64,000 nt of DNA from Roseburia hominis. GTDB taxonomy: Bacteria; Bacillota; Clostridia; Lachnospirales; Lachnospiraceae. Shown here in pieces: positions 1 to 64,000 of this stretch. Under the pieces are notes generated by a model that did not search any database, had not been told where the DNA came from, and was given only the letters and a program-made list of their open reading frames with translations. Both the position numbers and the translations under genes were made by a program. Positions within the stretch are counted from its first letter, which is position 1. Each line of letters opens with the position of its first letter. Location: NCBI GenBank assembly GCA_040702975.1, contig CP159990.1, forward strand, positions 620,001 to 684,000, in the 5' to 3' direction.

Positions 1-869
1 TGCTGCATTTCCTGTGTCTGCATCAGGCGGTGGCGGATAAAGCTGTTAATGAAGTAAGGACGTGCCTGCAATGCCAATGCGGACTGCGCAGGCTCGAACA
101 TTAATGTGAAGTTTACTCTATACCCGTGCTCATGCAGCATCAGTGCCAGATTGTGGCCCCGGAATGCATCCGCGGTAGATACATTGTTGTAACGGCGGTC
201 CAGTTTTTTATCGCCGGTGAGAAGCTGCCCGACATTGTCCTTATTTACGGGACCGGTGTGCGGAACTTTGATGACAACCCGGTATTCGGAGAGCATCTCT
301 TTGAATTTCGCCGCTTCCTCGAGGATTTCTGCGTCACTTTTTCCGAAAGGATCGTTCAGCTCGACACTGATGTCGCAGCCCGGGCCCAGAATCCGCCCGA
401 TTTCTGCCATCACCTCATCGCGATCCTTGAACTTGTTGCCCACATTTGCTTTCGGGTTGTTGATGAACAGGTCATAAATGATGCCCGGATTGCAGGTCAG
501 GTTTGCCAGCATCCTGGAAACCGGAGCAACCTCATACGGGTTCGCACTGTCAGCGGAAAACAGAAGATTGGTAGGGCGTTTCCGGCCATTTTTGTCATAA
601 GAAATATTTCTTTTCAAATTGACTCTCAGGACGCGGTCGGCATTCACTTCCATTTGAATCTCGAAACCAGCTGGTGTCTCCCCTGCGGGAACTTTAAAAT
701 AGTCGATGACGTTCTTGAATTCCTGTGTCACACCGATGTAATCTGCCATTCCGGAAATGGACTTGAACTCTTCTATGGAGAGTCCCTGCTCCAGGATCCG
801 TGCTACATATTCTTCCTCACCACGGACTGCTGGAAGATTTAAGTTTCTGATTTTTGATTGAATTAACAT
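1..869 (-). CDS. Transaldolase-family protein, 3' end cut by window edge
   Basis: Reading the minus strand from ATG at 869 gives 289 uninterrupted codons running off the window. The protein has a transaldolase/fructose-6-phosphate aldolase-like pattern: a segment around NPGIIYDLF, then VVIKVPHTGPV, whose lysine fits the Schiff-base lysine of class I aldolases, then NFTLMF and an ALALQARPYFINSF stretch like the late beta strands of the barrel. A ribosome site GGGAGG sits at about 876-882. The promoter directly upstream carries an operator shared with the DeoC/kinase operon at 17 kb, so it probably acts in the same sugar-phosphate pathway. Family is fairly secure; substrate is unknown. Confidence 0.8.
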   Translation of the reverse strand, partial: MLIQSKIRNLNLPAVRGEEEYVARILEQGLSIEEFKSISGMADYIGVTQEFKNVIDYFKVPAGETPAGFEIQMEVNADRVLRVNLKRNISYDKNGRKRPTNLLFSADSANPYEVAPVSRMLANLTCNPGIIYDLFINNPKANVGNKFKDRDEVMAEIGRILGPGCDISVELNDPFGKSDAEILEEAAKFKEMLSEYRVVIKVPHTGPVNKDNVGQLLTGDKKLDRRYNNVSTADAFRGHNLALMLHEHGYRVNFTLMFEPAQSALALQARPYFINSFIRHRLMQTQEMQ

Positions 870-897
870 GGTAAAGCCTCCCTTTGTATATAGCTGT

Positions 898-943
898 ATA
901 ACTTGTATATACAGATTATACATGCGGAATATATCCGTGTCAA
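898..943 (-). promoter_or_regulatory. Promoter plus GntR/HutC operator for the transaldolase gene
   Basis: On the minus strand TTGACA (943-938), a 17-nt spacer and TATAAT (920-915) form a consensus vegetative promoter. Immediately after it lies CTGTATATACAAGTTAT (914-898), holding the palindrome GTATATAC that matches the HutC-subfamily pattern GT-N-TA-N-AC. The same 17 nt recur exactly at 16961-16977, also just after a -10 box. Binding there would block transcription initiation. Confidence 0.8.
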
Positions 944-1014
944 TATTTTTGTTGAATTTTTTTATGCTTTCAATTAGAATATAAAGAAAATAATACTAGT
1001 GAGGTAACAGCGTG

Positions 1015-1773
1015 ATGAATGAAGATATAGCAACAGAGAAAGAAGTACTGTTAAATAGAAGAAACGCCACGACTCTTTCGGAACAGCTGAAGGATATCAT
1101 ATATGACAAGATTAGAACCGGAGAATGGAAAGCGAATGAAATGATTCCGTCCGAAAATAAATTGAGCGAGATGTATGGAATCAGCCGTATGACGGCCAGA
1201 GGCGTCATCACCCAGTTTGTGTCACAGGGAATTCTGCACCGGATTCCCGGGAAAGGGACATTTGTAAGTGATACAAAGCTGGAGGTGTCTACCTTTGAAT
1301 ATTCCGGTGTTCGGGGACAGTTGGAGGAACAGGGACACAGTGTCAGGACAAAACTGATTTCTTGCGAGAAGATGAGGGCTGATGATTTCGTGTCAGGCAA
1401 GCTCGGTATTCGAATGGGCGAGGAGCATTATGTGATTAAGAGGGTGCGCTATGCAAACGAAATACCGATCAGTTTTCATGAATCCTATGTTCCGGTAAAG
1501 CTCTGCCCTGATTTGGAGGAGAACGATTTGGAGAACGGATTATTGTGCAGGATTATGCGCGCCAACTATCACCTGAATAGGAGCAGAATGGTCGAGACGC
1601 TGGAATCCTATTCGGCTGACAGGGAGAAAGCAAAATATCTGGATATCAAGCCGGGCTTTTCCTTAATTCTGCTACAGGATAAGTTGTTTACTGCCGAAAA
1701 TGTGCTGTATGAGTATTCCAGGGTTTTTTTCCGGGGGGATAAGATTAAAATAAGTATTGAGTATAGGGATTAG
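1015..1773 (+). CDS. GntR/HutC-family transcriptional regulator
   Basis: A 252-residue protein with an N-terminal winged helix-turn-helix (IPSENKLSEMYGISRMTARGVI, then GKGTFV in the wing) and a C-terminal UTRA ligand domain ending in the typical YEYSRVFFRGDKIKI. Start: GAGG at 1001-1004 precedes both GTG 1012 and ATG 1015; the ATG has the better spacing. It is divergent from the transaldolase gene and close in sequence to the regulator at 16.1-16.8 kb, including the 'SRMTAR' recognition helix, which fits the shared operator. It is probably a repressor released by a phosphorylated sugar. A terminator follows at 1856-1889. Confidence 0.9.
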   Translation: MNEDIATEKEVLLNRRNATTLSEQLKDIIYDKIRTGEWKANEMIPSENKLSEMYGISRMTARGVITQFVSQGILHRIPGKGTFVSDTKLEVSTFEYSGVRGQLEEQGHSVRTKLISCEKMRADDFVSGKLGIRMGEEHYVIKRVRYANEIPISFHESYVPVKLCPDLEENDLENGLLCRIMRANYHLNRSRMVETLESYSADREKAKYLDIKPGFSLILLQDKLFTAENVLYEYSRVFFRGDKIKISIEYRD

Positions 1774-1855
1774 TATACAAGAAACTAAAATATGACAATG
1801 AATGGTAATGGGTTGAAACGATTTATATGAGTGATGAAATTTGGTTGTAATAACT

Positions 1856-1889
1856 AACAAGTGGAGAGGAAATAGTTCTCCACTTGTTT
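1856..1889 (+). terminator. Rho-independent terminator after gntR
   Basis: Inverted repeat AACAAGTGGAGA / TCTCCACTTGTT with a short loop, followed by a T-rich tract. It lies 80 nt after the GntR stop codon and before the convergent anti-sigma gene. Confidence 0.7.
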
Positions 1890-1996
1890 CAATTTTACTT
1901 TCAGCGGAGCTGGTATGGTTTATGTGGTAGTGCATTTGTAGGAGGCATTAAATGAAAAATCTAAAAGGTTATCATTTATAGGTCAAGAACACCGGT

Positions 1997-2848
1997 TTAA
2001 TGGTGGTCTTGATCAATAGAAATCGTCCCTTCATGAAAACTAATGGTATCGGAACTGGCACTGATCGTAGCCACGTTATAGTAGCAATCTTTTGTCGCCA
2101 CATACTGATAGGAGAGCTCTTTTCCATAAAATTCAAATATCTCTTTCTTTAATTCTCCATCTACAATATTGACAACCGCTACATGCCGGGCACCTGAATA
2201 TAGAGTCACCGTAAAATGGAGTTTGTCTCCTTTTTTCAGTCTCCATCCCCGTTTGTCATCCGTTGTAAATACGGCCATTGCATTGTTCGTACAAATAATT
2301 TCGGGTGTGATAAAATGTTCTTCCTTCTGGGTAGTAGAAAAGACATCTACGGAATAAGGGATATGTCCGCCTTCTTCTACCGTTTTGACGACTTCATTTT
2401 CTTCAAGTTCTATTTCCTGTGCCAAGTGTTCTTCCAATGCCACTTTGATGTCTTCGTTTTCTATAAGTCCCACTTCTTGCCCGAATAGTTCTTCCAGTTC
2501 TGCTTGGGTGAGTACATAATCGCCGGATACGTGATGGATTTCCTGCCCCACCATGCCTCTGGTGGAATCATCAATTTTTACTGCACCTCCCGTTTCCCAC
2601 AGTTCCCAGTAAACCTGAGCCATCACGGAAGAAGAAATCAGCAGGGCCGCAGCTATGGCAATAATCAGTATCTTTTTTGCACTGATTTTTCTTTGACGAT
2701 GAGGCGGTTTGCGGTTGATTCTTTCGAAAACCATCCTTTTTGTGATGTCTGACGTATACGTATCAATAAGGTCTTCTTCATAATTGCCATTTTGCAAAAC
2801 ATCAATGCATTCATCTTCTGCCATATCAAATATAGAATAATAATTCAT
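1997..2848 (-). CDS. Putative anti-sigma factor, single-pass membrane protein
   Basis: A 283-residue protein whose ATG overlaps the sigma-factor stop codon (ATGA), the usual arrangement of an ECF sigma with its regulator. It has about 50 cytoplasmic residues, a basic patch, one membrane segment around residues 54-78 (KKILIIAIAAALLISSSVMA), then about 200 external residues rich in Glu. No catalytic motif or zinc-binding ZAS motif is evident. I infer that it sequesters the sigma factor until an envelope signal arrives. The external part resembles nothing I can name. A short hairpin at about 1981-2013 overlaps its last codons. Confidence 0.65.
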   Translation of the reverse strand: MNYYSIFDMAEDECIDVLQNGNYEEDLIDTYTSDITKRMVFERINRKPPHRQRKISAKKILIIAIAAALLISSSVMAQVYWELWETGGAVKIDDSTRGMVGQEIHHVSGDYVLTQAELEELFGQEVGLIENEDIKVALEEHLAQEIELEENEVVKTVEEGGHIPYSVDVFSTTQKEEHFITPEIICTNNAMAVFTTDDKRGWRLKKGDKLHFTVTLYSGARHVAVVNIVDGELKKEIFEFYGKELSYQYVATKDCYYNVATISASSDTISFHEGTISIDQDHH

Positions 2849-3381
2849 AGCGACTCTCCTTTCTTCAATAATTCTCTCAAATGCGTTTTTCCTCTTCTCA
2901 TATGTGTTTTCACTGTAGATTCGGGAATCTTTTCTTCCTCAGCAATTTCTTTTATGGATTTACACTGGTAATAATATTTAATCAAGACTCTTTGTTCTGA
3001 CCGCTTTAAGTGTCTGATACAACTGATTACCCATTCTTTGGTAAGGAACTTCTCTATTTCATTGTCTTCATTGTCCCAAATTTCATCCGTGAGAGGAAGC
3101 GTTTGTTTATAGGAGTGCAATTTACTTTTTGCGGCATTTATGGCTATGCTTGCTAAGTAATTTTTTAAATCCGCGTAGGTATCCATGTCTATTTTATCTA
3201 TATTCTTCCATAGCAGAAAAAAGGTATCGTTTATCACATCCTGGATATCCTCTTTTTCCACTATTCCACCAAGTATTTTTAGTACAATTACTGCAACATA
3301 CCGGTTATATTTATCTATTAACGATTCAAATGCGTTTTGATTGCCTTGACGGATTTTTTCTATGATGATGCGGTCATTCAT
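2845..3381 (-). CDS. RNA polymerase ECF-type sigma factor
   Basis: A 178-residue sigma-70 family protein. Region 2 covers about residues 10-75 (AFESLIDKYNRYV, then DIQDVINDTFFLLWKNIDK) and region 4 about 115-170, ending in a helix-turn-helix (SIKEIAEEEKIPESTVKTHMRRG). Length and domain order are those of the ECF group. It is followed, with a 4-nt overlap, by the membrane anti-sigma gene. Upstream on its own strand, TGAAAC-N17-AGTATA resembles an ECF sigma-W-type promoter and mirrors one for the 48-aa peptide gene, so it probably drives its own operon. Confidence 0.9.
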   Translation of the reverse strand: MNDRIIIEKIRQGNQNAFESLIDKYNRYVAVIVLKILGGIVEKEDIQDVINDTFFLLWKNIDKIDMDTYADLKNYLASIAINAAKSKLHSYKQTLPLTDEIWDNEDNEIEKFLTKEWVISCIRHLKRSEQRVLIKYYYQCKSIKEIAEEEKIPESTVKTHMRRGKTHLRELLKKGESL

Positions 3382-3428
3382 TCTACCCCTCCTCTTTTTA
3401 GCCTGTATTTAAAAGGTATTTGTTTATA

Positions 3429-3457
3429 TATACTGGTTTTATGTGTGAAAAGTTTCA
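3429..3457 (-). promoter_or_regulatory. ECF-type promoter of the sigma/anti-sigma operon
   Basis: Minus strand: TGAAAC (3457-3452), 17-nt spacer, AGTATA (3434-3429). The -35 box equals the sigma-W/sigma-M type TGAAAC of Firmicutes. It is paired back to back with a near-identical promoter at 3486-3514. Confidence 0.65.
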
Positions 3458-3485
3458 AAAAAATTTTAGAAAAAAATATATTTAG

Positions 3486-3514
3486 TGAAACTTTTTAGCA
3501 AGCTAAAGCGTATA
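3486..3514 (+). promoter_or_regulatory. ECF-type promoter of the 48-aa peptide gene
   Basis: TGAAAC (3486-3491), 17-nt spacer, CGTATA (3509-3514), matching the published Bacillus sigma-W pattern TGAAAC-N16/17-CGTA. It lies 42 nt before the peptide start codon. The -35 boxes of this and the divergent sigma promoter are 28 nt apart. Confidence 0.7.
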
Positions 3515-3555
3515 TAATTAATATACAGTAAATATTAAGAATGGAGGAATTAATT

Positions 3556-3702
3556 ATGAAAACCGTAAAAAGTTGGTCGGGAAGCACAAGTGGGCGCTAT
3601 ATTTCTGGATATGCTGCCGAAACAGGACACCATAAAGGGTTAATCCGTAATGCTTCTTCTTATGCAATTACAGTGACAGGAGCTGTGTTTGATTTTGAAT
3701 AA
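3556..3702 (+). CDS. Small 48-residue protein in the ECF sigma locus
   Basis: ATG at 3556 follows GGAGGAATTAATT, a strong ribosome site, and the frame stays open for 48 codons to TAA at 3700. The peptide is rich in Ser, Gly, Thr and Tyr, starts MKTVKSWSGSTSG and ends in a hydrophobic, acidic tail AITVTGAVFDFE. There is no signal peptide, and only Lys, Arg and His supply positive charge. I recognise no family. Its ECF-like promoter, strong ribosome site and position divergent from the sigma gene argue for a real gene and a likely main target of that sigma factor. It could be an antimicrobial or immunity peptide, or a stress effector. Confidence 0.6.
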   Translation: MKTVKSWSGSTSGRYISGYAAETGHHKGLIRNASSYAITVTGAVFDFE

Positions 3703-3806
3703 ATCTGAAATTTGAATGTTATAGGGTTATTATAGAGCCGGTCAGCTTTTTCCCGAAACGGTTTAATAACTCGGTAAATAGAGAATAAACGAGTAAACTG
3801 TAAAAG

Positions 3807-3841
3807 AAGGTGTTGCCGTTCAAAATTCCCGGCAGCACCTT
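3807..3841. terminator. Bidirectional terminator
   Basis: AAGGTGTTGCCG and CGGCAGCACCTT form a 12-bp stem (one G-U pair) between the 48-aa peptide gene and the convergent HAD gene, so it can serve both. Confidence 0.75.
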
Positions 3842-3848
3842 ATCTTTA

Positions 3849-4661
3849 TCAATCCCTCATAAATTCATCAATCACATACAGAACCCCGTCCTCGTCATTG
3901 GACCGGGTGATAAAATCCGCCCGCTCCCTCACGAGTGGCTGAGCGTTCTCCATGGCGACGCCCAGTCCTGCACATTCAATCATCGTGATATCATTATAGC
4001 CGTCTCCGCAGCAGATCATTTCGTCGGAGGTAAGCCCGATGCTGTTAAGAAGCCGCAAAAGAGAGTGGGCCTTATCGATCTTCTGCGGCATGATCTCCAG
4101 GAAAAAGGGGTCGGAACAGTAAATGTTCAGGTATCCGTGGAAACGAGTGTGCAGTACCTCTTTTACCATAGCGATTTCATGAGGCTCACCGGTGAGCAGA
4201 AATTTATTGTTTGGCTGCCGGCTTACTGCCTCACGGAAATTCCCGGAATTTGAGATCTGCATAGCATTGATGCGGGATTCCAGTTCCGTGTATTCATTCG
4301 GTTTAAATGCCGAGTACAGGAGGTCATCTCCGTAGGCAAGCATATCTACGGGATAGTGGGAGGCGATTTCATAAATAGGGAGAAGCACTTCTTTGGGAAG
4401 TGTTCGGTTATAAATGATCTTGCCTGAGCGGCAATCTGTGATTCGTGCTCCGTTAAAAGAAAGAATATAGCTTCCATAGCGTTCTAAATGAAGCTCCCTC
4501 GCCAGCGGCAATACGCCGCGGGTCGGACGACCTGAAGCCAGCACCACCTTTTTGCCTGCTTCCTGAATCTCGATCAGAGCCTTCAGGGTAGGAGGAGTGA
4601 TCTTTTTTTCTGAATTAGTTAAGGTCCCATCTAGATCAAGAACCAAAATCTGGTATTTCAT
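3849..4661 (-). CDS. Cof-type HAD-IIB phosphatase
   Basis: A 270-residue protein of the haloacid dehalogenase superfamily. Motif I is LDLDGTLTNS at residues 6-15 with the nucleophile and acid/base aspartates. Motif II is LASGRPTR, motif III a Lys near residue 195, and motif IV GDGYNDITMI near 220. The large alpha/beta cap between motifs II and III marks class IIB (Cof/YidA group), which dephosphorylates sugar phosphates or cofactors. It is the last gene of a minus-strand run, 26 nt after murF. The exact substrate cannot be read from sequence. Confidence 0.9.
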   Translation of the reverse strand: MKYQILVLDLDGTLTNSEKKITPPTLKALIEIQEAGKKVVLASGRPTRGVLPLARELHLERYGSYILSFNGARITDCRSGKIIYNRTLPKEVLLPIYEIASHYPVDMLAYGDDLLYSAFKPNEYTELESRINAMQISNSGNFREAVSRQPNNKFLLTGEPHEIAMVKEVLHTRFHGYLNIYCSDPFFLEIMPQKIDKAHSLLRLLNSIGLTSDEMICCGDGYNDITMIECAGLGVAMENAQPLVRERADFITRSNDEDGVLYVIDEFMRD

Positions 4662-4687
4662 GAGTTTACCTCGTCCTCAGTCCCTGC

Positions 4688-6067
4688 TTATCGCAGAGAC
4701 ATATTCTTCAAACATTCCACAATCGCAGGAAACTTCATGCCATTCGAAGCTTTCACCAGAATCGTGTCCCCTTTTCGAACCACATTTTTAATCTTATCCA
4801 GAAAATCATCGCGGGTCTCAAAATAAAGAACAGCGCTGTCTTTAGCCAATGCCTTTGCGCCCTCATAAGCATCTTTAGATAAGTCTCCAATACAGCAGAT
4901 CACATCAATACCTTTTTGCGCGGCGTAGGCCCCTGTGTTGTAGTGCAACTCCCGCTCCTTGGGCCCCAGCTCGAACATGTCACCCATAACGGCAACGGTG
5001 CGCCCCAGGCCATAGGCAAGCACGTCCAGAGAGCTTTTCATGGAGACCGGGTTCGCGTTATAGCAGTCGTCGATAATCAGGAAAGAGTCCGTCTCGATCA
5101 GATTGGTCCTACCGGCGATGGTCTTCATGGTTTCGATGCCACGGGTGATTTCTTCGGCAGTGAGGCCAAGTGCCGCCCCGCAGCAGGCGCCCGCAAGGGC
5201 GTTGTAGATCATATGATTTCCGGGGACAGGGATATGTACCTGCAGATCCATATCAGCAAGGTGCAGAGTACAGGAAGTTCCCTTAAGTCCCAGATTCTGA
5301 ATCTGATCCGCGTAGGCGCAGTGCTGGTCGGACATGCCAAAGAAGATTGGCTTTTTTCCCTGGACCTCGGTGATGGTGGACAGCTTGTCGTCATCTCCGT
5401 TCAGGATCACAGATGCGCCGGGCTTTAAGTGTTCAAATACTTCGGTCTTTGCCTGTAAGATGCCGTCCCGGCTTCCCAGGTTCTCCACATGTGCCAGGCC
5501 GATGTTGGTGATTACGCATATGTCGGGCTGGCTCATAGATGCGAGGTGATGCATCTCGCCAAAATGGTCGATTCCCATTTCCAGAACGGCAACCTCATGT
5601 TCCTCGCGGATATTGAAAATAGTGAGGGGAAGGCCAATCTCGTTGTTGTAGTTGCCCTCCGTTTTCAGGACATGATACTTCTGTGACAGGACAGAAGCGA
5701 TCATCTCCTTTGTGCTGGTTTTTCCCACACTTCCGGTAATTCCAACGACCTTGATATCAAGGGAATTTCTATAAAATGCGGCCAGCCTTTGCAGCGCCTT
5801 CTCGCAGGAAGCGACCCGGATATAGGGATAGTCCGTTTCGCCTAAGTCTTCCTGGGACAGTGTCGCAAGCGCACCTTTTTCCATCACCTGAGGAATAAAG
5901 GTATGGCCGTCGACTCTGGCACCTTTGATCGGTACGAATAAAAAACCGGCTCCCGCTTTACGGCTGTCAATCGCAACTCCTGTAATCTCCTGATCTAACA
6001 GGCTGTTGTCGCCACAGTATGTACCCTGACATGCTGCGACGATGTTTAATAATGTCATATTTTTCAT
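4688..6067 (-). CDS. murF: UDP-N-acetylmuramoyl-tripeptide:D-alanyl-D-alanine ligase
   Basis: A 459-residue Mur ligase that adds D-Ala-D-Ala to the UDP-MurNAc tripeptide in the cytoplasmic phase of peptidoglycan synthesis. The N-terminal domain (about 1-100) has the GVAIDSRKAGAGFLFVPIKG block. The central ATPase has the P-loop GITGSVGKTSTKEM near residue 112 and NEIGLPLT. The C-terminal domain contains IDDCYNANPVSMKSSL and AVMGDMFELG. Its start overlaps the ddl stop by 4 nt, so the enzyme making D-Ala-D-Ala and the one using it are probably translationally coupled. Confidence 0.95.
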   Translation of the reverse strand: MKNMTLLNIVAACQGTYCGDNSLLDQEITGVAIDSRKAGAGFLFVPIKGARVDGHTFIPQVMEKGALATLSQEDLGETDYPYIRVASCEKALQRLAAFYRNSLDIKVVGITGSVGKTSTKEMIASVLSQKYHVLKTEGNYNNEIGLPLTIFNIREEHEVAVLEMGIDHFGEMHHLASMSQPDICVITNIGLAHVENLGSRDGILQAKTEVFEHLKPGASVILNGDDDKLSTITEVQGKKPIFFGMSDQHCAYADQIQNLGLKGTSCTLHLADMDLQVHIPVPGNHMIYNALAGACCGAALGLTAEEITRGIETMKTIAGRTNLIETDSFLIIDDCYNANPVSMKSSLDVLAYGLGRTVAVMGDMFELGPKERELHYNTGAYAAQKGIDVICCIGDLSKDAYEGAKALAKDSAVLYFETRDDFLDKIKNVVRKGDTILVKASNGMKFPAIVECLKNMSLR

Positions 6068-7122
6068 GAGCGGTACCTTGCTTCCATAGATTTTTCGATA
6101 ATCAGCTCACATAATTCGCCATACTCGATTCCGGCAGCGGCAGCCTCCTTCGGAAGCAGGCTGGCAGCGGTCATGCCGGGAAGGGTGTTGACCTCGAGAC
6201 AGTAGATATTTCCCTCATCGTCCAGAAGGAAATCCGCACGGGAATAGACATTCAGCTTTAATGCGCGGAATGCATGTTCCGTAGCCTTTCTCATGCGGGC
6301 AGAAATCTCATCAGGAATATTTGCCGGGCAGATCTCTTCCGTACAGCCGGCCTGATATTTGTTGGCGTAGTCAAAAAATCCGCTCTTCGGAATGATCTCA
6401 ATGACAGGAAGTGCCTTCCCATCGATAATTCCGCAGGCAAATTCGCGGCCTTTGATATATTTTTCAATGATGACACAGGTCTCGGTCTTGAAGGATTCAC
6501 GGATAGCATTCTGATATTCCTCCTGGGTATGGCAGATATAGACGCCGATACTGGAGCCACCGCAGCAGGGCTTTACAACGACCGGCAGGGAAAGCCCGAA
6601 TTCGGAGAGCGGCTTATCCTTGGATTTCTTATATAACCAGGTGCCCTCCGGAGTCGGGATATGGTTCTTCTGGAAAATCTGTTTGGTCACGCTTTTGTCC
6701 ATGGCCAGTGCATTTCCCAGAGAATCCGGGCCGGTGTAGCGGATTCCCAGAATGTCAAAGGCGGCCTGGAGCCGTCCGTCTTCGCCGACGCCTCCGTGGA
6801 GGCCGAGAAAGGCGATGTCTGCCATGCGGCAAAGCTCGATGACATTTGGCCCGAGAAAACAATCTGACTGGTCCGCACGGGACGCTTTTACAGCCGCAAG
6901 ATCCGGCTCGGTCGTTTTGATTCCCTCTGCGATCGAAAGGTTGCCGTCCGGCATCTCGAACACGTCTTCCAGATTCTCAGGGGCATCGGGAAGTCCCAGA
7001 AATACGTCCAGAAGGACAGCTTTGTGCCCACGTTCTCTTAAAGTACGGCAGATTCCTGCGCCCGAAGTTAAGGAAACGTCCCGCTCCGTGCTCAGCCCGC
7101 CGGCTAAAACGATAATCTTCAT
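6064..7122 (-). CDS. ddl: D-alanine--D-alanine ligase
   Basis: A 352-residue ATP-grasp ligase joining two D-alanines. It shows the N-terminal GGLSTERDVSLTSG, the FLGLHGGVGEDGRLQ motif near residue 107, the ATP-grasp segment VVVKPCCGGSSIGV, and the metal-binding end SRADFLLDDEGNIYCLEVNTLPGMT. The ribosome site GGAGG lies before ATG 7122. It sits between pncB (13-nt gap) and murF (4-nt overlap). Related vancomycin-resistance ligases make D-Ala-D-Ser or D-Ala-D-Lac. With no vanH, vanX or vanT neighbours here, the housekeeping role is favoured. Confidence 0.93.
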   Translation of the reverse strand: MKIIVLAGGLSTERDVSLTSGAGICRTLRERGHKAVLLDVFLGLPDAPENLEDVFEMPDGNLSIAEGIKTTEPDLAAVKASRADQSDCFLGPNVIELCRMADIAFLGLHGGVGEDGRLQAAFDILGIRYTGPDSLGNALAMDKSVTKQIFQKNHIPTPEGTWLYKKSKDKPLSEFGLSLPVVVKPCCGGSSIGVYICHTQEEYQNAIRESFKTETCVIIEKYIKGREFACGIIDGKALPVIEIIPKSGFFDYANKYQAGCTEEICPANIPDEISARMRKATEHAFRALKLNVYSRADFLLDDEGNIYCLEVNTLPGMTAASLLPKEAAAAGIEYGELCELIIEKSMEARYRS

Positions 7123-7135
7123 TTTAAAAATCCTC

Positions 7136-8596
7136 CTAATCTGTCTTGCTCATCTCATCCAACAATGATTTCTTTACTTCATACAATTTTTCGGATAAAT
7201 CAATATATACCTGATGCGGATAGAAAAGACGTTTTGTCTCGTCCCAAAGGGTGTCTTTTTCCTTGGTGCAGTAAGCGGCGATCTCTTTTACGCTGGGCGA
7301 CTGGTATACGCACTCTCCATTTATAAAAATCGGCTGCATCATCTCGCGCACGGTGTAGGTGCCGCCCTTCATCTTGGTCTTTTTCCAGGTCTCGATCGGA
7401 TCAAAGAGCAGCAGATCCTCTTCCGGATTCAGTACCTCGTCGGCGAAACAGATCAGATCGGCCTTGACTTTGCCGTTTTCTTTTTCATAAATACGGTAAA
7501 TGGTCTTGTTGCCAGGGTTGGTGATCTTCTCTGTATTTTCAGACAGCTTGATTTTTGGGACAAATTCTCCATTTGCATCCTGGACTGCGGCCAGTTTGTA
7601 TACGCCGCCGAATGCAGGACAGTCTTTGGAGGTGATCAGGTTCGTGCCCACGCCCCAGGAATCGATGGCTGCGCCCTGCATCTGCAGGTCATGGATCAGG
7701 TATTCGTCCAGATCATTGGAGGCGCAGATGATCGCGTCGGTATGTCCCGCCGCATCTAGCATCTTACGCGCCTTCTTGGAAAGGTATGCCAGGTCCCCGC
7801 TGTCCAGCCTGATGCCGAGTTTTCTTGGACTTACGCCCTTTGCCTTCATCTCATCAAATACGCGGATGGCGTTCGGAACGCCGGATTTCAGGGTATCATA
7901 GGTATCGACAAGCAGCGTGCAGCCCTCCGGATATAAGTCCGCATAGGCTTTAAACGCAGTATATTCATCCGGGAAGCTCATGATCCAGCTATGGGCGTGC
8001 GTTCCCATCACCGGGACGTCAAATAACTGTCCGGCCAGCACATTGGAGGTTCCCACGCACCCTGCGATCATAGCTGCTCTGGCGCCGTAAAGGCCTGCGT
8101 CCGGTCCCTGCGCGCGTCTAAGACCAAATTCCATGACTCCGCCGCCATTCGCCGCGTAAACGACTCTGGACGCTTTGGTGGCGATCAGGGACTGGTGGTT
8201 GATAATATTTAAAATAGCGGTCTCCACAAGCTGCGCTTCCATGATCGGCGCGATGACCTTAAGAAGCGGTTCCCGCGGAAAGACGACGCTTCCTTCCGGA
8301 ATGGCGTAAATACTTCCGGTAAAATGATATCCGCTCAAATACTGAAGAAAATCTTCGGAGAAGATACCAAGTCCCCGCAGATAGTCCACATCATCATAAC
8401 TGAAATTCAGGTTCTTGATATATTCGATTACCTGATCTAAGCCCGCGGCGATGGAATAGCCGGAACCGCAGGGGTTGGACCGGAAAAAAACGTCGAAGAT
8501 TACGACTTCATTCTCCTGCTTTTCAAAATAACCCTGCATCATAGTCAGCTCATACAGGTCCGTTAAAAGTGTAAGATTTCTGTTAAAGGTATTCAT
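7136..8596 (-). CDS. pncB: Nicotinate phosphoribosyltransferase
   Basis: A 486-residue enzyme of the NAD salvage pathway that converts nicotinate and PRPP to nicotinate mononucleotide. Typical blocks are LLTDLYELTMMQGYF at the start, VMEFGLRRAQGPDA near residue 155, GTHAHSWIMSFPDE near 200, LRLDSGDLAYLSKKAR-like IRLDSGDLAYL near 265, and VGTNLITSKDCPAFGGVYKLA near 325. Length suits the family. It lies 29 nt after the acyltransferase gene and 13 nt before ddl, in one probable transcription unit with cell-wall genes. Confidence 0.95.
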   Translation of the reverse strand: MNTFNRNLTLLTDLYELTMMQGYFEKQENEVVIFDVFFRSNPCGSGYSIAAGLDQVIEYIKNLNFSYDDVDYLRGLGIFSEDFLQYLSGYHFTGSIYAIPEGSVVFPREPLLKVIAPIMEAQLVETAILNIINHQSLIATKASRVVYAANGGGVMEFGLRRAQGPDAGLYGARAAMIAGCVGTSNVLAGQLFDVPVMGTHAHSWIMSFPDEYTAFKAYADLYPEGCTLLVDTYDTLKSGVPNAIRVFDEMKAKGVSPRKLGIRLDSGDLAYLSKKARKMLDAAGHTDAIICASNDLDEYLIHDLQMQGAAIDSWGVGTNLITSKDCPAFGGVYKLAAVQDANGEFVPKIKLSENTEKITNPGNKTIYRIYEKENGKVKADLICFADEVLNPEEDLLLFDPIETWKKTKMKGGTYTVREMMQPIFINGECVYQSPSVKEIAAYCTKEKDTLWDETKRLFYPHQVYIDLSEKLYEVKKSLLDEMSKTD

Positions 8597-8625
8597 AATA
8601 CATCCTCTTTTCTTTTGCCGAGATA

Positions 8626-9360
8626 TTATACCAGCTCAGCATTTTTCTTGATTGTCTCCAGAATCAGATTCTGGCAGTACTGCCCTAAGTGTTTGCGCGT
8701 CTCTTTGTCCAGTTCTTTTGGATAGATAGGTTTCCCATATTCCAGAACCACATGCGTCTTTTTGATGAACGGCAGATGATTTTCAAAAATCTCGGCGGTA
8801 TTATTCATGCTGATCGGAATAATAGCGCAACCGGACTTCTCCGCAATCTTCAGGGCGCCGTCTTTAAATGGCAGCATGGTAAGCTCTTCGCCGGTGTTAC
8901 GTGTCCCCTCGGGGAAAATGCAGATCGAAATTCCCTTTTTCACATAATCGATGGCGGTGAGTATGGTCTTAAGACCTTCTCTCATATCTTTTCTATCGAG
9001 GAAAAGGCAGTACAGATAACGCATCCAGTTGGAAAGGAGAGGATAACGTTCCATCTCTTTCTTTGCTACATATCCGGTCAGGCGCCTGCAGCGGGAATAT
9101 GTCAGCAGAATATCAAAATAGCTCCGGTGATTTCCAATGAACAGGACCGGTTCGTCGGGGACATTCTCCTCGCCAATGACCGTCACCTTCACGCCGGTAA
9201 TCTTGAGAATGACCTTAAACGCCCACTGCACGATGCGCAGGGAGCTTAAGTCCTTCTTCCCGGGGCTTATAAGGCCGATGATCCATTCGATGAACAGAAC
9301 AGGAATGGACAGGATAAGAAATGAAAATAAAAATAGTGCGACTAAGATAATACGTATCAT
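8626..9360 (-). CDS. plsC: 1-acyl-sn-glycerol-3-phosphate acyltransferase
   Basis: A 244-residue membrane-associated acyltransferase for phosphatidic acid synthesis. A strongly hydrophobic N-terminal segment (residues 2-32) anchors it. The four family blocks are visible: NHRSYFD (NHxxxxD, catalytic His and Asp) near residue 78, GYVAKKEMERYPLL, FPEGTRNTGEEL near 150, and AIIPISMNNT near 185. The ribosome site GGAGG precedes ATG 9360. It heads the minus-strand run leading to pncB, ddl and murF. The divergent lipoprotein gene starts about 110 nt away. Other acyl acceptors are possible. Confidence 0.85.
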   Translation of the reverse strand: MIRIILVALFLFSFLILSIPVLFIEWIIGLISPGKKDLSSLRIVQWAFKVILKITGVKVTVIGEENVPDEPVLFIGNHRSYFDILLTYSRCRRLTGYVAKKEMERYPLLSNWMRYLYCLFLDRKDMREGLKTILTAIDYVKKGISICIFPEGTRNTGEELTMLPFKDGALKIAEKSGCAIIPISMNNTAEIFENHLPFIKKTHVVLEYGKPIYPKELDKETRKHLGQYCQNLILETIKKNAELV

Positions 9361-9472
9361 ATGTCAGATCCTCCGTAAAATGATATCGTTGCCATTTGGA
9401 TTTATTATACTCTGCGGGGAATGAAAGTGCAAGAAAGTTCATACGATATTGTAAGGCAGGTGATCTTATAAC

Positions 9473-9880
9473 ATGAAGCAGACAGGTTTTGTGCTGGCAG
9501 CAGTTATTTTAGCAGTGCTTCTTTCGGGGTGCAGTGTGCAGAAAAAGCAGAAGGAGGGAAGAAAGCCCATAGAATACACCATCATCGAGGACGATGAAGT
9601 GCCGGAAGGATTTCAGAACATGATTGAGGAAGAGAGCCATACTTTGATGTGTCTGACCTGGGAGGACGAGGACGGCATATATATTGCCAGGGGCTATGGC
9701 GAACAGGAAACCAGTGGATATAGCATTGAGGTCAAAGAATGTTCGATGCAGGAAGGGATTATTTACATACATACATCTTTGATTGGACCGGCAAAAGACG
9801 AAAAGATCAGCGATACACCCACATGCCCCTATATCGTTTTGAGGGTGCAGGAAAAAGAGAAGGACGTCGTGTTTGAATGA
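9473..9880 (+). CDS. PrcB-domain lipoprotein
   Basis: A 135-residue exported protein. A signal peptide (MKQTGFVLAAVILAVLLSGC) ends in the lipobox LSGC, so Cys20 should be lipidated. The mature part holds RGYGEQETSGYSIEVKE and a closing TCPYIVLRV, the pattern I associate with the PrcB C-terminal domain, first known from a spirochaete protease complex. It lies 27 nt before the SipL-like gene on the same strand. Its role here is unknown; no protease gene is adjacent. Confidence 0.75.
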   Translation: MKQTGFVLAAVILAVLLSGCSVQKKQKEGRKPIEYTIIEDDEVPEGFQNMIEEESHTLMCLTWEDEDGIYIARGYGEQETSGYSIEVKECSMQEGIIYIHTSLIGPAKDEKISDTPTCPYIVLRVQEKEKDVVFE

Positions 9881-9907
9881 TACCACCAAAATAAGGAGGC
9901 AATAAAA

Positions 9908-11464
9908 ATGGAGTTAATTAAGAAACGGATTCGGACTAATCGATTAGGGAAAACGGTGACCAGCCAGTTCATGGTCGACGACGATTTTAATGTGCCGGAT
10001 ACGAAAAGTGACGTGGGACGGATTATTTCCGACCAGGGAAGTGTACGGATTGAAGAAGTGAAGAGGGTAGAAAATTATCTGAGGATTACGGGAAAGCTGT
10101 ATTTTAAGATCCTTTATGTCACGGACGGGGAGGCCATCCTTGCCTCCATGGACGGGAAGCTGCCATTTGAAGAAATGGTCTATCTGGAAGAAGAGGAGAC
10201 GGGGGAGCCGGTGGCGTCGGTGACCCGGGTGGAACTGGCTTCTTCTCTGATTCATTCCAGAAAACTGGGGATCCGCGCTATGATCGAGCTTTCGGTTCAC
10301 ACGGAGTTGAGGGCGGATGAGGAAGTGACGGTGGACATCGAAGACGCCGAAAATCTCTATAAGAAGAAACTTCCGATCGAGCTGCTGCAGCTTCACACGT
10401 CAAAACGAGACGTTTACCGCATCAAAGAAGAGGTGACGATCCCGGGAACCAAGGAAAATATCGGGACCATTCTTTGGACAGAGGTGAGTATGAGCCGTCT
10501 GGATACCAAGCTGGTGCAGGATGCGATGCTGCTGACCGGGGAATTACAGGTGTTCTGTTTTTATGCATCACAGGATGAGAAAACCGACTGGGTGTGGCAA
10601 AGCGTCCCGTTTGAAGGGCGAATCGAGTGTATGGGAGCAGATGAGACACTGTATCATCACGTCTATGACAATCTGGTCGACGCGATCGTGGAGCCACGGA
10701 TGGACGGGGACGGTGAGATGCGGACACTGGGAATCGAGGCGAGCCTGGAAATGCGTATCCTGATTTATGAGGAAGAGAAGACAGAGCTTTTGGAAGACGC
10801 CTATTCCCTTCGCGAAGAGTGCCTGCCTGAAAAGAAGGATGCGCAATACGAAGAACTGATCATGCAGAATCATTCCAAATATAAATTAAATGAGAAACTC
10901 AGCCTCCCGGAGCTGAAAGAGGAAATCCTTCAGATCTGCCATAGCGGGGGAAGTATTCAGGTGGAACATATGGAGGTGGTCCCTGAAGGAATTCAGATCG
11001 AAGGCGTGCTGCATATTCATTTCCTGTATGTGAAGGCAAATGATTCGGTTCCCTTCGATATGTGGCAGGGGCTCGTGCCGTTTTCCTACTTATTAGAATG
11101 TCAGGGGGCCTGCCCGCAGATGTGCTACGATATCACATACAGTCTGGAGCAGCTCGCCATAGATTTAACGGGGAACGATGAGGTGGAAATGAAGGCCCAT
11201 CTTGCGTTCCGGAGTTTTCTTCGGTGTCCGGTGAAGACGAATGTGATAACGGATCTGAAATTCCGGCCGTTTGACAGCCAGGAGATGGGAAAACGCCCCG
11301 GAATCATAGGATATGTTGTAAAAGACGGAGATGATTTGTGGAGTTTGGCGAAAAGATATTATACGACAAAAGAGGGAATTATGGAAATTAACGAAATGTC
11401 GTCGGAAGAGCTGAAAATGGGGGATAAACTCTTGATTTTGAAGGAAAATATGAGTATACTATAA
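9908..11464 (+). CDS. sipL: SipL-like spore protein: DUF3794 domains with C-terminal LysM
   Basis: A 518-residue protein with repeated SPOCS/DUF3794 modules (about 30-140, 160-290 and 320-440) and a C-terminal LysM domain (about 470-515, GYVVKDGDDLWSLAKRYYTT with KMGDKLLIL). This architecture is that of clostridial SipL, which binds the coat morphogenetic protein SpoIVA through LysM and ties coat to forespore. No signal peptide, as expected for a mother-cell cytoplasmic protein. AAGGAGGC precedes ATG 9908. Assignment is by architecture; paralogous DUF3794-LysM proteins exist. Confidence 0.8.
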   Translation: MELIKKRIRTNRLGKTVTSQFMVDDDFNVPDTKSDVGRIISDQGSVRIEEVKRVENYLRITGKLYFKILYVTDGEAILASMDGKLPFEEMVYLEEEETGEPVASVTRVELASSLIHSRKLGIRAMIELSVHTELRADEEVTVDIEDAENLYKKKLPIELLQLHTSKRDVYRIKEEVTIPGTKENIGTILWTEVSMSRLDTKLVQDAMLLTGELQVFCFYASQDEKTDWVWQSVPFEGRIECMGADETLYHHVYDNLVDAIVEPRMDGDGEMRTLGIEASLEMRILIYEEEKTELLEDAYSLREECLPEKKDAQYEELIMQNHSKYKLNEKLSLPELKEEILQICHSGGSIQVEHMEVVPEGIQIEGVLHIHFLYVKANDSVPFDMWQGLVPFSYLLECQGACPQMCYDITYSLEQLAIDLTGNDEVEMKAHLAFRSFLRCPVKTNVITDLKFRPFDSQEMGKRPGIIGYVVKDGDDLWSLAKRYYTTKEGIMEINEMSSEELKMGDKLLILKENMSIL

Positions 11465-11581
11465 GTATAATGTATACAAGATACATAATACAAGAAACAT
11501 AGAACATATGCGGCCTGCCTGCTGAGTGGATTTTGATATGTTCTGAGGGTACATTTCCGACAAAGAAGAGGAGCGATTCTG

Positions 11582-12469
11582 ATGGAAAAATTGGAGCTGA
11601 AAGCACTGGGGAAGATTAATCTGGGTCTGGACGTACTTGGGAGACGTGAGAACGGATACCATGATGTACGTATGGTAATGCAGACATTGTATCTGTATGA
11701 TAATGTGACTTTGATCAAAAAGTCCCAGCCGGGTATTGAGGTCGAAACCAATCTGCATTTCCTGCCCAAGGATGAAAATAATATTGCCTGGAAAGCGGCG
11801 CAGCTATTGATGGAGGAATTTCAGATCCGGGACGGAATCAAAATTATTCTGGATAAGCATATTCCGGTAGCTGCCGGAATGGCAGGCGGAAGTTCCAATG
11901 CGGCGGCGGTGCTGTATGGAATGAATCGGATGTTCTCTTTGGGGCTTTCCGAGAAGGAATTGATGAACCGTGGGGTGAAGCTGGGAGCAGACGTTCCGTA
12001 TTGTATCATGCGTGGTACGGTGCTGGCGGAAGGGATCGGCGAACAGCTTACCGCGCTGCCGCCTTTGCCAAGGTGTCAGATTCTGATCGCGAAGCCGCCG
12101 ATCAGCGTGTCGACGAAGATGGTCTATGACAAGCTGGATTCCAAGGAGATTACGGAGCATCCGGATATTGACGGGATTCTGGAAGGACTGGCACAGAAAG
12201 ATATCCGGATGGTCGCTGCATCGATGGGGAATGTGCTGGAGAAGGTGACGATCGAAGCGTATCCGGTCATTGCAAGGATTAAGGAGAGCATGATGCACTC
12301 CGGTGCTATGGGCGCCATGATGAGTGGAAGCGGGCCGACCGTGTTCGGGCTTTTTGAGGACAGGCGGTCAGCGAGGAAAGCAGCGGAGCAGATAAAAAGT
12401 AAGGGCCTTGCAAAGCAGGTATACATTGCAGGAGTGCATAATGTGAAACGGGAGTACAAAAGGAGATAA
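11582..12469 (+). CDS. ispE: 4-diphosphocytidyl-2-C-methyl-D-erythritol kinase
   Basis: A 295-residue GHMP kinase of the non-mevalonate (MEP) isoprenoid pathway. Seen are the N-terminal LKALGKINLGLDVLGRRENGYHD block, the glycine-rich ATP loop IPVAAGMAGGSSNAAAVLYGM near residue 90, and the late motif MMSGSGPTVFGLF near 240. Length and motifs are standard. AGAGGAGCG precedes the ATG. It is three bases upstream of the gntR gene, an arrangement that suggests co-transcription. Confidence 0.95.
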   Translation: MEKLELKALGKINLGLDVLGRRENGYHDVRMVMQTLYLYDNVTLIKKSQPGIEVETNLHFLPKDENNIAWKAAQLLMEEFQIRDGIKIILDKHIPVAAGMAGGSSNAAAVLYGMNRMFSLGLSEKELMNRGVKLGADVPYCIMRGTVLAEGIGEQLTALPPLPRCQILIAKPPISVSTKMVYDKLDSKEITEHPDIDGILEGLAQKDIRMVAASMGNVLEKVTIEAYPVIARIKESMMHSGAMGAMMSGSGPTVFGLFEDRRSARKAAEQIKSKGLAKQVYIAGVHNVKREYKRR

Positions 12470-12472
12470 GAA

Positions 12473-13147
12473 ATGGAAGCAAATTTTCAGTTAAACATGA
12501 ACGAGTATTTACCACTTAGAGATGTCGTGTTCAATACCCTGCGGCAGGCAATTCTGCGTGGGGAGTTAAAGCCGGGTGAGAGACTGATGGAGATTCAGCT
12601 TGCCAATAAGCTGGGCGTGAGCAGAACCCCGATCCGCGAGGCGATCAGGAAGCTGGAACTGGAAGGTCTGGTGCTGATGATTCCCAGGCGGGGCGCTGAG
12701 GTGGCGGAGATTACGGAAAAGAACCTGATGGACGTGCTTGAGGTGAGAAAGGCGTTGGAGGAACTGGCGGCGGAGCTTGCCTGCGAGCGGATCAGCAAGG
12801 AGCAGATCGGCGAACTTAAGGTGGCGGCAAAGGAATTTGAGGAGACACTGAAAAGCGAGGATATCACGAGGATTGCCGAGGCTGATGTGCGGTTTCACGA
12901 TATCATCTTCTATGCGACGGATAATCAGAGACTGATTACGCTTCTGAATAACCTGCGGGAGCAGATGTACCGCTTCAGGATTGAGTATCTGAAGCATAAG
13001 GAATATTATGGACAGCTTATTATGGAGCATGAGAAGATTATTGAATTAATTGAGAAGAAGGAGAAGGAACAGGTTTGTGAGGTGATGGGGAAACATATTG
13101 ATAATCAGTGTTATCGGGTGGCGGATTTTATTCGGGAGAGGAGATAA
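12473..13147 (+). CDS. GntR/FadR-family transcriptional regulator
   Basis: A 224-residue regulator. The winged helix-turn-helix occupies residues 10-75 (ILRGELKPGERLMEIQLANKLGVSRTPIREAIRKLELEGLV), followed by an all-helical FCD ligand domain with the metal-binding type pattern DVRFHDII and later His residues. It differs from the HutC-type GntR proteins in this window by its helical C-terminus. It begins three bases after ispE. The ligand is unknown. The giant hairpin at 13151-13325 starts four bases after its stop and probably ends the transcript. Confidence 0.9.
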   Translation: MEANFQLNMNEYLPLRDVVFNTLRQAILRGELKPGERLMEIQLANKLGVSRTPIREAIRKLELEGLVLMIPRRGAEVAEITEKNLMDVLEVRKALEELAAELACERISKEQIGELKVAAKEFEETLKSEDITRIAEADVRFHDIIFYATDNQRLITLLNNLREQMYRFRIEYLKHKEYYGQLIMEHEKIIELIEKKEKEQVCEVMGKHIDNQCYRVADFIRERR

Positions 13148-13150
13148 GTT

Positions 13151-13325
13151 TTGAGAAGGGACGCCGCCGAGCTGTGATATAGGGGATTGGAACGCGCTCT
13201 CGCTCGGAAAAAAACGCAGCGGTACTAAGATGCCAGGGCGCCGCGAGGCGGCTTCTGCCATCTAAGTGCCGGCGTTTTTTACGGTTCCAATCCCCTATAT
13301 CACAGCTCGGCGGCTACGCGTTCTC
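13151..13325. repeat. 175-nt nested inverted repeat (giant hairpin)
   Basis: The arms 13163-13192 and 13283-13312 are perfectly complementary over 30 bases, and TGAGAA/TTCTCA closes the outside. Inside lies a second stem, AAAAAACGC ... GCGTTTTTT (about 13207-13216 and 13271-13279), continuing imperfectly through ACTAAGATG/CATCTAAGT to a GC-rich tip. The whole element can fold into one long rod. It contains no gene. It could be a non-autonomous mobile repeat (MITE-like), a very strong bidirectional terminator, or a structured RNA. Confidence 0.85.
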
Positions 13326-13581
13326 AGGGGGAACTTTGTGAAGTTGTGGAGGGAAGGTTGTGGTGGAATTTTGGGTGTAGTAAAAAGGAGATGATGGAGT
13401 TAGTTAGGAATACGGTATAGTATGAGTGATAAAATATAGGCGACCATAGAGGCGCAGAAGTGCGTAATAGCTGAATTATAAGGGAATTTAGATGAGCAGG
13501 AGCAGGTGATAACGCTTTTAGGGAATGAATAAAGTTTGAGTGGACAAAAAGTAGATTAGGTATTTAATTTGGGGAAATATG
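13326..13581. other. Intergenic stretch with no supported gene
   Basis: About 250 bases between the giant hairpin and the spoIIR upstream terminator. A short SD-ATG pair near 13388-13398 opens only eight codons. No repeat, RNA or long open frame is visible. Confidence 0.5.
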
Positions 13582-13607
13582 AGCGGGCTGAATAAGCCTG
13601 CTTTTTT
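13582..13607 (+). terminator. Rho-independent terminator before spoIIR
   Basis: AGCGGGCT and AAGCCTGCT form a stem with a 4-nt loop, followed by TTTTTT. It excludes the upstream GTG at 13608 as a sensible start for spoIIR and separates that gene from earlier transcripts. Confidence 0.75.
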
Positions 13608-13658
13608 GTGTGCATACTCCGATTAATCAGAGAATTGGTAAAAAGGAGGTACATAGGT

Positions 13659-14345
13659 TTGCAGTATAGAGAAGTTTATTTGCCGGATGAGGTGGATCAG
13701 ATCAGGAGAAGAGATAGGGTTTTTCCGGGGAAGAAGAGTGTGATTTGTTTGGTGGCGGCGGTTTTGATGGCGGGGGTTTTGACGGGGAGTGTGGTGCATG
13801 GGCAGAGAGTCTCGGAGAGGGTGAAGAAGACGCAGGAGGATTTGGCCGGGGAGGTGTTTCGGTTTCATGTGCTGGCTAATAGTGACAGTGAGGAGGACCA
13901 GGCGCTGAAAATGCGTGTGAAGGAGGCGGTGATTTCTTATATGGAAGAGGAACTTCCGGAGGCGGAATCGGCGGAAGAGACGAAGGAATGGGCCAGGGCG
14001 CATGTGGAAGATATAGAAGAGGTTGCGGGAGATGTGATTCATGAAGAGGGATATGGATATGCGGTGAAAGCGAAGGTTACAGAATGTGAATTCCCGGATA
14101 AAACGTATGGAGATGTGACATTTCCGGCGGGGAGGTATGAGGCGCTTCGGATTGAGATTGGAGAAGGAGAGGGGCATAATTGGTGGTGTGTGTTGTATCC
14201 TAATCTTTGCTTCCTGGATTGTGTACATGCGATTGTGCCGGAGGAAGGAAAGGAGGAGCTGAAAGAGGTGCTCACGGATGAGGAATACGAGATGGTCACG
14301 GCGGGGACTAAGTTCAGGATTAAGTGTTTTTTCCTGGGGGAATAG
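13659..14345 (+). CDS. spoIIR: Stage II sporulation protein R
   Basis: A 228-residue secreted sporulation signal. In Bacillus it is made in the forespore under sigma-F and activates SpoIIGA processing of pro-sigma-E in the mother cell. A membrane or signal segment (KKSVICLVAAVLMAGVLTGSVV) is followed by FRFHVLANSDSEEDQALKMRVKEAV, a diagnostic block, then PAGRYEALRIEIGEGEGHNWWCVLYPNLCFLD. The start is TTG 13659: AAAGGAGG at 13642-13649 lies 9 bases before it, whereas the upstream in-frame GTG falls in a terminator. Confidence 0.92.
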   Translation: MQYREVYLPDEVDQIRRRDRVFPGKKSVICLVAAVLMAGVLTGSVVHGQRVSERVKKTQEDLAGEVFRFHVLANSDSEEDQALKMRVKEAVISYMEEELPEAESAEETKEWARAHVEDIEEVAGDVIHEEGYGYAVKAKVTECEFPDKTYGDVTFPAGRYEALRIEIGEGEGHNWWCVLYPNLCFLDCVHAIVPEEGKEELKEVLTDEEYEMVTAGTKFRIKCFFLGE

Positions 14346-14415
14346 GCGGCATGCTCGATGAAGTAATCATGAATATGCTAAGTTTTTCTGGGGCGAATAT
14401 ATAGGTACTGTAAAG

Positions 14416-14440
14416 AATGGCGGGGAACTTCCCCGCCATT
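14416..14440 (+). terminator. Perfect palindromic terminator after spoIIR
   Basis: AATGGCGGGGAA, one base, TTCCCCGCCATT: a 12-bp perfect stem just before the IS insertion. The T-tract is lacking on the plus strand (AAAAAA follows), so it would work best on the minus strand. Confidence 0.6.
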
Positions 14441-14445
14441 GAAAA

Positions 14446-14453
14446 AACACCAG
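14446..14453. repeat. 8-bp target-site duplication of the IS element, left copy
   Basis: AACACCAG here and again at 16090-16097, exactly bordering both ends of the IS. Eight base pairs is the usual duplication size for IS256-family elements, so the ends are well defined and the insertion is fairly recent. Confidence 0.9.
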
Positions 14454-16089
14454 GAGGGCGTAAAAAATCTTGTGTCTATAAAAAATGAATTTTTCTGATA
14501 AGAATTAGATATGTAATATTTTGCTGTCGAATTCATGCCTTTACTGTTGTCGAATTAGTTGTTCTATTTATAATATAACCATTTGGCAAGATTTTATACA
14601 TCTTTTTTGATTTTTTGCATAGCAAACAAGGCATTGTGCTTATTGCTCTTTTGTGGGCTCTGCCCACACCCGACCTCTGGAATAAGATTGGGATTTTTTG
14701 GCAATAATACAAATGCCGACGGAATAAAGGAGAGGCGGGAATGGGGGCTTCAGGAGCGTTGCCATTCCTGCCTTTTCTATTTACAGATAATCGGTAAGCC
14801 TTTCTCCATATAAAACAATCAGCTGATTCAATACCTGATCCCAGTTCCGATATCTCTGTGTCCACTTCTTAACTACATTTTCACTGGCAAGATATAACAT
14901 CTTTTCCAATGCCGTATCGCTCGGGAATACACTTTTAGTTTTCGTGACTTTCCGATACTGCCGATTCAATCCCTCTATAATATTCGTTGTGTACATGATC
15001 CGTCGGATATCATTTGAAAACTGGAAAAAGGAACTCAAATCTTCCCAGTTGTTTTCCCAGTTACTGATTGCATAGGGATATTTCTTTCCCCATTTTTCTT
15101 TAATGGCATCAAGCTCTGACAAAGCTGCTGCTTCAGTTGGGGCATTATATACTGCTTTGAAATCGGAGGAAAATTTTTTTAAATCATTATAGTTTACATA
15201 TTTGAAGGAATTACGCAGCATATGGATGATACATCTCTGGATCTCTGCCTGAGGATAGACTGCCTGTATTGCTTCTTTAAATCCTGGCAACCCATCTACA
15301 CAGAAAAAGAGAACATCTTTTACCCCACGATTTTTCAGATCATTCAGCATCCCCAGCCAGAACTTGCTGGTCTCATTGGCACCTACTGTAATGCTCAGGA
15401 TATCTTTATAACCTTCCACAGTAACCCCAAGGACCACATAGGCAGCACGGCTTAAGATTCTTCCGTCTTCCCTGACCTTGTAATGGATGCAGTCCATAAA
15501 AACAAAAGGATAAACCGGATTCAGAGGGCGAGACTGCCATTCTTTGACCTGTGGGAGGATCTTATCAGTAATCTTGCTGACCATTTCTGCTGATAATTCA
15601 ATTCCATAAAGATCCTGAAGCTGGTCATGAATATCACGTGTACTCATACCACGGGCATATAAAGAAATCACTTTTTCTTCAATCCCGGAAATGTCCCGTT
15701 GATATTTAGGAATCAGTTTTGGCTCAAACTCTCCATTGCGGTCTCTCGGGACATCAATTTGAAATTCACCATACTGACTTTTCAGGTTTTTCGTAGAATA
15801 ACCATTTCTTTTATTGCCGGTGCTCAAATCCCCTTTATGATTTTTTTCATAACCGAGGGTTGCATCCAACTCAGCCTCCATAAGCTCCTGAAGGATGTCT
15901 TTGAAACTGTCTTTGAGAAGTGCATATACATCTGCAACGCTGTTGATGTTATTTTCTGAGATAATCTGTCGAATTTGTTCCTTTGCTACTGCCATAAAAA
16001 TACTCCTTTTCGATAAGAATTGTCATATCTGAATTCTTACCAAAAAGGAGCCATTTTTTACCAAAAAACACAAACTATTTTACACTACC
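14454..16089 (-). mobile_element. IS256-family insertion sequence, complete
   Basis: A 1636-bp element with imperfect terminal inverted repeats. The left end begins GAGGGCGTAAAAAATCTTG and the right end, read inward, GGTAGTGTAAAATAGTTTG. It carries one intact transposase gene on the minus strand, a 3' non-coding stretch of about 325 bases, and a hairpin at about 14729-14776. It is bracketed by AACACCAG duplications. It lies between the spoIIR terminator and the last codons of a gntR gene. A 39-base copy of its left end is stranded at 22353-22391. Confidence 0.92.
14781..15995 (-). CDS. IS256-family transposase (mutator type)
   Basis: A 404-residue DDE transposase. Family landmarks are LMEAELDATLGYEKN near residue 40, the first catalytic Asp in FVFMDCIHYKVRE, the second in LFFCVDGLPGF followed by AIQAVYPQAEIQRCIIHMLRNSFKYV (the C-X2-H signature), and the glutamate in TTNIIEGLNRQYRKVTK. 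It is full length and uninterrupted, so the element may be active. Start ATG 15995 follows AAAAGGAG. Transposition is by copy-paste through a circular intermediate in this family. Confidence 0.95.
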   Translation of the reverse strand: MAVAKEQIRQIISENNINSVADVYALLKDSFKDILQELMEAELDATLGYEKNHKGDLSTGNKRNGYSTKNLKSQYGEFQIDVPRDRNGEFEPKLIPKYQRDISGIEEKVISLYARGMSTRDIHDQLQDLYGIELSAEMVSKITDKILPQVKEWQSRPLNPVYPFVFMDCIHYKVREDGRILSRAAYVVLGVTVEGYKDILSITVGANETSKFWLGMLNDLKNRGVKDVLFFCVDGLPGFKEAIQAVYPQAEIQRCIIHMLRNSFKYVNYNDLKKFSSDFKAVYNAPTEAAALSELDAIKEKWGKKYPYAISNWENNWEDLSSFFQFSNDIRRIMYTTNIIEGLNRQYRKVTKTKSVFPSDTALEKMLYLASENVVKKWTQRYRNWDQVLNQLIVLYGERLTDYL

Positions 16090-16104
16090 AACACCAGACT
16101 TTGA

Positions 16105-16824
16105 TTAATCATACTGTAATTTAATCTTAATCTTGTCGCCTCTGAAAAGCACCTTAGTATATTCGTAAGGCACATTATTAGTATCATATATAACATCTTC
16201 TAAAAGTAATAGAGGATGGCCGGCCTCTACTTCGAGCAAACTTCCTTCTTCTTTTGTCGCGATAATAGACTCCAAAGTCTCTGACACTTTTTGTCTGGTG
16301 AGACCATACTCCTCATTTAGAATGACGCAAAGCTGCTCTCTTTCCAACAAATCCTCCGAAAGTTTTTCTCTATACTTCTCATTTATGTAGGATACATGAA
16401 GGCTAATCGGGGCGTCTTCTATATAACGAATACGCTTAATCATAAATACGGAATCCCCAAATAAAAGATCAAGATTTTTGGCAATCTTACCAGTGCTTTT
16501 AATAGTCTTGCATTCTACAATCCGGGTTTTTACTTCATATCCCATTTGTTCCAGTTGTTCACGTATTCCAACGTAGGATGGACTCAAAGTAAGAATCTTT
16601 TCACTGACAAAAGTCCCTTTGCCCTGAACACGGTATAAAAGACCCTCTTTGACCAAGTCGGATACCACAGCACGCGCAGTCATTCTGCTCAGTCCATATA
16701 GCGAACTCAACTCGTTCTCCGAAGGGATTTTTTCATTTGGTTCCCATTTTCCAGCCTCAATTTCATCCATCAGAATACCTTTCAACTGCTGATATAGCGG
16801 TTTTGGCGTATTTCTTTCTAACAT
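16105..16824 (-). CDS. GntR/HutC-family regulator of the aldolase-kinase operon
   Basis: A 239-residue regulator with a winged helix-turn-helix (EKIPSENELSSLYGLSRMTARAVVSDL, GKGTFVSE) and a UTRA ligand domain ending YEYTKVLFRGDKIKIKLQYD. It is visibly related to the regulator at 1015-1773 in both domains. Start ATG 16824 follows AAAGGATGG; an upstream ATG at 16842 lacks a ribosome site. Its promoter on the minus strand reads TTGACA-N17-TAGAAT and is followed by the palindrome ATACATGTAT (16841-16850), a possible autoregulatory site. It is divergent from the operon it probably represses. The IS inserted just past its 3' end. Confidence 0.9.
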   Translation of the reverse strand: MLERNTPKPLYQQLKGILMDEIEAGKWEPNEKIPSENELSSLYGLSRMTARAVVSDLVKEGLLYRVQGKGTFVSEKILTLSPSYVGIREQLEQMGYEVKTRIVECKTIKSTGKIAKNLDLLFGDSVFMIKRIRYIEDAPISLHVSYINEKYREKLSEDLLEREQLCVILNEEYGLTRQKVSETLESIIATKEEGSLLEVEAGHPLLLLEDVIYDTNNVPYEYTKVLFRGDKIKIKLQYD

Positions 16825-16925
16825 TATTTTCCATCCTTTCATACATGTATATTCTATATAATGAAAGTATAGATGTCAATCAAAAGTTTTAATTTGTCAA
16901 AAGGTGTTTATTTTTAGAAAATGCA

Positions 16926-16977
16926 TTGACAGACCAATCGAAGGGTGGTATAGTGATATCATAACTTGTATATACAG
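16926..16977 (+). promoter_or_regulatory. Promoter and GntR operator of the aldolase-kinase-transporter operon
   Basis: TTGACA (16926-16931), 17-nt spacer, TATAGT (16949-16954), then ATAACTTGTATATACAG at 16961-16977, centred near the expected transcription start. The 17-mer is identical to the inverted copy at 898-914 and contains the HutC-type core GTATATAC. Confidence 0.85.
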
Positions 16978-17014
16978 GAACGTAACAATTAAACAGCGCA
17001 TAGGAGGTTTCGTT

Positions 17015-17743
17015 ATGAAAAACGCAGATGTAAGAAACATGAGTAAACATGATTTGGGACAATTCTTTGAATGTTCCCACGTGAGTTTTAATCCCAAGGA
17101 GAAGATAATTGAAAACTGTCATAAAGCTATTGAGTATAACCTTGCCGGAGTATATTGTAATCCTTACGAAGTTCCAATTGTAAAACCCATTATTGAGGGA
17201 TCGGGTTTATTCCTTGGTATGAGTCTTGCATTTCCAAGAGGGATTGACCTTCCCGATGTAAAGGCATACAATGCGCAGAAAATTCAGGAGCTTGGCGTGA
17301 CAAATATTGATTTTGTTATCAATTATCGAGCGGCCAAAGAGGGGCATTGGGATATTATTGAAGAGGAAGTAGAGAAAGTGAGACACGCCGTTCCGGAAGC
17401 AGTTTTAAAGATGATTGTTGAATGTTGTGAGCTAAACGATGAGCAGTTGGAAAAAGCTGTACAGATTGGCATTAAGAATAAGGTTAATTATATTAAATCT
17501 AATACTGGTCAATTAAAAGGTCCGACTTTCCATCAGATTAAGATGATGGCAGATATGGTGAAAGAGACAGACACGTTACTTAAAGTATCCGGTGTGCAGA
17601 GTCCGAAACCACAGAATGCATTTATTTATCTTCTGGCGGGGGCAAGAAGAATTGGCACACAGACTCCTTTTGAAATGCTTGACGGTATTGACGAACTGAG
17701 AGAGGCCGGTATTTTTGATTCTGTACAGCTTGATGAGCGGTAG
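17015..17743 (+). CDS. DeoC-like class I aldolase
   Basis: A 242-residue protein of the deoxyribose-phosphate aldolase family. Features: AGVYCNPYEVPIV in an early strand, FPRGID, a central NIDFVINYRAAKEG (where DeoC has the E-I/D-D-V/M-V-I/N motif), VLKMIVECCELND, and NYIKSNTGQLKGPT, whose Lys matches the Schiff-base lysine of the DeoC KTSTG motif. The operator lies upstream of ATG 17015, which has GGAGG at 17003-17007; earlier in-frame ATGs are inside the promoter. First gene of an operon with a FGGY kinase and transporter, so it likely splits the phosphorylated product of that kinase. Substrate unknown. Confidence 0.85.
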   Translation: MKNADVRNMSKHDLGQFFECSHVSFNPKEKIIENCHKAIEYNLAGVYCNPYEVPIVKPIIEGSGLFLGMSLAFPRGIDLPDVKAYNAQKIQELGVTNIDFVINYRAAKEGHWDIIEEEVEKVRHAVPEAVLKMIVECCELNDEQLEKAVQIGIKNKVNYIKSNTGQLKGPTFHQIKMMADMVKETDTLLKVSGVQSPKPQNAFIYLLAGARRIGTQTPFEMLDGIDELREAGIFDSVQLDER

Positions 17744-17752
17744 GTGTTTAGT

Positions 17753-19303
17753 ATGGGCAAATATTTAGTAGGTATTGATGAGGGGACAACAGGATGTAAA
17801 ACATGCGTATTCGATTTAGAAGGTAATCTTATGGGGATGTCCTACAGTGAGTATTCGTGTATATATCCAAAACCTGGCTATGTAGAGCAAAAACCGGAGG
17901 AAGTATTATCAAAACTGTTCGCTACTTGCAAAGAAGCCATTGAAAACTCCGGGATAGATGCGAATAACATATTAGCGATGGGGTTGTCAACAATTTCAAA
18001 TTCATTCAGTATCATGGATGAGAATGAAAATTTACTGCATGATTTTGTAGTGTGGAATGATATTCGTGTTACGGAATTGGAGATTAAAACGTTGAAGGAG
18101 AATTTCTCTCCGGAGGAACACTATCATACGACTGGGAGACCTATTACAACAGGAAATGCCGGTATCGCCAAATTCCTATGGTTCCAAAATCATGAGCCGG
18201 AAAAGTGGTCGAAAGTTTCCAGAATCTGTTGCACTCAGGATTACTATCTAAAGCAGTTCGGTGCGGACGGCTATTATGTGGATGACACTTCTGCTTCACG
18301 GATGGCTGCAACTGATATTATAAAGCATCAGTGGTCGGAAAAACATCTTAAACTTGCTGGGCTTGAAGGCGTTCAGATGCCGGAGATTGTTGTAGAACCG
18401 GGAAAAATAGTTGGGACAATAAAAGAAGAGATATCGATTAAGACAGGCCTGCCGGTAGGCTGCAAGATTTGTTTGGGGGCTATTGACCAAAATTGCAGTA
18501 CCTTTGGCGGTGGTTTGGTGGAAAGCGGATCTGCAGTTATGGTGATTGGTACTTTTGGAAGTTGTTTTATTGCATCTAATCAACCAGCATATGATCCCAA
18601 TATGAAGCTGGTAGTAAAAGAAAACCATGGCATGGGTAATTATACTGTAGAAGGAATGTCAAGTGCGGCTGGTTCGGCATTCAGATGGTACAGGGATACT
18701 TGCTGTCAAGATGAAGTTACTCTTGCAGCAGCTTCAGGAAAAGATGTTTACGACCTTATTGTGGAGGGGGCTAAGGAATCGCCGATCGGAGCTAATGGTG
18801 TTTTTTTCCTTCCATATCTTCAGGGAGTATCGGCGAAGCAGGATTATAATGCGCGTGGCACATTTCTTGGCATGACATTAAAGAATGACCACAACGATAT
18901 GAGCCGTGCCGTATTGGAAGGAGTTTGCTTTGAGATGCTTGACATTGTCAATGCAGAGAGGGCAGCAGGAATTCCTTTATCCAGTATAAGGATTGTCGGC
19001 GGAGCGTCGAAAAGTGATTTTTGGTGCCAGATGTTTGCAGATATTATTCAGGTGCCATTTGAGGTGGTTAATTCTACGGAGACGGGGTGCCTTGGGGCCG
19101 CAATGTATGCCGGTATCGCCTTGGGGATATATGAGTCCTGCAGTGATGCGGTGAAGAAAGCGGTAGTTGTAAGCAAGATATTTTATCCGGATGAGAGAAA
19201 GGCAGAAGAATATCAGAGAGTATTTGATAAATGGAAAAACGCCTATGAAGCGTTAAAGGATGGTTTCTATATGGAAGCCGATAGTGAGGAAGAGAGGAAA
19301 TGA
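17753..19303 (+). CDS. FGGY-family carbohydrate kinase
   Basis: A 516-residue sugar kinase related to xylulokinase, glycerol kinase and the AI-2 kinase LsrK. Domain I has LVGIDEGTTGCKTCVFD (phosphate 1 motif) and PGYVEQKPEEV. The substrate region holds VVWNDIRVTELE. Domain II has GCKICLGAIDQNCSTFGGG and the late signature IRIVGGASKSDFWCQMFADI. Start ATG 17753 has TAGGTG before it; a GTG at 17744 abuts the aldolase stop and is the alternative. Paired with a DeoC-like aldolase it recalls lsrK/lsrF-type or deoxysugar pathways, but lsrACDB-type transport genes are absent. Confidence 0.88.
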   Translation: MGKYLVGIDEGTTGCKTCVFDLEGNLMGMSYSEYSCIYPKPGYVEQKPEEVLSKLFATCKEAIENSGIDANNILAMGLSTISNSFSIMDENENLLHDFVVWNDIRVTELEIKTLKENFSPEEHYHTTGRPITTGNAGIAKFLWFQNHEPEKWSKVSRICCTQDYYLKQFGADGYYVDDTSASRMAATDIIKHQWSEKHLKLAGLEGVQMPEIVVEPGKIVGTIKEEISIKTGLPVGCKICLGAIDQNCSTFGGGLVESGSAVMVIGTFGSCFIASNQPAYDPNMKLVVKENHGMGNYTVEGMSSAAGSAFRWYRDTCCQDEVTLAAASGKDVYDLIVEGAKESPIGANGVFFLPYLQGVSAKQDYNARGTFLGMTLKNDHNDMSRAVLEGVCFEMLDIVNAERAAGIPLSSIRIVGGASKSDFWCQMFADIIQVPFEVVNSTETGCLGAAMYAGIALGIYESCSDAVKKAVVVSKIFYPDERKAEEYQRVFDKWKNAYEALKDGFYMEADSEEERK

Positions 19304-19304
19304 T

Positions 19305-20705
19305 ATGGAGAAACAAAAGAAAGGTAAGATAGAGAAGCTCAGCGATTTTTTTGAGAGAGTGCTGCCTGATTCCATAACAATTGCATTTATACTTATGATT
19401 GTTGTTATTATTTTAGCAATTGTCTTAACAGGTGCGCCGTTGATCACTTCAACTGAGGATCAATTGAGCATTGTTGATTCGATTGGTAAGAATTTCTGGA
19501 ACCTGCTGGCCTTTAGTATGCAGATGTGTCTTGCGTCAATTTTAGGTACTGTTGTTGCAAAATCCCCACCGGCAAGCAAGATATTAGGTAAAGTATGTGC
19601 GGTGCCGAACAGTCTGCTGGCATGCTATCTCTTCTCCTGTATCTTATCAGGAGTGTTATCTTGGATTCACTGGGCAGTAGGTTGGTTTGGCTGTATCGTA
19701 ATTGCAAAACAGATTATGGTTCAGGCGCATAATAAAGGATTAAAGATTCATGCTCCGCACTTTGTTGCTACCACTTTTATTATATGTCTTATGATGGGGC
19801 AGGGTCCATCTGCCAGCCAGATTGCTTTTGGAGCCACCCCCGGTTATTTGAAATCGTTGGTTGATCCGGCAACAGCAGCTGGATTGAAGGACTATTATAC
19901 TATTATTGAAGTGGCTTGTCAGCCTCAGGCTATCATCACAGAATTACTGGCTGCTGCTTTAATGTTTATCGTTCTTTACAAAATGAAACCGAAGGAAGAC
20001 GCAAAATTTTTTGATGGTATGACGAAGGAACGGTTAATTGATTATACTGCGACCCCTGATTTGGCTGTTGATAAATCTACTCTTGCTAAGAGATTGTCCA
20101 ACAGTGCAGTGATTGGTGTGCTGATGGGAGTCCTCTTCCTGGTTTATGCAATAAAAGGACTTATAACCAACGGATTTGCGGGATTTGGCATCAACGAATT
20201 CAACATGATTCTGTTTGGATTGTGCTTAGTATTATGCTTGAGACCAAGAATTTTTGGTGAATTATTTAAAGAATCTGTAACAAGTGTATGGGGGTTTATA
20301 GTTCAGTTTCCTATTTATGCGGCGATTTTTGGTGTTATGACCGGAACTGGACTGGATTCAGTCATTTCCAATGCGTTCCTCACTATTGCCTCCGCTCGTA
20401 CATGGCCAAGCATAGCGTATGTGTACAGCGCGTTCCTTAATATATTTGTGCCGTCAGGCGGTTCTAAATTTATTATTGAAGCGCCATATATTATTCCAAT
20501 TACTCAACAGTTGAATGTTGACATAAAAACAATTTTAATGTCCTATGGATTCGGGGATAATTCTACAAATATGTTAACTCCATTCTGGTGGATTGCTCCA
20601 TGTGGAATGGCAAAAATTGATTATCATAAAGTAATGCCATATGCGGTAGTAGCTTGCGGGGTTAGCGTTGTATATTTTATCATTGCTATGTTCTTCTGGG
20701 TATAA
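19305..20705 (+). CDS. AtoE-like short-chain fatty acid family transporter
   Basis: A 466-residue membrane protein with about 11-12 hydrophobic segments. It aligns by eye with E. coli AtoE: FWNLLAFSMQMCL near residue 60, SWIHWAVGWFGCIVIAKQI, VQFPIYAAIFGVMTGTGLDSVIS, and NIFVPSGGSKFIIEAPYIIP. Start ATG 19305 lies two bases after the kinase stop, with GAGAGG upstream. AtoE-family members move short organic acids, so an organic acid or hydroxy-acid substrate is possible. The pairing with a sugar kinase is unusual, and I leave the substrate open. Confidence 0.85.
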   Translation: MEKQKKGKIEKLSDFFERVLPDSITIAFILMIVVIILAIVLTGAPLITSTEDQLSIVDSIGKNFWNLLAFSMQMCLASILGTVVAKSPPASKILGKVCAVPNSLLACYLFSCILSGVLSWIHWAVGWFGCIVIAKQIMVQAHNKGLKIHAPHFVATTFIICLMMGQGPSASQIAFGATPGYLKSLVDPATAAGLKDYYTIIEVACQPQAIITELLAAALMFIVLYKMKPKEDAKFFDGMTKERLIDYTATPDLAVDKSTLAKRLSNSAVIGVLMGVLFLVYAIKGLITNGFAGFGINEFNMILFGLCLVLCLRPRIFGELFKESVTSVWGFIVQFPIYAAIFGVMTGTGLDSVISNAFLTIASARTWPSIAYVYSAFLNIFVPSGGSKFIIEAPYIIPITQQLNVDIKTILMSYGFGDNSTNMLTPFWWIAPCGMAKIDYHKVMPYAVVACGVSVVYFIIAMFFWV

Positions 20706-20774
20706 TTATGCATTTGAGATTTACTGTAAAATTAGGAGAAATATGAAATTGGGATAGTTAAGGAGGGAAAGACA

Positions 20775-21176
20775 GTGAATTTGCTTAAACAATTTTGGAA
20801 GAGAGCATTTGATTATAATGGAGTAATATCCAGAAAAGACTTTCTCTTAACCATTGCGGTAAATGTGCTAATATTTACGTGGTTGAACGTAACGGCATTA
20901 CTGTTTGCAGTACTGGATTCTCAAAGTGGGGGAATCTTGTTAACGATAGGCGGGAGTTTTGCATACTTGGGAACAGCCTATCTGATATTACAGATATTCC
21001 CGATGATTGCGCTCATTATACGCCGACTTCACGACCACAATGAAAAATGGTGGATAATTTTATTGGGAGTGCATCCTATCGGCTTTATCTTTTTGACTGT
21101 CATATTATTCATGGGGACTGTGACGGAAGGAAATCGCTGGAGGCAGATGGATATTCAAAAAGGATTACTTATATAA
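20775..21176 (+). CDS. DUF805 membrane protein
   Basis: A 133-residue protein with about four membrane segments. It shows the DUF805 pattern: FDYNGVISRKDFLLTI at the start and IRRLHDHNEKWWIILLG in the third segment (RRLHD-x-x-x-x-WW). Start GTG 20775 follows AAGGAGGG with a 7-base spacer. It lies 69 nt after the transporter and before a strong terminator, so it is probably the operon's last gene. The family function is not established; it often accompanies stress or membrane genes. Confidence 0.8.
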   Translation: MNLLKQFWKRAFDYNGVISRKDFLLTIAVNVLIFTWLNVTALLFAVLDSQSGGILLTIGGSFAYLGTAYLILQIFPMIALIIRRLHDHNEKWWIILLGVHPIGFIFLTVILFMGTVTEGNRWRQMDIQKGLLI

Positions 21177-21190
21177 TAAATAACGCGATA

Positions 21191-21238
21191 TTAAAAACAG
21201 CTGTGAGAAACAGGAGGATTCTCACAGCTGTTTTTAAA
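21191..21238 (+). terminator. Strong Rho-independent terminator
   Basis: AAAAACAGCTGTGAGAA and TTCTCACAGCTGTTTTT form a 17-bp perfect stem ending in T residues. It closes the aldolase-kinase-transporter-DUF805 operon. Confidence 0.9.
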
Positions 21239-21312
21239 TTGACATTTAAAAAATATATAGATATAATTGCAATGTAAATAGGAAATTTTTCCATTAGGAA
21301 GGTAATGAAAAG

Positions 21313-22080
21313 ATGACAGAAGATTTTTCAAGTTTAATTAACCGGAATTCCAGCAGGAACCTGAGCAGACAGCTGGAGGATATATTTCGTGATTATATAA
21401 ATGAAGGAAAGTGGAAACCGGATACTCTTATTCCATCGGAAGCTGTGTTAAGCAAATGTTTTGGCGTGAGCAGAGCTACAGTCCGCGCAGCTTTAATCAG
21501 TATGGAGCAAGATAAACTGTTGTACCGTATTCAGGGGAAGGGGACGGCAGTGCTGTCAAAGCAGCTTAGTAGCAGTATTCCTGTTGCAGGACTACGGAGA
21601 GCAATTCATAAAGCAGGATTGGAAAACAATGAAAAGCTTAATGTGTTGTTGTGTGAAAAAAGAAAGGCGCCAGATGACGTTGCCAAAAAACTGAATATAC
21701 CGGTAAACGATGCAGTGATTTATGTGGAACGTACCAGTATTCTTGCAGTTTCTAAAGAGCCGCGTTCACTTCAATATATTTATATTCCTGAGAAAATAGC
21801 GGATGTTATTAATTTGTCAGAGATAAGGAACCATTTTTTTCATGAACTTTTCGAAAGGGCAGGAATCTACATGTGCAAAACAAAAGAGTGGCTTAGTGTC
21901 TCTGGAACGACTCCACATGAATCAGAATGTCTGAAGGTTAATTTGCACACGCCTTCTTTTGTTATTGAGGAGTTGCGTTTTAATCAAAACAAAGTACCAT
22001 ATTATTACATGAAGATAATCCGCCCCAGTGGAAGCTTGAAGTTTGAATTTTCTTCTGTTCAGGATGAGTGGGAAAAGTAG
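21313..22080 (+). CDS. GntR/HutC-family regulator, divergent member
   Basis: A 255-residue regulator: helix-turn-helix at residues 18-85 (DTLIPSEAVLSKCFGVSRATVRAALISMEQD, GKGTAVL) and a UTRA domain after 95. Its recognition helix reads SRATVRAAL instead of SRMTARAVV in the two other HutC-type proteins here, and its UTRA end differs (YYYMKIIRPSGSLKFEF), so it probably binds another site and ligand. It stands alone after the terminator. About 25 nt after its stop codon the leuS leader relic begins, which suggests the gene arrived with the inserted block. Confidence 0.85.
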   Translation: MTEDFSSLINRNSSRNLSRQLEDIFRDYINEGKWKPDTLIPSEAVLSKCFGVSRATVRAALISMEQDKLLYRIQGKGTAVLSKQLSSSIPVAGLRRAIHKAGLENNEKLNVLLCEKRKAPDDVAKKLNIPVNDAVIYVERTSILAVSKEPRSLQYIYIPEKIADVINLSEIRNHFFHELFERAGIYMCKTKEWLSVSGTTPHESECLKVNLHTPSFVIEELRFNQNKVPYYYMKIIRPSGSLKFEFSSVQDEWEK

Positions 22081-22103
22081 ACGCTGTTTAAATTTAGATA
22101 AAA

Positions 22104-22206
22104 GAAGTCAAGAACCTCTTGACGAGAAGGGCAGCGGTGAAGAAGAGTGGTACCACGGAACAAAGTCTTTCGTCTCTTAGCTGTTAAGAGGCGGAGGACT
22201 TTTTAT
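22104..22206 (+). promoter_or_regulatory. 5'-truncated T-box leader
   Basis: The T-box sequence AGAGTGGTACCACGG (22144-22158 region) pairs with uncharged tRNA acceptor ends in complete leaders. It is followed by a terminator hairpin (about 22163-22206: AAGTC...CGTCTCTT / AAGAGGCGG..GGACTTTTT). A short stem GTCAAGA/TCTTGAC precedes it. Stem I with the specifier loop, normally about 100 nt more, is absent because the gntR gene ends at 22080. It leads into the leuS remnant, so the original specifier was presumably for leucine. Confidence 0.8.
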
Positions 22207-22233
22207 AGGTTTAAGAAAACGGAGGAAAAAACA

Positions 22234-22352
22234 ATGGCTGCACCTTATAATCATAAGGCAATCGATAAAAAAATGGAAAGAAAAGAGGGCTGAGATTCCG
22301 GTGAACCTCGAAGGGGATGTGAACGGCAATTCAAAGCAGAAGTATTATTGTC
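22234..22352 (+). pseudogene. leuS: leuS 5' fragment (leucyl-tRNA synthetase relic)
   Basis: ATG 22234 after GGAGG opens MAAPYNHKAIDKK, the classic LeuRS N-terminus. A run of seven A (22270-22276 region) shifts the frame, and the open frame then stops after 19 codons. Reading one A fewer restores KKWKEKRAEIPVNLEGDVN and ...KQKYYC, where complete LeuRS continues LDMFPYPSG. At that point (22352) the sequence jumps into the IS256-family end. So about 40 codons remain. A functional leuS must lie elsewhere. Confidence 0.88.
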
Positions 22353-22391
22353 GAGGGCGTAAAAAATCTTGTGTCTATAAAAATGAATTTT
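22353..22391 (+). mobile_element. Stranded left end of the IS256-family element
   Basis: Thirty-nine bases starting GAGGGCGTAAAAAATCTTG match 14454-14493 except for one missing A. No transposase or right end follows. The sequence diverges right after GAATTTT. This records a second insertion, into leuS, later removed by deletion. Confidence 0.88.
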
Positions 22392-22413
22392 GAAAAATGA
22401 AATAGTAAAACCC

Positions 22414-22442
22414 TTGCGGTTTCCCTTGAAAGCGTGTAGAAT
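22414..22442 (+). promoter_or_regulatory. Promoter of the cation efflux gene
   Basis: TTGCGG (22414-22419), 17-nt spacer, TAGAAT (22437-22442), 45 nt before the ATG at 22488. Confidence 0.6.
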
Positions 22443-22487
22443 ATAATCTAATATTCGATGAAAGCAATAATGAGAGGACGGAATTAC

Positions 22488-23663
22488 ATGACAGATTTAT
22501 TAGTCAGATTATTTGTAAAGGATTATAAGGATACGGAAAAGGTGTCTGTCCGTACTGCTTACGGTGTGTTGGCGAGTATGGTAGGCATCTTTTGTAATGT
22601 GGTTTTATCACTGGCGAAGATGGCGGTAGGGTTGGTGCTTCACAGCGTCTCGGTCACGGCAGATGCATTTAACAACCTGTCGGATGCGGGTTCTTCGATC
22701 ATCGGGCTTGTGGGAGTGAAGATGGCGGAGAAGCCGGCGGACGAGGAGCATCCCTTCGGGCATGGGCGAATTGAGTATATCGCTGCGCTGATCGTGGCCT
22801 TTCTGGTCATTGAGGTGGGATTTACCTTTTTCAAAGATTCGATCGCGAAGATCCGGGAGCCACAGGAACTGAAATTTCAGGTGGTATCCGTGTGCATTCT
22901 GGTTCTTTCGATTGGAGTGAAGCTGTGGCTGGGATTGTTTAACCGGAAACTGGGGAAACGGATCGACTCCCAGGTGATGATGGCGACAGCGGCAGATTCC
23001 ATGGGAGATGTAGTTACCACGTCCGCCACAATTTTATCCCTGCTGTTTTTCCAGATCACAGGCAGGAATATTGACGGTTTTGTGGGACTTGGAGTATCGT
23101 TGGTGGTTATGTGGGCCGGTATCGGTATTGCGAAAGATACGCTGGAACCTCTGATCGGTGCGCCGGTCACGAAGGAAGAATACAGGAGAATCAAGAAATT
23201 TGTAGAACAATATGATGGGATTGTGGGAAGCCACGATCTGATCATTCATAATTACGGGCCGGGGAGGAGCATGGCGAGTATCCATGCGGAGGTGCCGAAT
23301 GATGTTTCGATTGAGCATTCCCATGAGATTATTGACCGCATCGAGAGGGAGGCTGCAAAAGAACTGGAGATGTTTTTGGTGATACATATGGACCCGATCG
23401 AGACCCGGGACGAGAAGGTACTGAAGATCAGGCGACAGACAGAGGAGGTTGTGGCACGCCTGGATGCGAAGTGCAGTATCCACGATTTCCGAATGGTGGA
23501 CGGAGAGGAGCAGATCAATCTGATCTTCGATTTGGTAGTTCCCTGGGGGTACTCTGCGGACGAGGAAAATGCTCTGATGATGAAGGTGATGGAGGAAGTG
23601 CAGAAAATAGATCCGCGTTATCAGTGCGTGATTACTTTGGAACAGAGTTATGTTTCTGAGTAA
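22488..23663 (+). CDS. Cation diffusion facilitator family transporter
   Basis: A 391-residue CDF protein exporting divalent metals (Zn, Fe, Mn or Cd) against protons. About six membrane segments span residues 20-215. Metal-site motifs HSVSVTADAFNNLSDAGSS in segment 2 and DSMGDVVTTSATI in segment 5 provide the conserved Asp pairs, with EHPFGHGRIEY between. A C-terminal cytoplasmic domain (SHDLIIHNYGPGRSMASIHAEV) follows. Start ATG 22488 has GAGAGGA upstream; an earlier in-frame ATG at 22458 lacks a site. Which metal it carries is not decided by the sequence. Confidence 0.92.
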   Translation: MTDLLVRLFVKDYKDTEKVSVRTAYGVLASMVGIFCNVVLSLAKMAVGLVLHSVSVTADAFNNLSDAGSSIIGLVGVKMAEKPADEEHPFGHGRIEYIAALIVAFLVIEVGFTFFKDSIAKIREPQELKFQVVSVCILVLSIGVKLWLGLFNRKLGKRIDSQVMMATAADSMGDVVTTSATILSLLFFQITGRNIDGFVGLGVSLVVMWAGIGIAKDTLEPLIGAPVTKEEYRRIKKFVEQYDGIVGSHDLIIHNYGPGRSMASIHAEVPNDVSIEHSHEIIDRIEREAAKELEMFLVIHMDPIETRDEKVLKIRRQTEEVVARLDAKCSIHDFRMVDGEEQINLIFDLVVPWGYSADEENALMMKVMEEVQKIDPRYQCVITLEQSYVSE

Positions 23664-23707
23664 AGAAAAAATATTATAAGAAATGAAAAAGTTTGCAGGA
23701 GGAAGAA

Positions 23708-24409
23708 ATGTACGGATTTGACGGAAGGGTACGATTCAGTGAGATCGATCATACGGAACGGATGACGATGCCCGCGCTAGTCAATTATTTTCAGGATTGC
23801 AGTATTTTCCAGTCGGAGGATATCGGGCTTGGAATTGAGAAATTAAAGGAAGAGAAGCGGGCATGGATCTTGTCGGCCTGGCAGATCGAGGTGAACCGCT
23901 ATCCCATGCTGGGAGAGAAGATTCGGACGTCTACGTGGGCTACCGGATTTGAAGGGTTCTTTGGGACCAGGAATTTTCAAATGGTGAAGGAAGACGGAGA
24001 AGTGCTGGCGTATGCCAATTCTATCTGGATTTTCATGGATGTGGAGAAGGGGCGTCCGGTGCGACCGGGGGAAGAGGATATTGCATCGTACGGTACGGAG
24101 AAGGCGCTGGATATGGAGTATGCCCCAAGGAAGATCGCTCTGCCGAAGGAGAGCTGTCCGGGGGAGAGTTTCCCGGTGAGAAGATACCAGATTGATACCA
24201 ATGAGCATGTGAATAACTGCCAGTATATTCAGATGGCGGTGGAGGCGCTGCCGGAGTGTGAGCGGGCAAAACGTATCCGGGTGGAATATAAGAAATCTGC
24301 GGTGTTGGGAGATCGGATTTATCCAAGTATTGCGCGGGAGGAGACGAGAAAGGTGGCAGTCCTCGGCGACGAGGCGGGAAAGCCATATGCAGTTGTGGAA
24401 TTTCGGTAG
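23708..24409 (+). CDS. Acyl-ACP thioesterase
   Basis: A 233-residue hotdog-fold thioesterase of the FatA/B-like bacterial group, releasing fatty acids from acyl carrier protein. N-terminal hotdog: GRVRFSEIDHTERMTMPALVNYFQDCSIFQSE and AWQIEVNRYPMLGEKIRTSTWATGFEGFFGTRNFQM. C-terminal hotdog: RRYQIDTNEHVNNCQYIQMA with the Asn-His pair typical of the active site. GCAGGAGGAAG lies just before ATG 23708. It sits 44 nt after the cation transporter and 29 nt before the S1-domain gene. Confidence 0.9.
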   Translation: MYGFDGRVRFSEIDHTERMTMPALVNYFQDCSIFQSEDIGLGIEKLKEEKRAWILSAWQIEVNRYPMLGEKIRTSTWATGFEGFFGTRNFQMVKEDGEVLAYANSIWIFMDVEKGRPVRPGEEDIASYGTEKALDMEYAPRKIALPKESCPGESFPVRRYQIDTNEHVNNCQYIQMAVEALPECERAKRIRVEYKKSAVLGDRIYPSIAREETRKVAVLGDEAGKPYAVVEFR

Positions 24410-24438
24410 AATAAAGAGAGTCGATGGAGGAAAGAGAG

Positions 24439-25266
24439 ATGGAGTTAGGAAAAAAACAGGTGCTGACGGTCGTGAAAAAGGTGGAGTTCGGAGTTTATCT
24501 TGGAACGGAGAAGGAGAAGGTGCTGCTTCCGAGAAAGCAGGTTCCGGCGGGAATAGAGCCGGGAGACCCGGTGGAGGTGTTCCTGTATAAAGATTCTTCG
24601 GATCGTTTGATCGCCACCACGAATGAGCCGAAGCTGACGCTTGGCGAGGCGGCGGTGCTGAAGGTTGTTCAGGTAGGTAAATTCGGTGCGTTTCTGGATT
24701 GGGGGCTGGAGAAGGACTTGTTCCTTCCGTTCAAGGAGCAGACTGTGAAGGTACAGGCGGGAGAAGAGTGCGTGGCTGCGCTTTATATTGACAAAAGCCA
24801 GAGACTCTGTGCCACGATGAAGGTCTATCCGTATTTGCGGACGGATTCGCCGTATCAGAAGGATGACCGGGTAGAGGGGATTATCTATGACAGCAGCAGG
24901 CAGTTCGGTATGTTCGTGGCTGTAGACGGGATTTATTCCGCGCTGATTCCCGGCAGGGAGGTTCCCGGAGGACTGAAGGTGGGACAGCGTATTCAGGCGC
25001 GTGTTACGGAGGTGAAGGCGGACGGAAAGCTGAATTTAAGCGTCCGTGAGAAGGCATTTATCCAGATGGATCAGGATGCGCTGCTGGTGCTGGAAAGAAT
25101 GGAGAAGTACGGCGGCAGGCTGCCATTCAATGACAAGGCCGATGCAGAAGTCATTAAGAAAGAGTTTGGTTTCAGCAAAAATGCATTTAAACGTGCCGTT
25201 GGGCATTTATATAAAGAAAGAAAAATCGAGATTCGAAAGGATTCTCTGGTGCTGGTGAGAAAATAG
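24439..25266 (+). CDS. CvfB-like S1 RNA-binding protein
   Basis: A 275-residue protein with three tandem S1-type OB folds (about residues 3-60, 65-130 and 140-205: LKVVQVGKFGAFLDWGLEKDLFLPFKEQ, GIIYDSSRQFGMFVAVDGIYSALIP) and a C-terminal winged helix (KADAEVIKKEFGFSKNAFKRAVGHLYKERKIEI-type). This is the order of CvfB/YitL of Firmicutes, linked to virulence and RNA metabolism in Staphylococcus. Start ATG 24439 has GGAGGAAAG before it. Its RNA targets are not known. Confidence 0.85.
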   Translation: MELGKKQVLTVVKKVEFGVYLGTEKEKVLLPRKQVPAGIEPGDPVEVFLYKDSSDRLIATTNEPKLTLGEAAVLKVVQVGKFGAFLDWGLEKDLFLPFKEQTVKVQAGEECVAALYIDKSQRLCATMKVYPYLRTDSPYQKDDRVEGIIYDSSRQFGMFVAVDGIYSALIPGREVPGGLKVGQRIQARVTEVKADGKLNLSVREKAFIQMDQDALLVLERMEKYGGRLPFNDKADAEVIKKEFGFSKNAFKRAVGHLYKERKIEIRKDSLVLVRK

Positions 25267-25504
25267 AAAAATTGTCGGAAGAACTAGTACAACGTTTCAT
25301 AAATAGCTATACCAAGTCGCTTGCCTACTTTTCCGAGTGCACGGGTCAAGGACAGAGGTTTACGAAAAGAAATTTGTGAAAATGCTTGCAATTTCTGGGA
25401 AATAGTGTATTATGAAGGACGAAGCAAAGAAATAGACAGAACTGTCCGGTGCAATGATAAGGAAGTGCACATCAGTGTGAAGGGACAGACGAAAGGAGTA
25501 CATT

Positions 25505-25738
25505 ATGAAGGTACAGAATATTACGAACATTGACAAATTTTTTAAGGTAATTGACAGTTGCTCTGGCAAGGTAGAGCTGGTAACAGGAGAGGGAGACAGA
25601 CTAAATCTAAAGTCCAAATTGTCTCAGTATGTTTCTATGGCAAATATTTTCTCCAACGGAGAGATTCCGGAACTGGAAATCATCGCATATGAGAAAGAAG
25701 ATATCGATAAACTGGTTTCTTTTATGATCAACGGTTAA
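25505..25738 (+). CDS. Conserved small hypothetical protein, 77 residues
   Basis: A compact acidic protein: MKVQNITNIDKFFKVIDSC, then GKVELVTGEGDRLNLKSKLSQYVSMANIF and a C-terminal helix KEDIDKLVSFMING. AAAGGAG precedes the ATG, and a candidate promoter TTGCAA-N16-TATTAT lies near 25387-25414. The fold pattern (alternating helix and strand, about 80 residues) recalls HPr-like domains but lacks a phospho-His motif. It has its own terminator at 25762. I have no function for it. Confidence 0.7.
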   Translation: MKVQNITNIDKFFKVIDSCSGKVELVTGEGDRLNLKSKLSQYVSMANIFSNGEIPELEIIAYEKEDIDKLVSFMING

Positions 25739-25761
25739 TGAAGCTAATGTTTCATAACATC

Positions 25762-25797
25762 GGCCGTCACTATTAAGTAGTGGCGGCTGTTTTTTTC
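25762..25797 (+). terminator. Rho-independent terminator
   Basis: GCCGTCACTA and TAGTGGCGGC pair around TTAAG and are followed by seven T. Confidence 0.85.
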
Positions 25798-25969
25798 TCT
25801 TGAAAATCTGATAAAACAGATTAACAAGGGCAAACATAAGTATACAAAACTGAATCTTATTTTCACACGGAAGGTGACAGAAGAAAGCGGTTTATGGTAT
25901 ACTGAAAGCAAAACATTTTATGCAAACCTGCAGAAATTTACCGATTATCTGATTCAGGGGAGGAAAAGT

Positions 25970-26947
25970 ATGGCGAGTATCAGCGATGTGGCAAAGAAAG
26001 CAAAAGTAGCGAAAAGTACGGTCTCACATGTGATCAATCATACAGGGTATGTCTCGGAGACGACCCGTATGAAGGTAGAAGCAGCGATCAAAGAACTGGA
26101 TTACCGCCCCAGCCAGCTCGGGCGTAATTTGTCAAAGAACCGGACGGATCTGATCGGAATCATCATTCCTGATATTTCCCATCCGTTTTTCGGCGCATTT
26201 GTAAAATATACGGAAGATGCCCTATATCAGAAGGGCTATAAGACGATGATCTGTTCTACCCTGGATCGGGAGAATCTGGAGGAGGAGTTTCTGGAAATGC
26301 TCCGCAGCCGCACGATGGATGGAATTATTATGGGGGCACATTCGCTGAAGCAGGAAGAATACCGGAAGCTGGGACAGCCCGTAGTGGCTTTTGACCGTTT
26401 CCTTGGGGATGAGATTCCGCTGATTCAGGCAGATCATGAGAGCGGTGGCCGCATGGCTGCAGAAGCCTTCGCAGAAAAAGGCTGTCAGTTCGTGGTGCAG
26501 CTTGTTGGCGCGCAGGTGGTGGATTCTCCCGCACGCGCATATCATGAAACATTTAAACAGATTCTGGAAGAACGCGGGATTCATACGGAGAGCATTGAGA
26601 TGGGACATAACGCCTTCCGTGAGACAGATTTTCGCGAGATGGCAAGGCAGACCTTTGAGCGGTATCCGGAGGTGGACGGGATCATGGGAGCGGATCTTTA
26701 TGCCCTTGCCTGCCTGGGAGAGGCAAGGCGGAGAGAAATTTCGGTTCCCGGGCAGTTAAAGGTCGCAGCATATGACGGGACCGCGGTTACCCGTCTGGGA
26801 GAACGGCAGATCAGTGCGGTGGTACAACCAATCCGGGAGATGAGCCGTGCCTGCGCCGAGATGATGGACTGCCTGGTACGTCAAAAAGAGATTGACGGGA
26901 TGCGCCGGATTTTCCCGGTATCGTGGCAGGATGGGGAGACAATCTGA
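25970..26947 (+). CDS. LacI-family transcriptional regulator
   Basis: A 325-residue repressor. The helix-turn-helix and hinge occupy residues 1-60 (MASISDVAKKAKVAKSTVSHVINHTGYVSETTR, then YRPSQLGRNLSKNRT). The periplasmic-binding-protein-like core follows (IGIIIPDISHPFFGAFVKYTEDAL). Start ATG 25970 has GGGGAGG before it; 32 earlier in-frame residues from 25874 lack a site. It lies 32 nt upstream of dnaE, with no sugar genes adjacent, so it probably acts elsewhere. The sugar ligand is unknown. Confidence 0.9.
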   Translation: MASISDVAKKAKVAKSTVSHVINHTGYVSETTRMKVEAAIKELDYRPSQLGRNLSKNRTDLIGIIIPDISHPFFGAFVKYTEDALYQKGYKTMICSTLDRENLEEEFLEMLRSRTMDGIIMGAHSLKQEEYRKLGQPVVAFDRFLGDEIPLIQADHESGGRMAAEAFAEKGCQFVVQLVGAQVVDSPARAYHETFKQILEERGIHTESIEMGHNAFRETDFREMARQTFERYPEVDGIMGADLYALACLGEARRREISVPGQLKVAAYDGTAVTRLGERQISAVVQPIREMSRACAEMMDCLVRQKEIDGMRRIFPVSWQDGETI

Positions 26948-26979
26948 CGGTATAGAGAGAAGAAAGGATAAAGAGGAAC

Positions 26980-29900
26980 ATGAGTTTTGCACATTTACAT
27001 GTCCATACGGAGTATAGCCTTTTGGACGGTTCCAATAAGATCAAGGAATATGTGTCGCGGGTGAAAGAGCTCGGCATGACGGCGGCGGCCATTACGGATC
27101 ACGGCGTCATGTTCGGCGTGATCGATTTTTACCGCGCGGCGAAAGCGGCGGGAATCAATCCGGTGCTGGGCTGTGAGGTGTATGTGGCGCCGGGATCCCG
27201 GTTTGACAAAGAGACCGTGGGAAAAGATGAGGACAGGTATTATCATCTGGTCCTGCTTGCGGAAAATAATACCGGTTACGCCAATTTGATGAAGATCGTA
27301 TCCCGGGGATTTACGGAAGGATATTATTATAAGCCGAGGGTCGACTATGAGCTTCTCACCAAATACCATGAAGGGATCATTGCCCTGAGCGCCTGCCTGG
27401 CGGGAGAGGTGCAGAAGAACCTGATTCGGGGTATGTACGAGGAAGGAAAGAAGGCTGCTCTCCGATACGCGGAGATTTTCGGAAAAAACAACTTTTTCCT
27501 GGAGCTGCAGGATCATGGCATTCCGGAACAGGCGACGGTGAACCAGCAGCTATTGCGGCTGAGCAAGGATACCGGGTTGGAACTGGTGGCCACGAACGAT
27601 GTGCATTATACCTATGCGGAAGATGAGAAACCGCACGATATCCTGCTCTGTATCCAGACCGGCAAGAAGCTGGCAGACGAGGACAGAATGCGTTATGAGG
27701 GCGGACAGTATTATGTGAAATCCGAGAAAGAGATGAGGGAATTGTTCCGTTATGCCCTGCCTGCGCTTGAAAATACGCAGAAAATCGCGGATCGCTGCCA
27801 TGTGGAGATCGAGTTTGGCGTGACCAAGCTCCCCAGATTTGATGTACCCGAAGGGTATACTTCTTGGGAATATTTGAATAAATTATGTTTTGACGGGCTG
27901 AAAAACCGGTATGGCGATCCCGGACAGAAGCTTATTGACCGGTTAAATTATGAACTGGGCGTCATTCGCGATATGGGGTATGTCGACTATTTCCTGATTG
28001 TTTGGGATTTCATTCATTTTGCACGTGAAAACGGAATTATGGTAGGGCCGGGACGAGGCTCGGCGGCGGGAAGTATCGTGTCCTATACTCTGGGCATCAC
28101 CAGTATCGACCCGATCCGCTATCAGCTCCTCTTTGAGCGTTTCTTAAATCCGGAACGTGTATCCATGCCGGATATTGACGTGGATTTCTGTTTTGAACGG
28201 CGCCAGGAAGTCATCGATTACGTGGTGCACAAATACGGCAAGGAGCAGGTAGTGCAGATTGTGACCTTCGGTACCCTGCAGGCGCGCGGCGTTCTGCGGG
28301 ACGTGGGGCGTGTCATGGACCTTCCGTATGCTTTTGTGGATTCTATCGCGAAGATGGTTCCGAGAGAACTGAATATTACCCTGGATAAAGCGCTGATGAT
28401 GAATCAGGAGTTAAAGAAACTGTATCAGGAAGACGAGCAGGTCCATCTTTTGATTGATATGTCCAAGCGTCTTGAGGGTCTGCCCAGGCACACCTCCATG
28501 CATGCGGCAGGAGTGGTGATCAGCCAGAAGGAAGTAGACGAGTACGTACCGCTGGCGCTGGGCGCAGATAATATACCGATCACTCAGTTTACGATGACGA
28601 CGCTGGAAGAGCTGGGACTTCTGAAAATGGATTTCCTGGGGCTTCGGACGCTGACCGTAATCCAGGACGCCATTCAGTTGGTGGAGGAGGATACCGGAGA
28701 ACACATTGATTTTGAGAAAATGGTCTATGACGATAAGAAGGTACTGGAGCTTCTCGGAACGGGAAAGACTGACGGGGTCTTTCAGCTGGAGAGCGGGGGA
28801 ATGAAGAACTTCATGAAGGAGTTAAAGCCCCAGAGTCTGGAGGATATCATCGCCGGAATTTCTCTGTATCGTCCGGGACCGATGGATTTTATTCCGAAAT
28901 ATATCAAAGGAAAGAATCACCCGGAGCTTATTACCTACGATTGTCCGCAGCTTGAACCAATCCTTGCGCCTACTTATGGGTGTATCGTTTACCAGGAACA
29001 GGTCATGCAGATCGTGCGGGATCTGGCGGGGTATACGCTGGGAAGAAGCGACCTTTTAAGGCGTGCCATGAGTAAGAAAAAAGGCGACGTGATGCAGAAG
29101 GAGCGGCGAAACTTCGTATATGGCAATCCCGATGAAGGGGTGCCGGGCTGTGTGGCGAACGGGATTCCGGAAAGCGTGGCAAATAAGATCTACGACGAGA
29201 TGATTGATTTCGCCAAGTATGCATTTAACAAGTCCCATGCGGCGGCCTATGCGGTAGTGGCCTATCAGACGGCGTATTTAAAATACTACCACCCGGTAGA
29301 ATTTATGGCGGCGCTGATGACGTCGGTCATCGATAATCCGGGCAAGGTGGCAGAGTATATTTATAGCTGCCGGCAGATGGGGATCAGGATCCTGCCGCCG
29401 GATATCAACCGCGGAGTGGGGAGTTTCTCTGTGGATAACGGAAATATCCGTTATGGTCTGACTGCCATTAAGAGTATCGGAAGACCGGTCATTGATGCGA
29501 TTATTGCCGAGCGGAAGCTGCGGGGAGAATTTAAGGATCTGAAGGATTTTATCGAGCGGCTGTCCGGGAAAGAGATCAATAAGCGCACGGTGGAGAATTT
29601 TATCAAGTCGGGCGCGTTTGACAGCCTGAAAGGAACGCGCAAGCAGCATATGATGATCTACGTCCAGATTATGGAGGAGGTAAATCAGGAGAGAAAATAC
29701 TCCATGACCGGCCAGATGTCCCTGTTTGATATTGTGGGGGATGAGTATAAGAAGGATTTTGAGATTGCCATGCCGGACGTGGGCGAGTATCAGAAGGAGA
29801 CGATGCTGGCTTTTGAAAAAGAAGTTCTGGGCGTGTATATCAGCGGGCATCCGCTGGAAGAATATGAAGAGAAATGGAGAAAGAACATCTCTGCGACGAC

Positions 29901-30447
29901 CCTGGATTTCCAGCTCGACGAGGAAAGCGGGCGGACGAAGGTCCATGACGGGGTGAGGGAGATCGTCGGCGGAATCATTACTTCCAAAACGATCAAGTAT
30001 ACCAAGAACAATAAGACGATGGCGTTCATCACGATTGAGGATTTGATGGGAACGGTGGAGGTCGTGATCTTCCCGCGGGATTATGAGAAGAATCAGATGT
30101 ATCTGAATGAAGATAATAAGGTATTTGTGCGGGGGCGTGTATCGGAAGAGGATGACAATGCCAGCAAGCTGATCTGTGAGGAAATCATACCATTTGAGCA
30201 GACGAAGAAGGAATTGTGGCTGCAATATGCGGATAAAACAGCATTTCTTGCGGAAGAACAGGAACTATATCGAATGTTGTCTGACAGTGAAGGCGAGAAT
30301 GAGGTGGTCATTTACTGCAAGGCGGAGCGTGCGGTGAAAAGACTCCCAAGAAACCGGAATATTCAGATCGAACCGGGAATCCTAAGCCGGTTAGCGAATC
30401 GCTATGGCGAGGACCGCGTGAAAGTGGTGGAAAAGAAGATCTCATAA
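26980..30447 (+). CDS. dnaE: DNA polymerase III subunit alpha (DnaE)
   Basis: A 1155-residue replicative polymerase. PHP domain: HLHVHTEYSLLDG at residues 5-17 and AITDHGVMFGVIDFYRAAK. Catalytic palm: GPGRGSAAGSIVSY near 351 and PDIDVDFCFERRQEVIDYV near 395 (metal-binding Asp residues). Fingers, helix-hairpin-helix and an OB fold (VGGIITSKTIKYTKNNKTMAFITIEDLMGTVEVVIFP, near 1010) follow. The frame is intact. In Firmicutes this enzyme works beside PolC, extending primers on the lagging strand. AAGAGGAAC precedes the ATG. Confidence 0.95.
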   Translation: MSFAHLHVHTEYSLLDGSNKIKEYVSRVKELGMTAAAITDHGVMFGVIDFYRAAKAAGINPVLGCEVYVAPGSRFDKETVGKDEDRYYHLVLLAENNTGYANLMKIVSRGFTEGYYYKPRVDYELLTKYHEGIIALSACLAGEVQKNLIRGMYEEGKKAALRYAEIFGKNNFFLELQDHGIPEQATVNQQLLRLSKDTGLELVATNDVHYTYAEDEKPHDILLCIQTGKKLADEDRMRYEGGQYYVKSEKEMRELFRYALPALENTQKIADRCHVEIEFGVTKLPRFDVPEGYTSWEYLNKLCFDGLKNRYGDPGQKLIDRLNYELGVIRDMGYVDYFLIVWDFIHFARENGIMVGPGRGSAAGSIVSYTLGITSIDPIRYQLLFERFLNPERVSMPDIDVDFCFERRQEVIDYVVHKYGKEQVVQIVTFGTLQARGVLRDVGRVMDLPYAFVDSIAKMVPRELNITLDKALMMNQELKKLYQEDEQVHLLIDMSKRLEGLPRHTSMHAAGVVISQKEVDEYVPLALGADNIPITQFTMTTLEELGLLKMDFLGLRTLTVIQDAIQLVEEDTGEHIDFEKMVYDDKKVLELLGTGKTDGVFQLESGGMKNFMKELKPQSLEDIIAGISLYRPGPMDFIPKYIKGKNHPELITYDCPQLEPILAPTYGCIVYQEQVMQIVRDLAGYTLGRSDLLRRAMSKKKGDVMQKERRNFVYGNPDEGVPGCVANGIPESVANKIYDEMIDFAKYAFNKSHAAAYAVVAYQTAYLKYYHPVEFMAALMTSVIDNPGKVAEYIYSCRQMGIRILPPDINRGVGSFSVDNGNIRYGLTAIKSIGRPVIDAIIAERKLRGEFKDLKDFIERLSGKEINKRTVENFIKSGAFDSLKGTRKQHMMIYVQIMEEVNQERKYSMTGQMSLFDIVGDEYKKDFEIAMPDVGEYQKETMLAFEKEVLGVYISGHPLEEYEEKWRKNISATTLDFQLDEESGRTKVHDGVREIVGGIITSKTIKYTKNNKTMAFITIEDLMGTVEVVIFPRDYEKNQMYLNEDNKVFVRGRVSEEDDNASKLICEEIIPFEQTKKELWLQYADKTAFLAEEQELYRMLSDSEGENEVVIYCKAERAVKRLPRNRNIQIEPGILSRLANRYGEDRVKVVEKKIS

Positions 30448-30762
30448 GGGGTGCTAGAGGGCTAAAAGTGAAACTGAGAGCAAAATACGCATGATAGTCT
30501 AAAATAATTTGCAAAACTCTGAATATTGAAGTTTCGACTCAAATATAGATTAAGCATAATGACGAATTATTTCAAATAATCTTGTGCAAAAGTCGTGGAA
30601 AAGAATATTGAAAACGAGAAATAATTAGTATAGAATTAGCATTAGAATGTGAAAAAATGGCAAAGCCATTGGATGTGGCGAGGCAGAATTAAGAGCGCCC
30701 TGCTGCAAGCGGAAAGGTCAAGGGTATTTGCTGAAACATGACACAAGATGGAGGATCATATC
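30448..30762 (+). other. dnaE-pfkA intergenic region with probable pfkA promoter
   Basis: No gene is visible. Around 30608-30636 TTGAAA, 17 bases and TAGAAT make a plausible vegetative promoter for pfkA. A small stem ATGGC-AAA-GCCAT occurs at about 30657-30669. No clear terminator follows dnaE. Confidence 0.5.
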
Positions 30763-31740
30763 ATGGCAGAGAAAATAATAAGAACAATCGGTGTATTGAC
30801 CAGTGGAGGGGACGCACCGGGAATGAACGCTGCAATCCGTGCAGTAGTTAGGACTGCTCTCGGCAAGGGTTTGAAGGTACGTGGAATCAGAAGAGGCTAT
30901 TCCGGACTTTTGAACGAAGAGATTATTGATTTGAGTGCCAGAGATGTTTCTGATACCATTCAGCGTGGAGGTACGATTCTGCAGACGGCAAGATGTGATG
31001 AGATGCGTACCGTAGAAGGGCAGCAGAAGGCAGCGGCGATCTGTAAGAAGTACGGCATTGACGGCCTGGTAGTAATCGGAGGAGACGGTTCCTTCAAGGG
31101 AGCACAGCGACTTTCTGATTATGGAGTAAATACCATCGGACTTCCGGGTACGATCGATCTGGATATTGCCTGCACGGAGTATACGATTGGATTTGATACG
31201 GCAGTGAATACGGCGATGGAAGCAATCGACAAGGTTCGTGATACCTCTACTTCTCATGAGAGATGCAGCATCATCGAGGTAATGGGGCGTGATGCCGGAT
31301 ACCTGGCTCTCTGGTGCGGTATTGCCAACGGTGCAGAGAGAATTCTTCTTCCGGAAGAGCATGATTATGATGAACTTAAGATCGTTGAGGATATCAAAGA
31401 GAACCGGAAGCGTGGAAAGAAGCACTACATCATCATCAATGCAGAGGGCGTCGGCGATTCCATCAGTATGGCGAAGAGAATCGAGGAAGAGACCGGTATG
31501 GAGACGCGTGCAACGATTCTTGGATACATGCAGCGCGGCGGAAGTCCGACCTGTAAGGACAGGGTGTATGCCTCCATTATGGGCGCGATGGCAGTGGATC
31601 TTCTTCTGGAAGGAAAGACGAACCGTGTAGTTGGTTATAAGAACGGACAGTATATTGATTTCGATATTAACGAGGCACTGGATATGCAGAAAGGAATTCC
31701 GCAGTATCAGTATGATGTCGCGAGACAGCTTGCACTCTAA
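30763..31740 (+). CDS. pfkA: ATP-dependent 6-phosphofructokinase
   Basis: A 325-residue glycolytic kinase converting fructose 6-phosphate to the 1,6-bisphosphate. Seen: GVLTSGGDAPGMNAAIRAVV at residues 9-28, GGTILQTARCDEM, GLVVIGGDGSFKGA near 102, PGTIDLDIACTEYTIGFDTAVNTA near 128 with the catalytic Asp, and IEVMGRDAGYLALW. The GGDGS glycine tract is the ATP-using type. Start ATG 30763 has GGAGGATCAT upstream. Confidence 0.95.
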   Translation: MAEKIIRTIGVLTSGGDAPGMNAAIRAVVRTALGKGLKVRGIRRGYSGLLNEEIIDLSARDVSDTIQRGGTILQTARCDEMRTVEGQQKAAAICKKYGIDGLVVIGGDGSFKGAQRLSDYGVNTIGLPGTIDLDIACTEYTIGFDTAVNTAMEAIDKVRDTSTSHERCSIIEVMGRDAGYLALWCGIANGAERILLPEEHDYDELKIVEDIKENRKRGKKHYIIINAEGVGDSISMAKRIEEETGMETRATILGYMQRGGSPTCKDRVYASIMGAMAVDLLLEGKTNRVVGYKNGQYIDFDINEALDMQKGIPQYQYDVARQLAL

Positions 31741-31845
31741 TACGCCGGCGGGGTACGGACGGTGTACCAGGAATTTCCGCATGAACCGGGACGCTTTTTC
31801 AAGGTTCCAGACGCCTTTCAAAACAACAGAACAGGAAATGGATAT

Positions 31846-32310
31846 ATGACACAGGATGTATTATTGACGATTTCCGGCCTTCACACGATGGAGGCTATGG
31901 GAGACGGGGAAGAAAGTAACGAGCCGATCGAAGTGATCACGCCGGCAAGTTACTATTGGAAAAACGGGAAACATTTCATTCTGTTTGATGAATTAGTGGA
32001 AGGGATTCCCGGAGTGACGAAAAATAAAATAAAAATTACAGGTGACACCGCTCTTGAGATCATGAAGAGCGGTATTACCAATGCACATATGGTATTTGAG
32101 AAGAATAAAAGCAACCTTACTTTTTATGATACTCCCTTCGGACAGATTGAAGTGGGGATTCACACGCGGGATATGTGCGTAGATGTGAGGGAGGACCGGA
32201 TTGACGTGAATGTGGAGTATGGTCTGGACGTCAATCATGAGGCCACGGCGGACTGCCACATTATTATGAATATCCGACCAAAGCATGCTGCGGAGAGCGT
32301 TTTGAGTTGA
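31846..32310 (+). CDS. DUF1934 family beta-barrel protein
   Basis: A 154-residue protein of the YwiB/DUF1934 group, predicted calycin-like beta barrel. Landmarks are ISGLHTMEAMGDGEESNEPIEVITPASYYWKNGKHFILFDE, then KITGDTALEIMKSG and a closing NVEYGLDVNHEATADCHIIMNIRP. Start ATG 31846 is chosen because AGGAAATGG precedes it and the earlier in-frame ATG 31762 would add residues atypical of the family. It lies 105 nt after pfkA. Function unknown. Confidence 0.8.
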   Translation: MTQDVLLTISGLHTMEAMGDGEESNEPIEVITPASYYWKNGKHFILFDELVEGIPGVTKNKIKITGDTALEIMKSGITNAHMVFEKNKSNLTFYDTPFGQIEVGIHTRDMCVDVREDRIDVNVEYGLDVNHEATADCHIIMNIRPKHAAESVLS

Positions 32311-32402
32311 AGAGATATATCATATATAGATGTTCTTGGCTCAAAAAACAGATAGGGATGAATGGCCACTGGACGTTCACTTAGGCATATTTGACGACAA
32401 TA

Positions 32403-32443
32403 AAAAATCCACTGTACTTTTTCACGGGTACAGTGGATTTTTA
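32403..32443 (-). terminator. Terminator of the tandem-repeat RNA
   Basis: AAAATCCACTGTAC and GTACAGTGGATTTT form a 14-bp stem. On the minus strand it ends in TTTTTT and stops the repeat-containing transcript; it may also end the DUF1934 transcript from the other side. Confidence 0.85.
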
Positions 32444-32950
32444 AAATATTCCATCCATTGGGTTATCCTCCTTTATTCTTCTTATCTATCTGAAACTATT
32501 ATCTCAAATAGTGTTTTTTCTGATGAAAGATTATCTTCTCATTGGTTCTTACCTCTTTCTGTCAGATTTTTAAAGGTTAGAATTCACCATACATTGGTTT
32601 TTACCTCTTTCTGTTAGATTTCTTTTTGATCTGGAAATTCATCGTCCATTGGTTCTTACCTCTTCTTGTCAGATTTCTTTTTGATTTAGAAATTCATCAT
32701 CCATTGGTCTTTACCTCTCTTTGCCAGATTTCTTTTTGATCTAGAAATTCACGTCCATTGGTCTTTACCTCTTTCTGTCAGATTCCTTTTTTGATTTAGA
32801 AATTCACATCCATTGGTCTTTACCTCTTTTTGCTAGATTTCTTTTTGGATTAAGAATTATCTTCTCATTGGTCCTTACCTCTTTCATTAGATTTGTTTTC
32901 CGGTTTTAAGATTAAGTTTTCGGTGGTCCGTCCTCCTTTTCTTTTGTTGT
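32403..32950 (-). ncRNA. Tandem-repeat RNA with nine ribosome-site-like units
   Basis: Read on the minus strand, this unit starts just after a consensus promoter and ends in a terminator. It holds about nine units of 52-55 nt. The core of most units is AGAGGTAAAGACCAATGG: a Shine-Dalgarno-like AGAGGT (GGAGGA in the first and last) that can fold as GGU-NNNN-ACC, then ATG 8-9 bases on. The ATGs open micro-ORFs of 3-11 codons (MRR, MDVNF twice, MDDEFLNQKEI, MDDEFPDQKEI, MYGEF, MRR, MDGIF). Between units AUUUCU...AGAAAU forms small stems. I know no matching RNA class. A protein- or ribosome-binding RNA is an inference. Confidence 0.7.
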
Positions 32951-32954
32951 TCTT

Positions 32955-32983
32955 ATAATATCTCATAAAAGAGTAAATGTCAA
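32955..32983 (-). promoter_or_regulatory. Consensus promoter of the tandem-repeat RNA
   Basis: Minus strand: TTGACA (32983-32978), 17-nt spacer, TATTAT (32960-32955). It lies just upstream of the first repeat unit and points away from the rpn gene. Confidence 0.85.
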
Positions 32984-33202
32984 TGGAAAAACAGAAAAAA
33001 ATATAAAAAAATTAAAAATAACTGATAATTATATGAAATATAAAAAATTAACGCACAAGAATGACGGCGATAATTAAATAAAATCGTATTGGAACTACTA
33101 TATATAAAAGAAAGAAGTTTTATGAAAATAACGAGGTAAACTAGAACTGTTTTTATACAGCAAAATTAGTGAGTTTGTAATGCATAAGGAGAAAAAGTAT
33201 AT

Positions 33203-34139
33203 ATGGGGAAAAATGATATTTTGATGAAGAAATGGATATCGGATAAGGAACGCTTTGCAGATTTGTTTAATGGAGGATTATTTGGCGGGAAGCAAGTGAT
33301 CGACCCGGAAGGGTTAGAAAATGAGGAGATTCATCAGGAGTTGTTGATTCCAGACCAAGAAAAACATGTGGTCCCAATACGCAGATATCATGATGTAGTT
33401 ATGAAATCTCGGCAGAATCTCAGGTTATTGGTATTAGCTTGTGAAAATCAGCAGAAAGTGCATTATGGTATGGCAGTACGGGGAATGTTATATGATGCTT
33501 TGAGTTATACCGAGCAGATTAGAAGATTGACATTAAAAAATCGCAAAGAGAAAAAATTGACAAATTCTGCGGAATTTTTGTCAGGGATTGCGAAAGAGGA
33601 TAAAATCCTTCCAGTGCTTACAGTCGTTTTCTATTATGGGGATGAGGGAAAGTGGGATGCTAGCAAGGATTTATATGGAATGATGGAGTGGGGGGGACGA
33701 TGAAGAAATTTTAAAACCATATATCTCGAATTATCAGATTAACTTGATTGATGCAGGAAAGGTGAAAAAACCTGAGAATTTTAAAAGTGATTTACAGTAT
33801 ATTTTGGGCATGTTACAATATAAAAAAGATAAAAGTATGTTGCGGAAATATATTCAGGAACACAAAGATTTTTTCTCGGGATTGCCTGAGGATACTTATG
33901 AGGTTGTGCGAGTAATGTTGAAATCGGAGTGGAGACTGGAAGAACCAGTTCAGGATAAACAGACGGGAGGTATTAATATGTGTAAGGCATTGGAGGATTT
34001 ATATAATGATGGCGTTGACGAAGGGCGTAGAAATATACTTTTGGAGTTACTTAAAGAAGGGTGGATTACATTGCAGACTGCAGCAGAAAAATTAGGAGTT
34101 ACGGAGGAAGAATTGAAGGGCAGTCTGGCCAAGGAATAA
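33203..34139 (+). pseudogene. Rpn-family (PD-(D/E)XK) nuclease gene, frameshifted
   Basis: The first 166 codons give an Rpn-type start: KWISDKERFADLFNGGLFGGKQVIDPEGL, then VPIRRYHDVVMKS. Frame breaks at a run of seven G (33690-33696). With six G the reading continues WGDDEEILKPYISNYQINLIDAGK into a second open frame to 34139, giving one protein of about 311 residues. Rpn proteins are recombination-promoting nucleases; some act in phage defence as toxins controlled by a short C-terminal protein from an internal start. The broken frame may be decay, a sequencing error or a slippage switch. Low GC relative to its neighbours suggests transfer. Confidence 0.8.
33978..34139 (+). CDS. Possible internal-start C-terminal Rpn protein (RpnS-like)
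   Basis: Inside the rpn frame, GGGAGG (33965-33970) stands 7 bases before ATG 33978, an excellent ribosome site in mid-gene. From there a 53-residue protein reads MCKALEDLYNDGVDEGRRNILLELL and continues into a helix-turn-helix-like end (TLQTAAEKLGVTEEELK). Short Rpn C-terminal proteins of this kind have been reported as intragenic antitoxins. It is downstream of the frameshift, so it could be made even if the nuclease is not. Confidence 0.5.
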   Translation: MCKALEDLYNDGVDEGRRNILLELLKEGWITLQTAAEKLGVTEEELKGSLAKE

Positions 34140-34449
34140 AGACATATTTGTTATTGTAAAAATATTCATGTTTGTGGAATACCGTGTATAGCAGAATCTG
34201 GATTGATGCTATATGCTGTATTTTTATTGCCAAGTGTGCCTGAAGCAAGGACCAGTAGACCTTACTTTGGCATGGCATATTTGGTGCAAAGTTCTTAAAT
34301 ATAGGTGAAAGAAGTTGCCGCGAGAAAACAGGTGTTTACAACCCATTGAAATTACTTTCTATTTCGCTACATAACAAGAAAGCCATTGAGGAGCACCGGC
34401 GGATTATGTTAAACTAAGGGTTAAAATCGAATGGAAAGGAGGGGCTTTC
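34140..34449. other. Intergenic region, no gene seen
   Basis: About 310 AT-rich bases between rpn and the AraC gene. A loose inverted pair TGCCAA/TTGGCA occurs near 34230-34275. The last 40 bases hold a possible promoter. Nothing else is recognisable. Confidence 0.5.
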
Positions 34450-35391
34450 GTGGGAAAAAAGAAAAAGGCACAGATGCAGTTCCGCTATTACCGAATGGCT
34501 TACGGAAGTTCTATTCTGGCTCTGCTGGGAGAAAAATGGATTCGCTCTTACGGGAGTGACGTGGAATACCTGCATTTTCATAATCTACTGGAAATCGGGT
34601 ATTGCTATAACGGGTCAGGCCAGCTAGTGCTGGGGAAGGAAGAGTATCGGTACGAAGATGACACATTTTCGGTGATTCCGAGACATTTTCCGCACACGAC
34701 GAACAGTGATCAGGGAGGGATCAACCGGTGGGAGTATCTGTACGTGGACTTGGAGGGGGTTCTGGGGGAACTCTTTCAGAATAATACTCGTAAAATGAAC
34801 GAGATCGTAAAGAGGATTAATTCAAGGGCAATGCTAAAAAGGGCGTCGGAGGAGCCGCAGATGGCGGCAAAAGTGCTGGAGATCATGAATCTTATCCGGT
34901 GTATGGATGCGTATTACATGGAAGAGGCGAAGGCAATCATGGCGGCCCTCCTTCTGGATATCGCCCGCATGTTCGAGGCGGTAGGGGGAGAGGTGATAGA
35001 AGAAGTCAGGATGGAACATGCAGCGATGCTGGTGTTTTGTGTGCTGGATTACATCAGCTTTCACTATATGGAACCGATCATGGTGGGGGAGCTGGCGCAG
35101 ATGTGCCACGTAAGTGAGACTCATTTCAGGCGGGTCTTTACAGGCTATATGAAGATGTCGCCGCTCCAGTACATCAATACGGTGCGGATACAAAATGCCT
35201 GCGAGTATCTTCGGAAAACGGACTGGCAGGTGGCGGATATTGCAAATAGATGCGGGTTCACGACGATTTCCACATTCAACCGGAATTTCAAAGAGCTGAT
35301 GGGGAAAAAGCCGCTGGAATGGAGAAAATGCCCGGAAAACTATGAACAGCAGCTCCTGGAATTTAATATACACTCGGAAGAGGGATGGTAG
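34450..35391 (+). CDS. AraC-family regulator of the galactoside cluster
   Basis: A 313-residue regulator. An N-terminal cupin-like sensor (EYLHFHNLLEIGYCYNGSGQLVLGKEEYRYEDDTFSVIPRHFPHTT) precedes two C-terminal helix-turn-helix motifs (MVGELAQMCHVSETHFRRVFTGYMKMSPLQYINTVRIQNACEYL and QVADIANRCGFTTISTFNRNFKELMG). Start GTG 34450 follows AAAGGAGGGG. It stands directly before an ABC sugar transporter and a beta-galactosidase, which it most likely activates in response to the imported sugar. Confidence 0.92.
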   Translation: MGKKKKAQMQFRYYRMAYGSSILALLGEKWIRSYGSDVEYLHFHNLLEIGYCYNGSGQLVLGKEEYRYEDDTFSVIPRHFPHTTNSDQGGINRWEYLYVDLEGVLGELFQNNTRKMNEIVKRINSRAMLKRASEEPQMAAKVLEIMNLIRCMDAYYMEEAKAIMAALLLDIARMFEAVGGEVIEEVRMEHAAMLVFCVLDYISFHYMEPIMVGELAQMCHVSETHFRRVFTGYMKMSPLQYINTVRIQNACEYLRKTDWQVADIANRCGFTTISTFNRNFKELMGKKPLEWRKCPENYEQQLLEFNIHSEEGW

Positions 35392-35670
35392 AAAGCACCA
35401 TTCCTTTTTTATTTCCGACCGAAGCGGAGCGTAGAGTAAATACTCTGCAGTTCGCTTGCGTGCAAAGAATTTGCAGGAGCGCATTCTATTTTAGGAAATA
35501 GAGGATTCCTATTCATTTACCATGTTCGAAACTGCATAGTTTGAGGGTGAAATCAAGAACATGCCGTTATCCCCTGTCGATATAATATTTATTAGAAAAA
35601 GGGCGCTCATTTTTTAAAGGAACCAGTAGGAACGATGGAGAGAATAACCAAAAGAACAGGAGGTAAGGTT

Positions 35671-36978
35671 ATGAAGAAGAGGATACTGGCTGTATGTTTG
35701 GCGGTGGCAATGGTATTGTCGCTAGTTGCCTGCGGGACGAAAGGAACCGATGAAGGGGACGGCAAAGGCGGCGCCTCTACAAGTGAAAATGAATTGACGG
35801 TGTGGTGCTGGGACCCGGCTTTTAACATCTATGCGATGCAGGAAGCGGAAAAGGTCTACCAAAAAGACCACCCGGATTTTAAACTGAACATCGTAGAGAC
35901 ACCGTGGAATGACGTACAGACGAAGCTGACGACAGCGGCGACTTCGGGAGATTTGAAATCCCTTCCGGATATTTTGCTGATGCAGGATAATGCATTTCAG
36001 AAGAATGTGATCAGCTATCCGGACGCATTTGCAAGTCTAAAAGATTCCGGTATTGATTTTACGCAGTTCCCGGAAGCGAAAACGGCTTATTCCGTAGTGG
36101 ATGGAGTGAATTATGGAGTACCCTTTGACAACGGGACGGTCGTAGCGGCATACCGGACGGATATTTTGAAAGAGGCCGGGTTTACGGTGGAAGATTTTAC
36201 GGACATTACCTGGGACGAATACATAGAAAAAGGGGAGGTCGTATTTGAAAAGACAGGAAAACCGCTTCTTTCCTGCCAGGCGGGCGAAGCGCAGCTAGTA
36301 ATGATGATGCTGCAGTCCGCAGGAGCGTCCTTGTTTGACGACGAGGGCAAGCCGGATATGGTCGGAAATGACGCACTTAAGAAAGTGCTTGAAACCTACA
36401 AGGAATTAAAGGACAGCGGGGTCCTGATCGAAGTGAACGACTGGGATCAGTATGTTGGTTCCATGACGGCAGGCACGGTAGCGGGTACGGTGAACGGCTG
36501 CTGGATCCTGGCTTCTATCCAGAGCGCTGAGGATCAGTCCGGAAACTGGGCGGTTACAAATATGCCGCGGCTGGTCGGCGTGGAGGGCGCGACAAACTAC
36601 TCCAACAACGGTGGATCAAGCTGGGTGGTGACATCAAATTGTAAGAATATCGACCTGGCGTATGATTTCATGAAGAGCACCTTTGCCGGAAGCGTGGAGC
36701 TCTATGAGACGATCCTGCCCAAATCCGGCGCGCTGGCAACCTATATCCCGGCTGGAGAAAGCGAAGTCTACGCTGAGCCTCAGGAATTCTTCGGCGGACA
36801 GTCTGTCTATAAAGATGTGACTGAATATTCGAAAGAGGTGCCTGGGAATAACACCGGAGTTTACTACTACGAAGGGCAGGACGCTATTTCCACGGCCGTT
36901 CAGAATGTGGTAAACGGAGCGGATATTGACGGCGAGATCAAGACGGCACAGGAGACGACCGAATTTGCAATGAACTAA
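35671..36978 (+). CDS. Extracellular solute-binding lipoprotein, sugar ABC transporter
   Basis: A 435-residue family 1 binding protein. Signal peptide MKKRILAVCLAVAMVLSLVAC ends in a lipobox with Cys21. The mature part follows the usual pattern: ELTVWCWDPAFNIYAMQEAEKVYQKDHP, WNDVQTKLTTAATSGDLKSLPDILLMQDN, and a later VNGCWILASIQS. Start ATG 35671 has AGGAGGTAAGG before it. With the two permeases downstream it forms a CUT1-type importer. No ATPase gene is present, so a shared MsmK-like ATPase is expected elsewhere. Neighbouring lacZ points to a beta-galactoside. Confidence 0.92.
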   Translation: MKKRILAVCLAVAMVLSLVACGTKGTDEGDGKGGASTSENELTVWCWDPAFNIYAMQEAEKVYQKDHPDFKLNIVETPWNDVQTKLTTAATSGDLKSLPDILLMQDNAFQKNVISYPDAFASLKDSGIDFTQFPEAKTAYSVVDGVNYGVPFDNGTVVAAYRTDILKEAGFTVEDFTDITWDEYIEKGEVVFEKTGKPLLSCQAGEAQLVMMMLQSAGASLFDDEGKPDMVGNDALKKVLETYKELKDSGVLIEVNDWDQYVGSMTAGTVAGTVNGCWILASIQSAEDQSGNWAVTNMPRLVGVEGATNYSNNGGSSWVVTSNCKNIDLAYDFMKSTFAGSVELYETILPKSGALATYIPAGESEVYAEPQEFFGGQSVYKDVTEYSKEVPGNNTGVYYYEGQDAISTAVQNVVNGADIDGEIKTAQETTEFAMN

Positions 36979-36996
36979 GGAAAAGGGGGGATTTTT

Positions 36997-37923
36997 GTGA
37001 GCAGTCGAACAATCCGAAGCGGTCCGGGAGGCGCCGCAGGCAGTGGTAAAATGACTCTGAGCCGGAAACAGAACCTGTCCGGTTGGGCGTTTCTTGCTCC
37101 GGCAACGCTGCTGATCGTATTAACCAGTTTTTACCCTATGTTCAGAGCGCTTATTTTATCTTTCCAGAGAGGAAAAGGAAATGCGCTTACATGGGGCGGA
37201 CTTTACAATTATACCCGCATGTTCAAGGACGCCATTTTTTTGCAGTCCGTGAAGAACTGCTTCTTCTACCTGATCATTCAGGTGCCGATCATGCTGGTGC
37301 TGGCACTGATACTGGCATCACTGCTGAATAACAAGGATTTGAAACTAAAGGGTTTATTCCGCACGGCCATTTTCCTGCCGTGTGCGACTTCCCTGGTATC
37401 CTACGCGACGATTTTCCGTTCTCTGTTCGCAGTGGATGGGCTGGTAAATGTACTTCTGGTGAAATTTGGGATTCTGGAGAGCGGGTATAATTTCCTGAAT
37501 CATGAACTCAGTGCAAAGATCGTGATCATTCTGGCGCTGATCTGGAGATGGACAGGATATAACATGGTATTCTATCTTTCCGGTCTGCAGAATATTGAGT
37601 ATTCCGTTTATGAGGCGGCGAAGATCGACGGAGCATCTCCGTGGCAGTCATTTTGGAAAATTACGGTTCCGCTTTTGAAGCCGACGATCCTTCTGACAGC
37701 CATCATGTCTACCAACGGAACCCTGCAGCTCTTCGACGAGTCTGTCAACCTGACAAGTGGAGGCCCGGCAAATGCAACGATCACCATGTCGCACTACATT
37801 TACAATACCTCATTTAAGTATGTGTCGAATTTTGGATATGCGGCGGCCATGTCGTTCTTTATCCTGATTCTGGTGGCAATCCTGGCATTTGTACAGATGA
37901 AAGTAGGTGATAAGCGTGACTAA
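36997..37923 (+). CDS. Sugar ABC transporter permease (MalF-like)
   Basis: A 308-residue permease with six membrane segments. The EAA loop reads YEAAKIDGASPWQSFWKITVPLLKPTI near residue 205. Start GTG 36997 follows a GGGGGG ribosome site. It is 18 nt after the binding-protein gene and overlaps the next permease gene by 8 nt. Confidence 0.92.
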   Translation: MSSRTIRSGPGGAAGSGKMTLSRKQNLSGWAFLAPATLLIVLTSFYPMFRALILSFQRGKGNALTWGGLYNYTRMFKDAIFLQSVKNCFFYLIIQVPIMLVLALILASLLNNKDLKLKGLFRTAIFLPCATSLVSYATIFRSLFAVDGLVNVLLVKFGILESGYNFLNHELSAKIVIILALIWRWTGYNMVFYLSGLQNIEYSVYEAAKIDGASPWQSFWKITVPLLKPTILLTAIMSTNGTLQLFDESVNLTSGGPANATITMSHYIYNTSFKYVSNFGYAAAMSFFILILVAILAFVQMKVGDKRD

Positions 37924-38722
37924 AGGGAAGAAGGCGGTTGTTTATATTGTATTAACGATTGTTTCGCTGATTTCCGTATTTCCGTTGTACTGGATGGTAT
38001 CTGCGGCGACGAACAAAAGTATTGATGTCATGAGAGGAAAGCTTCTTCCGGGCGGCGAACTGATGAACAATGTCCATAGCCTGTTTGCGCAGTGCAATGT
38101 GGGGACTGCGATGACCAATTCCTTCAAATATGCGTTGATCCTGACTGTATTGTCGCTGGTGATCTGTTCTCTGGCGGGATATGGATTTGAGATTTACCAT
38201 GACAGAGGAAAAGATGCGGTCATGTCGGTGATTCTGCTGGCGATGATGGTGCCCTTTGCGGCTACTATGATTCCGCTGTATCAGGCATTTTCCAAGATTG
38301 GACTTTTGAACTGTACGGCGGGCTTTATTCTGCCGACCCTCTCCACCCCGTTTTTGATCATGATGTTCCGGCAGAGCGCCAGATCATTTCCTCATGATAT
38401 CATAGAGGCGGCCAGAATGGACGGGTTAAACGAACTTCAGATTTTCTTTCGGATGTTCATTCCGACTATGAAATCTACCTATGCGGCGGCTATGACCATT
38501 ACCTTCATGAACGCCTGGAACAATTATTTGTGGCCGAAGGTCATCATGACGGATAAGACGAGTATCACCATGCCGATGCTGGTGGCAAACCTAAAAGAAG
38601 GGTATGTGACCGACTATGGGGTGCTGATGCTTGCGGTACTGCTCTGTACCATACCGACTGCGATCGTGTTCTTCGTATTGCAGAAGAGCTTTGCGGAAGG
38701 AATCACAGGAGCAGTGAAATAA
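37916..38722 (+). CDS. Sugar ABC transporter permease (MalG-like)
   Basis: A 268-residue permease with six segments and the EAA loop IEAARMDGLNELQIFFRMFIPTMKST. Start GTG 37916 uses AGTAGGTG within the end of the upstream gene; the in-frame GTG 37907 lies on that site and is less likely. With the preceding permease it forms the membrane channel of the importer. Confidence 0.92.
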   Translation: MTKGKKAVVYIVLTIVSLISVFPLYWMVSAATNKSIDVMRGKLLPGGELMNNVHSLFAQCNVGTAMTNSFKYALILTVLSLVICSLAGYGFEIYHDRGKDAVMSVILLAMMVPFAATMIPLYQAFSKIGLLNCTAGFILPTLSTPFLIMMFRQSARSFPHDIIEAARMDGLNELQIFFRMFIPTMKSTYAAAMTITFMNAWNNYLWPKVIMTDKTSITMPMLVANLKEGYVTDYGVLMLAVLLCTIPTAIVFFVLQKSFAEGITGAVK

Positions 38723-41887
<3,165 letters not shown>

Positions 41888-41898
41888 TGTGATGGAAG

Positions 41899-41937
41899 AG
41901 GAATGCCTGGAAGCGGTTTAAGCTTTCAGGCATTCCT
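41899..41937 (+). terminator. Terminator after lacZ
   Basis: AGGAATGCCTG and CAGGCATTCCT pair around a 17-nt loop, 11 nt after the lacZ stop. The T-run is weak. Confidence 0.65.
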
Positions 41938-42028
41938 GCAATAAGGCTGCATGTAAGGGCCGGGAACCCTCCTCAAATGTATAACATATAGTATAGAGAA
42001 ACCGTAACTTATATAGGTATGCAGAAAT

Positions 42029-42922
42029 ATGAGAGAATATGTGAAATTATCATTAGAAACCCATTTGTTTTTTGGAAGGATCATGAAAGAACACTCGCTG
42101 TTTCTTCTGGCCGGATTTCCGGAAGGGGAGATGGAGATGAGAAAACAGGCGGATTGGTTACGAAAGGAGTTTGAAGACGGCTTAAAGAGGACTGTGCAAT
42201 TGAGCGACGGCGTTGTGGGAGAGTCAATTCTTGAATCAGGAGAAATTGTGACAGAATTTACGCATAAAGCGGAGCAGCAGACAGAGAGGCTGGCCGGTAT
42301 TCCCATTGACAGCAGGATTACGGAGGCAGAACAGAAACTGCGCTCCGGGTGTCGGTTTATGGTGAATCAGAATATGGTGCGGAATGTACGGATGCTGAAT
42401 CGGCGGATGCTTAGTTTAGTGAACGGGCTGATTGAATTCAAAGAACGGATTTTAAGGGAAGTGAAGGAATGCAGGCTGTATACGTCAAATTATCCGCTTT
42501 TGGTTGAGCACATTCTGCGGGAGGCGCGGTTGTACCGCTCTATCATTTCAGAACTTGAACAAAGAGGAAGGATTTCCTCGAAGGATTTAAGGGAAACTGA
42601 AATGTTCTGGAACCAGATTATGATGGAGCATGCGCAGTTTATCCGGGGGCTTTTGGACCCGACGGAGTGCGAACTGATTGAAACGGCGGAAGGATTCGCA
42701 AAGGACTATCGCCGCCTTCTGAAGGAAGCGAAGGAACAGGATATGCGCGCTTTGGAAGAAATGACGAAGCGGAGCATCAGGATAACTAAGGATTATCAGC
42801 AGTTTAAGAGTGCAGGAACAGCAGGGATCGTTGGATGTCAGATCCGTTCTGTGATATTGCCATTGCTTGCGGATCATGTGCTTAGAGAGGCAAACCATTA
42901 TCTGAGGATTCTGGAGGTTTGA
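42029..42922 (+). CDS. DUF2935 family protein
   Basis: A 297-residue, almost wholly helical protein with two repeats of a four-helix unit. Each has Glu/His-rich helices: FFGRIMKEHSLFLL and LLVEHILREARLY in the first, MFWNQIMMEHAQFIRGLLDP and LLADHVLREANHYLRIL in the second. These pairs fit the putative metal-binding DUF2935 fold, related in appearance to ferritin-like bundles. It is a single gene between lacZ and the convergent proC. Function is not established. Confidence 0.85.
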   Translation: MREYVKLSLETHLFFGRIMKEHSLFLLAGFPEGEMEMRKQADWLRKEFEDGLKRTVQLSDGVVGESILESGEIVTEFTHKAEQQTERLAGIPIDSRITEAEQKLRSGCRFMVNQNMVRNVRMLNRRMLSLVNGLIEFKERILREVKECRLYTSNYPLLVEHILREARLYRSIISELEQRGRISSKDLRETEMFWNQIMMEHAQFIRGLLDPTECELIETAEGFAKDYRRLLKEAKEQDMRALEEMTKRSIRITKDYQQFKSAGTAGIVGCQIRSVILPLLADHVLREANHYLRILEV

Positions 42923-42970
42923 TTCGGACTGCTGCAAAAGGTGAAGGGGAGGACGTGAGGTCCTCTCCTT

Positions 42971-43768
42971 TTACAATTTTCTGGATTTATCGGCGCCGGC
43001 ATTGATGCAGTCGATGACGGTCGCGCGGAATCCGCCTTTTTCCAGCGCCTCGCAGCCTTCGATGGCCGTTCCGCCGGGGGAGGTTACCATATCCTTAAGT
43101 GCGCCCGGGTGAATGCCGGTCTCCAGCAGCATCTTTGCGGTGCCAAGACAGGTCTGAGCGGCCAGACGGTAGGAGGCGGCACGGGTGAGACCCTGCTTCA
43201 CGCCGCCGTCGGCCATGGCTTCCACGAACATGGCGATATAGGCCGGTCCGCTTCCGGAAAGACCACATACGGCGTCGAGCAGATTTTCGGGAACCATTTC
43301 TACAATTCCCATGGTCTCGAAAATCGATGTGGCAAGTGCAAGCTCCTCCTCGGTAAGATCATTATCCGAACAGAGTGCGAAAGCCCCTTCCAGCACGATG
43401 GCCGGAGCGTTCGGCATAGTGCGGAGGATCCGGGGAGTTCCGTCGATCATAGCGCGCAGACGTTCCACAGAAATCCCTGCCATGACGGAGATGATCGCCT
43501 TGTTATCCAGCGCATGTTTGCACTTCGCAAGAGTCGCCTCCGCATTCTGCGGCTTTACAGCGAGCAGGATGATATCGCAATTTTGACAAAGGTCTTCATA
43601 GCCGGAAGCCAGATGGACGCCCCAGGTGCCTGCCTTTTCCATCATCTTGGGATTGGTATCGTAGACATAGGCTGTGTCGCGGGAGATCACACCCGCGTCA
43701 AGTGCGCCGCGAAGGATCGCGCCGCCCATATTCCCACAGCCGATAATTCCGAAATTCTTTGTAATCAT
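42971..43768 (-). CDS. proC: Pyrroline-5-carboxylate reductase
   Basis: A 265-residue enzyme for the last step of proline synthesis, using NAD(P)H. The Rossmann fold starts FGIIGCGNMGGAILRGAL. Further on are ILLAVKPQNAE, RTMPNAPAIVLEGAFALC, and the C-terminal signature GLSGSGPAYIAMFVEAMADGGVKQGLTRAASYRLAAQT with SPGGTAIEGCEALEKGGFR. ATG 43768 has AAGGAG upstream; 35 more in-frame residues to 43873 lack one. No other proline genes are adjacent. Confidence 0.95.
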   Translation of the reverse strand: MITKNFGIIGCGNMGGAILRGALDAGVISRDTAYVYDTNPKMMEKAGTWGVHLASGYEDLCQNCDIILLAVKPQNAEATLAKCKHALDNKAIISVMAGISVERLRAMIDGTPRILRTMPNAPAIVLEGAFALCSDNDLTEEELALATSIFETMGIVEMVPENLLDAVCGLSGSGPAYIAMFVEAMADGGVKQGLTRAASYRLAAQTCLGTAKMLLETGIHPGALKDMVTSPGGTAIEGCEALEKGGFRATVIDCINAGADKSRKL

Positions 43769-43992
43769 GATGTAGTTCACTCCTTTAAGCATTGAATCAG
43801 GGTCGATGGTTTTTGTCAGTATATAACAGCGGGGGAGTGATGTCAAGAAAATCCGTGGTGGGAAAAGGGGCACCAGAAAGAGAAAGTAACAGGCGCCAGC
43901 AAATTGGTTGGCAGTTTTACTGAAAAATGGTGTTTTGTGTGAGCAAAAATATGTTATACTGGGAGTACCAGAAAGACTGGGGGAAGAGCGCT

Positions 43993-44751
43993 ATGAAATA
44001 TGACGAGATTGTTGCATGGTGGAAAAAGGAGCAAAAAGAAACTGCAGAGGATATTTATACACTATTAGATAACTTTCGCATTCTTTTTGCCTATCATTCG
44101 GGAAGAATAGAGAATGAGGCAATTACGCTCCACGATACAAGGGAAGTATTTGAAAATGGAAGAGTGGTTGGCTATACGGGAGATTTGCGAACTCTGTTTG
44201 AGATAAAAAATCAAAAAGACTGTTTTGAAGATTTAGTGGAAAAGATTGTGAAAAAGGAAGAGATTACCCTGGATTTGATTCGGGAGTTGCACAGGCAGCT
44301 AATGAAGGGCTGTTATGATGAGACCAGATATCGGAAAGGAGAACGTCCGGGAGAGTGGAAAAAGCATGATTATGTTACGGGGGACGGAATCGGAGCGGCG
44401 CCTGAAGAGGTAACGGAGGAGCTGACAGATCTGCTTGACGAGGTGAGGGAAGCCGAGGGCGGAGATGTCATGACGATCGCAGCATATCTGCATTTGCGAT
44501 TTGAGGAAATACACCCGTTTGCCGATGGTAACGGCCGCGTGGGAAGAACACTCATGAATTATTACCTGATGACGCATGATTATCCGCCTCTCATTTTGCA
44601 TGAGGAGGACAAGAGGACCTATTATCTGTCCTTGACCGTTTATGATAAAACGGGAAAAATCGACGGGTTTATCCAGTTCCTAAAAGAACAGATGGTGAAG
44701 ACCTGGGAGAAAAAGAAGCTAAGGCCGGCTCGGCTTAACATGTTTTTATAA
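43993..44751 (+). CDS. Fic-domain protein with N-terminal inhibitory helix
   Basis: A 252-residue Fic protein, a family that mostly transfers AMP onto Tyr, Ser or Thr of target proteins. The catalytic loop is HPFADGNGRVGR (about residues 172-183). An inhibitory motif of the (S/T)xxxE(G/N) type, SGRIEN, lies near residue 38, placing it in the group with the inhibitory helix at the N-terminus of the same chain. Start ATG 43993 follows GGGGGAAGAG. It is 13 nt before a radical SAM gene. Target unknown. Confidence 0.9.
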   Translation: MKYDEIVAWWKKEQKETAEDIYTLLDNFRILFAYHSGRIENEAITLHDTREVFENGRVVGYTGDLRTLFEIKNQKDCFEDLVEKIVKKEEITLDLIRELHRQLMKGCYDETRYRKGERPGEWKKHDYVTGDGIGAAPEEVTEELTDLLDEVREAEGGDVMTIAAYLHLRFEEIHPFADGNGRVGRTLMNYYLMTHDYPPLILHEEDKRTYYLSLTVYDKTGKIDGFIQFLKEQMVKTWEKKKLRPARLNMFL

Positions 44752-44764
44752 AGGAGGAATACGA

Positions 44765-45691
44765 ATGAATTACGAAGGTCAAATCTGCAGAGCGCCGATG
44801 GAAAGGGCGTCTTTTATGCTGCCGGTGATGGTGGGCTGTTCCTACAACCGCTGTAAATTCTGCAACCTGTTCCGGCATTTAAAATACCGGGAACTTCCGA
44901 TGGAAGAGATTGAAAATGAGTTAAAAAGAGTGCAGGTGGCGGGCGGAAAGCCGAAAAAGATTTTTCTGGGGGACGGAAATGCGTTCGGACTTCGCACGGG
45001 ACATCTGCTGGAGATTCTGGAACTGATCAGGACCTATTTCCCGGAATGTGAATGCGTCAATATGGACGCTACGGTGACGAGTATTCTGAATAAATCTGAT
45101 GAGGAACTGCGTTTATTGTATGAAATGGGTGTGCGGCACCTGTATCTGGGGATTGAGAGCGGCCTTGACGATGTGCTTCTGTTTATGAAGAAGGATCATA
45201 ATCTTGAACAGGCGTATGAGGCAATCGGGCGGCTCCAGAAGGTGGGGCTTATTTATGATGCGCATATTATGACCGGTGTTGCGGGAAAGGGACGTTCTAT
45301 GGAGAACGCCGAGGCGCTTGCACATTTCCTGAACAGCACGCACCCGGCACATGTGGTGAATTTTTCCATGTTCCTGCATAAAGAAGTTCCGCTGTTTGAG
45401 GACGTGGAAAATGGTAACTACATACCGGCTGATGAACTGGAATGTATCTGCGAGGAGAGGCATCTTATTGAACTTCTGGATGAGGAGATGCTGTATGACG
45501 GGTTCCACGATTTCATCCAGGTGAGAACGCGCGGGAAGATTCCGGCGGATAAGGAGAAAATGCTTGCAAAGCTTACGAAAGTGGTTGAGGAATATAAGGA
45601 GCGCGAGCCGATTTACGCATATGTGCAGGGAGAATGTCCGGATTTGGAAAAGTGTGACGGGCTCAAAAAAGTGTGGGATATGAGGGATTAA
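44765..45691 (+). CDS. Radical SAM protein, B12-independent, HemN/Elp3-like
   Basis: A 308-residue enzyme with the 4Fe-4S cluster motif CSYNRCKFC (C-x4-C-x2-C as written here, near residues 25-33), where family members usually have C-x3-C-x2-C; the extra spacing residue deserves a check. It continues with KKIFLGDGNAFGL, ECVNMDATVTSIL, and GVRHLYLGIESGLDDVLLFMKKDH, typical of the Elp3/NifB-like SAM fold. AAGGAGGAAT precedes the ATG. It follows the first Fic gene closely, so both may be co-transcribed. The reaction is unknown. Confidence 0.85.
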   Translation: MNYEGQICRAPMERASFMLPVMVGCSYNRCKFCNLFRHLKYRELPMEEIENELKRVQVAGGKPKKIFLGDGNAFGLRTGHLLEILELIRTYFPECECVNMDATVTSILNKSDEELRLLYEMGVRHLYLGIESGLDDVLLFMKKDHNLEQAYEAIGRLQKVGLIYDAHIMTGVAGKGRSMENAEALAHFLNSTHPAHVVNFSMFLHKEVPLFEDVENGNYIPADELECICEERHLIELLDEEMLYDGFHDFIQVRTRGKIPADKEKMLAKLTKVVEEYKEREPIYAYVQGECPDLEKCDGLKKVWDMRD

Positions 45692-45762
45692 AGATGTGGC
45701 AGATGCCTTGGGTTATTGATTTGTAAAGAGATAGTCTTTAGGAATACAGGGATTAAAATTTT

Positions 45763-45777
45763 AGTTGCCAAGCATAC
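45763..45777. repeat. 15-bp direct repeat, left copy
   Basis: AGTTGCCAAGCATAC here recurs exactly at 46916-46930. The pair brackets the second fic gene with its promoter region and terminator. Confidence 0.85.
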
Positions 45778-45873
45778 GACAAAAATGTCCAGTTGACATT
45801 TTTTAGTGATATACTTGTATATTGGAGGAAGAAAATACGCAAGATAATACGCAAGATCATGGAGGTGTTTTTA

Positions 45874-46866
45874 TTGGGAGACTACAGGCCGCCTTTTATT
45901 ATAACAAATAGGATATTATCGTATGTTTCATCCATTTCCGAAAAAATTGGCCGGATCACGGCAACCAGTAACCTGGAGGCTAAACCGCACCTGAGAAAAA
46001 ATAATCGTATAAAGTCTGTCCACTCATCTCTGAAAATTGAAGCGAATTCGCTTTCTCTGGGACAGGTCAGGGATGTCATTAACGGTAAGATTGTATTGGG
46101 TGAGCAGAAAGAAATACAGGAAGTTAAGAATGCATATGCCGCTTATGAGCGCTCTTCAGAAATTGATCCGTACAGTATCAAGTGTCTGAAGCAGTTCCAC
46201 GGGATTATGACAAAATATGTTGTAGAAGAATCCGGAGACTTTCGCCGGGGCGAAGAAGGCGTATTTAACGGAGAACAGTGCGTTTTTATGGCTCCGCCGG
46301 CACGATTTGTTCCGCAGCTTATGGACGAGCTGTTTGACTGGATGAAAGAAGCGCGCAGCAGTGTACATCCGCTGATTTTGAGCAGTGTATTTCATTATGA
46401 GTTCGTTTTTATTCATCCTTTTTCTGACGGAAACGGCAGAATGGCAAGGCTATGGCACACCGCCATTCTTTCTGGGTGGAAGTCAGTATTTGAATATATT
46501 CCGATTGAAAGCCAGATTGAGAAGTTCCAGGACGAATATTACAATGCAATTGCTAAATGCCACGTGGATGGAGAGTCTACGATTTTTATTGAGTTTATGC
46601 TGTCGCAGATCGATAAAGTTTTGGATGATATTTCTGGTCAGATTAGCGAAGAAGATGAGCGTCTTTCCGAATACACCAAAAAGCTGCTTGAAGCCATGGA
46701 ATACGATATTCCTTATACGGGCAAAGCACTTATGGAGAAGTTGGGGTTGAAATCCAGGGAAGGCTTCCGCAGGAACTATCTGCGACCGGCAATAGATTTA
46801 AATCTGGTTCAAATGACCATTCCGGATAAGCCGAACAGTAGAAATCAGCGATATGTGAAAATCTAA
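45874..46866 (+). CDS. Fic-domain protein with C-terminal winged helix
   Basis: A 330-residue Fic protein. The N-terminal part reads GDYRPPFIITNRILSYVSSISEKIGRI and carries SSLKIEANSLSLGQV, the position of the inhibitory motif (here SLKIEA, so the last residue is not the usual Gly or Asn). The catalytic loop is HPFSDGNGRMARLW. A winged-helix-like end (ALMEKLGLKSREGFRRNYLRPAIDLNLVQMT) follows. Start TTG 45874 with GGAGGTG upstream is preferred. A promoter TTGACA-N17-TGTATA lies near 45796. Direct repeats of 15 bp flank the gene, so it may be a recently inserted cassette. Confidence 0.85.
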   Translation: MGDYRPPFIITNRILSYVSSISEKIGRITATSNLEAKPHLRKNNRIKSVHSSLKIEANSLSLGQVRDVINGKIVLGEQKEIQEVKNAYAAYERSSEIDPYSIKCLKQFHGIMTKYVVEESGDFRRGEEGVFNGEQCVFMAPPARFVPQLMDELFDWMKEARSSVHPLILSSVFHYEFVFIHPFSDGNGRMARLWHTAILSGWKSVFEYIPIESQIEKFQDEYYNAIAKCHVDGESTIFIEFMLSQIDKVLDDISGQISEEDERLSEYTKKLLEAMEYDIPYTGKALMEKLGLKSREGFRRNYLRPAIDLNLVQMTIPDKPNSRNQRYVKI

Positions 46867-46870
46867 AATT

Positions 46871-46912
46871 AAGCCATGGCTGCAACTCAAATTGAGCTGC
46901 AGTCATGGCTTT
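46871..46912 (+). terminator. Terminator after the second fic gene
   Basis: AAGCCATG..CTGCA and TGCAG..CATGGCTT pair, followed by TTT. It lies inside the 15-bp direct repeats. Confidence 0.75.
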
Positions 46913-46915
46913 TAA

Positions 46916-46930
46916 AGTTGCCAAGCATAC
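46916..46930. repeat. 15-bp direct repeat, right copy
   Basis: Identical to 45763-45777. It is followed at 46929-46963 by a hairpin CTAAGTGAAGG/CCTTCACTTAG that ends just before the blaI promoter. Confidence 0.85.
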
Positions 46931-46972
46931 CTAAGTGAAGGCCGGATGGCCCTTCACTTAGGTACAAACCTA

Positions 46973-47024
46973 TTGACAAAATCATCCTACAGGTGTAGTA
47001 TAAATGCATATACTACACCTGTAG
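46973..47024 (+). promoter_or_regulatory. BlaI-type promoter with paired operators
   Basis: TTGACA (46973-46978), 17-nt spacer and TAGTAT (46996-47001) form the promoter. Two dyads of the MecI/BlaI type TACA-NN-TGTA overlap it: CTACAGGTGTAG (46987-46998) and CTACACCTGTAG (47013-47024). They are inverted copies of each other, 26 bp centre to centre, so the whole region is one large palindrome. Confidence 0.9.
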
Positions 47025-47035
47025 GAGGGGATGCT

Positions 47036-47398
47036 ATGAAGCTTTCTGAACGTGAATGGACAGTTCTTAATGCTCTTTGGGAAACCGGCGGTGCAGAGCT
47101 GGGCGTACTTGTTAATGAACTATATGAGACTACCGGTTGGAGCCGAAATACCGTACTGACATATTTGACACGAATGGAGTCTAAAGGCTTGGTGCGAATT
47201 GATAAGGAAATTTCACCACATATTTACTATGCAGCATTGGATCGTGAGAGCTGCCAACAACAGGAACGCCAGAGTTTCCTTCATCGAGTCTACAGTGGCT
47301 CTGCCGGAGATCTGATTGCGGCCTTTCTGAAAGAGGAACCTATTTCTCAAGAGGAAAGAGAGCGTCTGCGTAAGATTCTTGATGATATGGAGGTGTGA
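47036..47398 (+). CDS. blaI: BlaI/MecI-family repressor
   Basis: A 120-residue winged-helix repressor: MKLSEREWTVLNALWETGGAELGVLVNELYETTGWSRNTVLTYLTRMESKGLV, then a C-terminal dimerisation region. In the family, cleavage by a BlaR1-type protease lifts repression. ATG 47036 follows GTAGGAGGGG, which is part of the second operator, so repressor bound to DNA also covers the ribosome site region. The next gene encodes the sensor protease. No beta-lactamase gene is present in the window. Confidence 0.9.
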   Translation: MKLSEREWTVLNALWETGGAELGVLVNELYETTGWSRNTVLTYLTRMESKGLVRIDKEISPHIYYAALDRESCQQQERQSFLHRVYSGSAGDLIAAFLKEEPISQEERERLRKILDDMEV

Positions 47399-47400
47399 GA

Positions 47401-49350
47401 ATGGTTGATATATGGGGATTCCTTTTCCAAACACTTACTGCCTCAGGCGTTGCCGTTCTGTTGCTTGTGATTAAGGCGTTGTTTAAGGATAAACTGTCTC
47501 CCAAGTGGCACTTTGCTGTGTGGGGTGTTCTGGGAATTATGATATTGATACCTGCAGGATTTAACGGGCGGTACACATTGTTTCAGTGGCAGGTGCTTGT
47601 AGAGGTAATTAAATCGTGGTTTGGAGATTATTCTTTTACCCGGGTCCTTTATCCAATTCCTATTTTAAGTACCATACCGAGAACCATTATACAATGGATC
47701 TTCGCCGGGTATATTCTTGGTGTCATCGTCCACATTATAATTTACATAGCATCCTATATCCGTCTTCTCTTAATATTGCGAAATGGAAGTAAGCCCTGTG
47801 AAGAACTTGCCGCTCGTATTCGGCAAATTGCTGCTTTACAGAAAGTCAGGCCCGGCAGAGTAGTTGAAGTTCCCGGATTGCCCAGCGCTTTTGTGTGCGG
47901 AATAATCCGACCGATATTGGCGGTACCTGCAAATAAGGATATTGACGACAAGGTGATCCTGCATGAGCTTCTTCATATGAAGTATAAGGATACTCTTTGG
48001 AGTGTGGTGATATGTCTGTTGAGATGCATTCATTGGTGCAACCCTCTTCTTATTTTCTGTGCGGATCAGGCAATCAATGATATGGAAGCACGCTGCGATC
48101 AGCATGTGTTGGAACAGCTTGAAGGTGAGGAACGCAGAGACTATGGCCGAATACTTCTTTCTATGGCAAATGACCGTTTTGCGAAAACTCCGGGAAGTAC
48201 CTGTATAAACAACGGCGGTAAAAACATTCGTGAACGAATCGAAACCATTGCCCGCTTCAAAAAATACCCTGTTGGAATGAGCTTGGTGTCGGTCTGTGTT
48301 ATAATCCTTCTGACTCTTTCGTTAGTTGTGGGTGTGCAGGCCACAACAGTATATGATTTAAGTAATTCGGTACAGTTGTCTTTGGCATCAGCCAGAAGCA
48401 CTCCTTGCACAACATCAGCGGGAGCGTTTGACACCTACGCAAAGGCAATATTGGATCAGAACGGAATCTATCGGTCCATGTGTGCACCATGGTCTGTGCA
48501 GGCAGAGATTTTGAATGAGATACTTGAGAAAGATAAGGCCGGTATCTATCCAAGCTGGGACTCTGGCCTTAACGAGCGGTCTAATTCCCAAAGCGGATAT
48601 TACATATATAATCTAAAGCAGAGTGGTAATAACAGCTTCGAAGGGCTCTTGGTAGTAGAGACAAATTATCCACCGAACGGTCAACCTGAGGAAGAAGGTA
48701 AGATGTATCTTGCAGTCCAAAATCTGCGGGTTGAAAAGGAAAATGGACGTTGGGTCGTAATTCCTTTAGAAGAGTTCCGAAATATTGCAGTGCCAGATCA
48801 AAATTTGGAGTGGGGCAGCATGGAACTTCCGGGTATTATGTATTCGGGAATTGTTGATGAGTTGCAAGTTGATGTAAAGGTTCAAACCATATACGCGGTT
48901 GAGAGTACTGTTCAAACAAATAATAATAATTTCATATTTGAAAACAGCTCATATTTTGATACAACACCTAAACCAAATGCCGAGTTCAGTTGGGCAGTAA
49001 GAACCCAAAGTGAAAGTGTTACACATCTTGGTTCGGCAGCAGAAAGAGACGCCATTGAAAGAATCGGTCTTTCTGTTGCACCGATATATCCCGGAGATAA
49101 GCGTCCTGAAAGACTTGGTGCTTCCTTTGAAGATAACTTCAGGGGAACAAGTAGTACCGGCGAAAGCTGGGGGAGTCAAAAGACCGAACCTGGTTGGGGA
49201 CCTTCTATTGAAATTGGTGGTGGAGGCGGAGGAACCTTCGATCCGGCGCATGATGTTCCGCTTCCCGATTATTATGTGGCTGATCTGTTTATCAATAGCA
49301 AACTTGCAGCGCAGCTTGACTTAGCTTTGCAGGAAGGGGTGGCAAAATGA
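47401..49350 (+). CDS. BlaR1-like M56 membrane metalloprotease sensor
   Basis: A 649-residue membrane protein. Residues 1-130 hold several membrane segments. The zinc protease site HELLHMKYKD (HExxH) is near residue 188, with the second ligand likely in NDMEARCDQHVL. A further membrane segment lies near 300 (SLVSVCVIILLTLSLVVGV), then about 330 external residues. The external part lacks the penicillin-binding SxxK/SxN pattern of BlaR1 that I would expect and ends in a Gly-rich tract (EIGGGGGGTFD), so it probably senses another envelope signal. It starts right after blaI. Confidence 0.88.
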   Translation: MVDIWGFLFQTLTASGVAVLLLVIKALFKDKLSPKWHFAVWGVLGIMILIPAGFNGRYTLFQWQVLVEVIKSWFGDYSFTRVLYPIPILSTIPRTIIQWIFAGYILGVIVHIIIYIASYIRLLLILRNGSKPCEELAARIRQIAALQKVRPGRVVEVPGLPSAFVCGIIRPILAVPANKDIDDKVILHELLHMKYKDTLWSVVICLLRCIHWCNPLLIFCADQAINDMEARCDQHVLEQLEGEERRDYGRILLSMANDRFAKTPGSTCINNGGKNIRERIETIARFKKYPVGMSLVSVCVIILLTLSLVVGVQATTVYDLSNSVQLSLASARSTPCTTSAGAFDTYAKAILDQNGIYRSMCAPWSVQAEILNEILEKDKAGIYPSWDSGLNERSNSQSGYYIYNLKQSGNNSFEGLLVVETNYPPNGQPEEEGKMYLAVQNLRVEKENGRWVVIPLEEFRNIAVPDQNLEWGSMELPGIMYSGIVDELQVDVKVQTIYAVESTVQTNNNNFIFENSSYFDTTPKPNAEFSWAVRTQSESVTHLGSAAERDAIERIGLSVAPIYPGDKRPERLGASFEDNFRGTSSTGESWGSQKTEPGWGPSIEIGGGGGGTFDPAHDVPLPDYYVADLFINSKLAAQLDLALQEGVAK

Positions 49351-49922
49351 CGAATTATCAAAAACGTTATGAAGGCATTTCAAAGGCGGCCTGGGGTTAC
49401 CTTTTTATCTATTTGGATGTCAACATTAACTCAGTCAGTCTCCTGCCAGCGTTTATTGGATACTTGTTCTTTTTGTCAACGATAAACTACCTGAAAGACG
49501 AGGAACGAGAGCTGTCCTTACTTCGCACCTTGGGCATTATCCTCGCTTTATGGCATGGTGCAGAATGGGTTGCGAGTTGGGGAGGCATTGACCTTGAGGG
49601 AACGTGGCAGTTTATAGATATTATTATCAGCCTGGTGAACTTATATTTTCATTTCCAATTGTTGACCAATCTTGCTTCCATTGCAACAAAGCATCAGCCG
49701 GAAGGCTATAAGCAAGATGCCGAGCTTTTATGGTACAGAACACTGCAAACGATAATGTTGACAGCGATTGCGATTATTACACATCTTCGCCCTTGGCTGT
49801 CAGAGGCGTGGACATACATATCTGTTGTTATACTTATCGTTTACATCATAGCAGGCATCTGTTTGATGAAGACATTGTTTGATCTTAGACGATGCCTGCC
49901 GGTAAACGAGGGACCTATTTGA
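49347..49922 (+). CDS. Hypothetical polytopic membrane protein
   Basis: A 191-residue protein with about five to six hydrophobic segments. The start ATG overlaps the stop of the sensor gene (ATGA), so it is translated as part of the blaI-blaR operon. Sequence begins MTNYQKRYEGISKAAWGYLF with NINSVSLLPAFIGYLFFLSTINYL. I do not recognise the family. It may be the output or accessory protein of this sensor system. Confidence 0.75.
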   Translation: MTNYQKRYEGISKAAWGYLFIYLDVNINSVSLLPAFIGYLFFLSTINYLKDEERELSLLRTLGIILALWHGAEWVASWGGIDLEGTWQFIDIIISLVNLYFHFQLLTNLASIATKHQPEGYKQDAELLWYRTLQTIMLTAIAIITHLRPWLSEAWTYISVVILIVYIIAGICLMKTLFDLRRCLPVNEGPI

Positions 49923-49962
49923 TCGTAAGAGTTACGTGAAAAGTTAAGAGTGAAATTTGAAA

Positions 49963-49996
49963 AAGCAAGGCACTGCTGCGGCAGTGCCTTTTGCTT
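49963..49996 (+). terminator. Terminator of the blaI operon
   Basis: AAGCAAGGCACTGC and GCAGTGCCTTTTGCTT pair around TGCG, 40 nt after the membrane-protein stop. Confidence 0.85.
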
Positions 49997-50125
49997 ATAC
50001 ATAAACTATGTATTATTCTTACCTTTTTGAAGCATCTCGGTATGACCATTAGTCTGTCGAGCGGTTTGGAAGAGGAGTATTATATGTTAGTTATAGGTAA
50101 AAACCTATCAATTAAATAAAATAAC

Positions 50126-50144
50126 TAGTATTTTACAAATACTA
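50126..50144 (+). promoter_or_regulatory. Palindromic operator candidate before the 2HCT operon
   Basis: TAGTATTT-TAC-AAATACTA is an 8-bp perfect inverted repeat about 75 nt before the transporter start, within an AT-rich promoter region. No regulator gene is adjacent. Confidence 0.45.
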
Positions 50145-50217
50145 AGAATTATACTAAGATTTCATTGTAGATAGAATTTATTGCTGGCAGTAAAACAGAA
50201 GAAAGGAGAAATGGTAT

Positions 50218-51573
50218 ATGTCGAGTACATCTAAAGACGCAGAGCGTGTGAAATGGTATCAATTTAAAAAAGTGACGCATGTTTTTGGGATACATGTAAA
50301 ATATTTTCTGCCCTTATGCCTGATTGTTCTTGTAGCTCTCTTAACAGGGTGCCTGCCGGCAGACGGATTTGTGCAGTCTATTGTAGTTCTTATGTCTGTT
50401 GGAGGATTGTTATCCTGGATTGGAAGCGTTGTCCCGCTTATCAGGTCAATAGGGGGGAAATTATTGTTCCCCATGTTTGGGGCGGTCATACTGATGAAAA
50501 CGGGAATATTTCCGGAGGAGGCGTCCGCCTCAGCTAATCTTCTCATGGACAATGGTTTTCAGATGTTTTTTGTAGCAGCTATTGTAGTAGGCACGATTTT
50601 TGCAACCGATGGTAAGCTTTTAAAAGCAAGCGCGCTGCGGTATTTGCCGGTATTACTTATTGTACAGGTATTCGCACTAGCATTTGCGTTTTTGTCATCA
50701 CTTATTACAGGAAAAAGTTTCTATGAGGCGGTGTTCTTTGTAGCTGCACCCTGCATGGCAGGAGGAACGAGCGGAGCGATCACTACGCTTCCGGCACTAT
50801 ACTCATCTGTACTAAAGACAGATATGAGTACAATGTCGGGGACTTTATTTGCTACAGCAATGTTGGGAACATACCTTGCACTGGCGGTTGTTATTATTAT
50901 GAAGGTTCTTGCACATAGTTTTCCCAAGCTAATGGGAAATGGTCATGGTGAGCTCCTTCGGCATGAATCTGCGGCAATAACTGAGGCGAAGAAGAATATG
51001 ACGGTTTACCCGAATTCTACAGATGATTATGGTGACTTGATTGGCGGGCTATTCATTTCGCTTGCAGTAACAGTTGTCGGAGCTATTCTTAACCATTTTA
51101 TTCCCAGTGTTGTGTACATTGCATGGACGATTATTATTGTCATTTTGGCGAAGATTTTTGGACTAGTGCCCGATGACCTGTGTAAAAAGGCAAATTGTTG
51201 GAGTCAATTTTCGCAAGAATTTCTACTCATAATTGTCTGTACCGCGATCGGAATGTCTTCTTCCAGCGGAGCAAGTCTGGCGTCTATTCTTAGTCCTGCG
51301 ACCGTTATCATCTTGTTGTTGACATTTGTCGGGGCAATCATCGGAGCGATGGTTGGGGCGAAGATTTTTGGATTGCATCGCTATGAAACGGCGATCACTG
51401 CTGCGATGTGTTCCTGTAATATCGGTGTTTCCGGGGATGTGCAGATGCTGGCGGTAACAGAGCGTATGGATTTGCTCGCATTTGCAACGATATCGACTCG
51501 TATCGGTGGTGCGATGATGTTGATTGAGATTAGTATCTTATTCCCGATGGTGGTAAGAGCCTTAGGATTATAG
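50218..51573 (+). CDS. 2-hydroxycarboxylate (2HCT/CitS-like) transporter
   Basis: A 451-residue membrane protein with 11-12 segments. The family signature near the C-terminus is seen: CSCNIGVSGDVQMLAVTERMDLLAFATISTRIGGAMML, close to CitS/MaeN GGSGDVAVLSAANRM...PFAQIxxRxGGA. The first re-entrant loop reads MAGGTSGAITTLP. The family imports citrate, malate or lactate by Na+ or H+ symport or exchange. AAAGGAG precedes ATG 50218. It is the first gene of the selenoprotein/AtuA operon, so it probably brings in that pathway's hydroxy-acid substrate. Confidence 0.85.
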   Translation: MSSTSKDAERVKWYQFKKVTHVFGIHVKYFLPLCLIVLVALLTGCLPADGFVQSIVVLMSVGGLLSWIGSVVPLIRSIGGKLLFPMFGAVILMKTGIFPEEASASANLLMDNGFQMFFVAAIVVGTIFATDGKLLKASALRYLPVLLIVQVFALAFAFLSSLITGKSFYEAVFFVAAPCMAGGTSGAITTLPALYSSVLKTDMSTMSGTLFATAMLGTYLALAVVIIMKVLAHSFPKLMGNGHGELLRHESAAITEAKKNMTVYPNSTDDYGDLIGGLFISLAVTVVGAILNHFIPSVVYIAWTIIIVILAKIFGLVPDDLCKKANCWSQFSQEFLLIIVCTAIGMSSSSGASLASILSPATVIILLLTFVGAIIGAMVGAKIFGLHRYETAITAAMCSCNIGVSGDVQMLAVTERMDLLAFATISTRIGGAMMLIEISILFPMVVRALGL

Positions 51574-51590
51574 GGGAAGGGGAAAATGCA

Positions 51591-52559
51591 ATGAGTGAAC
51601 AATATGAAGTAGTATGGCCCTCCGGAAAATGCAGGATAGAGCCGGTTCCAATGGCACCCAGGATAAAAGATTTGAATGAAGCAGTTATCCTTGAATTGAA
51701 TCATAATTCCTATCGGGGTGATGAAATCTTTCCTGTTCTTAGAGAAGAACTGAAGAGAAGATATCCGGGGATTCGTTTTATTACATATGACGTGTTGGGA
51801 AATTTCCGTGACGCGAGAAATTACGGAGGATATGAGCTGGAGAGTTGGCCCGGTCTGTCAGATTTTATAAGAGAAAATAAAGTGACAGGCGCAGTTGCAG
51901 GCGTAGGCGGGTGAGGCGCTTGCACGCCCGCAGTTTTGCGGGCAGCAACGGCTGTTGAGCGCAATAAAGTTCCAACGGCCTCCATCATTCTCACAGGATT
52001 TTTTCCGCAAGGCAAATTAATAGCAAAGAGTCAAGGGATCAATGATCTGGTGATGTGTGGGTATCCGGATACAATGATGACCGACAGCTATGAACAATTA
52101 GTTGAGAAAGTGACGACAGTAGTGGCAGACCAGATTGTGGAAGGTCTGACCAAACAATCCTTATCTAACCGAAGGACTAAGCCAGTCAGAGAGCCGGAAA
52201 AACGGGATATTGTATTTGCGGGAACGCTAACTGAAGTAAATGAATACTTCTATGACCGATTATGGACGGATGGCTTACCGGTTATTCCGCCGACGATAGA
52301 GGCGGTGGAGGAATTCTTAAAGTTCACCGACCGGAAAGCAGAAGAGATAATCGCTATATTGCCCCATGAAAAACGGGAGGCAACCATTTGGAATATTGCA
52401 GTTAATGGCGTGATGGCAGGGTGCAGGCCGGAGTATATGCCGATATTGATCGCAGCAGTTGAAGCTATATCCGAAAAAGGTGATCCGACAAATCCACTCA
52501 AGGGTGGATTCCGCCCTCAGGATATTGGAACAACGCCGGGGTATCTTTGCAAAATGTGA
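51591..52559 (+). CDS. UGSC-family selenoprotein (UGA = Sec at residue 108), C-terminus altered
   Basis: Reading through TGA at 51912-51914 as selenocysteine gives one frame of 322 residues. Around it the protein reads GAVAGVGG-U-GACTPAVLRAATAVERN, a U-G-A-C variant of the U-G-S-C motif that names the family. A SECIS-like hairpin follows at the right distance. The second domain starts near residue 205 (VNEYFYDRLWTDGLPVIPPTIEAVEEFLK, NIAVNGVMAGCRPEYMPILIAAVEAI). After AISEKG the family pattern stops, and the frame ends inside sequence belonging to AtuA, so the true C-terminus seems lost in a deletion. A redox role is inferred from the U/C pair and the flavoprotein neighbour. Confidence 0.8.
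51915..51948 (+). promoter_or_regulatory. SECIS-like hairpin directing selenocysteine insertion
   Basis: GCCCGCA-GTTT-TGCGGGC (51926-51943) is a perfect 7-bp stem. Outer pairs TTGC (51920-51923) and GCAA (51945-51948) extend it. Eighteen bases separate UGA from the loop G (51933), within the range for bacterial SECIS elements, which also favour a G at the start of the apical loop. Confidence 0.8.
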
Positions 52560-53478
52560 GAATATTGTTGCTCTTGCCGGAGCGGAGCCTTTTATTGAGG
52601 CTTATAGGCAGGGAGCGGATATTATCCTGTGCGGGCGCTCGTCTGATACAGCAATTATGGCAGCCCTTCCAATCTATTGGGGAATGCCGGAGGGAGCAAG
52701 CTGGCATGGAGCAAAAACTGTCGAATGTGGGGCACAATGTTCGGATACAAGTGGAAATAATTGTATCTTATTAGAGGTAGACAGCGCTGGATTCACAGTG
52801 ACGCCAACAATGCCAGATACGCATTGTACACCATACACAGTATCTGCACATCTGCTTTATGAAAATGCGGATCCATTTTGCCTTACAGAGTCATCGGGAG
52901 CATTTCTTACTCAAAATGCTGTCTATACGCAGAAAGATGAACGATCTGTGAGAGTAACAGGAAGCGATTTCGAAAAGGCTGAAGTCTACACGATGAAACT
53001 GGAAGGCTCCAAGATGGCTGGATATCAGAATATCAGTCTTGTTGGAATCGCAGATCGCGAGATTATGCTAGAGCCAAAAAAGTGGGTCGATAATGTAAGC
53101 GCTTATGTGCAAAATTTGCTGGACCGAAATGGATTTTTGAGAGAGAGTTATTCTTTCAATTTTAAGATGTATGGTTACAATGCAGTAGTGGATAGTTTGA
53201 ATGCAGATGATGATTATGTACCGCGTGAGATTGGAGTCCTGCTCACGGTAACAGCCGATACGCAGGAACTGGCAACTCAGATTGCAAAAGAGTTCAATCC
53301 ATATTTATTACATTTCCCGGTTGAACTAACGAATGATAAGACCCTGCTTCCAACATTTGCCTTTCCATTTTCTCCGGTGGATTGTTCGAAAGGGCCGATA
53401 TACGAATTTTGTCTGCACCACGTAGTTGAAATGGAAGATTCGCTTGAGTTAGTTAACATTGTATATCAGGAGATATAG
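52459..53478 (+). pseudogene. AtuA-family (DUF1446) gene lacking its 5' half
   Basis: From about 52548 the frame reads like an acyclic-terpene-utilisation AtuA protein: ENIVALAGAEPFIEAYRQGADIILCGRSSDTAIMAALPI, WHGAKTVECGAQC, and a C-terminal domain to IVYQEI. Family members have about 140 more residues before this point. Here those are missing; the upstream 90 bases overlap the end of the selenoprotein frame and show no ribosome site before ATG 52459. A deletion has therefore joined the two genes out of frame. The rest is intact and open, so a truncated product is possible. Confidence 0.75.
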
Positions 53479-53488
53479 GAGGAGAGAC

Positions 53489-53794
53489 ATGACTTTATTA
53501 AAAGATGTTGTACAATATGTTCGTTCAAAGAATGCAGGGCCGTTTTGGGCGACCTTAGAAATATTTTGCGGAAGTACGGAAGCATATGAAAAGATTAGGT
53601 TATCCGAAAACATTTCCGTGGAAAATATAGCCAGGCTTTATAAAGTGAATAAGGAGGATATACAGGAGTTTTATCTGCCTGGCATTCATGTGATCAAATA
53701 TTCATTTCCTCGTCCGTTCCCAAGTGGTTATCGATATGAAAATGACATGCATTACGGACAGCAGTACCGTATTATTGAAGAGGTAGAGGTATAG
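53489..53794 (+). CDS. DUF4387 protein, AtuA partner
   Basis: A 101-residue protein matching the DUF4387 pattern: LLKDVVQYVRSKNAGPFWATLEIFCGS, ISVENIARLYKVNKEDIQEFYL, and IKYSFPRPFPSGYRYENDMHYGQQYR. The family is commonly encoded next to AtuA proteins, sometimes fused, and probably acts with them. Start ATG 53489 has AGGAGGAGAG before it and slightly follows the AtuA stop. It is complete. Confidence 0.85.
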   Translation: MTLLKDVVQYVRSKNAGPFWATLEIFCGSTEAYEKIRLSENISVENIARLYKVNKEDIQEFYLPGIHVIKYSFPRPFPSGYRYENDMHYGQQYRIIEEVEV

Positions 53795-53804
53795 GAGGGA
53801 GAAG

Positions 53805-54725
53805 ATGTATACAGATTATGATGTTATCATTGTAGGTTCAGGGGTCGCAGGACTTGCGGCAGGAATCTATATAAGTCGTGCAGGGCTGAATGCTGTTGTG
53901 ATGGAGAAAAGTAGTATGGGCGGGGAACTTATGAACCGTCAGTTGATTGAAAATTATCCTGGATTTGCGGAGGGCATACAAGGTCCGTCTCTTGCTGCGG
54001 CAATGCTTTCGCAGGCTGAAAATGTGGGGACTGAGTTTATGAGCTGTGAGGTTCAGAATATAAAAAGTAAGAATGGATTACATACAGTGTATACTGATAA
54101 CGGAATGTATACAAGCAAAGCAGTTATTGTAGCAAGCGGATCGCATCCCCGGCTTTTGAATGTTCCGGGTGAGGCCAAGTTGCGGGGGAAAGGTGTCTTC
54201 TACTGTGCTACTTGTGACGGTCCTCTCCTGGCGGGAAAAAATGTTGTGGTAGCAGGGGCCGGGGATAGCGGAGTTACGGAAGCTTTACATCTGGCAAATC
54301 TTGGGTGCAAGATAACAATTTTGGAATTTATGGACAGGCCCAAAGCCGCCTCTATTCTTTTAGAAAGGATTGAAGCAGAATCAAATATCCAGCTAATATG
54401 TGGTGCCAGGATAACAGAAATAAGAGGGGAAAACTGGGTAACCGGCGTTGTGTATGAGGAATGCGAGACGCAAATACAGAAGGAACTTGAAGTAGAAGGT
54501 ATATTGATTCGAATAGGAATCATGCCGAATACCGGATTCCTGAAAGGCGTGGTGGAGCTTAGCGAAGGCGGTCAGGTTCAGGTGACAGAGCAGATGGCAA
54601 CTTCTATAGAAGGAATTTTTGCCGCCGGGGACATCCGGACGCATTCGCCTGCGCAGCTTGGAACTGCCGCCGGAGATGGGATTACCGCGGCGATGGCAGC
54701 AGCCAGGTATGTTCAAATGTTGTAA
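53805..54725 (+). CDS. Thioredoxin-reductase-like flavoprotein
   Basis: A 306-residue FAD/NAD(P)-binding disulfide reductase. FAD site: VIIVGSGVAGLAAGIYISRAG. Redox pair: CATC near residue 138 (FYCATCDGPLLAGK). NAD(P) site: VVVAGAGDSGVTEALHLANLG. C-terminal FAD motif: GIFAAGDIRTHSPAQLGTAAGDGITAA. AGGAGGGAG precedes the ATG. Being in the selenoprotein operon, it likely supplies electrons to the UGSC protein, either directly or instead of a thioredoxin. That partnership is inferred. Confidence 0.88.
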   Translation: MYTDYDVIIVGSGVAGLAAGIYISRAGLNAVVMEKSSMGGELMNRQLIENYPGFAEGIQGPSLAAAMLSQAENVGTEFMSCEVQNIKSKNGLHTVYTDNGMYTSKAVIVASGSHPRLLNVPGEAKLRGKGVFYCATCDGPLLAGKNVVVAGAGDSGVTEALHLANLGCKITILEFMDRPKAASILLERIEAESNIQLICGARITEIRGENWVTGVVYEECETQIQKELEVEGILIRIGIMPNTGFLKGVVELSEGGQVQVTEQMATSIEGIFAAGDIRTHSPAQLGTAAGDGITAAMAAARYVQML

Positions 54726-54790
54726 ATGAAAATAAAATTACTTGCCTTGCAAGGTTAAAAATCCAGTATCTTATTTTGGACAACTGAAAA

Positions 54791-54844
54791 TACAAATAAC
54801 CGCTGTAGAACTTGATATATAAGGACTACAGCGGTTATTTGTAT
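54791..54844. terminator. Bidirectional terminator
   Basis: CAAATAACCGCTGTAG and CTACAGCGGTTATTTG form a 16-bp perfect stem with an AT-rich loop, followed by T residues. It lies between the flavoprotein and the convergent antiporter. Confidence 0.85.
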
Positions 54845-54905
54845 TGTTTTATAGAGCAGGTAATTTATTCCTCTCTATTTTTTGTGATTTACTAAAGAGT
54901 GGCAT

Positions 54906-56087
54906 TTATTCTGCTTTCTCTTTTTTCCCCTGATACAACATTTTCAAAAAGATCGGTGTGATCACAGAGGATACCAAAATCAGCAGAATCACGGCCGAGA
55001 AATAGCTGGATTTGATCATCTGTACCTGAAGTCCTTTCTGTGCGACGATCAGGGCAACCTCTCCACGGGTCATCATGCCGATGCCGATTTTCAGCGAATC
55101 GCGGCCACAGAACCCAAGAATTCCGGACATCAGTCCGCAGCCAATGATTTTGGCGATAAGTCCCACGATAACGAAGAGTACACAGAAAACCAGCAGGGAA
55201 GAGGACATCTCATCAATCGATGTCTTCAGTCCGATACTTGCAAAGAATACCGGAGCAAAGAACATGTAGGAGCTGATATCTACCTTCCGTGCGATATAGT
55301 CGGAATCGTCAATACTGCAAAGGATAATGCCGGCTACATAAGCGCCCGTAATGTCAGCGATGCCAAAATATTTTTCCGCCGTATAGGCCAGGGCAAAGGC
55401 CAGTACGAAGCCGAGGATCGGAATTCGTCTGGTATGCGGGTAGCGCTGATCCAGGAATTTGAAAATATGGTAGATAATGAAGCCGCAGACGAGTGCAGCC
55501 ACAAAAAAAAGTACGGTGCTGATGATGACGGTAGACGGTTTGGACTCGGGGTCCTTCATGCCGATTACAAAAGTCAGCACGATGATGCCGATGACATCGT
55601 CGATAATCGCAGCGCTCATAATTGTTGTCCCGGTCTCGGATTTGAGATAGCCCAATTCCTGGAGGGACGCAACGGTAATACTTACGGAAGTCGCCGTCAT
55701 GATAGTGCCGATGAAGATGGCGGAGAAGAACTGGCTGCTTCCGGCAGGCGCGAAACCGTAGTAAAGGCTGTACAGAAGATAACCGCCGGCCAGAGGTACG
55801 AACACGCCTGCGCAGGCGATGAGCAGCGCCTTCCAGCCGGTGCGCATCAGGTCCTTCAGGCTGGTCTGAAGTCCTGCGAAGAACATCAAAAGGACAACGC
55901 CGATCTCCGCCATACCGTTAATCAATTCACTTTGCTGTACGAGTCCCAGTACGCTGGGACCAATCAAAAGTCCGGCAACGATCTCGCCGACGACCTGGGG
56001 AGCCTTGAGCTTTGCCGCAAGAAGGCCGCATAGCTTGGCGGAAATAAGAATGATAGCTAGGTCTCTGAATATTATGTAGGTTTCCAT
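54906..56087 (-). CDS. Cation:proton antiporter (CPA2/Kef-NapA type)
   Basis: A 393-residue membrane protein with about 12 segments. Typical are APQVVGEIVAGLLIGPSVLG at the start, VVLLMFFAGLQTSL, the ion-site helix TIMSAAIIDDVIGIIVLTFV with the paired Asp, and SIGLKTSIDE and GMMTRGEVALIVAQKGL near the end. No Trk-type C-terminal domain is present, so it is of the short type. A simple Na+ or K+/H+ exchanger is likely. It is a single gene on its strand. Confidence 0.9.
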   Translation of the reverse strand: METYIIFRDLAIILISAKLCGLLAAKLKAPQVVGEIVAGLLIGPSVLGLVQQSELINGMAEIGVVLLMFFAGLQTSLKDLMRTGWKALLIACAGVFVPLAGGYLLYSLYYGFAPAGSSQFFSAIFIGTIMTATSVSITVASLQELGYLKSETGTTIMSAAIIDDVIGIIVLTFVIGMKDPESKPSTVIISTVLFFVAALVCGFIIYHIFKFLDQRYPHTRRIPILGFVLAFALAYTAEKYFGIADITGAYVAGIILCSIDDSDYIARKVDISSYMFFAPVFFASIGLKTSIDEMSSSLLVFCVLFVIVGLIAKIIGCGLMSGILGFCGRDSLKIGIGMMTRGEVALIVAQKGLQVQMIKSSYFSAVILLILVSSVITPIFLKMLYQGKKEKAE

Positions 56088-56349
56088 TTCATATTACCCC
56101 CTTGAAAATAACGTAAGTTAGTTGATTAAAATTATCTTTTCCAGATTATAGCACTGTGGTTATTGCAGTGCAAGAGAGGGAGAAAGGGGTGCTTTGTGTG
56201 AAGATAGGAAACTAATTTGTTTATATAGAAAAATAAAAATATTAGTTTTACAACTGAAATTATGCATTTTGTATAGTGCATGCCATAGAGAGAAAATAAT
56301 TTTTGTGTAGTTTTGTCATTGCAGAAAGTAGATTCTTTTTGAGGTGGAA
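56088..56349. other. Long AT-rich intergenic region with candidate promoter
   Basis: No gene is visible. TTACAA (about 56251-56256), 18 bases and TATAGT form a plausible plus-strand promoter that would transcribe the repeats at 56350-56580. Confidence 0.4.
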
Positions 56350-56580
56350 TTGACGTAAGGGCGTTGTTAAAAGTTGGAATTTTTAGAACTGCCAGATTAT
56401 GTGGAACAGAGGGATTGACGTAGAGGGTATTCGTTAAAAGCCGGCGTTCTAAGAACTTCCCGACGACGTGGAGAGACGAGAATTACGTAGGAGTTGTTCG
56501 TTAAAAGTCAGTAATCTAAGAACTCTTAGGCAACGAGGAGGACCGGGACTTTATGCAGGAGGCGTTCTTTAAAGCGCGTC
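56350..56580 (+). repeat. Degenerate ~67-nt tandem repeats (three and a half copies)
   Basis: Copies begin at about 56350, 56415, 56483 and 56550, spaced 65, 68 and 67 bases. Shared pieces are TTGACGTAG-AGGG, GTTCGTTAAAAG, CTAAGAACT and an ACG-GGAG-GAC end. Each copy boundary holds a purine-rich ribosome-site-like stretch (GAGGTGG, AGAGGG, GAGGAGG). No open frame runs through. They lie upstream of the XRE-cupin regulator. Confidence 0.7.
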
Positions 56581-56646
56581 TAACATAGAGTAACGATAAA
56601 TTTTAGGGAAGATGGAATCAGATTTGAAAAATTTTCTCTAAATCTA

Positions 56647-56674
56647 TTGCAATTATTGGATATATCTGTATAAT
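56647..56674 (+). promoter_or_regulatory. Promoter of the XRE-cupin/pot operon
   Basis: TTGCAA (56647-56652), 16-nt spacer, TATAAT (56669-56674). About 118 nt of leader follow before the start codon. Confidence 0.65.
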
Positions 56675-56792
56675 AAATCGTGTTCGATATATTTAAAAAG
56701 AAAGTATAGTATTAGAAAACCCGGACTGAATAAGCATGTGGACGTGACCGCATGGCTGTTCGTCCGCAAAATAAAAAACGGGAGGTGTAATT

Positions 56793-57326
56793 TTGGATAT
56801 CGGAAAGAAGCTCAGGGAGCTTCGAATACAGAACGATCTGACACTTACAGACCTGGCATCAAGAAGTGAACTGACAAAAGGATTTTTGTCTCAGGTGGAG
56901 CGGAATCTGACGACGCCAAGTATTGCAACTTTGGAGGATATACTGGAAGCACTGGGGACGAATATGTCCGAGTTCTTCCGGGAAGAGGAAGAAAGACAGA
57001 TCGTATTTCAGACGAAAGACTTTTTTGAAGACGTGCAGGACGATTATACGATAGAGTGGATAATCCCGAACGCACAGAAGAATGAGATGGAACCTATTCT
57101 GCTGACTCTCCATCCGCACAGGAAGAGTCAGGTGCTTCAGGCGCATCAGGGAGAAGAATTCGGGTACGTGCTGAAGGGGAATGTGACACTTATCTGCGGC
57201 AGCAAGAAATATAAATTAAAAGCGCAGGAGACATTTTACTTAGAGGGGACGAAGAGTCATTATCTGTACAATCACGGCAGCGGTGATGCGAAGATACTTT
57301 GGATCACCACGCCGCCGGTGTTCTGA
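56793..57326 (+). CDS. XRE-family regulator with C-terminal cupin
   Basis: A 177-residue protein. The N-terminal helix-turn-helix (IGKKLRELRIQNDLTLTDLASRSELTKGFLSQVERNLTTPSIATLEDI) is followed by a cupin barrel (QAHQGEEFGYVLKGNVTLICGSKKYKLKAQETFYLEGTKSHYLYN). The layout is like PuuR and similar sensors of small metabolites. Start TTG 56793 follows GGGAGGTG. It is 57 nt before potA, so it probably controls polyamine uptake in response to polyamine or a related amine. Confidence 0.92.
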   Translation: MDIGKKLRELRIQNDLTLTDLASRSELTKGFLSQVERNLTTPSIATLEDILEALGTNMSEFFREEEERQIVFQTKDFFEDVQDDYTIEWIIPNAQKNEMEPILLTLHPHRKSQVLQAHQGEEFGYVLKGNVTLICGSKKYKLKAQETFYLEGTKSHYLYNHGSGDAKILWITTPPVF

Positions 57327-57383
57327 TAGAACGGTTTTGTGCAGTATTCTGGCGTTTTATCTCCCGGGAAGGAGAAGGTGATA

Positions 57384-58961
57384 ATGGAACAGAAGAAACT
57401 GATCGAGTTTCGGAACATTGTTAAAAGTTTTGATGGACAGATTGTATTAAAAGGGGTAAACCTTGATATTTATGAGAAAGAATTTGTAACCCTGCTGGGG
57501 CCAAGCGGGTGCGGAAAGACGACGCTCCTCAGAATTCTGGGAGGATTTCTGGAAGCAGATGAGGGAAAGGTGATCTTCGACGGCGAGGAGATCAGTCAGA
57601 AACCGCCGTATGAGAGGGAGCTGAACACCGTTTTCCAGAAATACGCGCTGTTTCCGCATTTGAGCGTGTACGAGAATATCGCATTTGGGCTTAAGATTAA
57701 TAAGATGAGCAAGGACGTGATCGAGCAGAAGGTCATGAAGATGTTAAAGCTCATCGGTCTGGAAGGGTTTGAGAATAAAAATACGACCTTATTGTCCGGC
57801 GGCCAGCAGCAGCGGGTCGCGATCGCGCGTGCGCTGGTGAATGAGCCGAAGGTGCTGCTTCTCGATGAGCCACTTGCCGCTCTGGACCTAAAGCTCAGAA
57901 AGGAAATGCAGTACGAGCTGAAACGAATCCAGCAGGAGGTCGGGATCACGTTCATTTTCGTGACACATGATCAGGAAGAGGCGCTGACCATGTCGGATAA
58001 GATCGTTGTCATGAAGAGCGGAGAGATTCAGCAGGTCGGCACGCCGCAGGAGATCTACAATGAACCGGCGAACCGGTATGTGGCGAATTTCATTGGCGAG
58101 AGCAATATTATTCCGGGCGTGATGGTGGAGGATTATAAAGTCCGGTTCGACGACATCACCTTTGACTGTGTGGACTTTGGATTTAAGGAAAATGAGCTGG
58201 TGGATGTGGTCATTCGTCCGGAGGACATCGACATCGTGGATGTGAAGGACGGAAAGATGACCGGCGAGGTGCTGAGCGTCCTGTTCAAAGGCGTTCACTA
58301 TGAGATCATGGTGGAGACCGTGCCGGGTACCCAGGTGACGGTCCGAATGCATGTGACCCGCAACCATGACGTGACCAGCGGGGACGGAAAAGAGAAGATC
58401 AGTGCGACGAATTTCTATGTGGATCTGGAGGACGTGAAGGATCTGGACGACAAGGAAGTGGTGGCACGTTCGAATGCACAGGCGTGGAATCCGGAAACGG
58501 ACGATTATATTTCCATTTCCAAAATCGAGTATGATGTAAGGGAAGAAGAGGGAGTGTATCCGGTGACATTCTCTACTGCCAACGGAACCACGATCGAGCG
58601 CAGCATTTTCGTGGTAAATCAGCCGTTCGTCAAGAATGAGAAGGCAAATGAGGCGGTCATGGCGTTCAACTTTATGACCACGGTAGAGGAGCTGGAAGAA
58701 TCTCAGGCACTTGACACGGATATCAAGACCTGGGCGAATGCGCAGGCATGGAAGCTAAGCGATGAGAATCAAAGTGTTGACATCAGTGTAGATTATGATT
58801 TCGATCCGGAAAATGTGACGGAAGGCGTTTACCGGATCACCTTCTCCACGACGGGGCGGGAGTTTAAGATCCACACTACGGATTACACGGAGGAAGGTCA
58901 GGAGGTCGGACTGACATTTTTCCCGGAAGATATCCATGTCATGTCAAGGATGGTATATTAG
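57384..58961 (+). CDS. potA: Spermidine/putrescine ABC transporter ATPase PotA with insertion
   Basis: A 525-residue ATPase. Walker [10 protein letters not shown] near residue 39, Q-loop, signature [15 protein letters not shown], Walker B VLLLDEP and switch His in FVTHDQEE are all intact. The TOBE domain begins near 270 ([31 protein letters not shown]). Usual PotA proteins have about 350-380 residues. Here about 150 extra residues (about 345-495) split the TOBE, which resumes as [14 protein letters not shown]. The insert holds two similar modules, each with NAQAW and a (E)GVYxxTFST-type strand. ATG 57384 follows GAAGGAGAAG. Confidence 0.9.
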
Positions 58962-59798
58962 ATGAAGAAATTTTCGCAGCTCGCAATCCCTTATATTGTT
59001 TGGGCGGTGATCATGCTGGTACTTCCGATGGTATTGATCGCCTTGTATTCAATCACCCAACCAGGAAACAGTATTGTTTCTTTTTCAATTACATTGGATC
59101 ATTATGTCAAATTTTTTACCGACCAGGACTTTTTGATTATCCTTTGGCGTTCTCTGTGGATTGCGGTGAAAACGACGATTATCTGCCTGCTCATCGGCTA
59201 TCCGATCGCCTATTACATTTCACGCTGTAGCGAGCGGGTGCAGAATATTCTGGTTCTTGGCATCACGATTCCTATGTGGATCAACATGCTGGTGAGAACG
59301 TATGCGTGGATCGGCCTTTTAAGTGAAGACGGACTGGTGCAGAGATTCCTTGGTATTTTTGGCCTTGGAGGAACAGAACTTTTGTATACGGAAGGCGCGG
59401 TGCTTTTGGGAATGGTGTATAACTTCCTGCCGTTCATGATCCTACAGATCAATACGGCCCTGTGTAAGATGGACCACTCTCTTCTGGAGGCGGCCGCGGA
59501 CCTGGGAGCCAATCAGGTGCAGACCTTTAGACGGGTCACGCTTCCCCTGTCTCTGCCGGGAGTGATCAATGGAATCACGCTGGTGTTTTTGCCGGCGGTG
59601 AGTTCCTTCTTTATTCCAAAGCTCCTCGGCGGAGGAAAATATTTCCTGATTGGTAATGTGATCGAGAATCAGTTCATTACCGTGGGAGAATGGAACTTCG
59701 GCAGTGCGATTTCTATGATCATGGCAGTCATCATGATGCTTCTCATGATGTTCGTGCGCAAGGTGGAGATCCGTAATCAGGGCGGAAAGGAGGAGTAG
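58962..59798 (+). CDS. potB: Spermidine/putrescine ABC transporter permease PotB
   Basis: A 278-residue permease with six membrane segments. The EAA loop reads LLEAAADLGANQVQTFRRVTLPLSLPGV near residue 175. It begins directly at the end of potA (ATG follows the TAG stop) and is followed 5 nt later by the potCD fusion. Together with potA and potCD it forms a complete polyamine importer. Confidence 0.93.
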   Translation: MKKFSQLAIPYIVWAVIMLVLPMVLIALYSITQPGNSIVSFSITLDHYVKFFTDQDFLIILWRSLWIAVKTTIICLLIGYPIAYYISRCSERVQNILVLGITIPMWINMLVRTYAWIGLLSEDGLVQRFLGIFGLGGTELLYTEGAVLLGMVYNFLPFMILQINTALCKMDHSLLEAAADLGANQVQTFRRVTLPLSLPGVINGITLVFLPAVSSFFIPKLLGGGKYFLIGNVIENQFITVGEWNFGSAISMIMAVIMMLLMMFVRKVEIRNQGGKEE

Positions 59799-59803
59799 GC
59801 GTT

Positions 59804-61696
59804 ATGAAAAAAGGGAAACGTCCGGTGGGAAAGATTTTGATGATTCTCGCGATCGCCTTCTTCTATCTGCCGATTCTTTATATGATCGTGTTCTCGTTCA
59901 ACGATGGGAAATCCCTGACCAGCTTTACGGGATTTTCCCTGCGCTGGTACCAGCATATGCTGGATTCCGGCGATATGATGGAGGCGCTCTATACGACGTT
60001 CAGTATTGCGCTGATCGCGACTTTTATTTCTACGGTCGTCGGGACCATTTCCGCAATCGGGCTTAGTAAATCAAAAAAACTGGTGCGGGATCTGATGCAG
60101 CAGGTGGACAATCTGCCGATGATGAACCCGGAGATCGTGACGGCGATTGGATTTATGCTGTTATTTATCACGTTCCGGGTGGAGAAGGGGTATATGACGA
60201 TGCTCCTTGCGCATATTGCATTCTGTATTCCGTATGTGATTCTTTCGGTTATGCCGAAGATCCGTTCTCTGGACCCGAATCTGGCGGACGCGGCGATGGA
60301 CTTAGGGGCAACGCCCTGGCAGGCCCTGACGAAGGTCATCGTGCCGCAGATCACGCCGGGCATTGTGTCGGGGGCACTGATCGCATTTACGATGTCGGTG
60401 GACGATTTTATTATTTCATATTTCGTTACGGGAAGCGGGGTTAAGAACTTAAGTATCATGGTCTATACCATGAGCAAACGTGTGAACCCGAGCATCAACG
60501 CGGTCTCTACCCTGATGATCGTCATTATCACGGTCGTGCTGGTGGTGATCAACGTGGCGCCGGTGGTGGCGGCGAAGCGGCAGAGATCCAGCGAGGTGAA
60601 GAGACGAAAGGCGTTGGTTCCGGTAACTCTGGCTGTTGTTTGTGTGGTAGTCTTTCTGGTAGTATTCCGGTTTGGCGGTGGCAAAGAGGAACGCCCCTTT
60701 GAAGGACAGACCCTTCATCTTTATAACTGGGGAGAATATACCGGGGAAAATATCATCGGCGACTTTGAGGAAGCGACCGGTGCGAAGGTGGTTCAGGAAA
60801 ATTTCGACTCCAACGAGCAGATGTATATCAAGGTGGCAAATGGCGAGGCCTATGACATTCTCGTGCCCAGCGATTATATGATTCAGAGGCTGATTTCCGA
60901 GGGGTATCTGCAAAAGCTGGATCACTCCAGGCTGGACTGTATGGATAAGCTGACGGAGTCGGTAAAGAATCTTCCGTATGATCCGGGAAATGAGTACTCG
61001 GTTCCGTATTTCTGGGGCACGGTGGGAATCGTGTACGACAAGAATAAGGTGGATATCGAGGATCTGAAGCGGGAAGGCTTTAATATTTTCCTGGATGAAA
61101 AATACCGCGGGGATATTTACCTGTATGACTCAGAGAGAGACAGCTTTATGATGGCGCTCAAAGCCCTGGGATATTCGATGAATACGGAAAATATGGATGA
61201 GCTTAATGAGGCCTATGAGTGGCTGGTGAAATGTGTGCAGACGATGGAGCCGGAGATTGTGATGGACGAGATTATCGATAACATGGCGCAGGGAAGAAAG
61301 GCGCTGGGGCTAATCTATTCCGGAGATGCGACTTATGTCATAGATGAGAATGAGGAGATGGGATATTATCTTCCGGAGACCGGGACGAACCTGTGGTCGG
61401 ATGCGATGGTCATTCCGAAGAATGCGAAGAATCCCGAGCTGGCCCACGCGTTCATCAATTTTGCCAGTGATTATGACGGGGCTTATGATAATTCAAGCTA
61501 TGTGGGATATACTTCGGCAAATCAGGAGGTCATGGATGATCTTTTTGGAGAGGGCGGAGATTTCGAAGGGATTAATGCCTACATTCCGAGGTCGGATAAT
61601 GAGATGGACGAGGTGTTTGTCTATAATGAGAATACCAGGAAGGAGATTGCGAATCTCTGGAGCCGGGTGAAGATCGCGGCTAGTAATGCAAATTAG
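59804..61696 (+). CDS. potC: Fused PotC permease-PotD binding protein
   Basis: A 630-residue fusion. Residues 1-265 are a PotC-type permease (six segments; EAA loop LADAAMDLGATPWQALTKVIVPQITPGI). An extra membrane segment at about 270-290 (VTLAVVCVVVFLVVF) tethers the PotD-like binding domain outside the cell: LHLYNWGEYTGENIIGDFEEATGAKVVQENFDSNEQMYIKV, then YDILVPSDYMIQRL, and VPYFWGTVGIVYDKNKV. No lipobox is needed. The frame is continuous, with no stop or internal signal peptidase site, so the fusion looks genuine. AAGGAGGAG lies before the start. Confidence 0.92.
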   Translation: MKKGKRPVGKILMILAIAFFYLPILYMIVFSFNDGKSLTSFTGFSLRWYQHMLDSGDMMEALYTTFSIALIATFISTVVGTISAIGLSKSKKLVRDLMQQVDNLPMMNPEIVTAIGFMLLFITFRVEKGYMTMLLAHIAFCIPYVILSVMPKIRSLDPNLADAAMDLGATPWQALTKVIVPQITPGIVSGALIAFTMSVDDFIISYFVTGSGVKNLSIMVYTMSKRVNPSINAVSTLMIVIITVVLVVINVAPVVAAKRQRSSEVKRRKALVPVTLAVVCVVVFLVVFRFGGGKEERPFEGQTLHLYNWGEYTGENIIGDFEEATGAKVVQENFDSNEQMYIKVANGEAYDILVPSDYMIQRLISEGYLQKLDHSRLDCMDKLTESVKNLPYDPGNEYSVPYFWGTVGIVYDKNKVDIEDLKREGFNIFLDEKYRGDIYLYDSERDSFMMALKALGYSMNTENMDELNEAYEWLVKCVQTMEPEIVMDEIIDNMAQGRKALGLIYSGDATYVIDENEEMGYYLPETGTNLWSDAMVIPKNAKNPELAHAFINFASDYDGAYDNSSYVGYTSANQEVMDDLFGEGGDFEGINAYIPRSDNEMDEVFVYNENTRKEIANLWSRVKIAASNAN

Positions 61697-61732
61697 ATAG
61701 TGTCTGTTGATTAGCATGGAAACACTTGATTT

Positions 61733-61771
61733 GTATTCGTAATGAATCTGCCCGGGATTCATTACGAATAC
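61733..61771. terminator. Convergent hairpin terminator
   Basis: GTATTCGTAATGAATC and GATTCATTACGAATAC form a 16-bp perfect stem with a 7-nt loop between the potCD and the anti-sigma genes. T-tract is short. Confidence 0.7.
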
Positions 61772-61786
61772 TTTCAGGTATGCTTG

Positions 61787-62587
61787 TTATTGTAAGGAGT
61801 TTATGATTTCTTTCATTGTTTCAGTAGATACACTTCCTTTAAGGGCATATTGTATACCATCTGCTACGAATACAGCACATTTTCCTGAAACAATACCAGA
61901 AGCATCAGCACTGGAATTTGCAGATTGAATCAGGTTTACTTTATATCCCTGGGAGGAAACAAAGGATTCGGCATATTCATAGAAACCTAAATATTCTGAA
62001 TCCAGTCCTTGTTCCAGTTGCTCGTCACTTAATATTACAATAGCTTCCAGCGTGATTGGTGTTTTATATTTCATGCCAGGCATATATGAATAGAACTGTT
62101 CATTTGCATTATATTCAAAATGGGAAGTATCACCTATGATGAAGTTTTTAATTCTGATCGTAGCGGTACTGGCTTTATCAGTTTCCATGTTGCCCTGCAT
62201 GTATGGATTATTTTGCGCTAGTTCAGTTGTCAATAGGTGAAGACCGGTTGATTCGGCAAAAGCATCAATGTCTGTAAAATCATAAAAATATAATCCGTTT
62301 TCTTCTTTGATTCCGTCTGGAAATGTTATTTCTACTTTTTGCATCGAATCTAATTCGGGAAGTACCGTTCCGTTTACTTTTATAATATTATTTATAAAAT
62401 ACCCCGCTGCAGCAGTAGTGCCTAAAACCAGAATGAACAAGCACGCAATGGCAGCATATCTAAGGGGAGATTTGTAAAAAGTCTTTCGCGGTTTACTACT
62501 TTTGCGGATTCGTTCTTTTAAGTCTTCACTAAATATAATTCTTTCTAGGTCTCTATCAAGGATTTCTTTCATATTGGCTTGGTTCAT
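61787..62587 (-). CDS. Putative anti-sigma factor with one membrane segment
   Basis: A 266-residue protein. About 45 cytoplasmic residues (MNQANMKEILDRDLERIIFSEDLKERIRK) precede one membrane segment (YAAIACLFILVLGTTAAAGYFI, about residues 42-64); about 200 external residues follow, with the end KCAVFVADGIQYALKGSVSTETMKEI. Start: GGAGG lies directly before ATG 62596 but 9 bases before ATG 62587, so the latter is chosen. It overlaps the sigma gene by about 32 nt, supporting a co-translated regulator. It resembles the anti-sigma at 2 kb in layout, not in sequence. Confidence 0.65.
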   Translation of the reverse strand: MNQANMKEILDRDLERIIFSEDLKERIRKSSKPRKTFYKSPLRYAAIACLFILVLGTTAAAGYFINNIIKVNGTVLPELDSMQKVEITFPDGIKEENGLYFYDFTDIDAFAESTGLHLLTTELAQNNPYMQGNMETDKASTATIRIKNFIIGDTSHFEYNANEQFYSYMPGMKYKTPITLEAIVILSDEQLEQGLDSEYLGFYEYAESFVSSQGYKVNLIQSANSSADASGIVSGKCAVFVADGIQYALKGSVSTETMKEIINSLQ

Positions 62588-63077
62588 TATCATCATCCTC
62601 CAAAATTTGTTTCAATTTTTTTCGCGCGCGCCTGATTTGTTGAGCTATTGTATTTTCTTTTTTCTTTGTGATCTTGGAAATTTCCTTTATAGATAGGCCT
62701 TGGTAATAATAAAGTATAATCAACTGGCGGTCATTTCTATTTAATAGCATAACAGCTTCAGCCAAAGAATTATGTTCTATCATATCATTGATAGGATTCA
62801 TTGTATGCTGCCGCTCTAATATGTTGTCATCAGGTGTGACGTATTTGTACCAAGAAGTACGCATAATATTTTTGCAACAGTTGATAGCAATTTTGGTTAA
62901 CCATGCTTTTTCGCTTTCTGTGTTTTTTAGATTATTATAAGCATTAAGTGCTTTCAAAAATGTTTCTTGCGTAGCATCCTGTGCTAAGTGATAGTCTCTT
63001 GTATAAAGAAAACATGTCCGCAAAATACATGTGCCATATTCATTCATCAGTTTTTCTAATATGATTTCATTCGGCAT
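62556..63077 (-). CDS. RNA polymerase ECF-type sigma factor
   Basis: A 173-residue sigma factor. Region 2: LMNEYGTCILRTCFLYTRDYHLAQDATQETFLKALNAYNNLK, with region 2.4 in WLTKIAINCCKNIMR. Region 4: LLNRNDRQLIILYYYQGLSIKEISKITKKKENTIAQQIRRARKKLKQIL. The order and length are standard for the group. AAAGGAGG precedes ATG 63077. It overlaps the membrane-bound regulator downstream. I cannot define its own promoter with confidence. Confidence 0.9.
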   Translation of the reverse strand: MPNEIILEKLMNEYGTCILRTCFLYTRDYHLAQDATQETFLKALNAYNNLKNTESEKAWLTKIAINCCKNIMRTSWYKYVTPDDNILERQHTMNPINDMIEHNSLAEAVMLLNRNDRQLIILYYYQGLSIKEISKITKKKENTIAQQIRRARKKLKQILEDDDNEPSQYERNP

Positions 63078-63295
63078 TATGTCCTCCTTTTATTATTAAA
63101 GACACATTCGGGAGAAAAAAATGACAGTTTACACATAATATATTACTCAACTTTTCTACCAGCATAATCTATAAAAGGTGCTGATTTCGGAGGGGGGGGG
63201 TAGGGTTTATACAAAACAAAAATAAAGCAACAAATAGGCACGCTTGACAGGCTTTGCTTGCGAATAGATGGAAAAGTTGGGTATATTATAAAAAA
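63078..63295. other. Intergenic region with a nine-G run
   Basis: Contains the sigma-gene upstream region on the minus strand and G9 at 63192-63200. No gene is visible. Possible -35/-10 boxes are too loose to name. Confidence 0.4.
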
Positions 63296-63330
63296 CCTGC
63301 CTATATAATCCTTTGTATTATATAGGCAGG
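63296..63330 (-). terminator. Terminator of the secreted-protein gene
   Basis: CCTGCCTATATAAT and ATTATATAGGCAGG form a 14-bp perfect stem. On the minus strand it is followed by TTTTTT, 47 nt after the stop codon at 63378. Confidence 0.85.
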
Positions 63331-63377
63331 ATTATTAATTTATATCAGTTTTTTTCTGACAAAATAATTGTAGCTCA

Positions 63378-63907
63378 TTAGTATGAATATACGGTTCCAC
63401 TGCCTACAAGTTTTTTGGTAGCATCAAGATAATCATTATTGGTAATCTTTACTTTATAACTGCCACCTTTTTGTAATCCAGTTATAGTACCAGATTGAGT
63501 GCCGCCAACAGAGAATTGAAGGTTTCTGTTAACAATACCTATTATTGATACAGTATATAGATGTCCATCATATCCCGATTGTGTTACTTCCTGTAGGTTC
63601 TGCACTTCTGCATTTGCTGTTACTTTTACCTTTGTTCCATTAATTTTAAAACTACTTGAAGTTACAGAATAGCTAATCCTAAAGCTGAAATGTTTGTCCG
63701 TTCCTCTGGTATTATGCCATCTAATGTATTCTCCGGTATCAGGATTTTCATAGTCTTCGCCTACATAAACGATATCTTCACCATTGACAATTAAATATTC
63801 CCTGTTATCTGGTGAAACGTTAGTATTTGTTTCTGCTGCAGAAACGGTGGTCGGTAATGACAACATCATAATTGCAAAAAGCAGAGTGATTTTCGTAATC
63901 TTTTCAT
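63378..63907 (-). pseudogene. Secreted hypothetical protein, start codon out of frame by one base
   Basis: The mature protein is about 145 residues, rich in Thr, Ser, Val and Gly, probably all-beta (FSFRISYSVTSSSFKINGTKVKVTANAEV, TQSGTITGLQKGG). A signal peptide in this frame reads ITKITLLFAIMMLSLPTTVSAAE with an Ala-x-Ala cleavage site. The well-placed start, ATG at 63907-63905 after AAGGAGG, is in another frame and stops after 13 codons. One more A in the A4 run at codon 2 would give MKKITKITLL, a normal signal peptide. The in-frame ATG 63869 is inside the signal sequence. Family unknown. Confidence 0.7.
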
Positions 63908-64000
63908 TTAACTTGTTCCTCCTTAGCTATTGAGCATTTTTGGTGGAGAATGCAGTTCTCCCAATTCTGCATTTTATATTTCCCGTTATTATATATAGAC
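63908..64000. other. Upstream region of the secreted-protein gene, cut by window edge
   Basis: Holds the ribosome site and an inverted repeat AATGCAG / CTGCATT (about 63949-63974), which may be an operator or part of a terminator of an unseen upstream gene. Confidence 0.35.

Follow-up and report, generated by a model that had tools for sequence, protein, structure and literature searches.

What could an RNA do that consists for the most part of ribosome-binding sites? The question is raised by a locus of Roseburia hominis (contig CP159990.1) lying within the window, by which we mean the whole stretch of 64,000 nucleotides that was analysed. The original prediction described here a self-contained transcription unit with a consensus promoter, nine ribosome-site-like repeats and a terminator on the minus strand, and we indeed found all of these parts: the unit extends on the minus strand from 32983 to 32404 and comprises a sigma-70-type promoter, nine Shine-Dalgarno (SD) units spanning 32938 to 32441 and an intrinsic terminator, promoter and terminator being its own (Table 1). 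The gene directly downstream of the terminator encodes a convergent PF09148 protein (31762-32310, plus strand), so the array stands as an independent unit.

Table 1 Parts of the array and their positions in the window.
Feature	Position	Strand	Remark
A+T-rich stretch 5' of the -35 box (UP-element-like)	32984..33025	-	sequence
Promoter TTGACA-N17-TATTAT	32955..32983	-	TTGACA 32983-32978, 17-nt spacer, TATTAT 32960-32955
Unit 1, start-less ribosome-binding site AAGGAGGACGGACCACC	32912..32938	-	near the predicted 5' end
Unit 2, SD + ATG, MRR*	32857..32882	-	
Unit 3, SD + ATG, MDVNF*	32796..32827	-	
Unit 4, SD + ATG, MDVNF*	32741..32772	-	
Unit 5, SD + ATG, MDDEFLNQKEI*	32669..32718	-	
Unit 6, SD + ATG, MDDEFPDQKEI*	32614..32663	-	
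Unit 7, SD + ATG, MYGEF*	32577..32608	-	
Unit 8, SD + ATG, MRR*	32531..32556	-	
Small A+U hairpin ACUAUU..AAUAGU	32495..32514	-	seen by eye
Unit 9, terminal micro-ORF: AAGGAGG, ATG at 32458, MDGIF*	32441..32473	-	
Intrinsic terminator, 14-bp arms, then T run	32404..32441	-	

The tandem period of 52-55 nt reported earlier holds for eight units but not for the ninth, which follows 84 nt on. Unit 2 lies 54 nt from unit 1 (AGG to AGG), and the ATGs of units 2-9 are spaced by 55, 55, 54, 55, 55, 52 and 84 nt; thus, the first eight units form a tandem array and the ninth is set apart, following a small A+U hairpin, which was also seen by eye in the related loci L010, L011, L034 and L041. Tandem Repeats Finder, run with a threshold of 50, gave the array scores of 398 (period 55) and 465 (period 110), and whole units resemble each other with 81-83% matches. 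The locus does not have the form of a CRISPR array: the repeats are whole related units, and no cas gene is among the six neighbouring genes scanned. As described before, AGAGGT occurs in units 2-8 and GGAGGA in the outer units 1 and 9, and no single protein is encoded. An ATG 8-9 nt behind the SD, opening an ORF of 3-11 codons, is present in eight of the nine units; unit 1, about 10-15 nt from the predicted 5' end (with the start site assumed 7 nt past the -10 box), has no ATG. At the other end, the micro-ORF MDGIF* (32458-32441) has a stop codon that overlaps the first base of the terminator stem. The predicted fold of the whole RNA is somewhat better than that of shuffles (z -2.29, with 1 of 100 shuffles equally good), and in our judgement much of this score is due to the terminator. 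The closest relatives of the window's array keep the hairpin sequence (L034, L041) and the terminator stem AAAATCC-CTGTA... (also L042).

Plus-strand genes flank the array, encoding DNA polymerase III alpha, phosphofructokinase and PF09148 domains on one side, and on the other an AraC-type regulator and two ORFs without a family above cut-off. Two adjacent plus-strand ORFs in different frames, 33203-33703 and 33744-34139, have no Pfam match above cut-off; they look like fragments of one Rpn-type transposase/nuclease. In this genome, the unit pattern and the unit model found the array itself and elsewhere weak places only: 16 of the 27 pattern matches were such places, each with 2 mismatches, versus 19 for the reversed control, and the model gave one further match at E 2.4.

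Searches of Lachnospiraceae genomes with unit models revealed homologous arrays in relatives. A DNA search of 41 genomes matched six besides this one, with the whole array at 68% identity in two genomes of the same genus (L010, L011) and short matches in four others, of which three (L012, L013 and L014) hold units and one (L015) does not. R1, a model built from 19 units (nine ATG units and ten others), matched 44 of 299 genomes of the family. Scanning GTDB genomes with the exact 17-base start-less core yielded at least 120 stretches; the isolates among the matches listed include Anaerobutyricum hallii, Roseburia inulinivorans, Blautia schinkii, Faecalicatena contorta and Claveliimonas bilis, and most titles listed are Lachnospiraceae or genera that we take to belong there, while six among the at least 120 stretches come from other phyla and look like chance. 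R2, a sequence-only model from 88 start-less units, matched 91 of 200 sampled Lachnospiraceae genomes, of which 15, by hand count, had matches at more than one separate place; the RNA is therefore either dispensable or diverged beyond the R2 model in the other 109. In an order-wide sample R2 matched 36 of 295 genomes, 34 of them in the family and two marginally outside it (E 7e-4 and 1e-3), and in a phylum-wide sample 3 of 299, all Lachnospiraceae.

The supposition that this RNA belongs to an undescribed class was upheld. Rfam 15 at gathering cut-off gave no match in the window or in 16 related loci, and permissive scans of the window array and 20 related loci placed only unlikely models on the RNA (E 0.035 to 5; animal or plant small RNAs, snoRNAs and others), which we took as chance. 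No description of the class appeared among the matches listed in searches of the open-access full text of PubMed Central, and the portion available to us of a survey of candidate structured RNAs of human microbiomes held nothing of this kind (PMC8040213). Taken together, an RNA gene spread through one largely gut-dwelling family, the Lachnospiraceae, seems to have been missed so far. A viral origin was rejected on finding 0 exact core matches in viral contigs, a weak test in that the window's own units are without that core. At L027:1707-1873, a Clostridiales-1 RNA (RF01699, 124.7 bits) adjoins an RNA gene of this class.

For comparison across loci, 80 core-scan stretches (L054-L133, among the at least 120) were analysed first, and the other 40 (L134-L173) were held out. 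The 102 parsed loci, called the first set below, comprise 76 from the core scan, 25 found by model and the window, with some species present twice from two collections. Three stretches were dropped as apparent chance matches within coding sequence (L084, L096, L105), L132 for a flank identical to that of L078 and L036 for having no core; L023 and L042 were not parsed automatically, stand outside the counts and were inspected by eye.

The signature unit is a linear motif, AAGGAGGUACGGACCACC, in which an SD is followed by CCR at the expected start-codon position (consensus AAUYUAAGnAAAGGAGGUACGGACCACCRRAAACnUAARUU). Invariance within the core is inflated because 76 loci were found by that exact core; the part kept in model-found units or in units beside the core is AGGUAYRR(A/U)CCA. 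The original prediction had seen a GGU-NNNN-ACC core whose stem is kept while its loop varies, and had read this as selected RNA structure. The core is literally present in units 2-8 but absent from units 1 and 9, and the structural reading did not hold: across 88 related units, covariation of the inner stem was never seen. RNAalifold gave three invariant pairs with a covariation of zero, the two hypothesised stems did not differ from shuffled columns in pairing (69.9% vs 69.8%) or covariation (0.086 vs 0.087), the outer A+U stem paired no better than shuffled columns in the 88 units, and mutual information revealed no recognisable stem. With no covariation beyond shuffled columns, the argument from kept stem and varying loop fails. 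Moreover, terminal units of relatives often read GGUACAGUCC, which is incompatible with the GGU-NNNN-ACC hairpin.

Among 187 units, 116 have CCN at the start position, 60 have ATG, TTG or GTG and 11 something else, the CCN excess coming largely from the seed units (CCN in 98 of 102 loci). The best unit is also CCN in 23 of the 25 parsed model-found loci, so the start-less unit is not merely a seed effect. In the 79 further units beside the seeds, window excluded, the picture is mixed, with a start codon in 51, CCN in 18 and another sequence in 10; the RNA is thus not simply an array of dead sites. Rather, the typical RNA combines a start-less anchor with a terminal unit that bears a start codon, separated by a variable number of further units, and the window, with one start-less and eight start-bearing units, fits this form. 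Of the seven core units in the sister locus L010, ATG is present in the final two only, so internal units may have a start codon in one locus and lack it in another. Read in the frame set by the start position, 103 of the 116 start-less units run into a stop codon within 24 nt (versus 37 and 75 in the other frames), and in 84 units this stop is at one fixed offset. Since the 32 exceptions include single-base frame shifts (L122, L125, L109), we tentatively read this stop as part of the motif; the same shifts disfavour start-less units as hidden ORFs.

The start-less units also pair strongly with the 16S tail of this genome. The 88 units gave a median duplex energy of -17.9 kcal/mol, versus -10.4 for 51 ORF starts of the window and -7.4 kcal/mol for random 24-mers, a gap biased toward pairing in that an exact core containing the SD served to find most of the 88 and in that the ORF starts are first ATGs, some surely wrong. 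Within the window, unit 1 reached -16.2 kcal/mol with its own 16S tail, units 2-8 -9.3 to -13.7 and unit 9 -12.0 kcal/mol, so that units 2-9 pair only as ordinary genes do.

The micro-ORFs of the original prediction fared differently by position: those of internal units vary as described above, but the terminal one is clearly kept as an ORF. Its first in-frame stop fell within -4 to +7 of the terminator stem in 44 of the 45 non-redundant testable loci of the first set, against 0 and 3 in the other frames and 8.2 in shuffles; in the single failure, L131, the terminator seems to be misassigned. The same script placed the stop at the stem in 16 of 16 testable held-out loci, one of which repeats a first-set locus, against 0 and 0 in the other frames and 2.7 in shuffles. 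These tests omitted 56 of the 102 loci (51 with no confident terminator and 5 with no SD plus start), leaving 46, or 45 after removal of one duplicate, and 24 of the 40 held-out stretches (21 and 3, respectively). Of the five without SD plus start, L028 has MDTEV* by eye and the other four seem terminator-misassigned. The terminal ORFs are 5-10 codons long; in the first set they start with ATG (31), TTG (13) or GTG (1), and their second residue is Asp in 28 of 44. Synonymous codon differences, counted over 16 distinct sequences among 18 five-codon ORFs, amounted to 74 of 357 in frame versus 14 of 292 and 29 of 308 in shifted frames. Beyond an acidic residue close to the start, conservation of the micro-peptides is poor.

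The remaining anatomy of the gene is likewise recognisable across loci. Within 500 nt upstream, 100 of 102 loci have a promoter that matches 10 or more of the 12 consensus bases, versus 4.4% of 551 control stretches, and 58 of 102 have a perfect one, versus 0.4%; the 38 nt upstream of the -35 box have a median A+T of 0.89, versus 0.53 in control stretches. In the held-out set, 36 of 40 reached 10 of 12, three of the four below it being Nocardioides, Streptomyces and Bacteroidales records that appear to be chance hits of the core; perfect promoters were less frequent in this set (8/40 vs 58/102). RNA length ranges from an estimated ~135 nt in L042 to ~1000 nt, and the number of sites from two in L042 to about ten in L064 (by-eye count); by eye, L042 is the minimal form, with one start-less site and the terminal micro-ORF. 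No gene family is common to most loci, the commonest neighbour family occurring in 14 of 102. In 33 of 102 loci, including L069, L097 and L026, the stretch scanned around the core contains a hairpin with a covarying stem and the invariant loop GACGAGAAA / GACGAGAAAG, in which we recognised no known family and which is not in the window's RNA. By eye, this GACGAGAAAG hairpin seems to form the terminator loop in L125 and L094. Another recurring stretch, ACAGACGCGAGCUGU, able to form a hairpin, lies near units in L032, L063 and L012.

Among the functions offered by the original prediction, engagement of ribosomes through the anti-SD survives best. We tentatively propose, with rather less than even confidence, that this is a stand-alone Lachnospiraceae RNA acting by ribosome engagement, which captures 30S subunits and titrates or senses them. 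Each unit presents an SD and a conserved spacer (ACRG-WCCA). A 30S subunit could bind the signature unit but, for lack of a start codon, not begin translation there; start codons with very short ORFs may be present in additional units, and in the final unit, so far without exception, a 5-10-codon ORF stops at the foot of the terminator stem. An SD that lacks a start codon and lies close to a 5' end, called STAB-SD, is able to pair with the 3' end of 16S rRNA, and the bound 30S subunit then blocks RNase J1 (PMC4113751; see also PMC3997798). Docked 30S subunits might similarly shield the present RNA from 5'-to-3' decay, letting it accumulate when free 30S subunits are plentiful, and its sites, dead or occupied in futile micro-ORFs, would in turn titrate 30S subunits or initiation capacity. 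Judged from its sequence, the RNA is probably strongly transcribed, and a near-consensus promoter combined with several sites would put a load on free 30S subunits if the RNA is abundant; we infer its abundance, 30S binding, protection, and titration or sensing. SD pairing alone leaves unexplained why the spacer ACRGWCCA and ACCACC are conserved, a hint of a possible further partner, either a protein or a second rRNA contact. Taken one step further, the RNA could be a housekeeping regulatory RNA for ribosome availability, the first example of its kind, in which start-less and micro-ORF-bearing sites hold 30S subunits, productive initiation is tied to the terminator through the terminal micro-ORF, and the resulting balance determines the RNA level and, via titration, the translation capacity of Lachnospiraceae; this fuller version we consider possible but doubtful.

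The unaccounted-for conservation is what a protein sponge would predict, in which AGGAGGUACRGWCCA(CC) would bind an RNA-binding translation repressor that the RNA titrates, in the manner of CsrB but with another protein. The spacer and ACCACC are conserved beyond the needs of SD pairing (inflated where the core was the search seed), and the several copies per RNA, the near-consensus promoter and the stand-alone gene with changing neighbours all fit. CsrA (PF02599), the candidate put forward in the original prediction, was not found in this genome (G000) or in the same-genus G005. It is above cut-off in 100 of 200 sampled Lachnospiraceae genomes, in 38 of the 91 with the RNA versus 62 of the 109 lacking it (53 have the RNA only and 47 neither; odds ratio 0.54, p 0.047, uncorrected for kinship). 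With no gene in this genome and no co-occurrence across the 200, CsrA is not the partner here; Hfq (PF17209), found in 0 of the 200, was rejected likewise. A regulon sharing the unit's site was also rejected, as 10 places outside the array of this genome versus 6 for the reversed control are no excess that stands out, and few genes of related loci (16 of 367) have CC directly preceding their start codon. The sponge further leaves the terminal ORF unexplained, and we regard it as rather unlikely. Small RNAs with an anti-SD seed could be sponged instead, as the units mimic a ribosome-binding site with a specific spacer, and any such pairing would be Hfq-independent given the Hfq count; yet matches to the unit or its complement outside the array do not exceed the reversed control, and the unit model finds nothing of note there, leaving this reading improbable.

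The terminal ORF, the best-tested feature, carries more weight if the start-less SD only stabilises the RNA, as STAB-SD does, and the payload lies in the micro-peptides, in their translation or in clade-specific elements such as the GACGAGAAAG hairpin. Unit 1 is near the predicted 5' end, where STAB-SD acts (PMC4113751), start-bearing units are common beside the seeds (51 of 79), and the hairpin with its invariant loop covaries in the 33 loci noted above. Nevertheless, the minimal RNA of L042 has no further element and the micro-peptides are poorly conserved beyond their acidic residue, and we hold this explanation to be unlikely. The abutment of stop codon and terminator could also mark a cis-acting leader or attenuator, in which translation up to the stem-base stop hinders the terminator and transcription enters the next gene. 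The downstream neighbour is indeed on the same strand in 34 of 47 loci, but downstream genes vary by locus and the window's next gene is convergent; an attenuator is very improbable. Ribosome engagement thus remains our preferred, if tentative, reading.

Clostridium phytofermentans, which we take to belong to the same family, Lachnospiraceae, offers a lead. A transcription-start study reports a strong unexplained non-coding transcript downstream of cphy2658 in this species (PMC5171806). Compared by description only, this transcript is only a lead to a further member of the class. The units show no conserved secondary structure, the signal that many RNA-discovery methods use. If the RNA engages 30S subunits, it would represent a new kind of translation control; should the unit instead be bound by a protein, this would reveal a global RNA-binding regulator in a family where Hfq was not found and CsrA is missing in about half of the sampled genomes. 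In either case, the class is a concrete testbed for 5-codon ORFs set against terminators.

How does this RNA compare with known systems? Leader-peptide attenuators share the micro-ORF adjoining a terminator, but here the ORF closes a stand-alone RNA at its 3' end and no constant gene lies downstream. Type III toxin-antitoxin RNAs (ToxI/CptI) resemble it in having a promoter, repeats of tens of bases and a terminator; in contrast, the three annotatable neighbours in the window and the AraC-type gene are not such a toxin, no neighbour family occurs in more than 14 of 102 loci, and the window's next gene is the convergent PF09148 gene. With the CsrB/RsmZ sponge RNAs it has in common a stand-alone RNA, repeated short sites and possible titration. 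Unlike them, it occurs in a genome where the CsrA gene was not found, contains a conserved ORF, and has neither a conserved GGA in a hairpin loop nor covarying unit hairpins, units 7 and 8 being without GGA. The closest studied behaviour is that of STAB-SD, the SD-like 5' stabilisers of Gram-positive bacteria, for instance in the Bacillus thuringiensis cry3A leader. In relatives the start-less units, and here unit 1, are likewise SD-like, without a start codon and near a (predicted) 5' end, and they are complementary to the 16S 3' end, as the duplex of unit 1 with its own 16S tail illustrates. Unlike STAB-SD, which this RNA otherwise resembles, no large gene follows here and a conserved spacer extends beyond the SD, and the RNA is stand-alone, consists mostly of several such sites, and has a promoter, a terminator and a terminal micro-ORF of its own.
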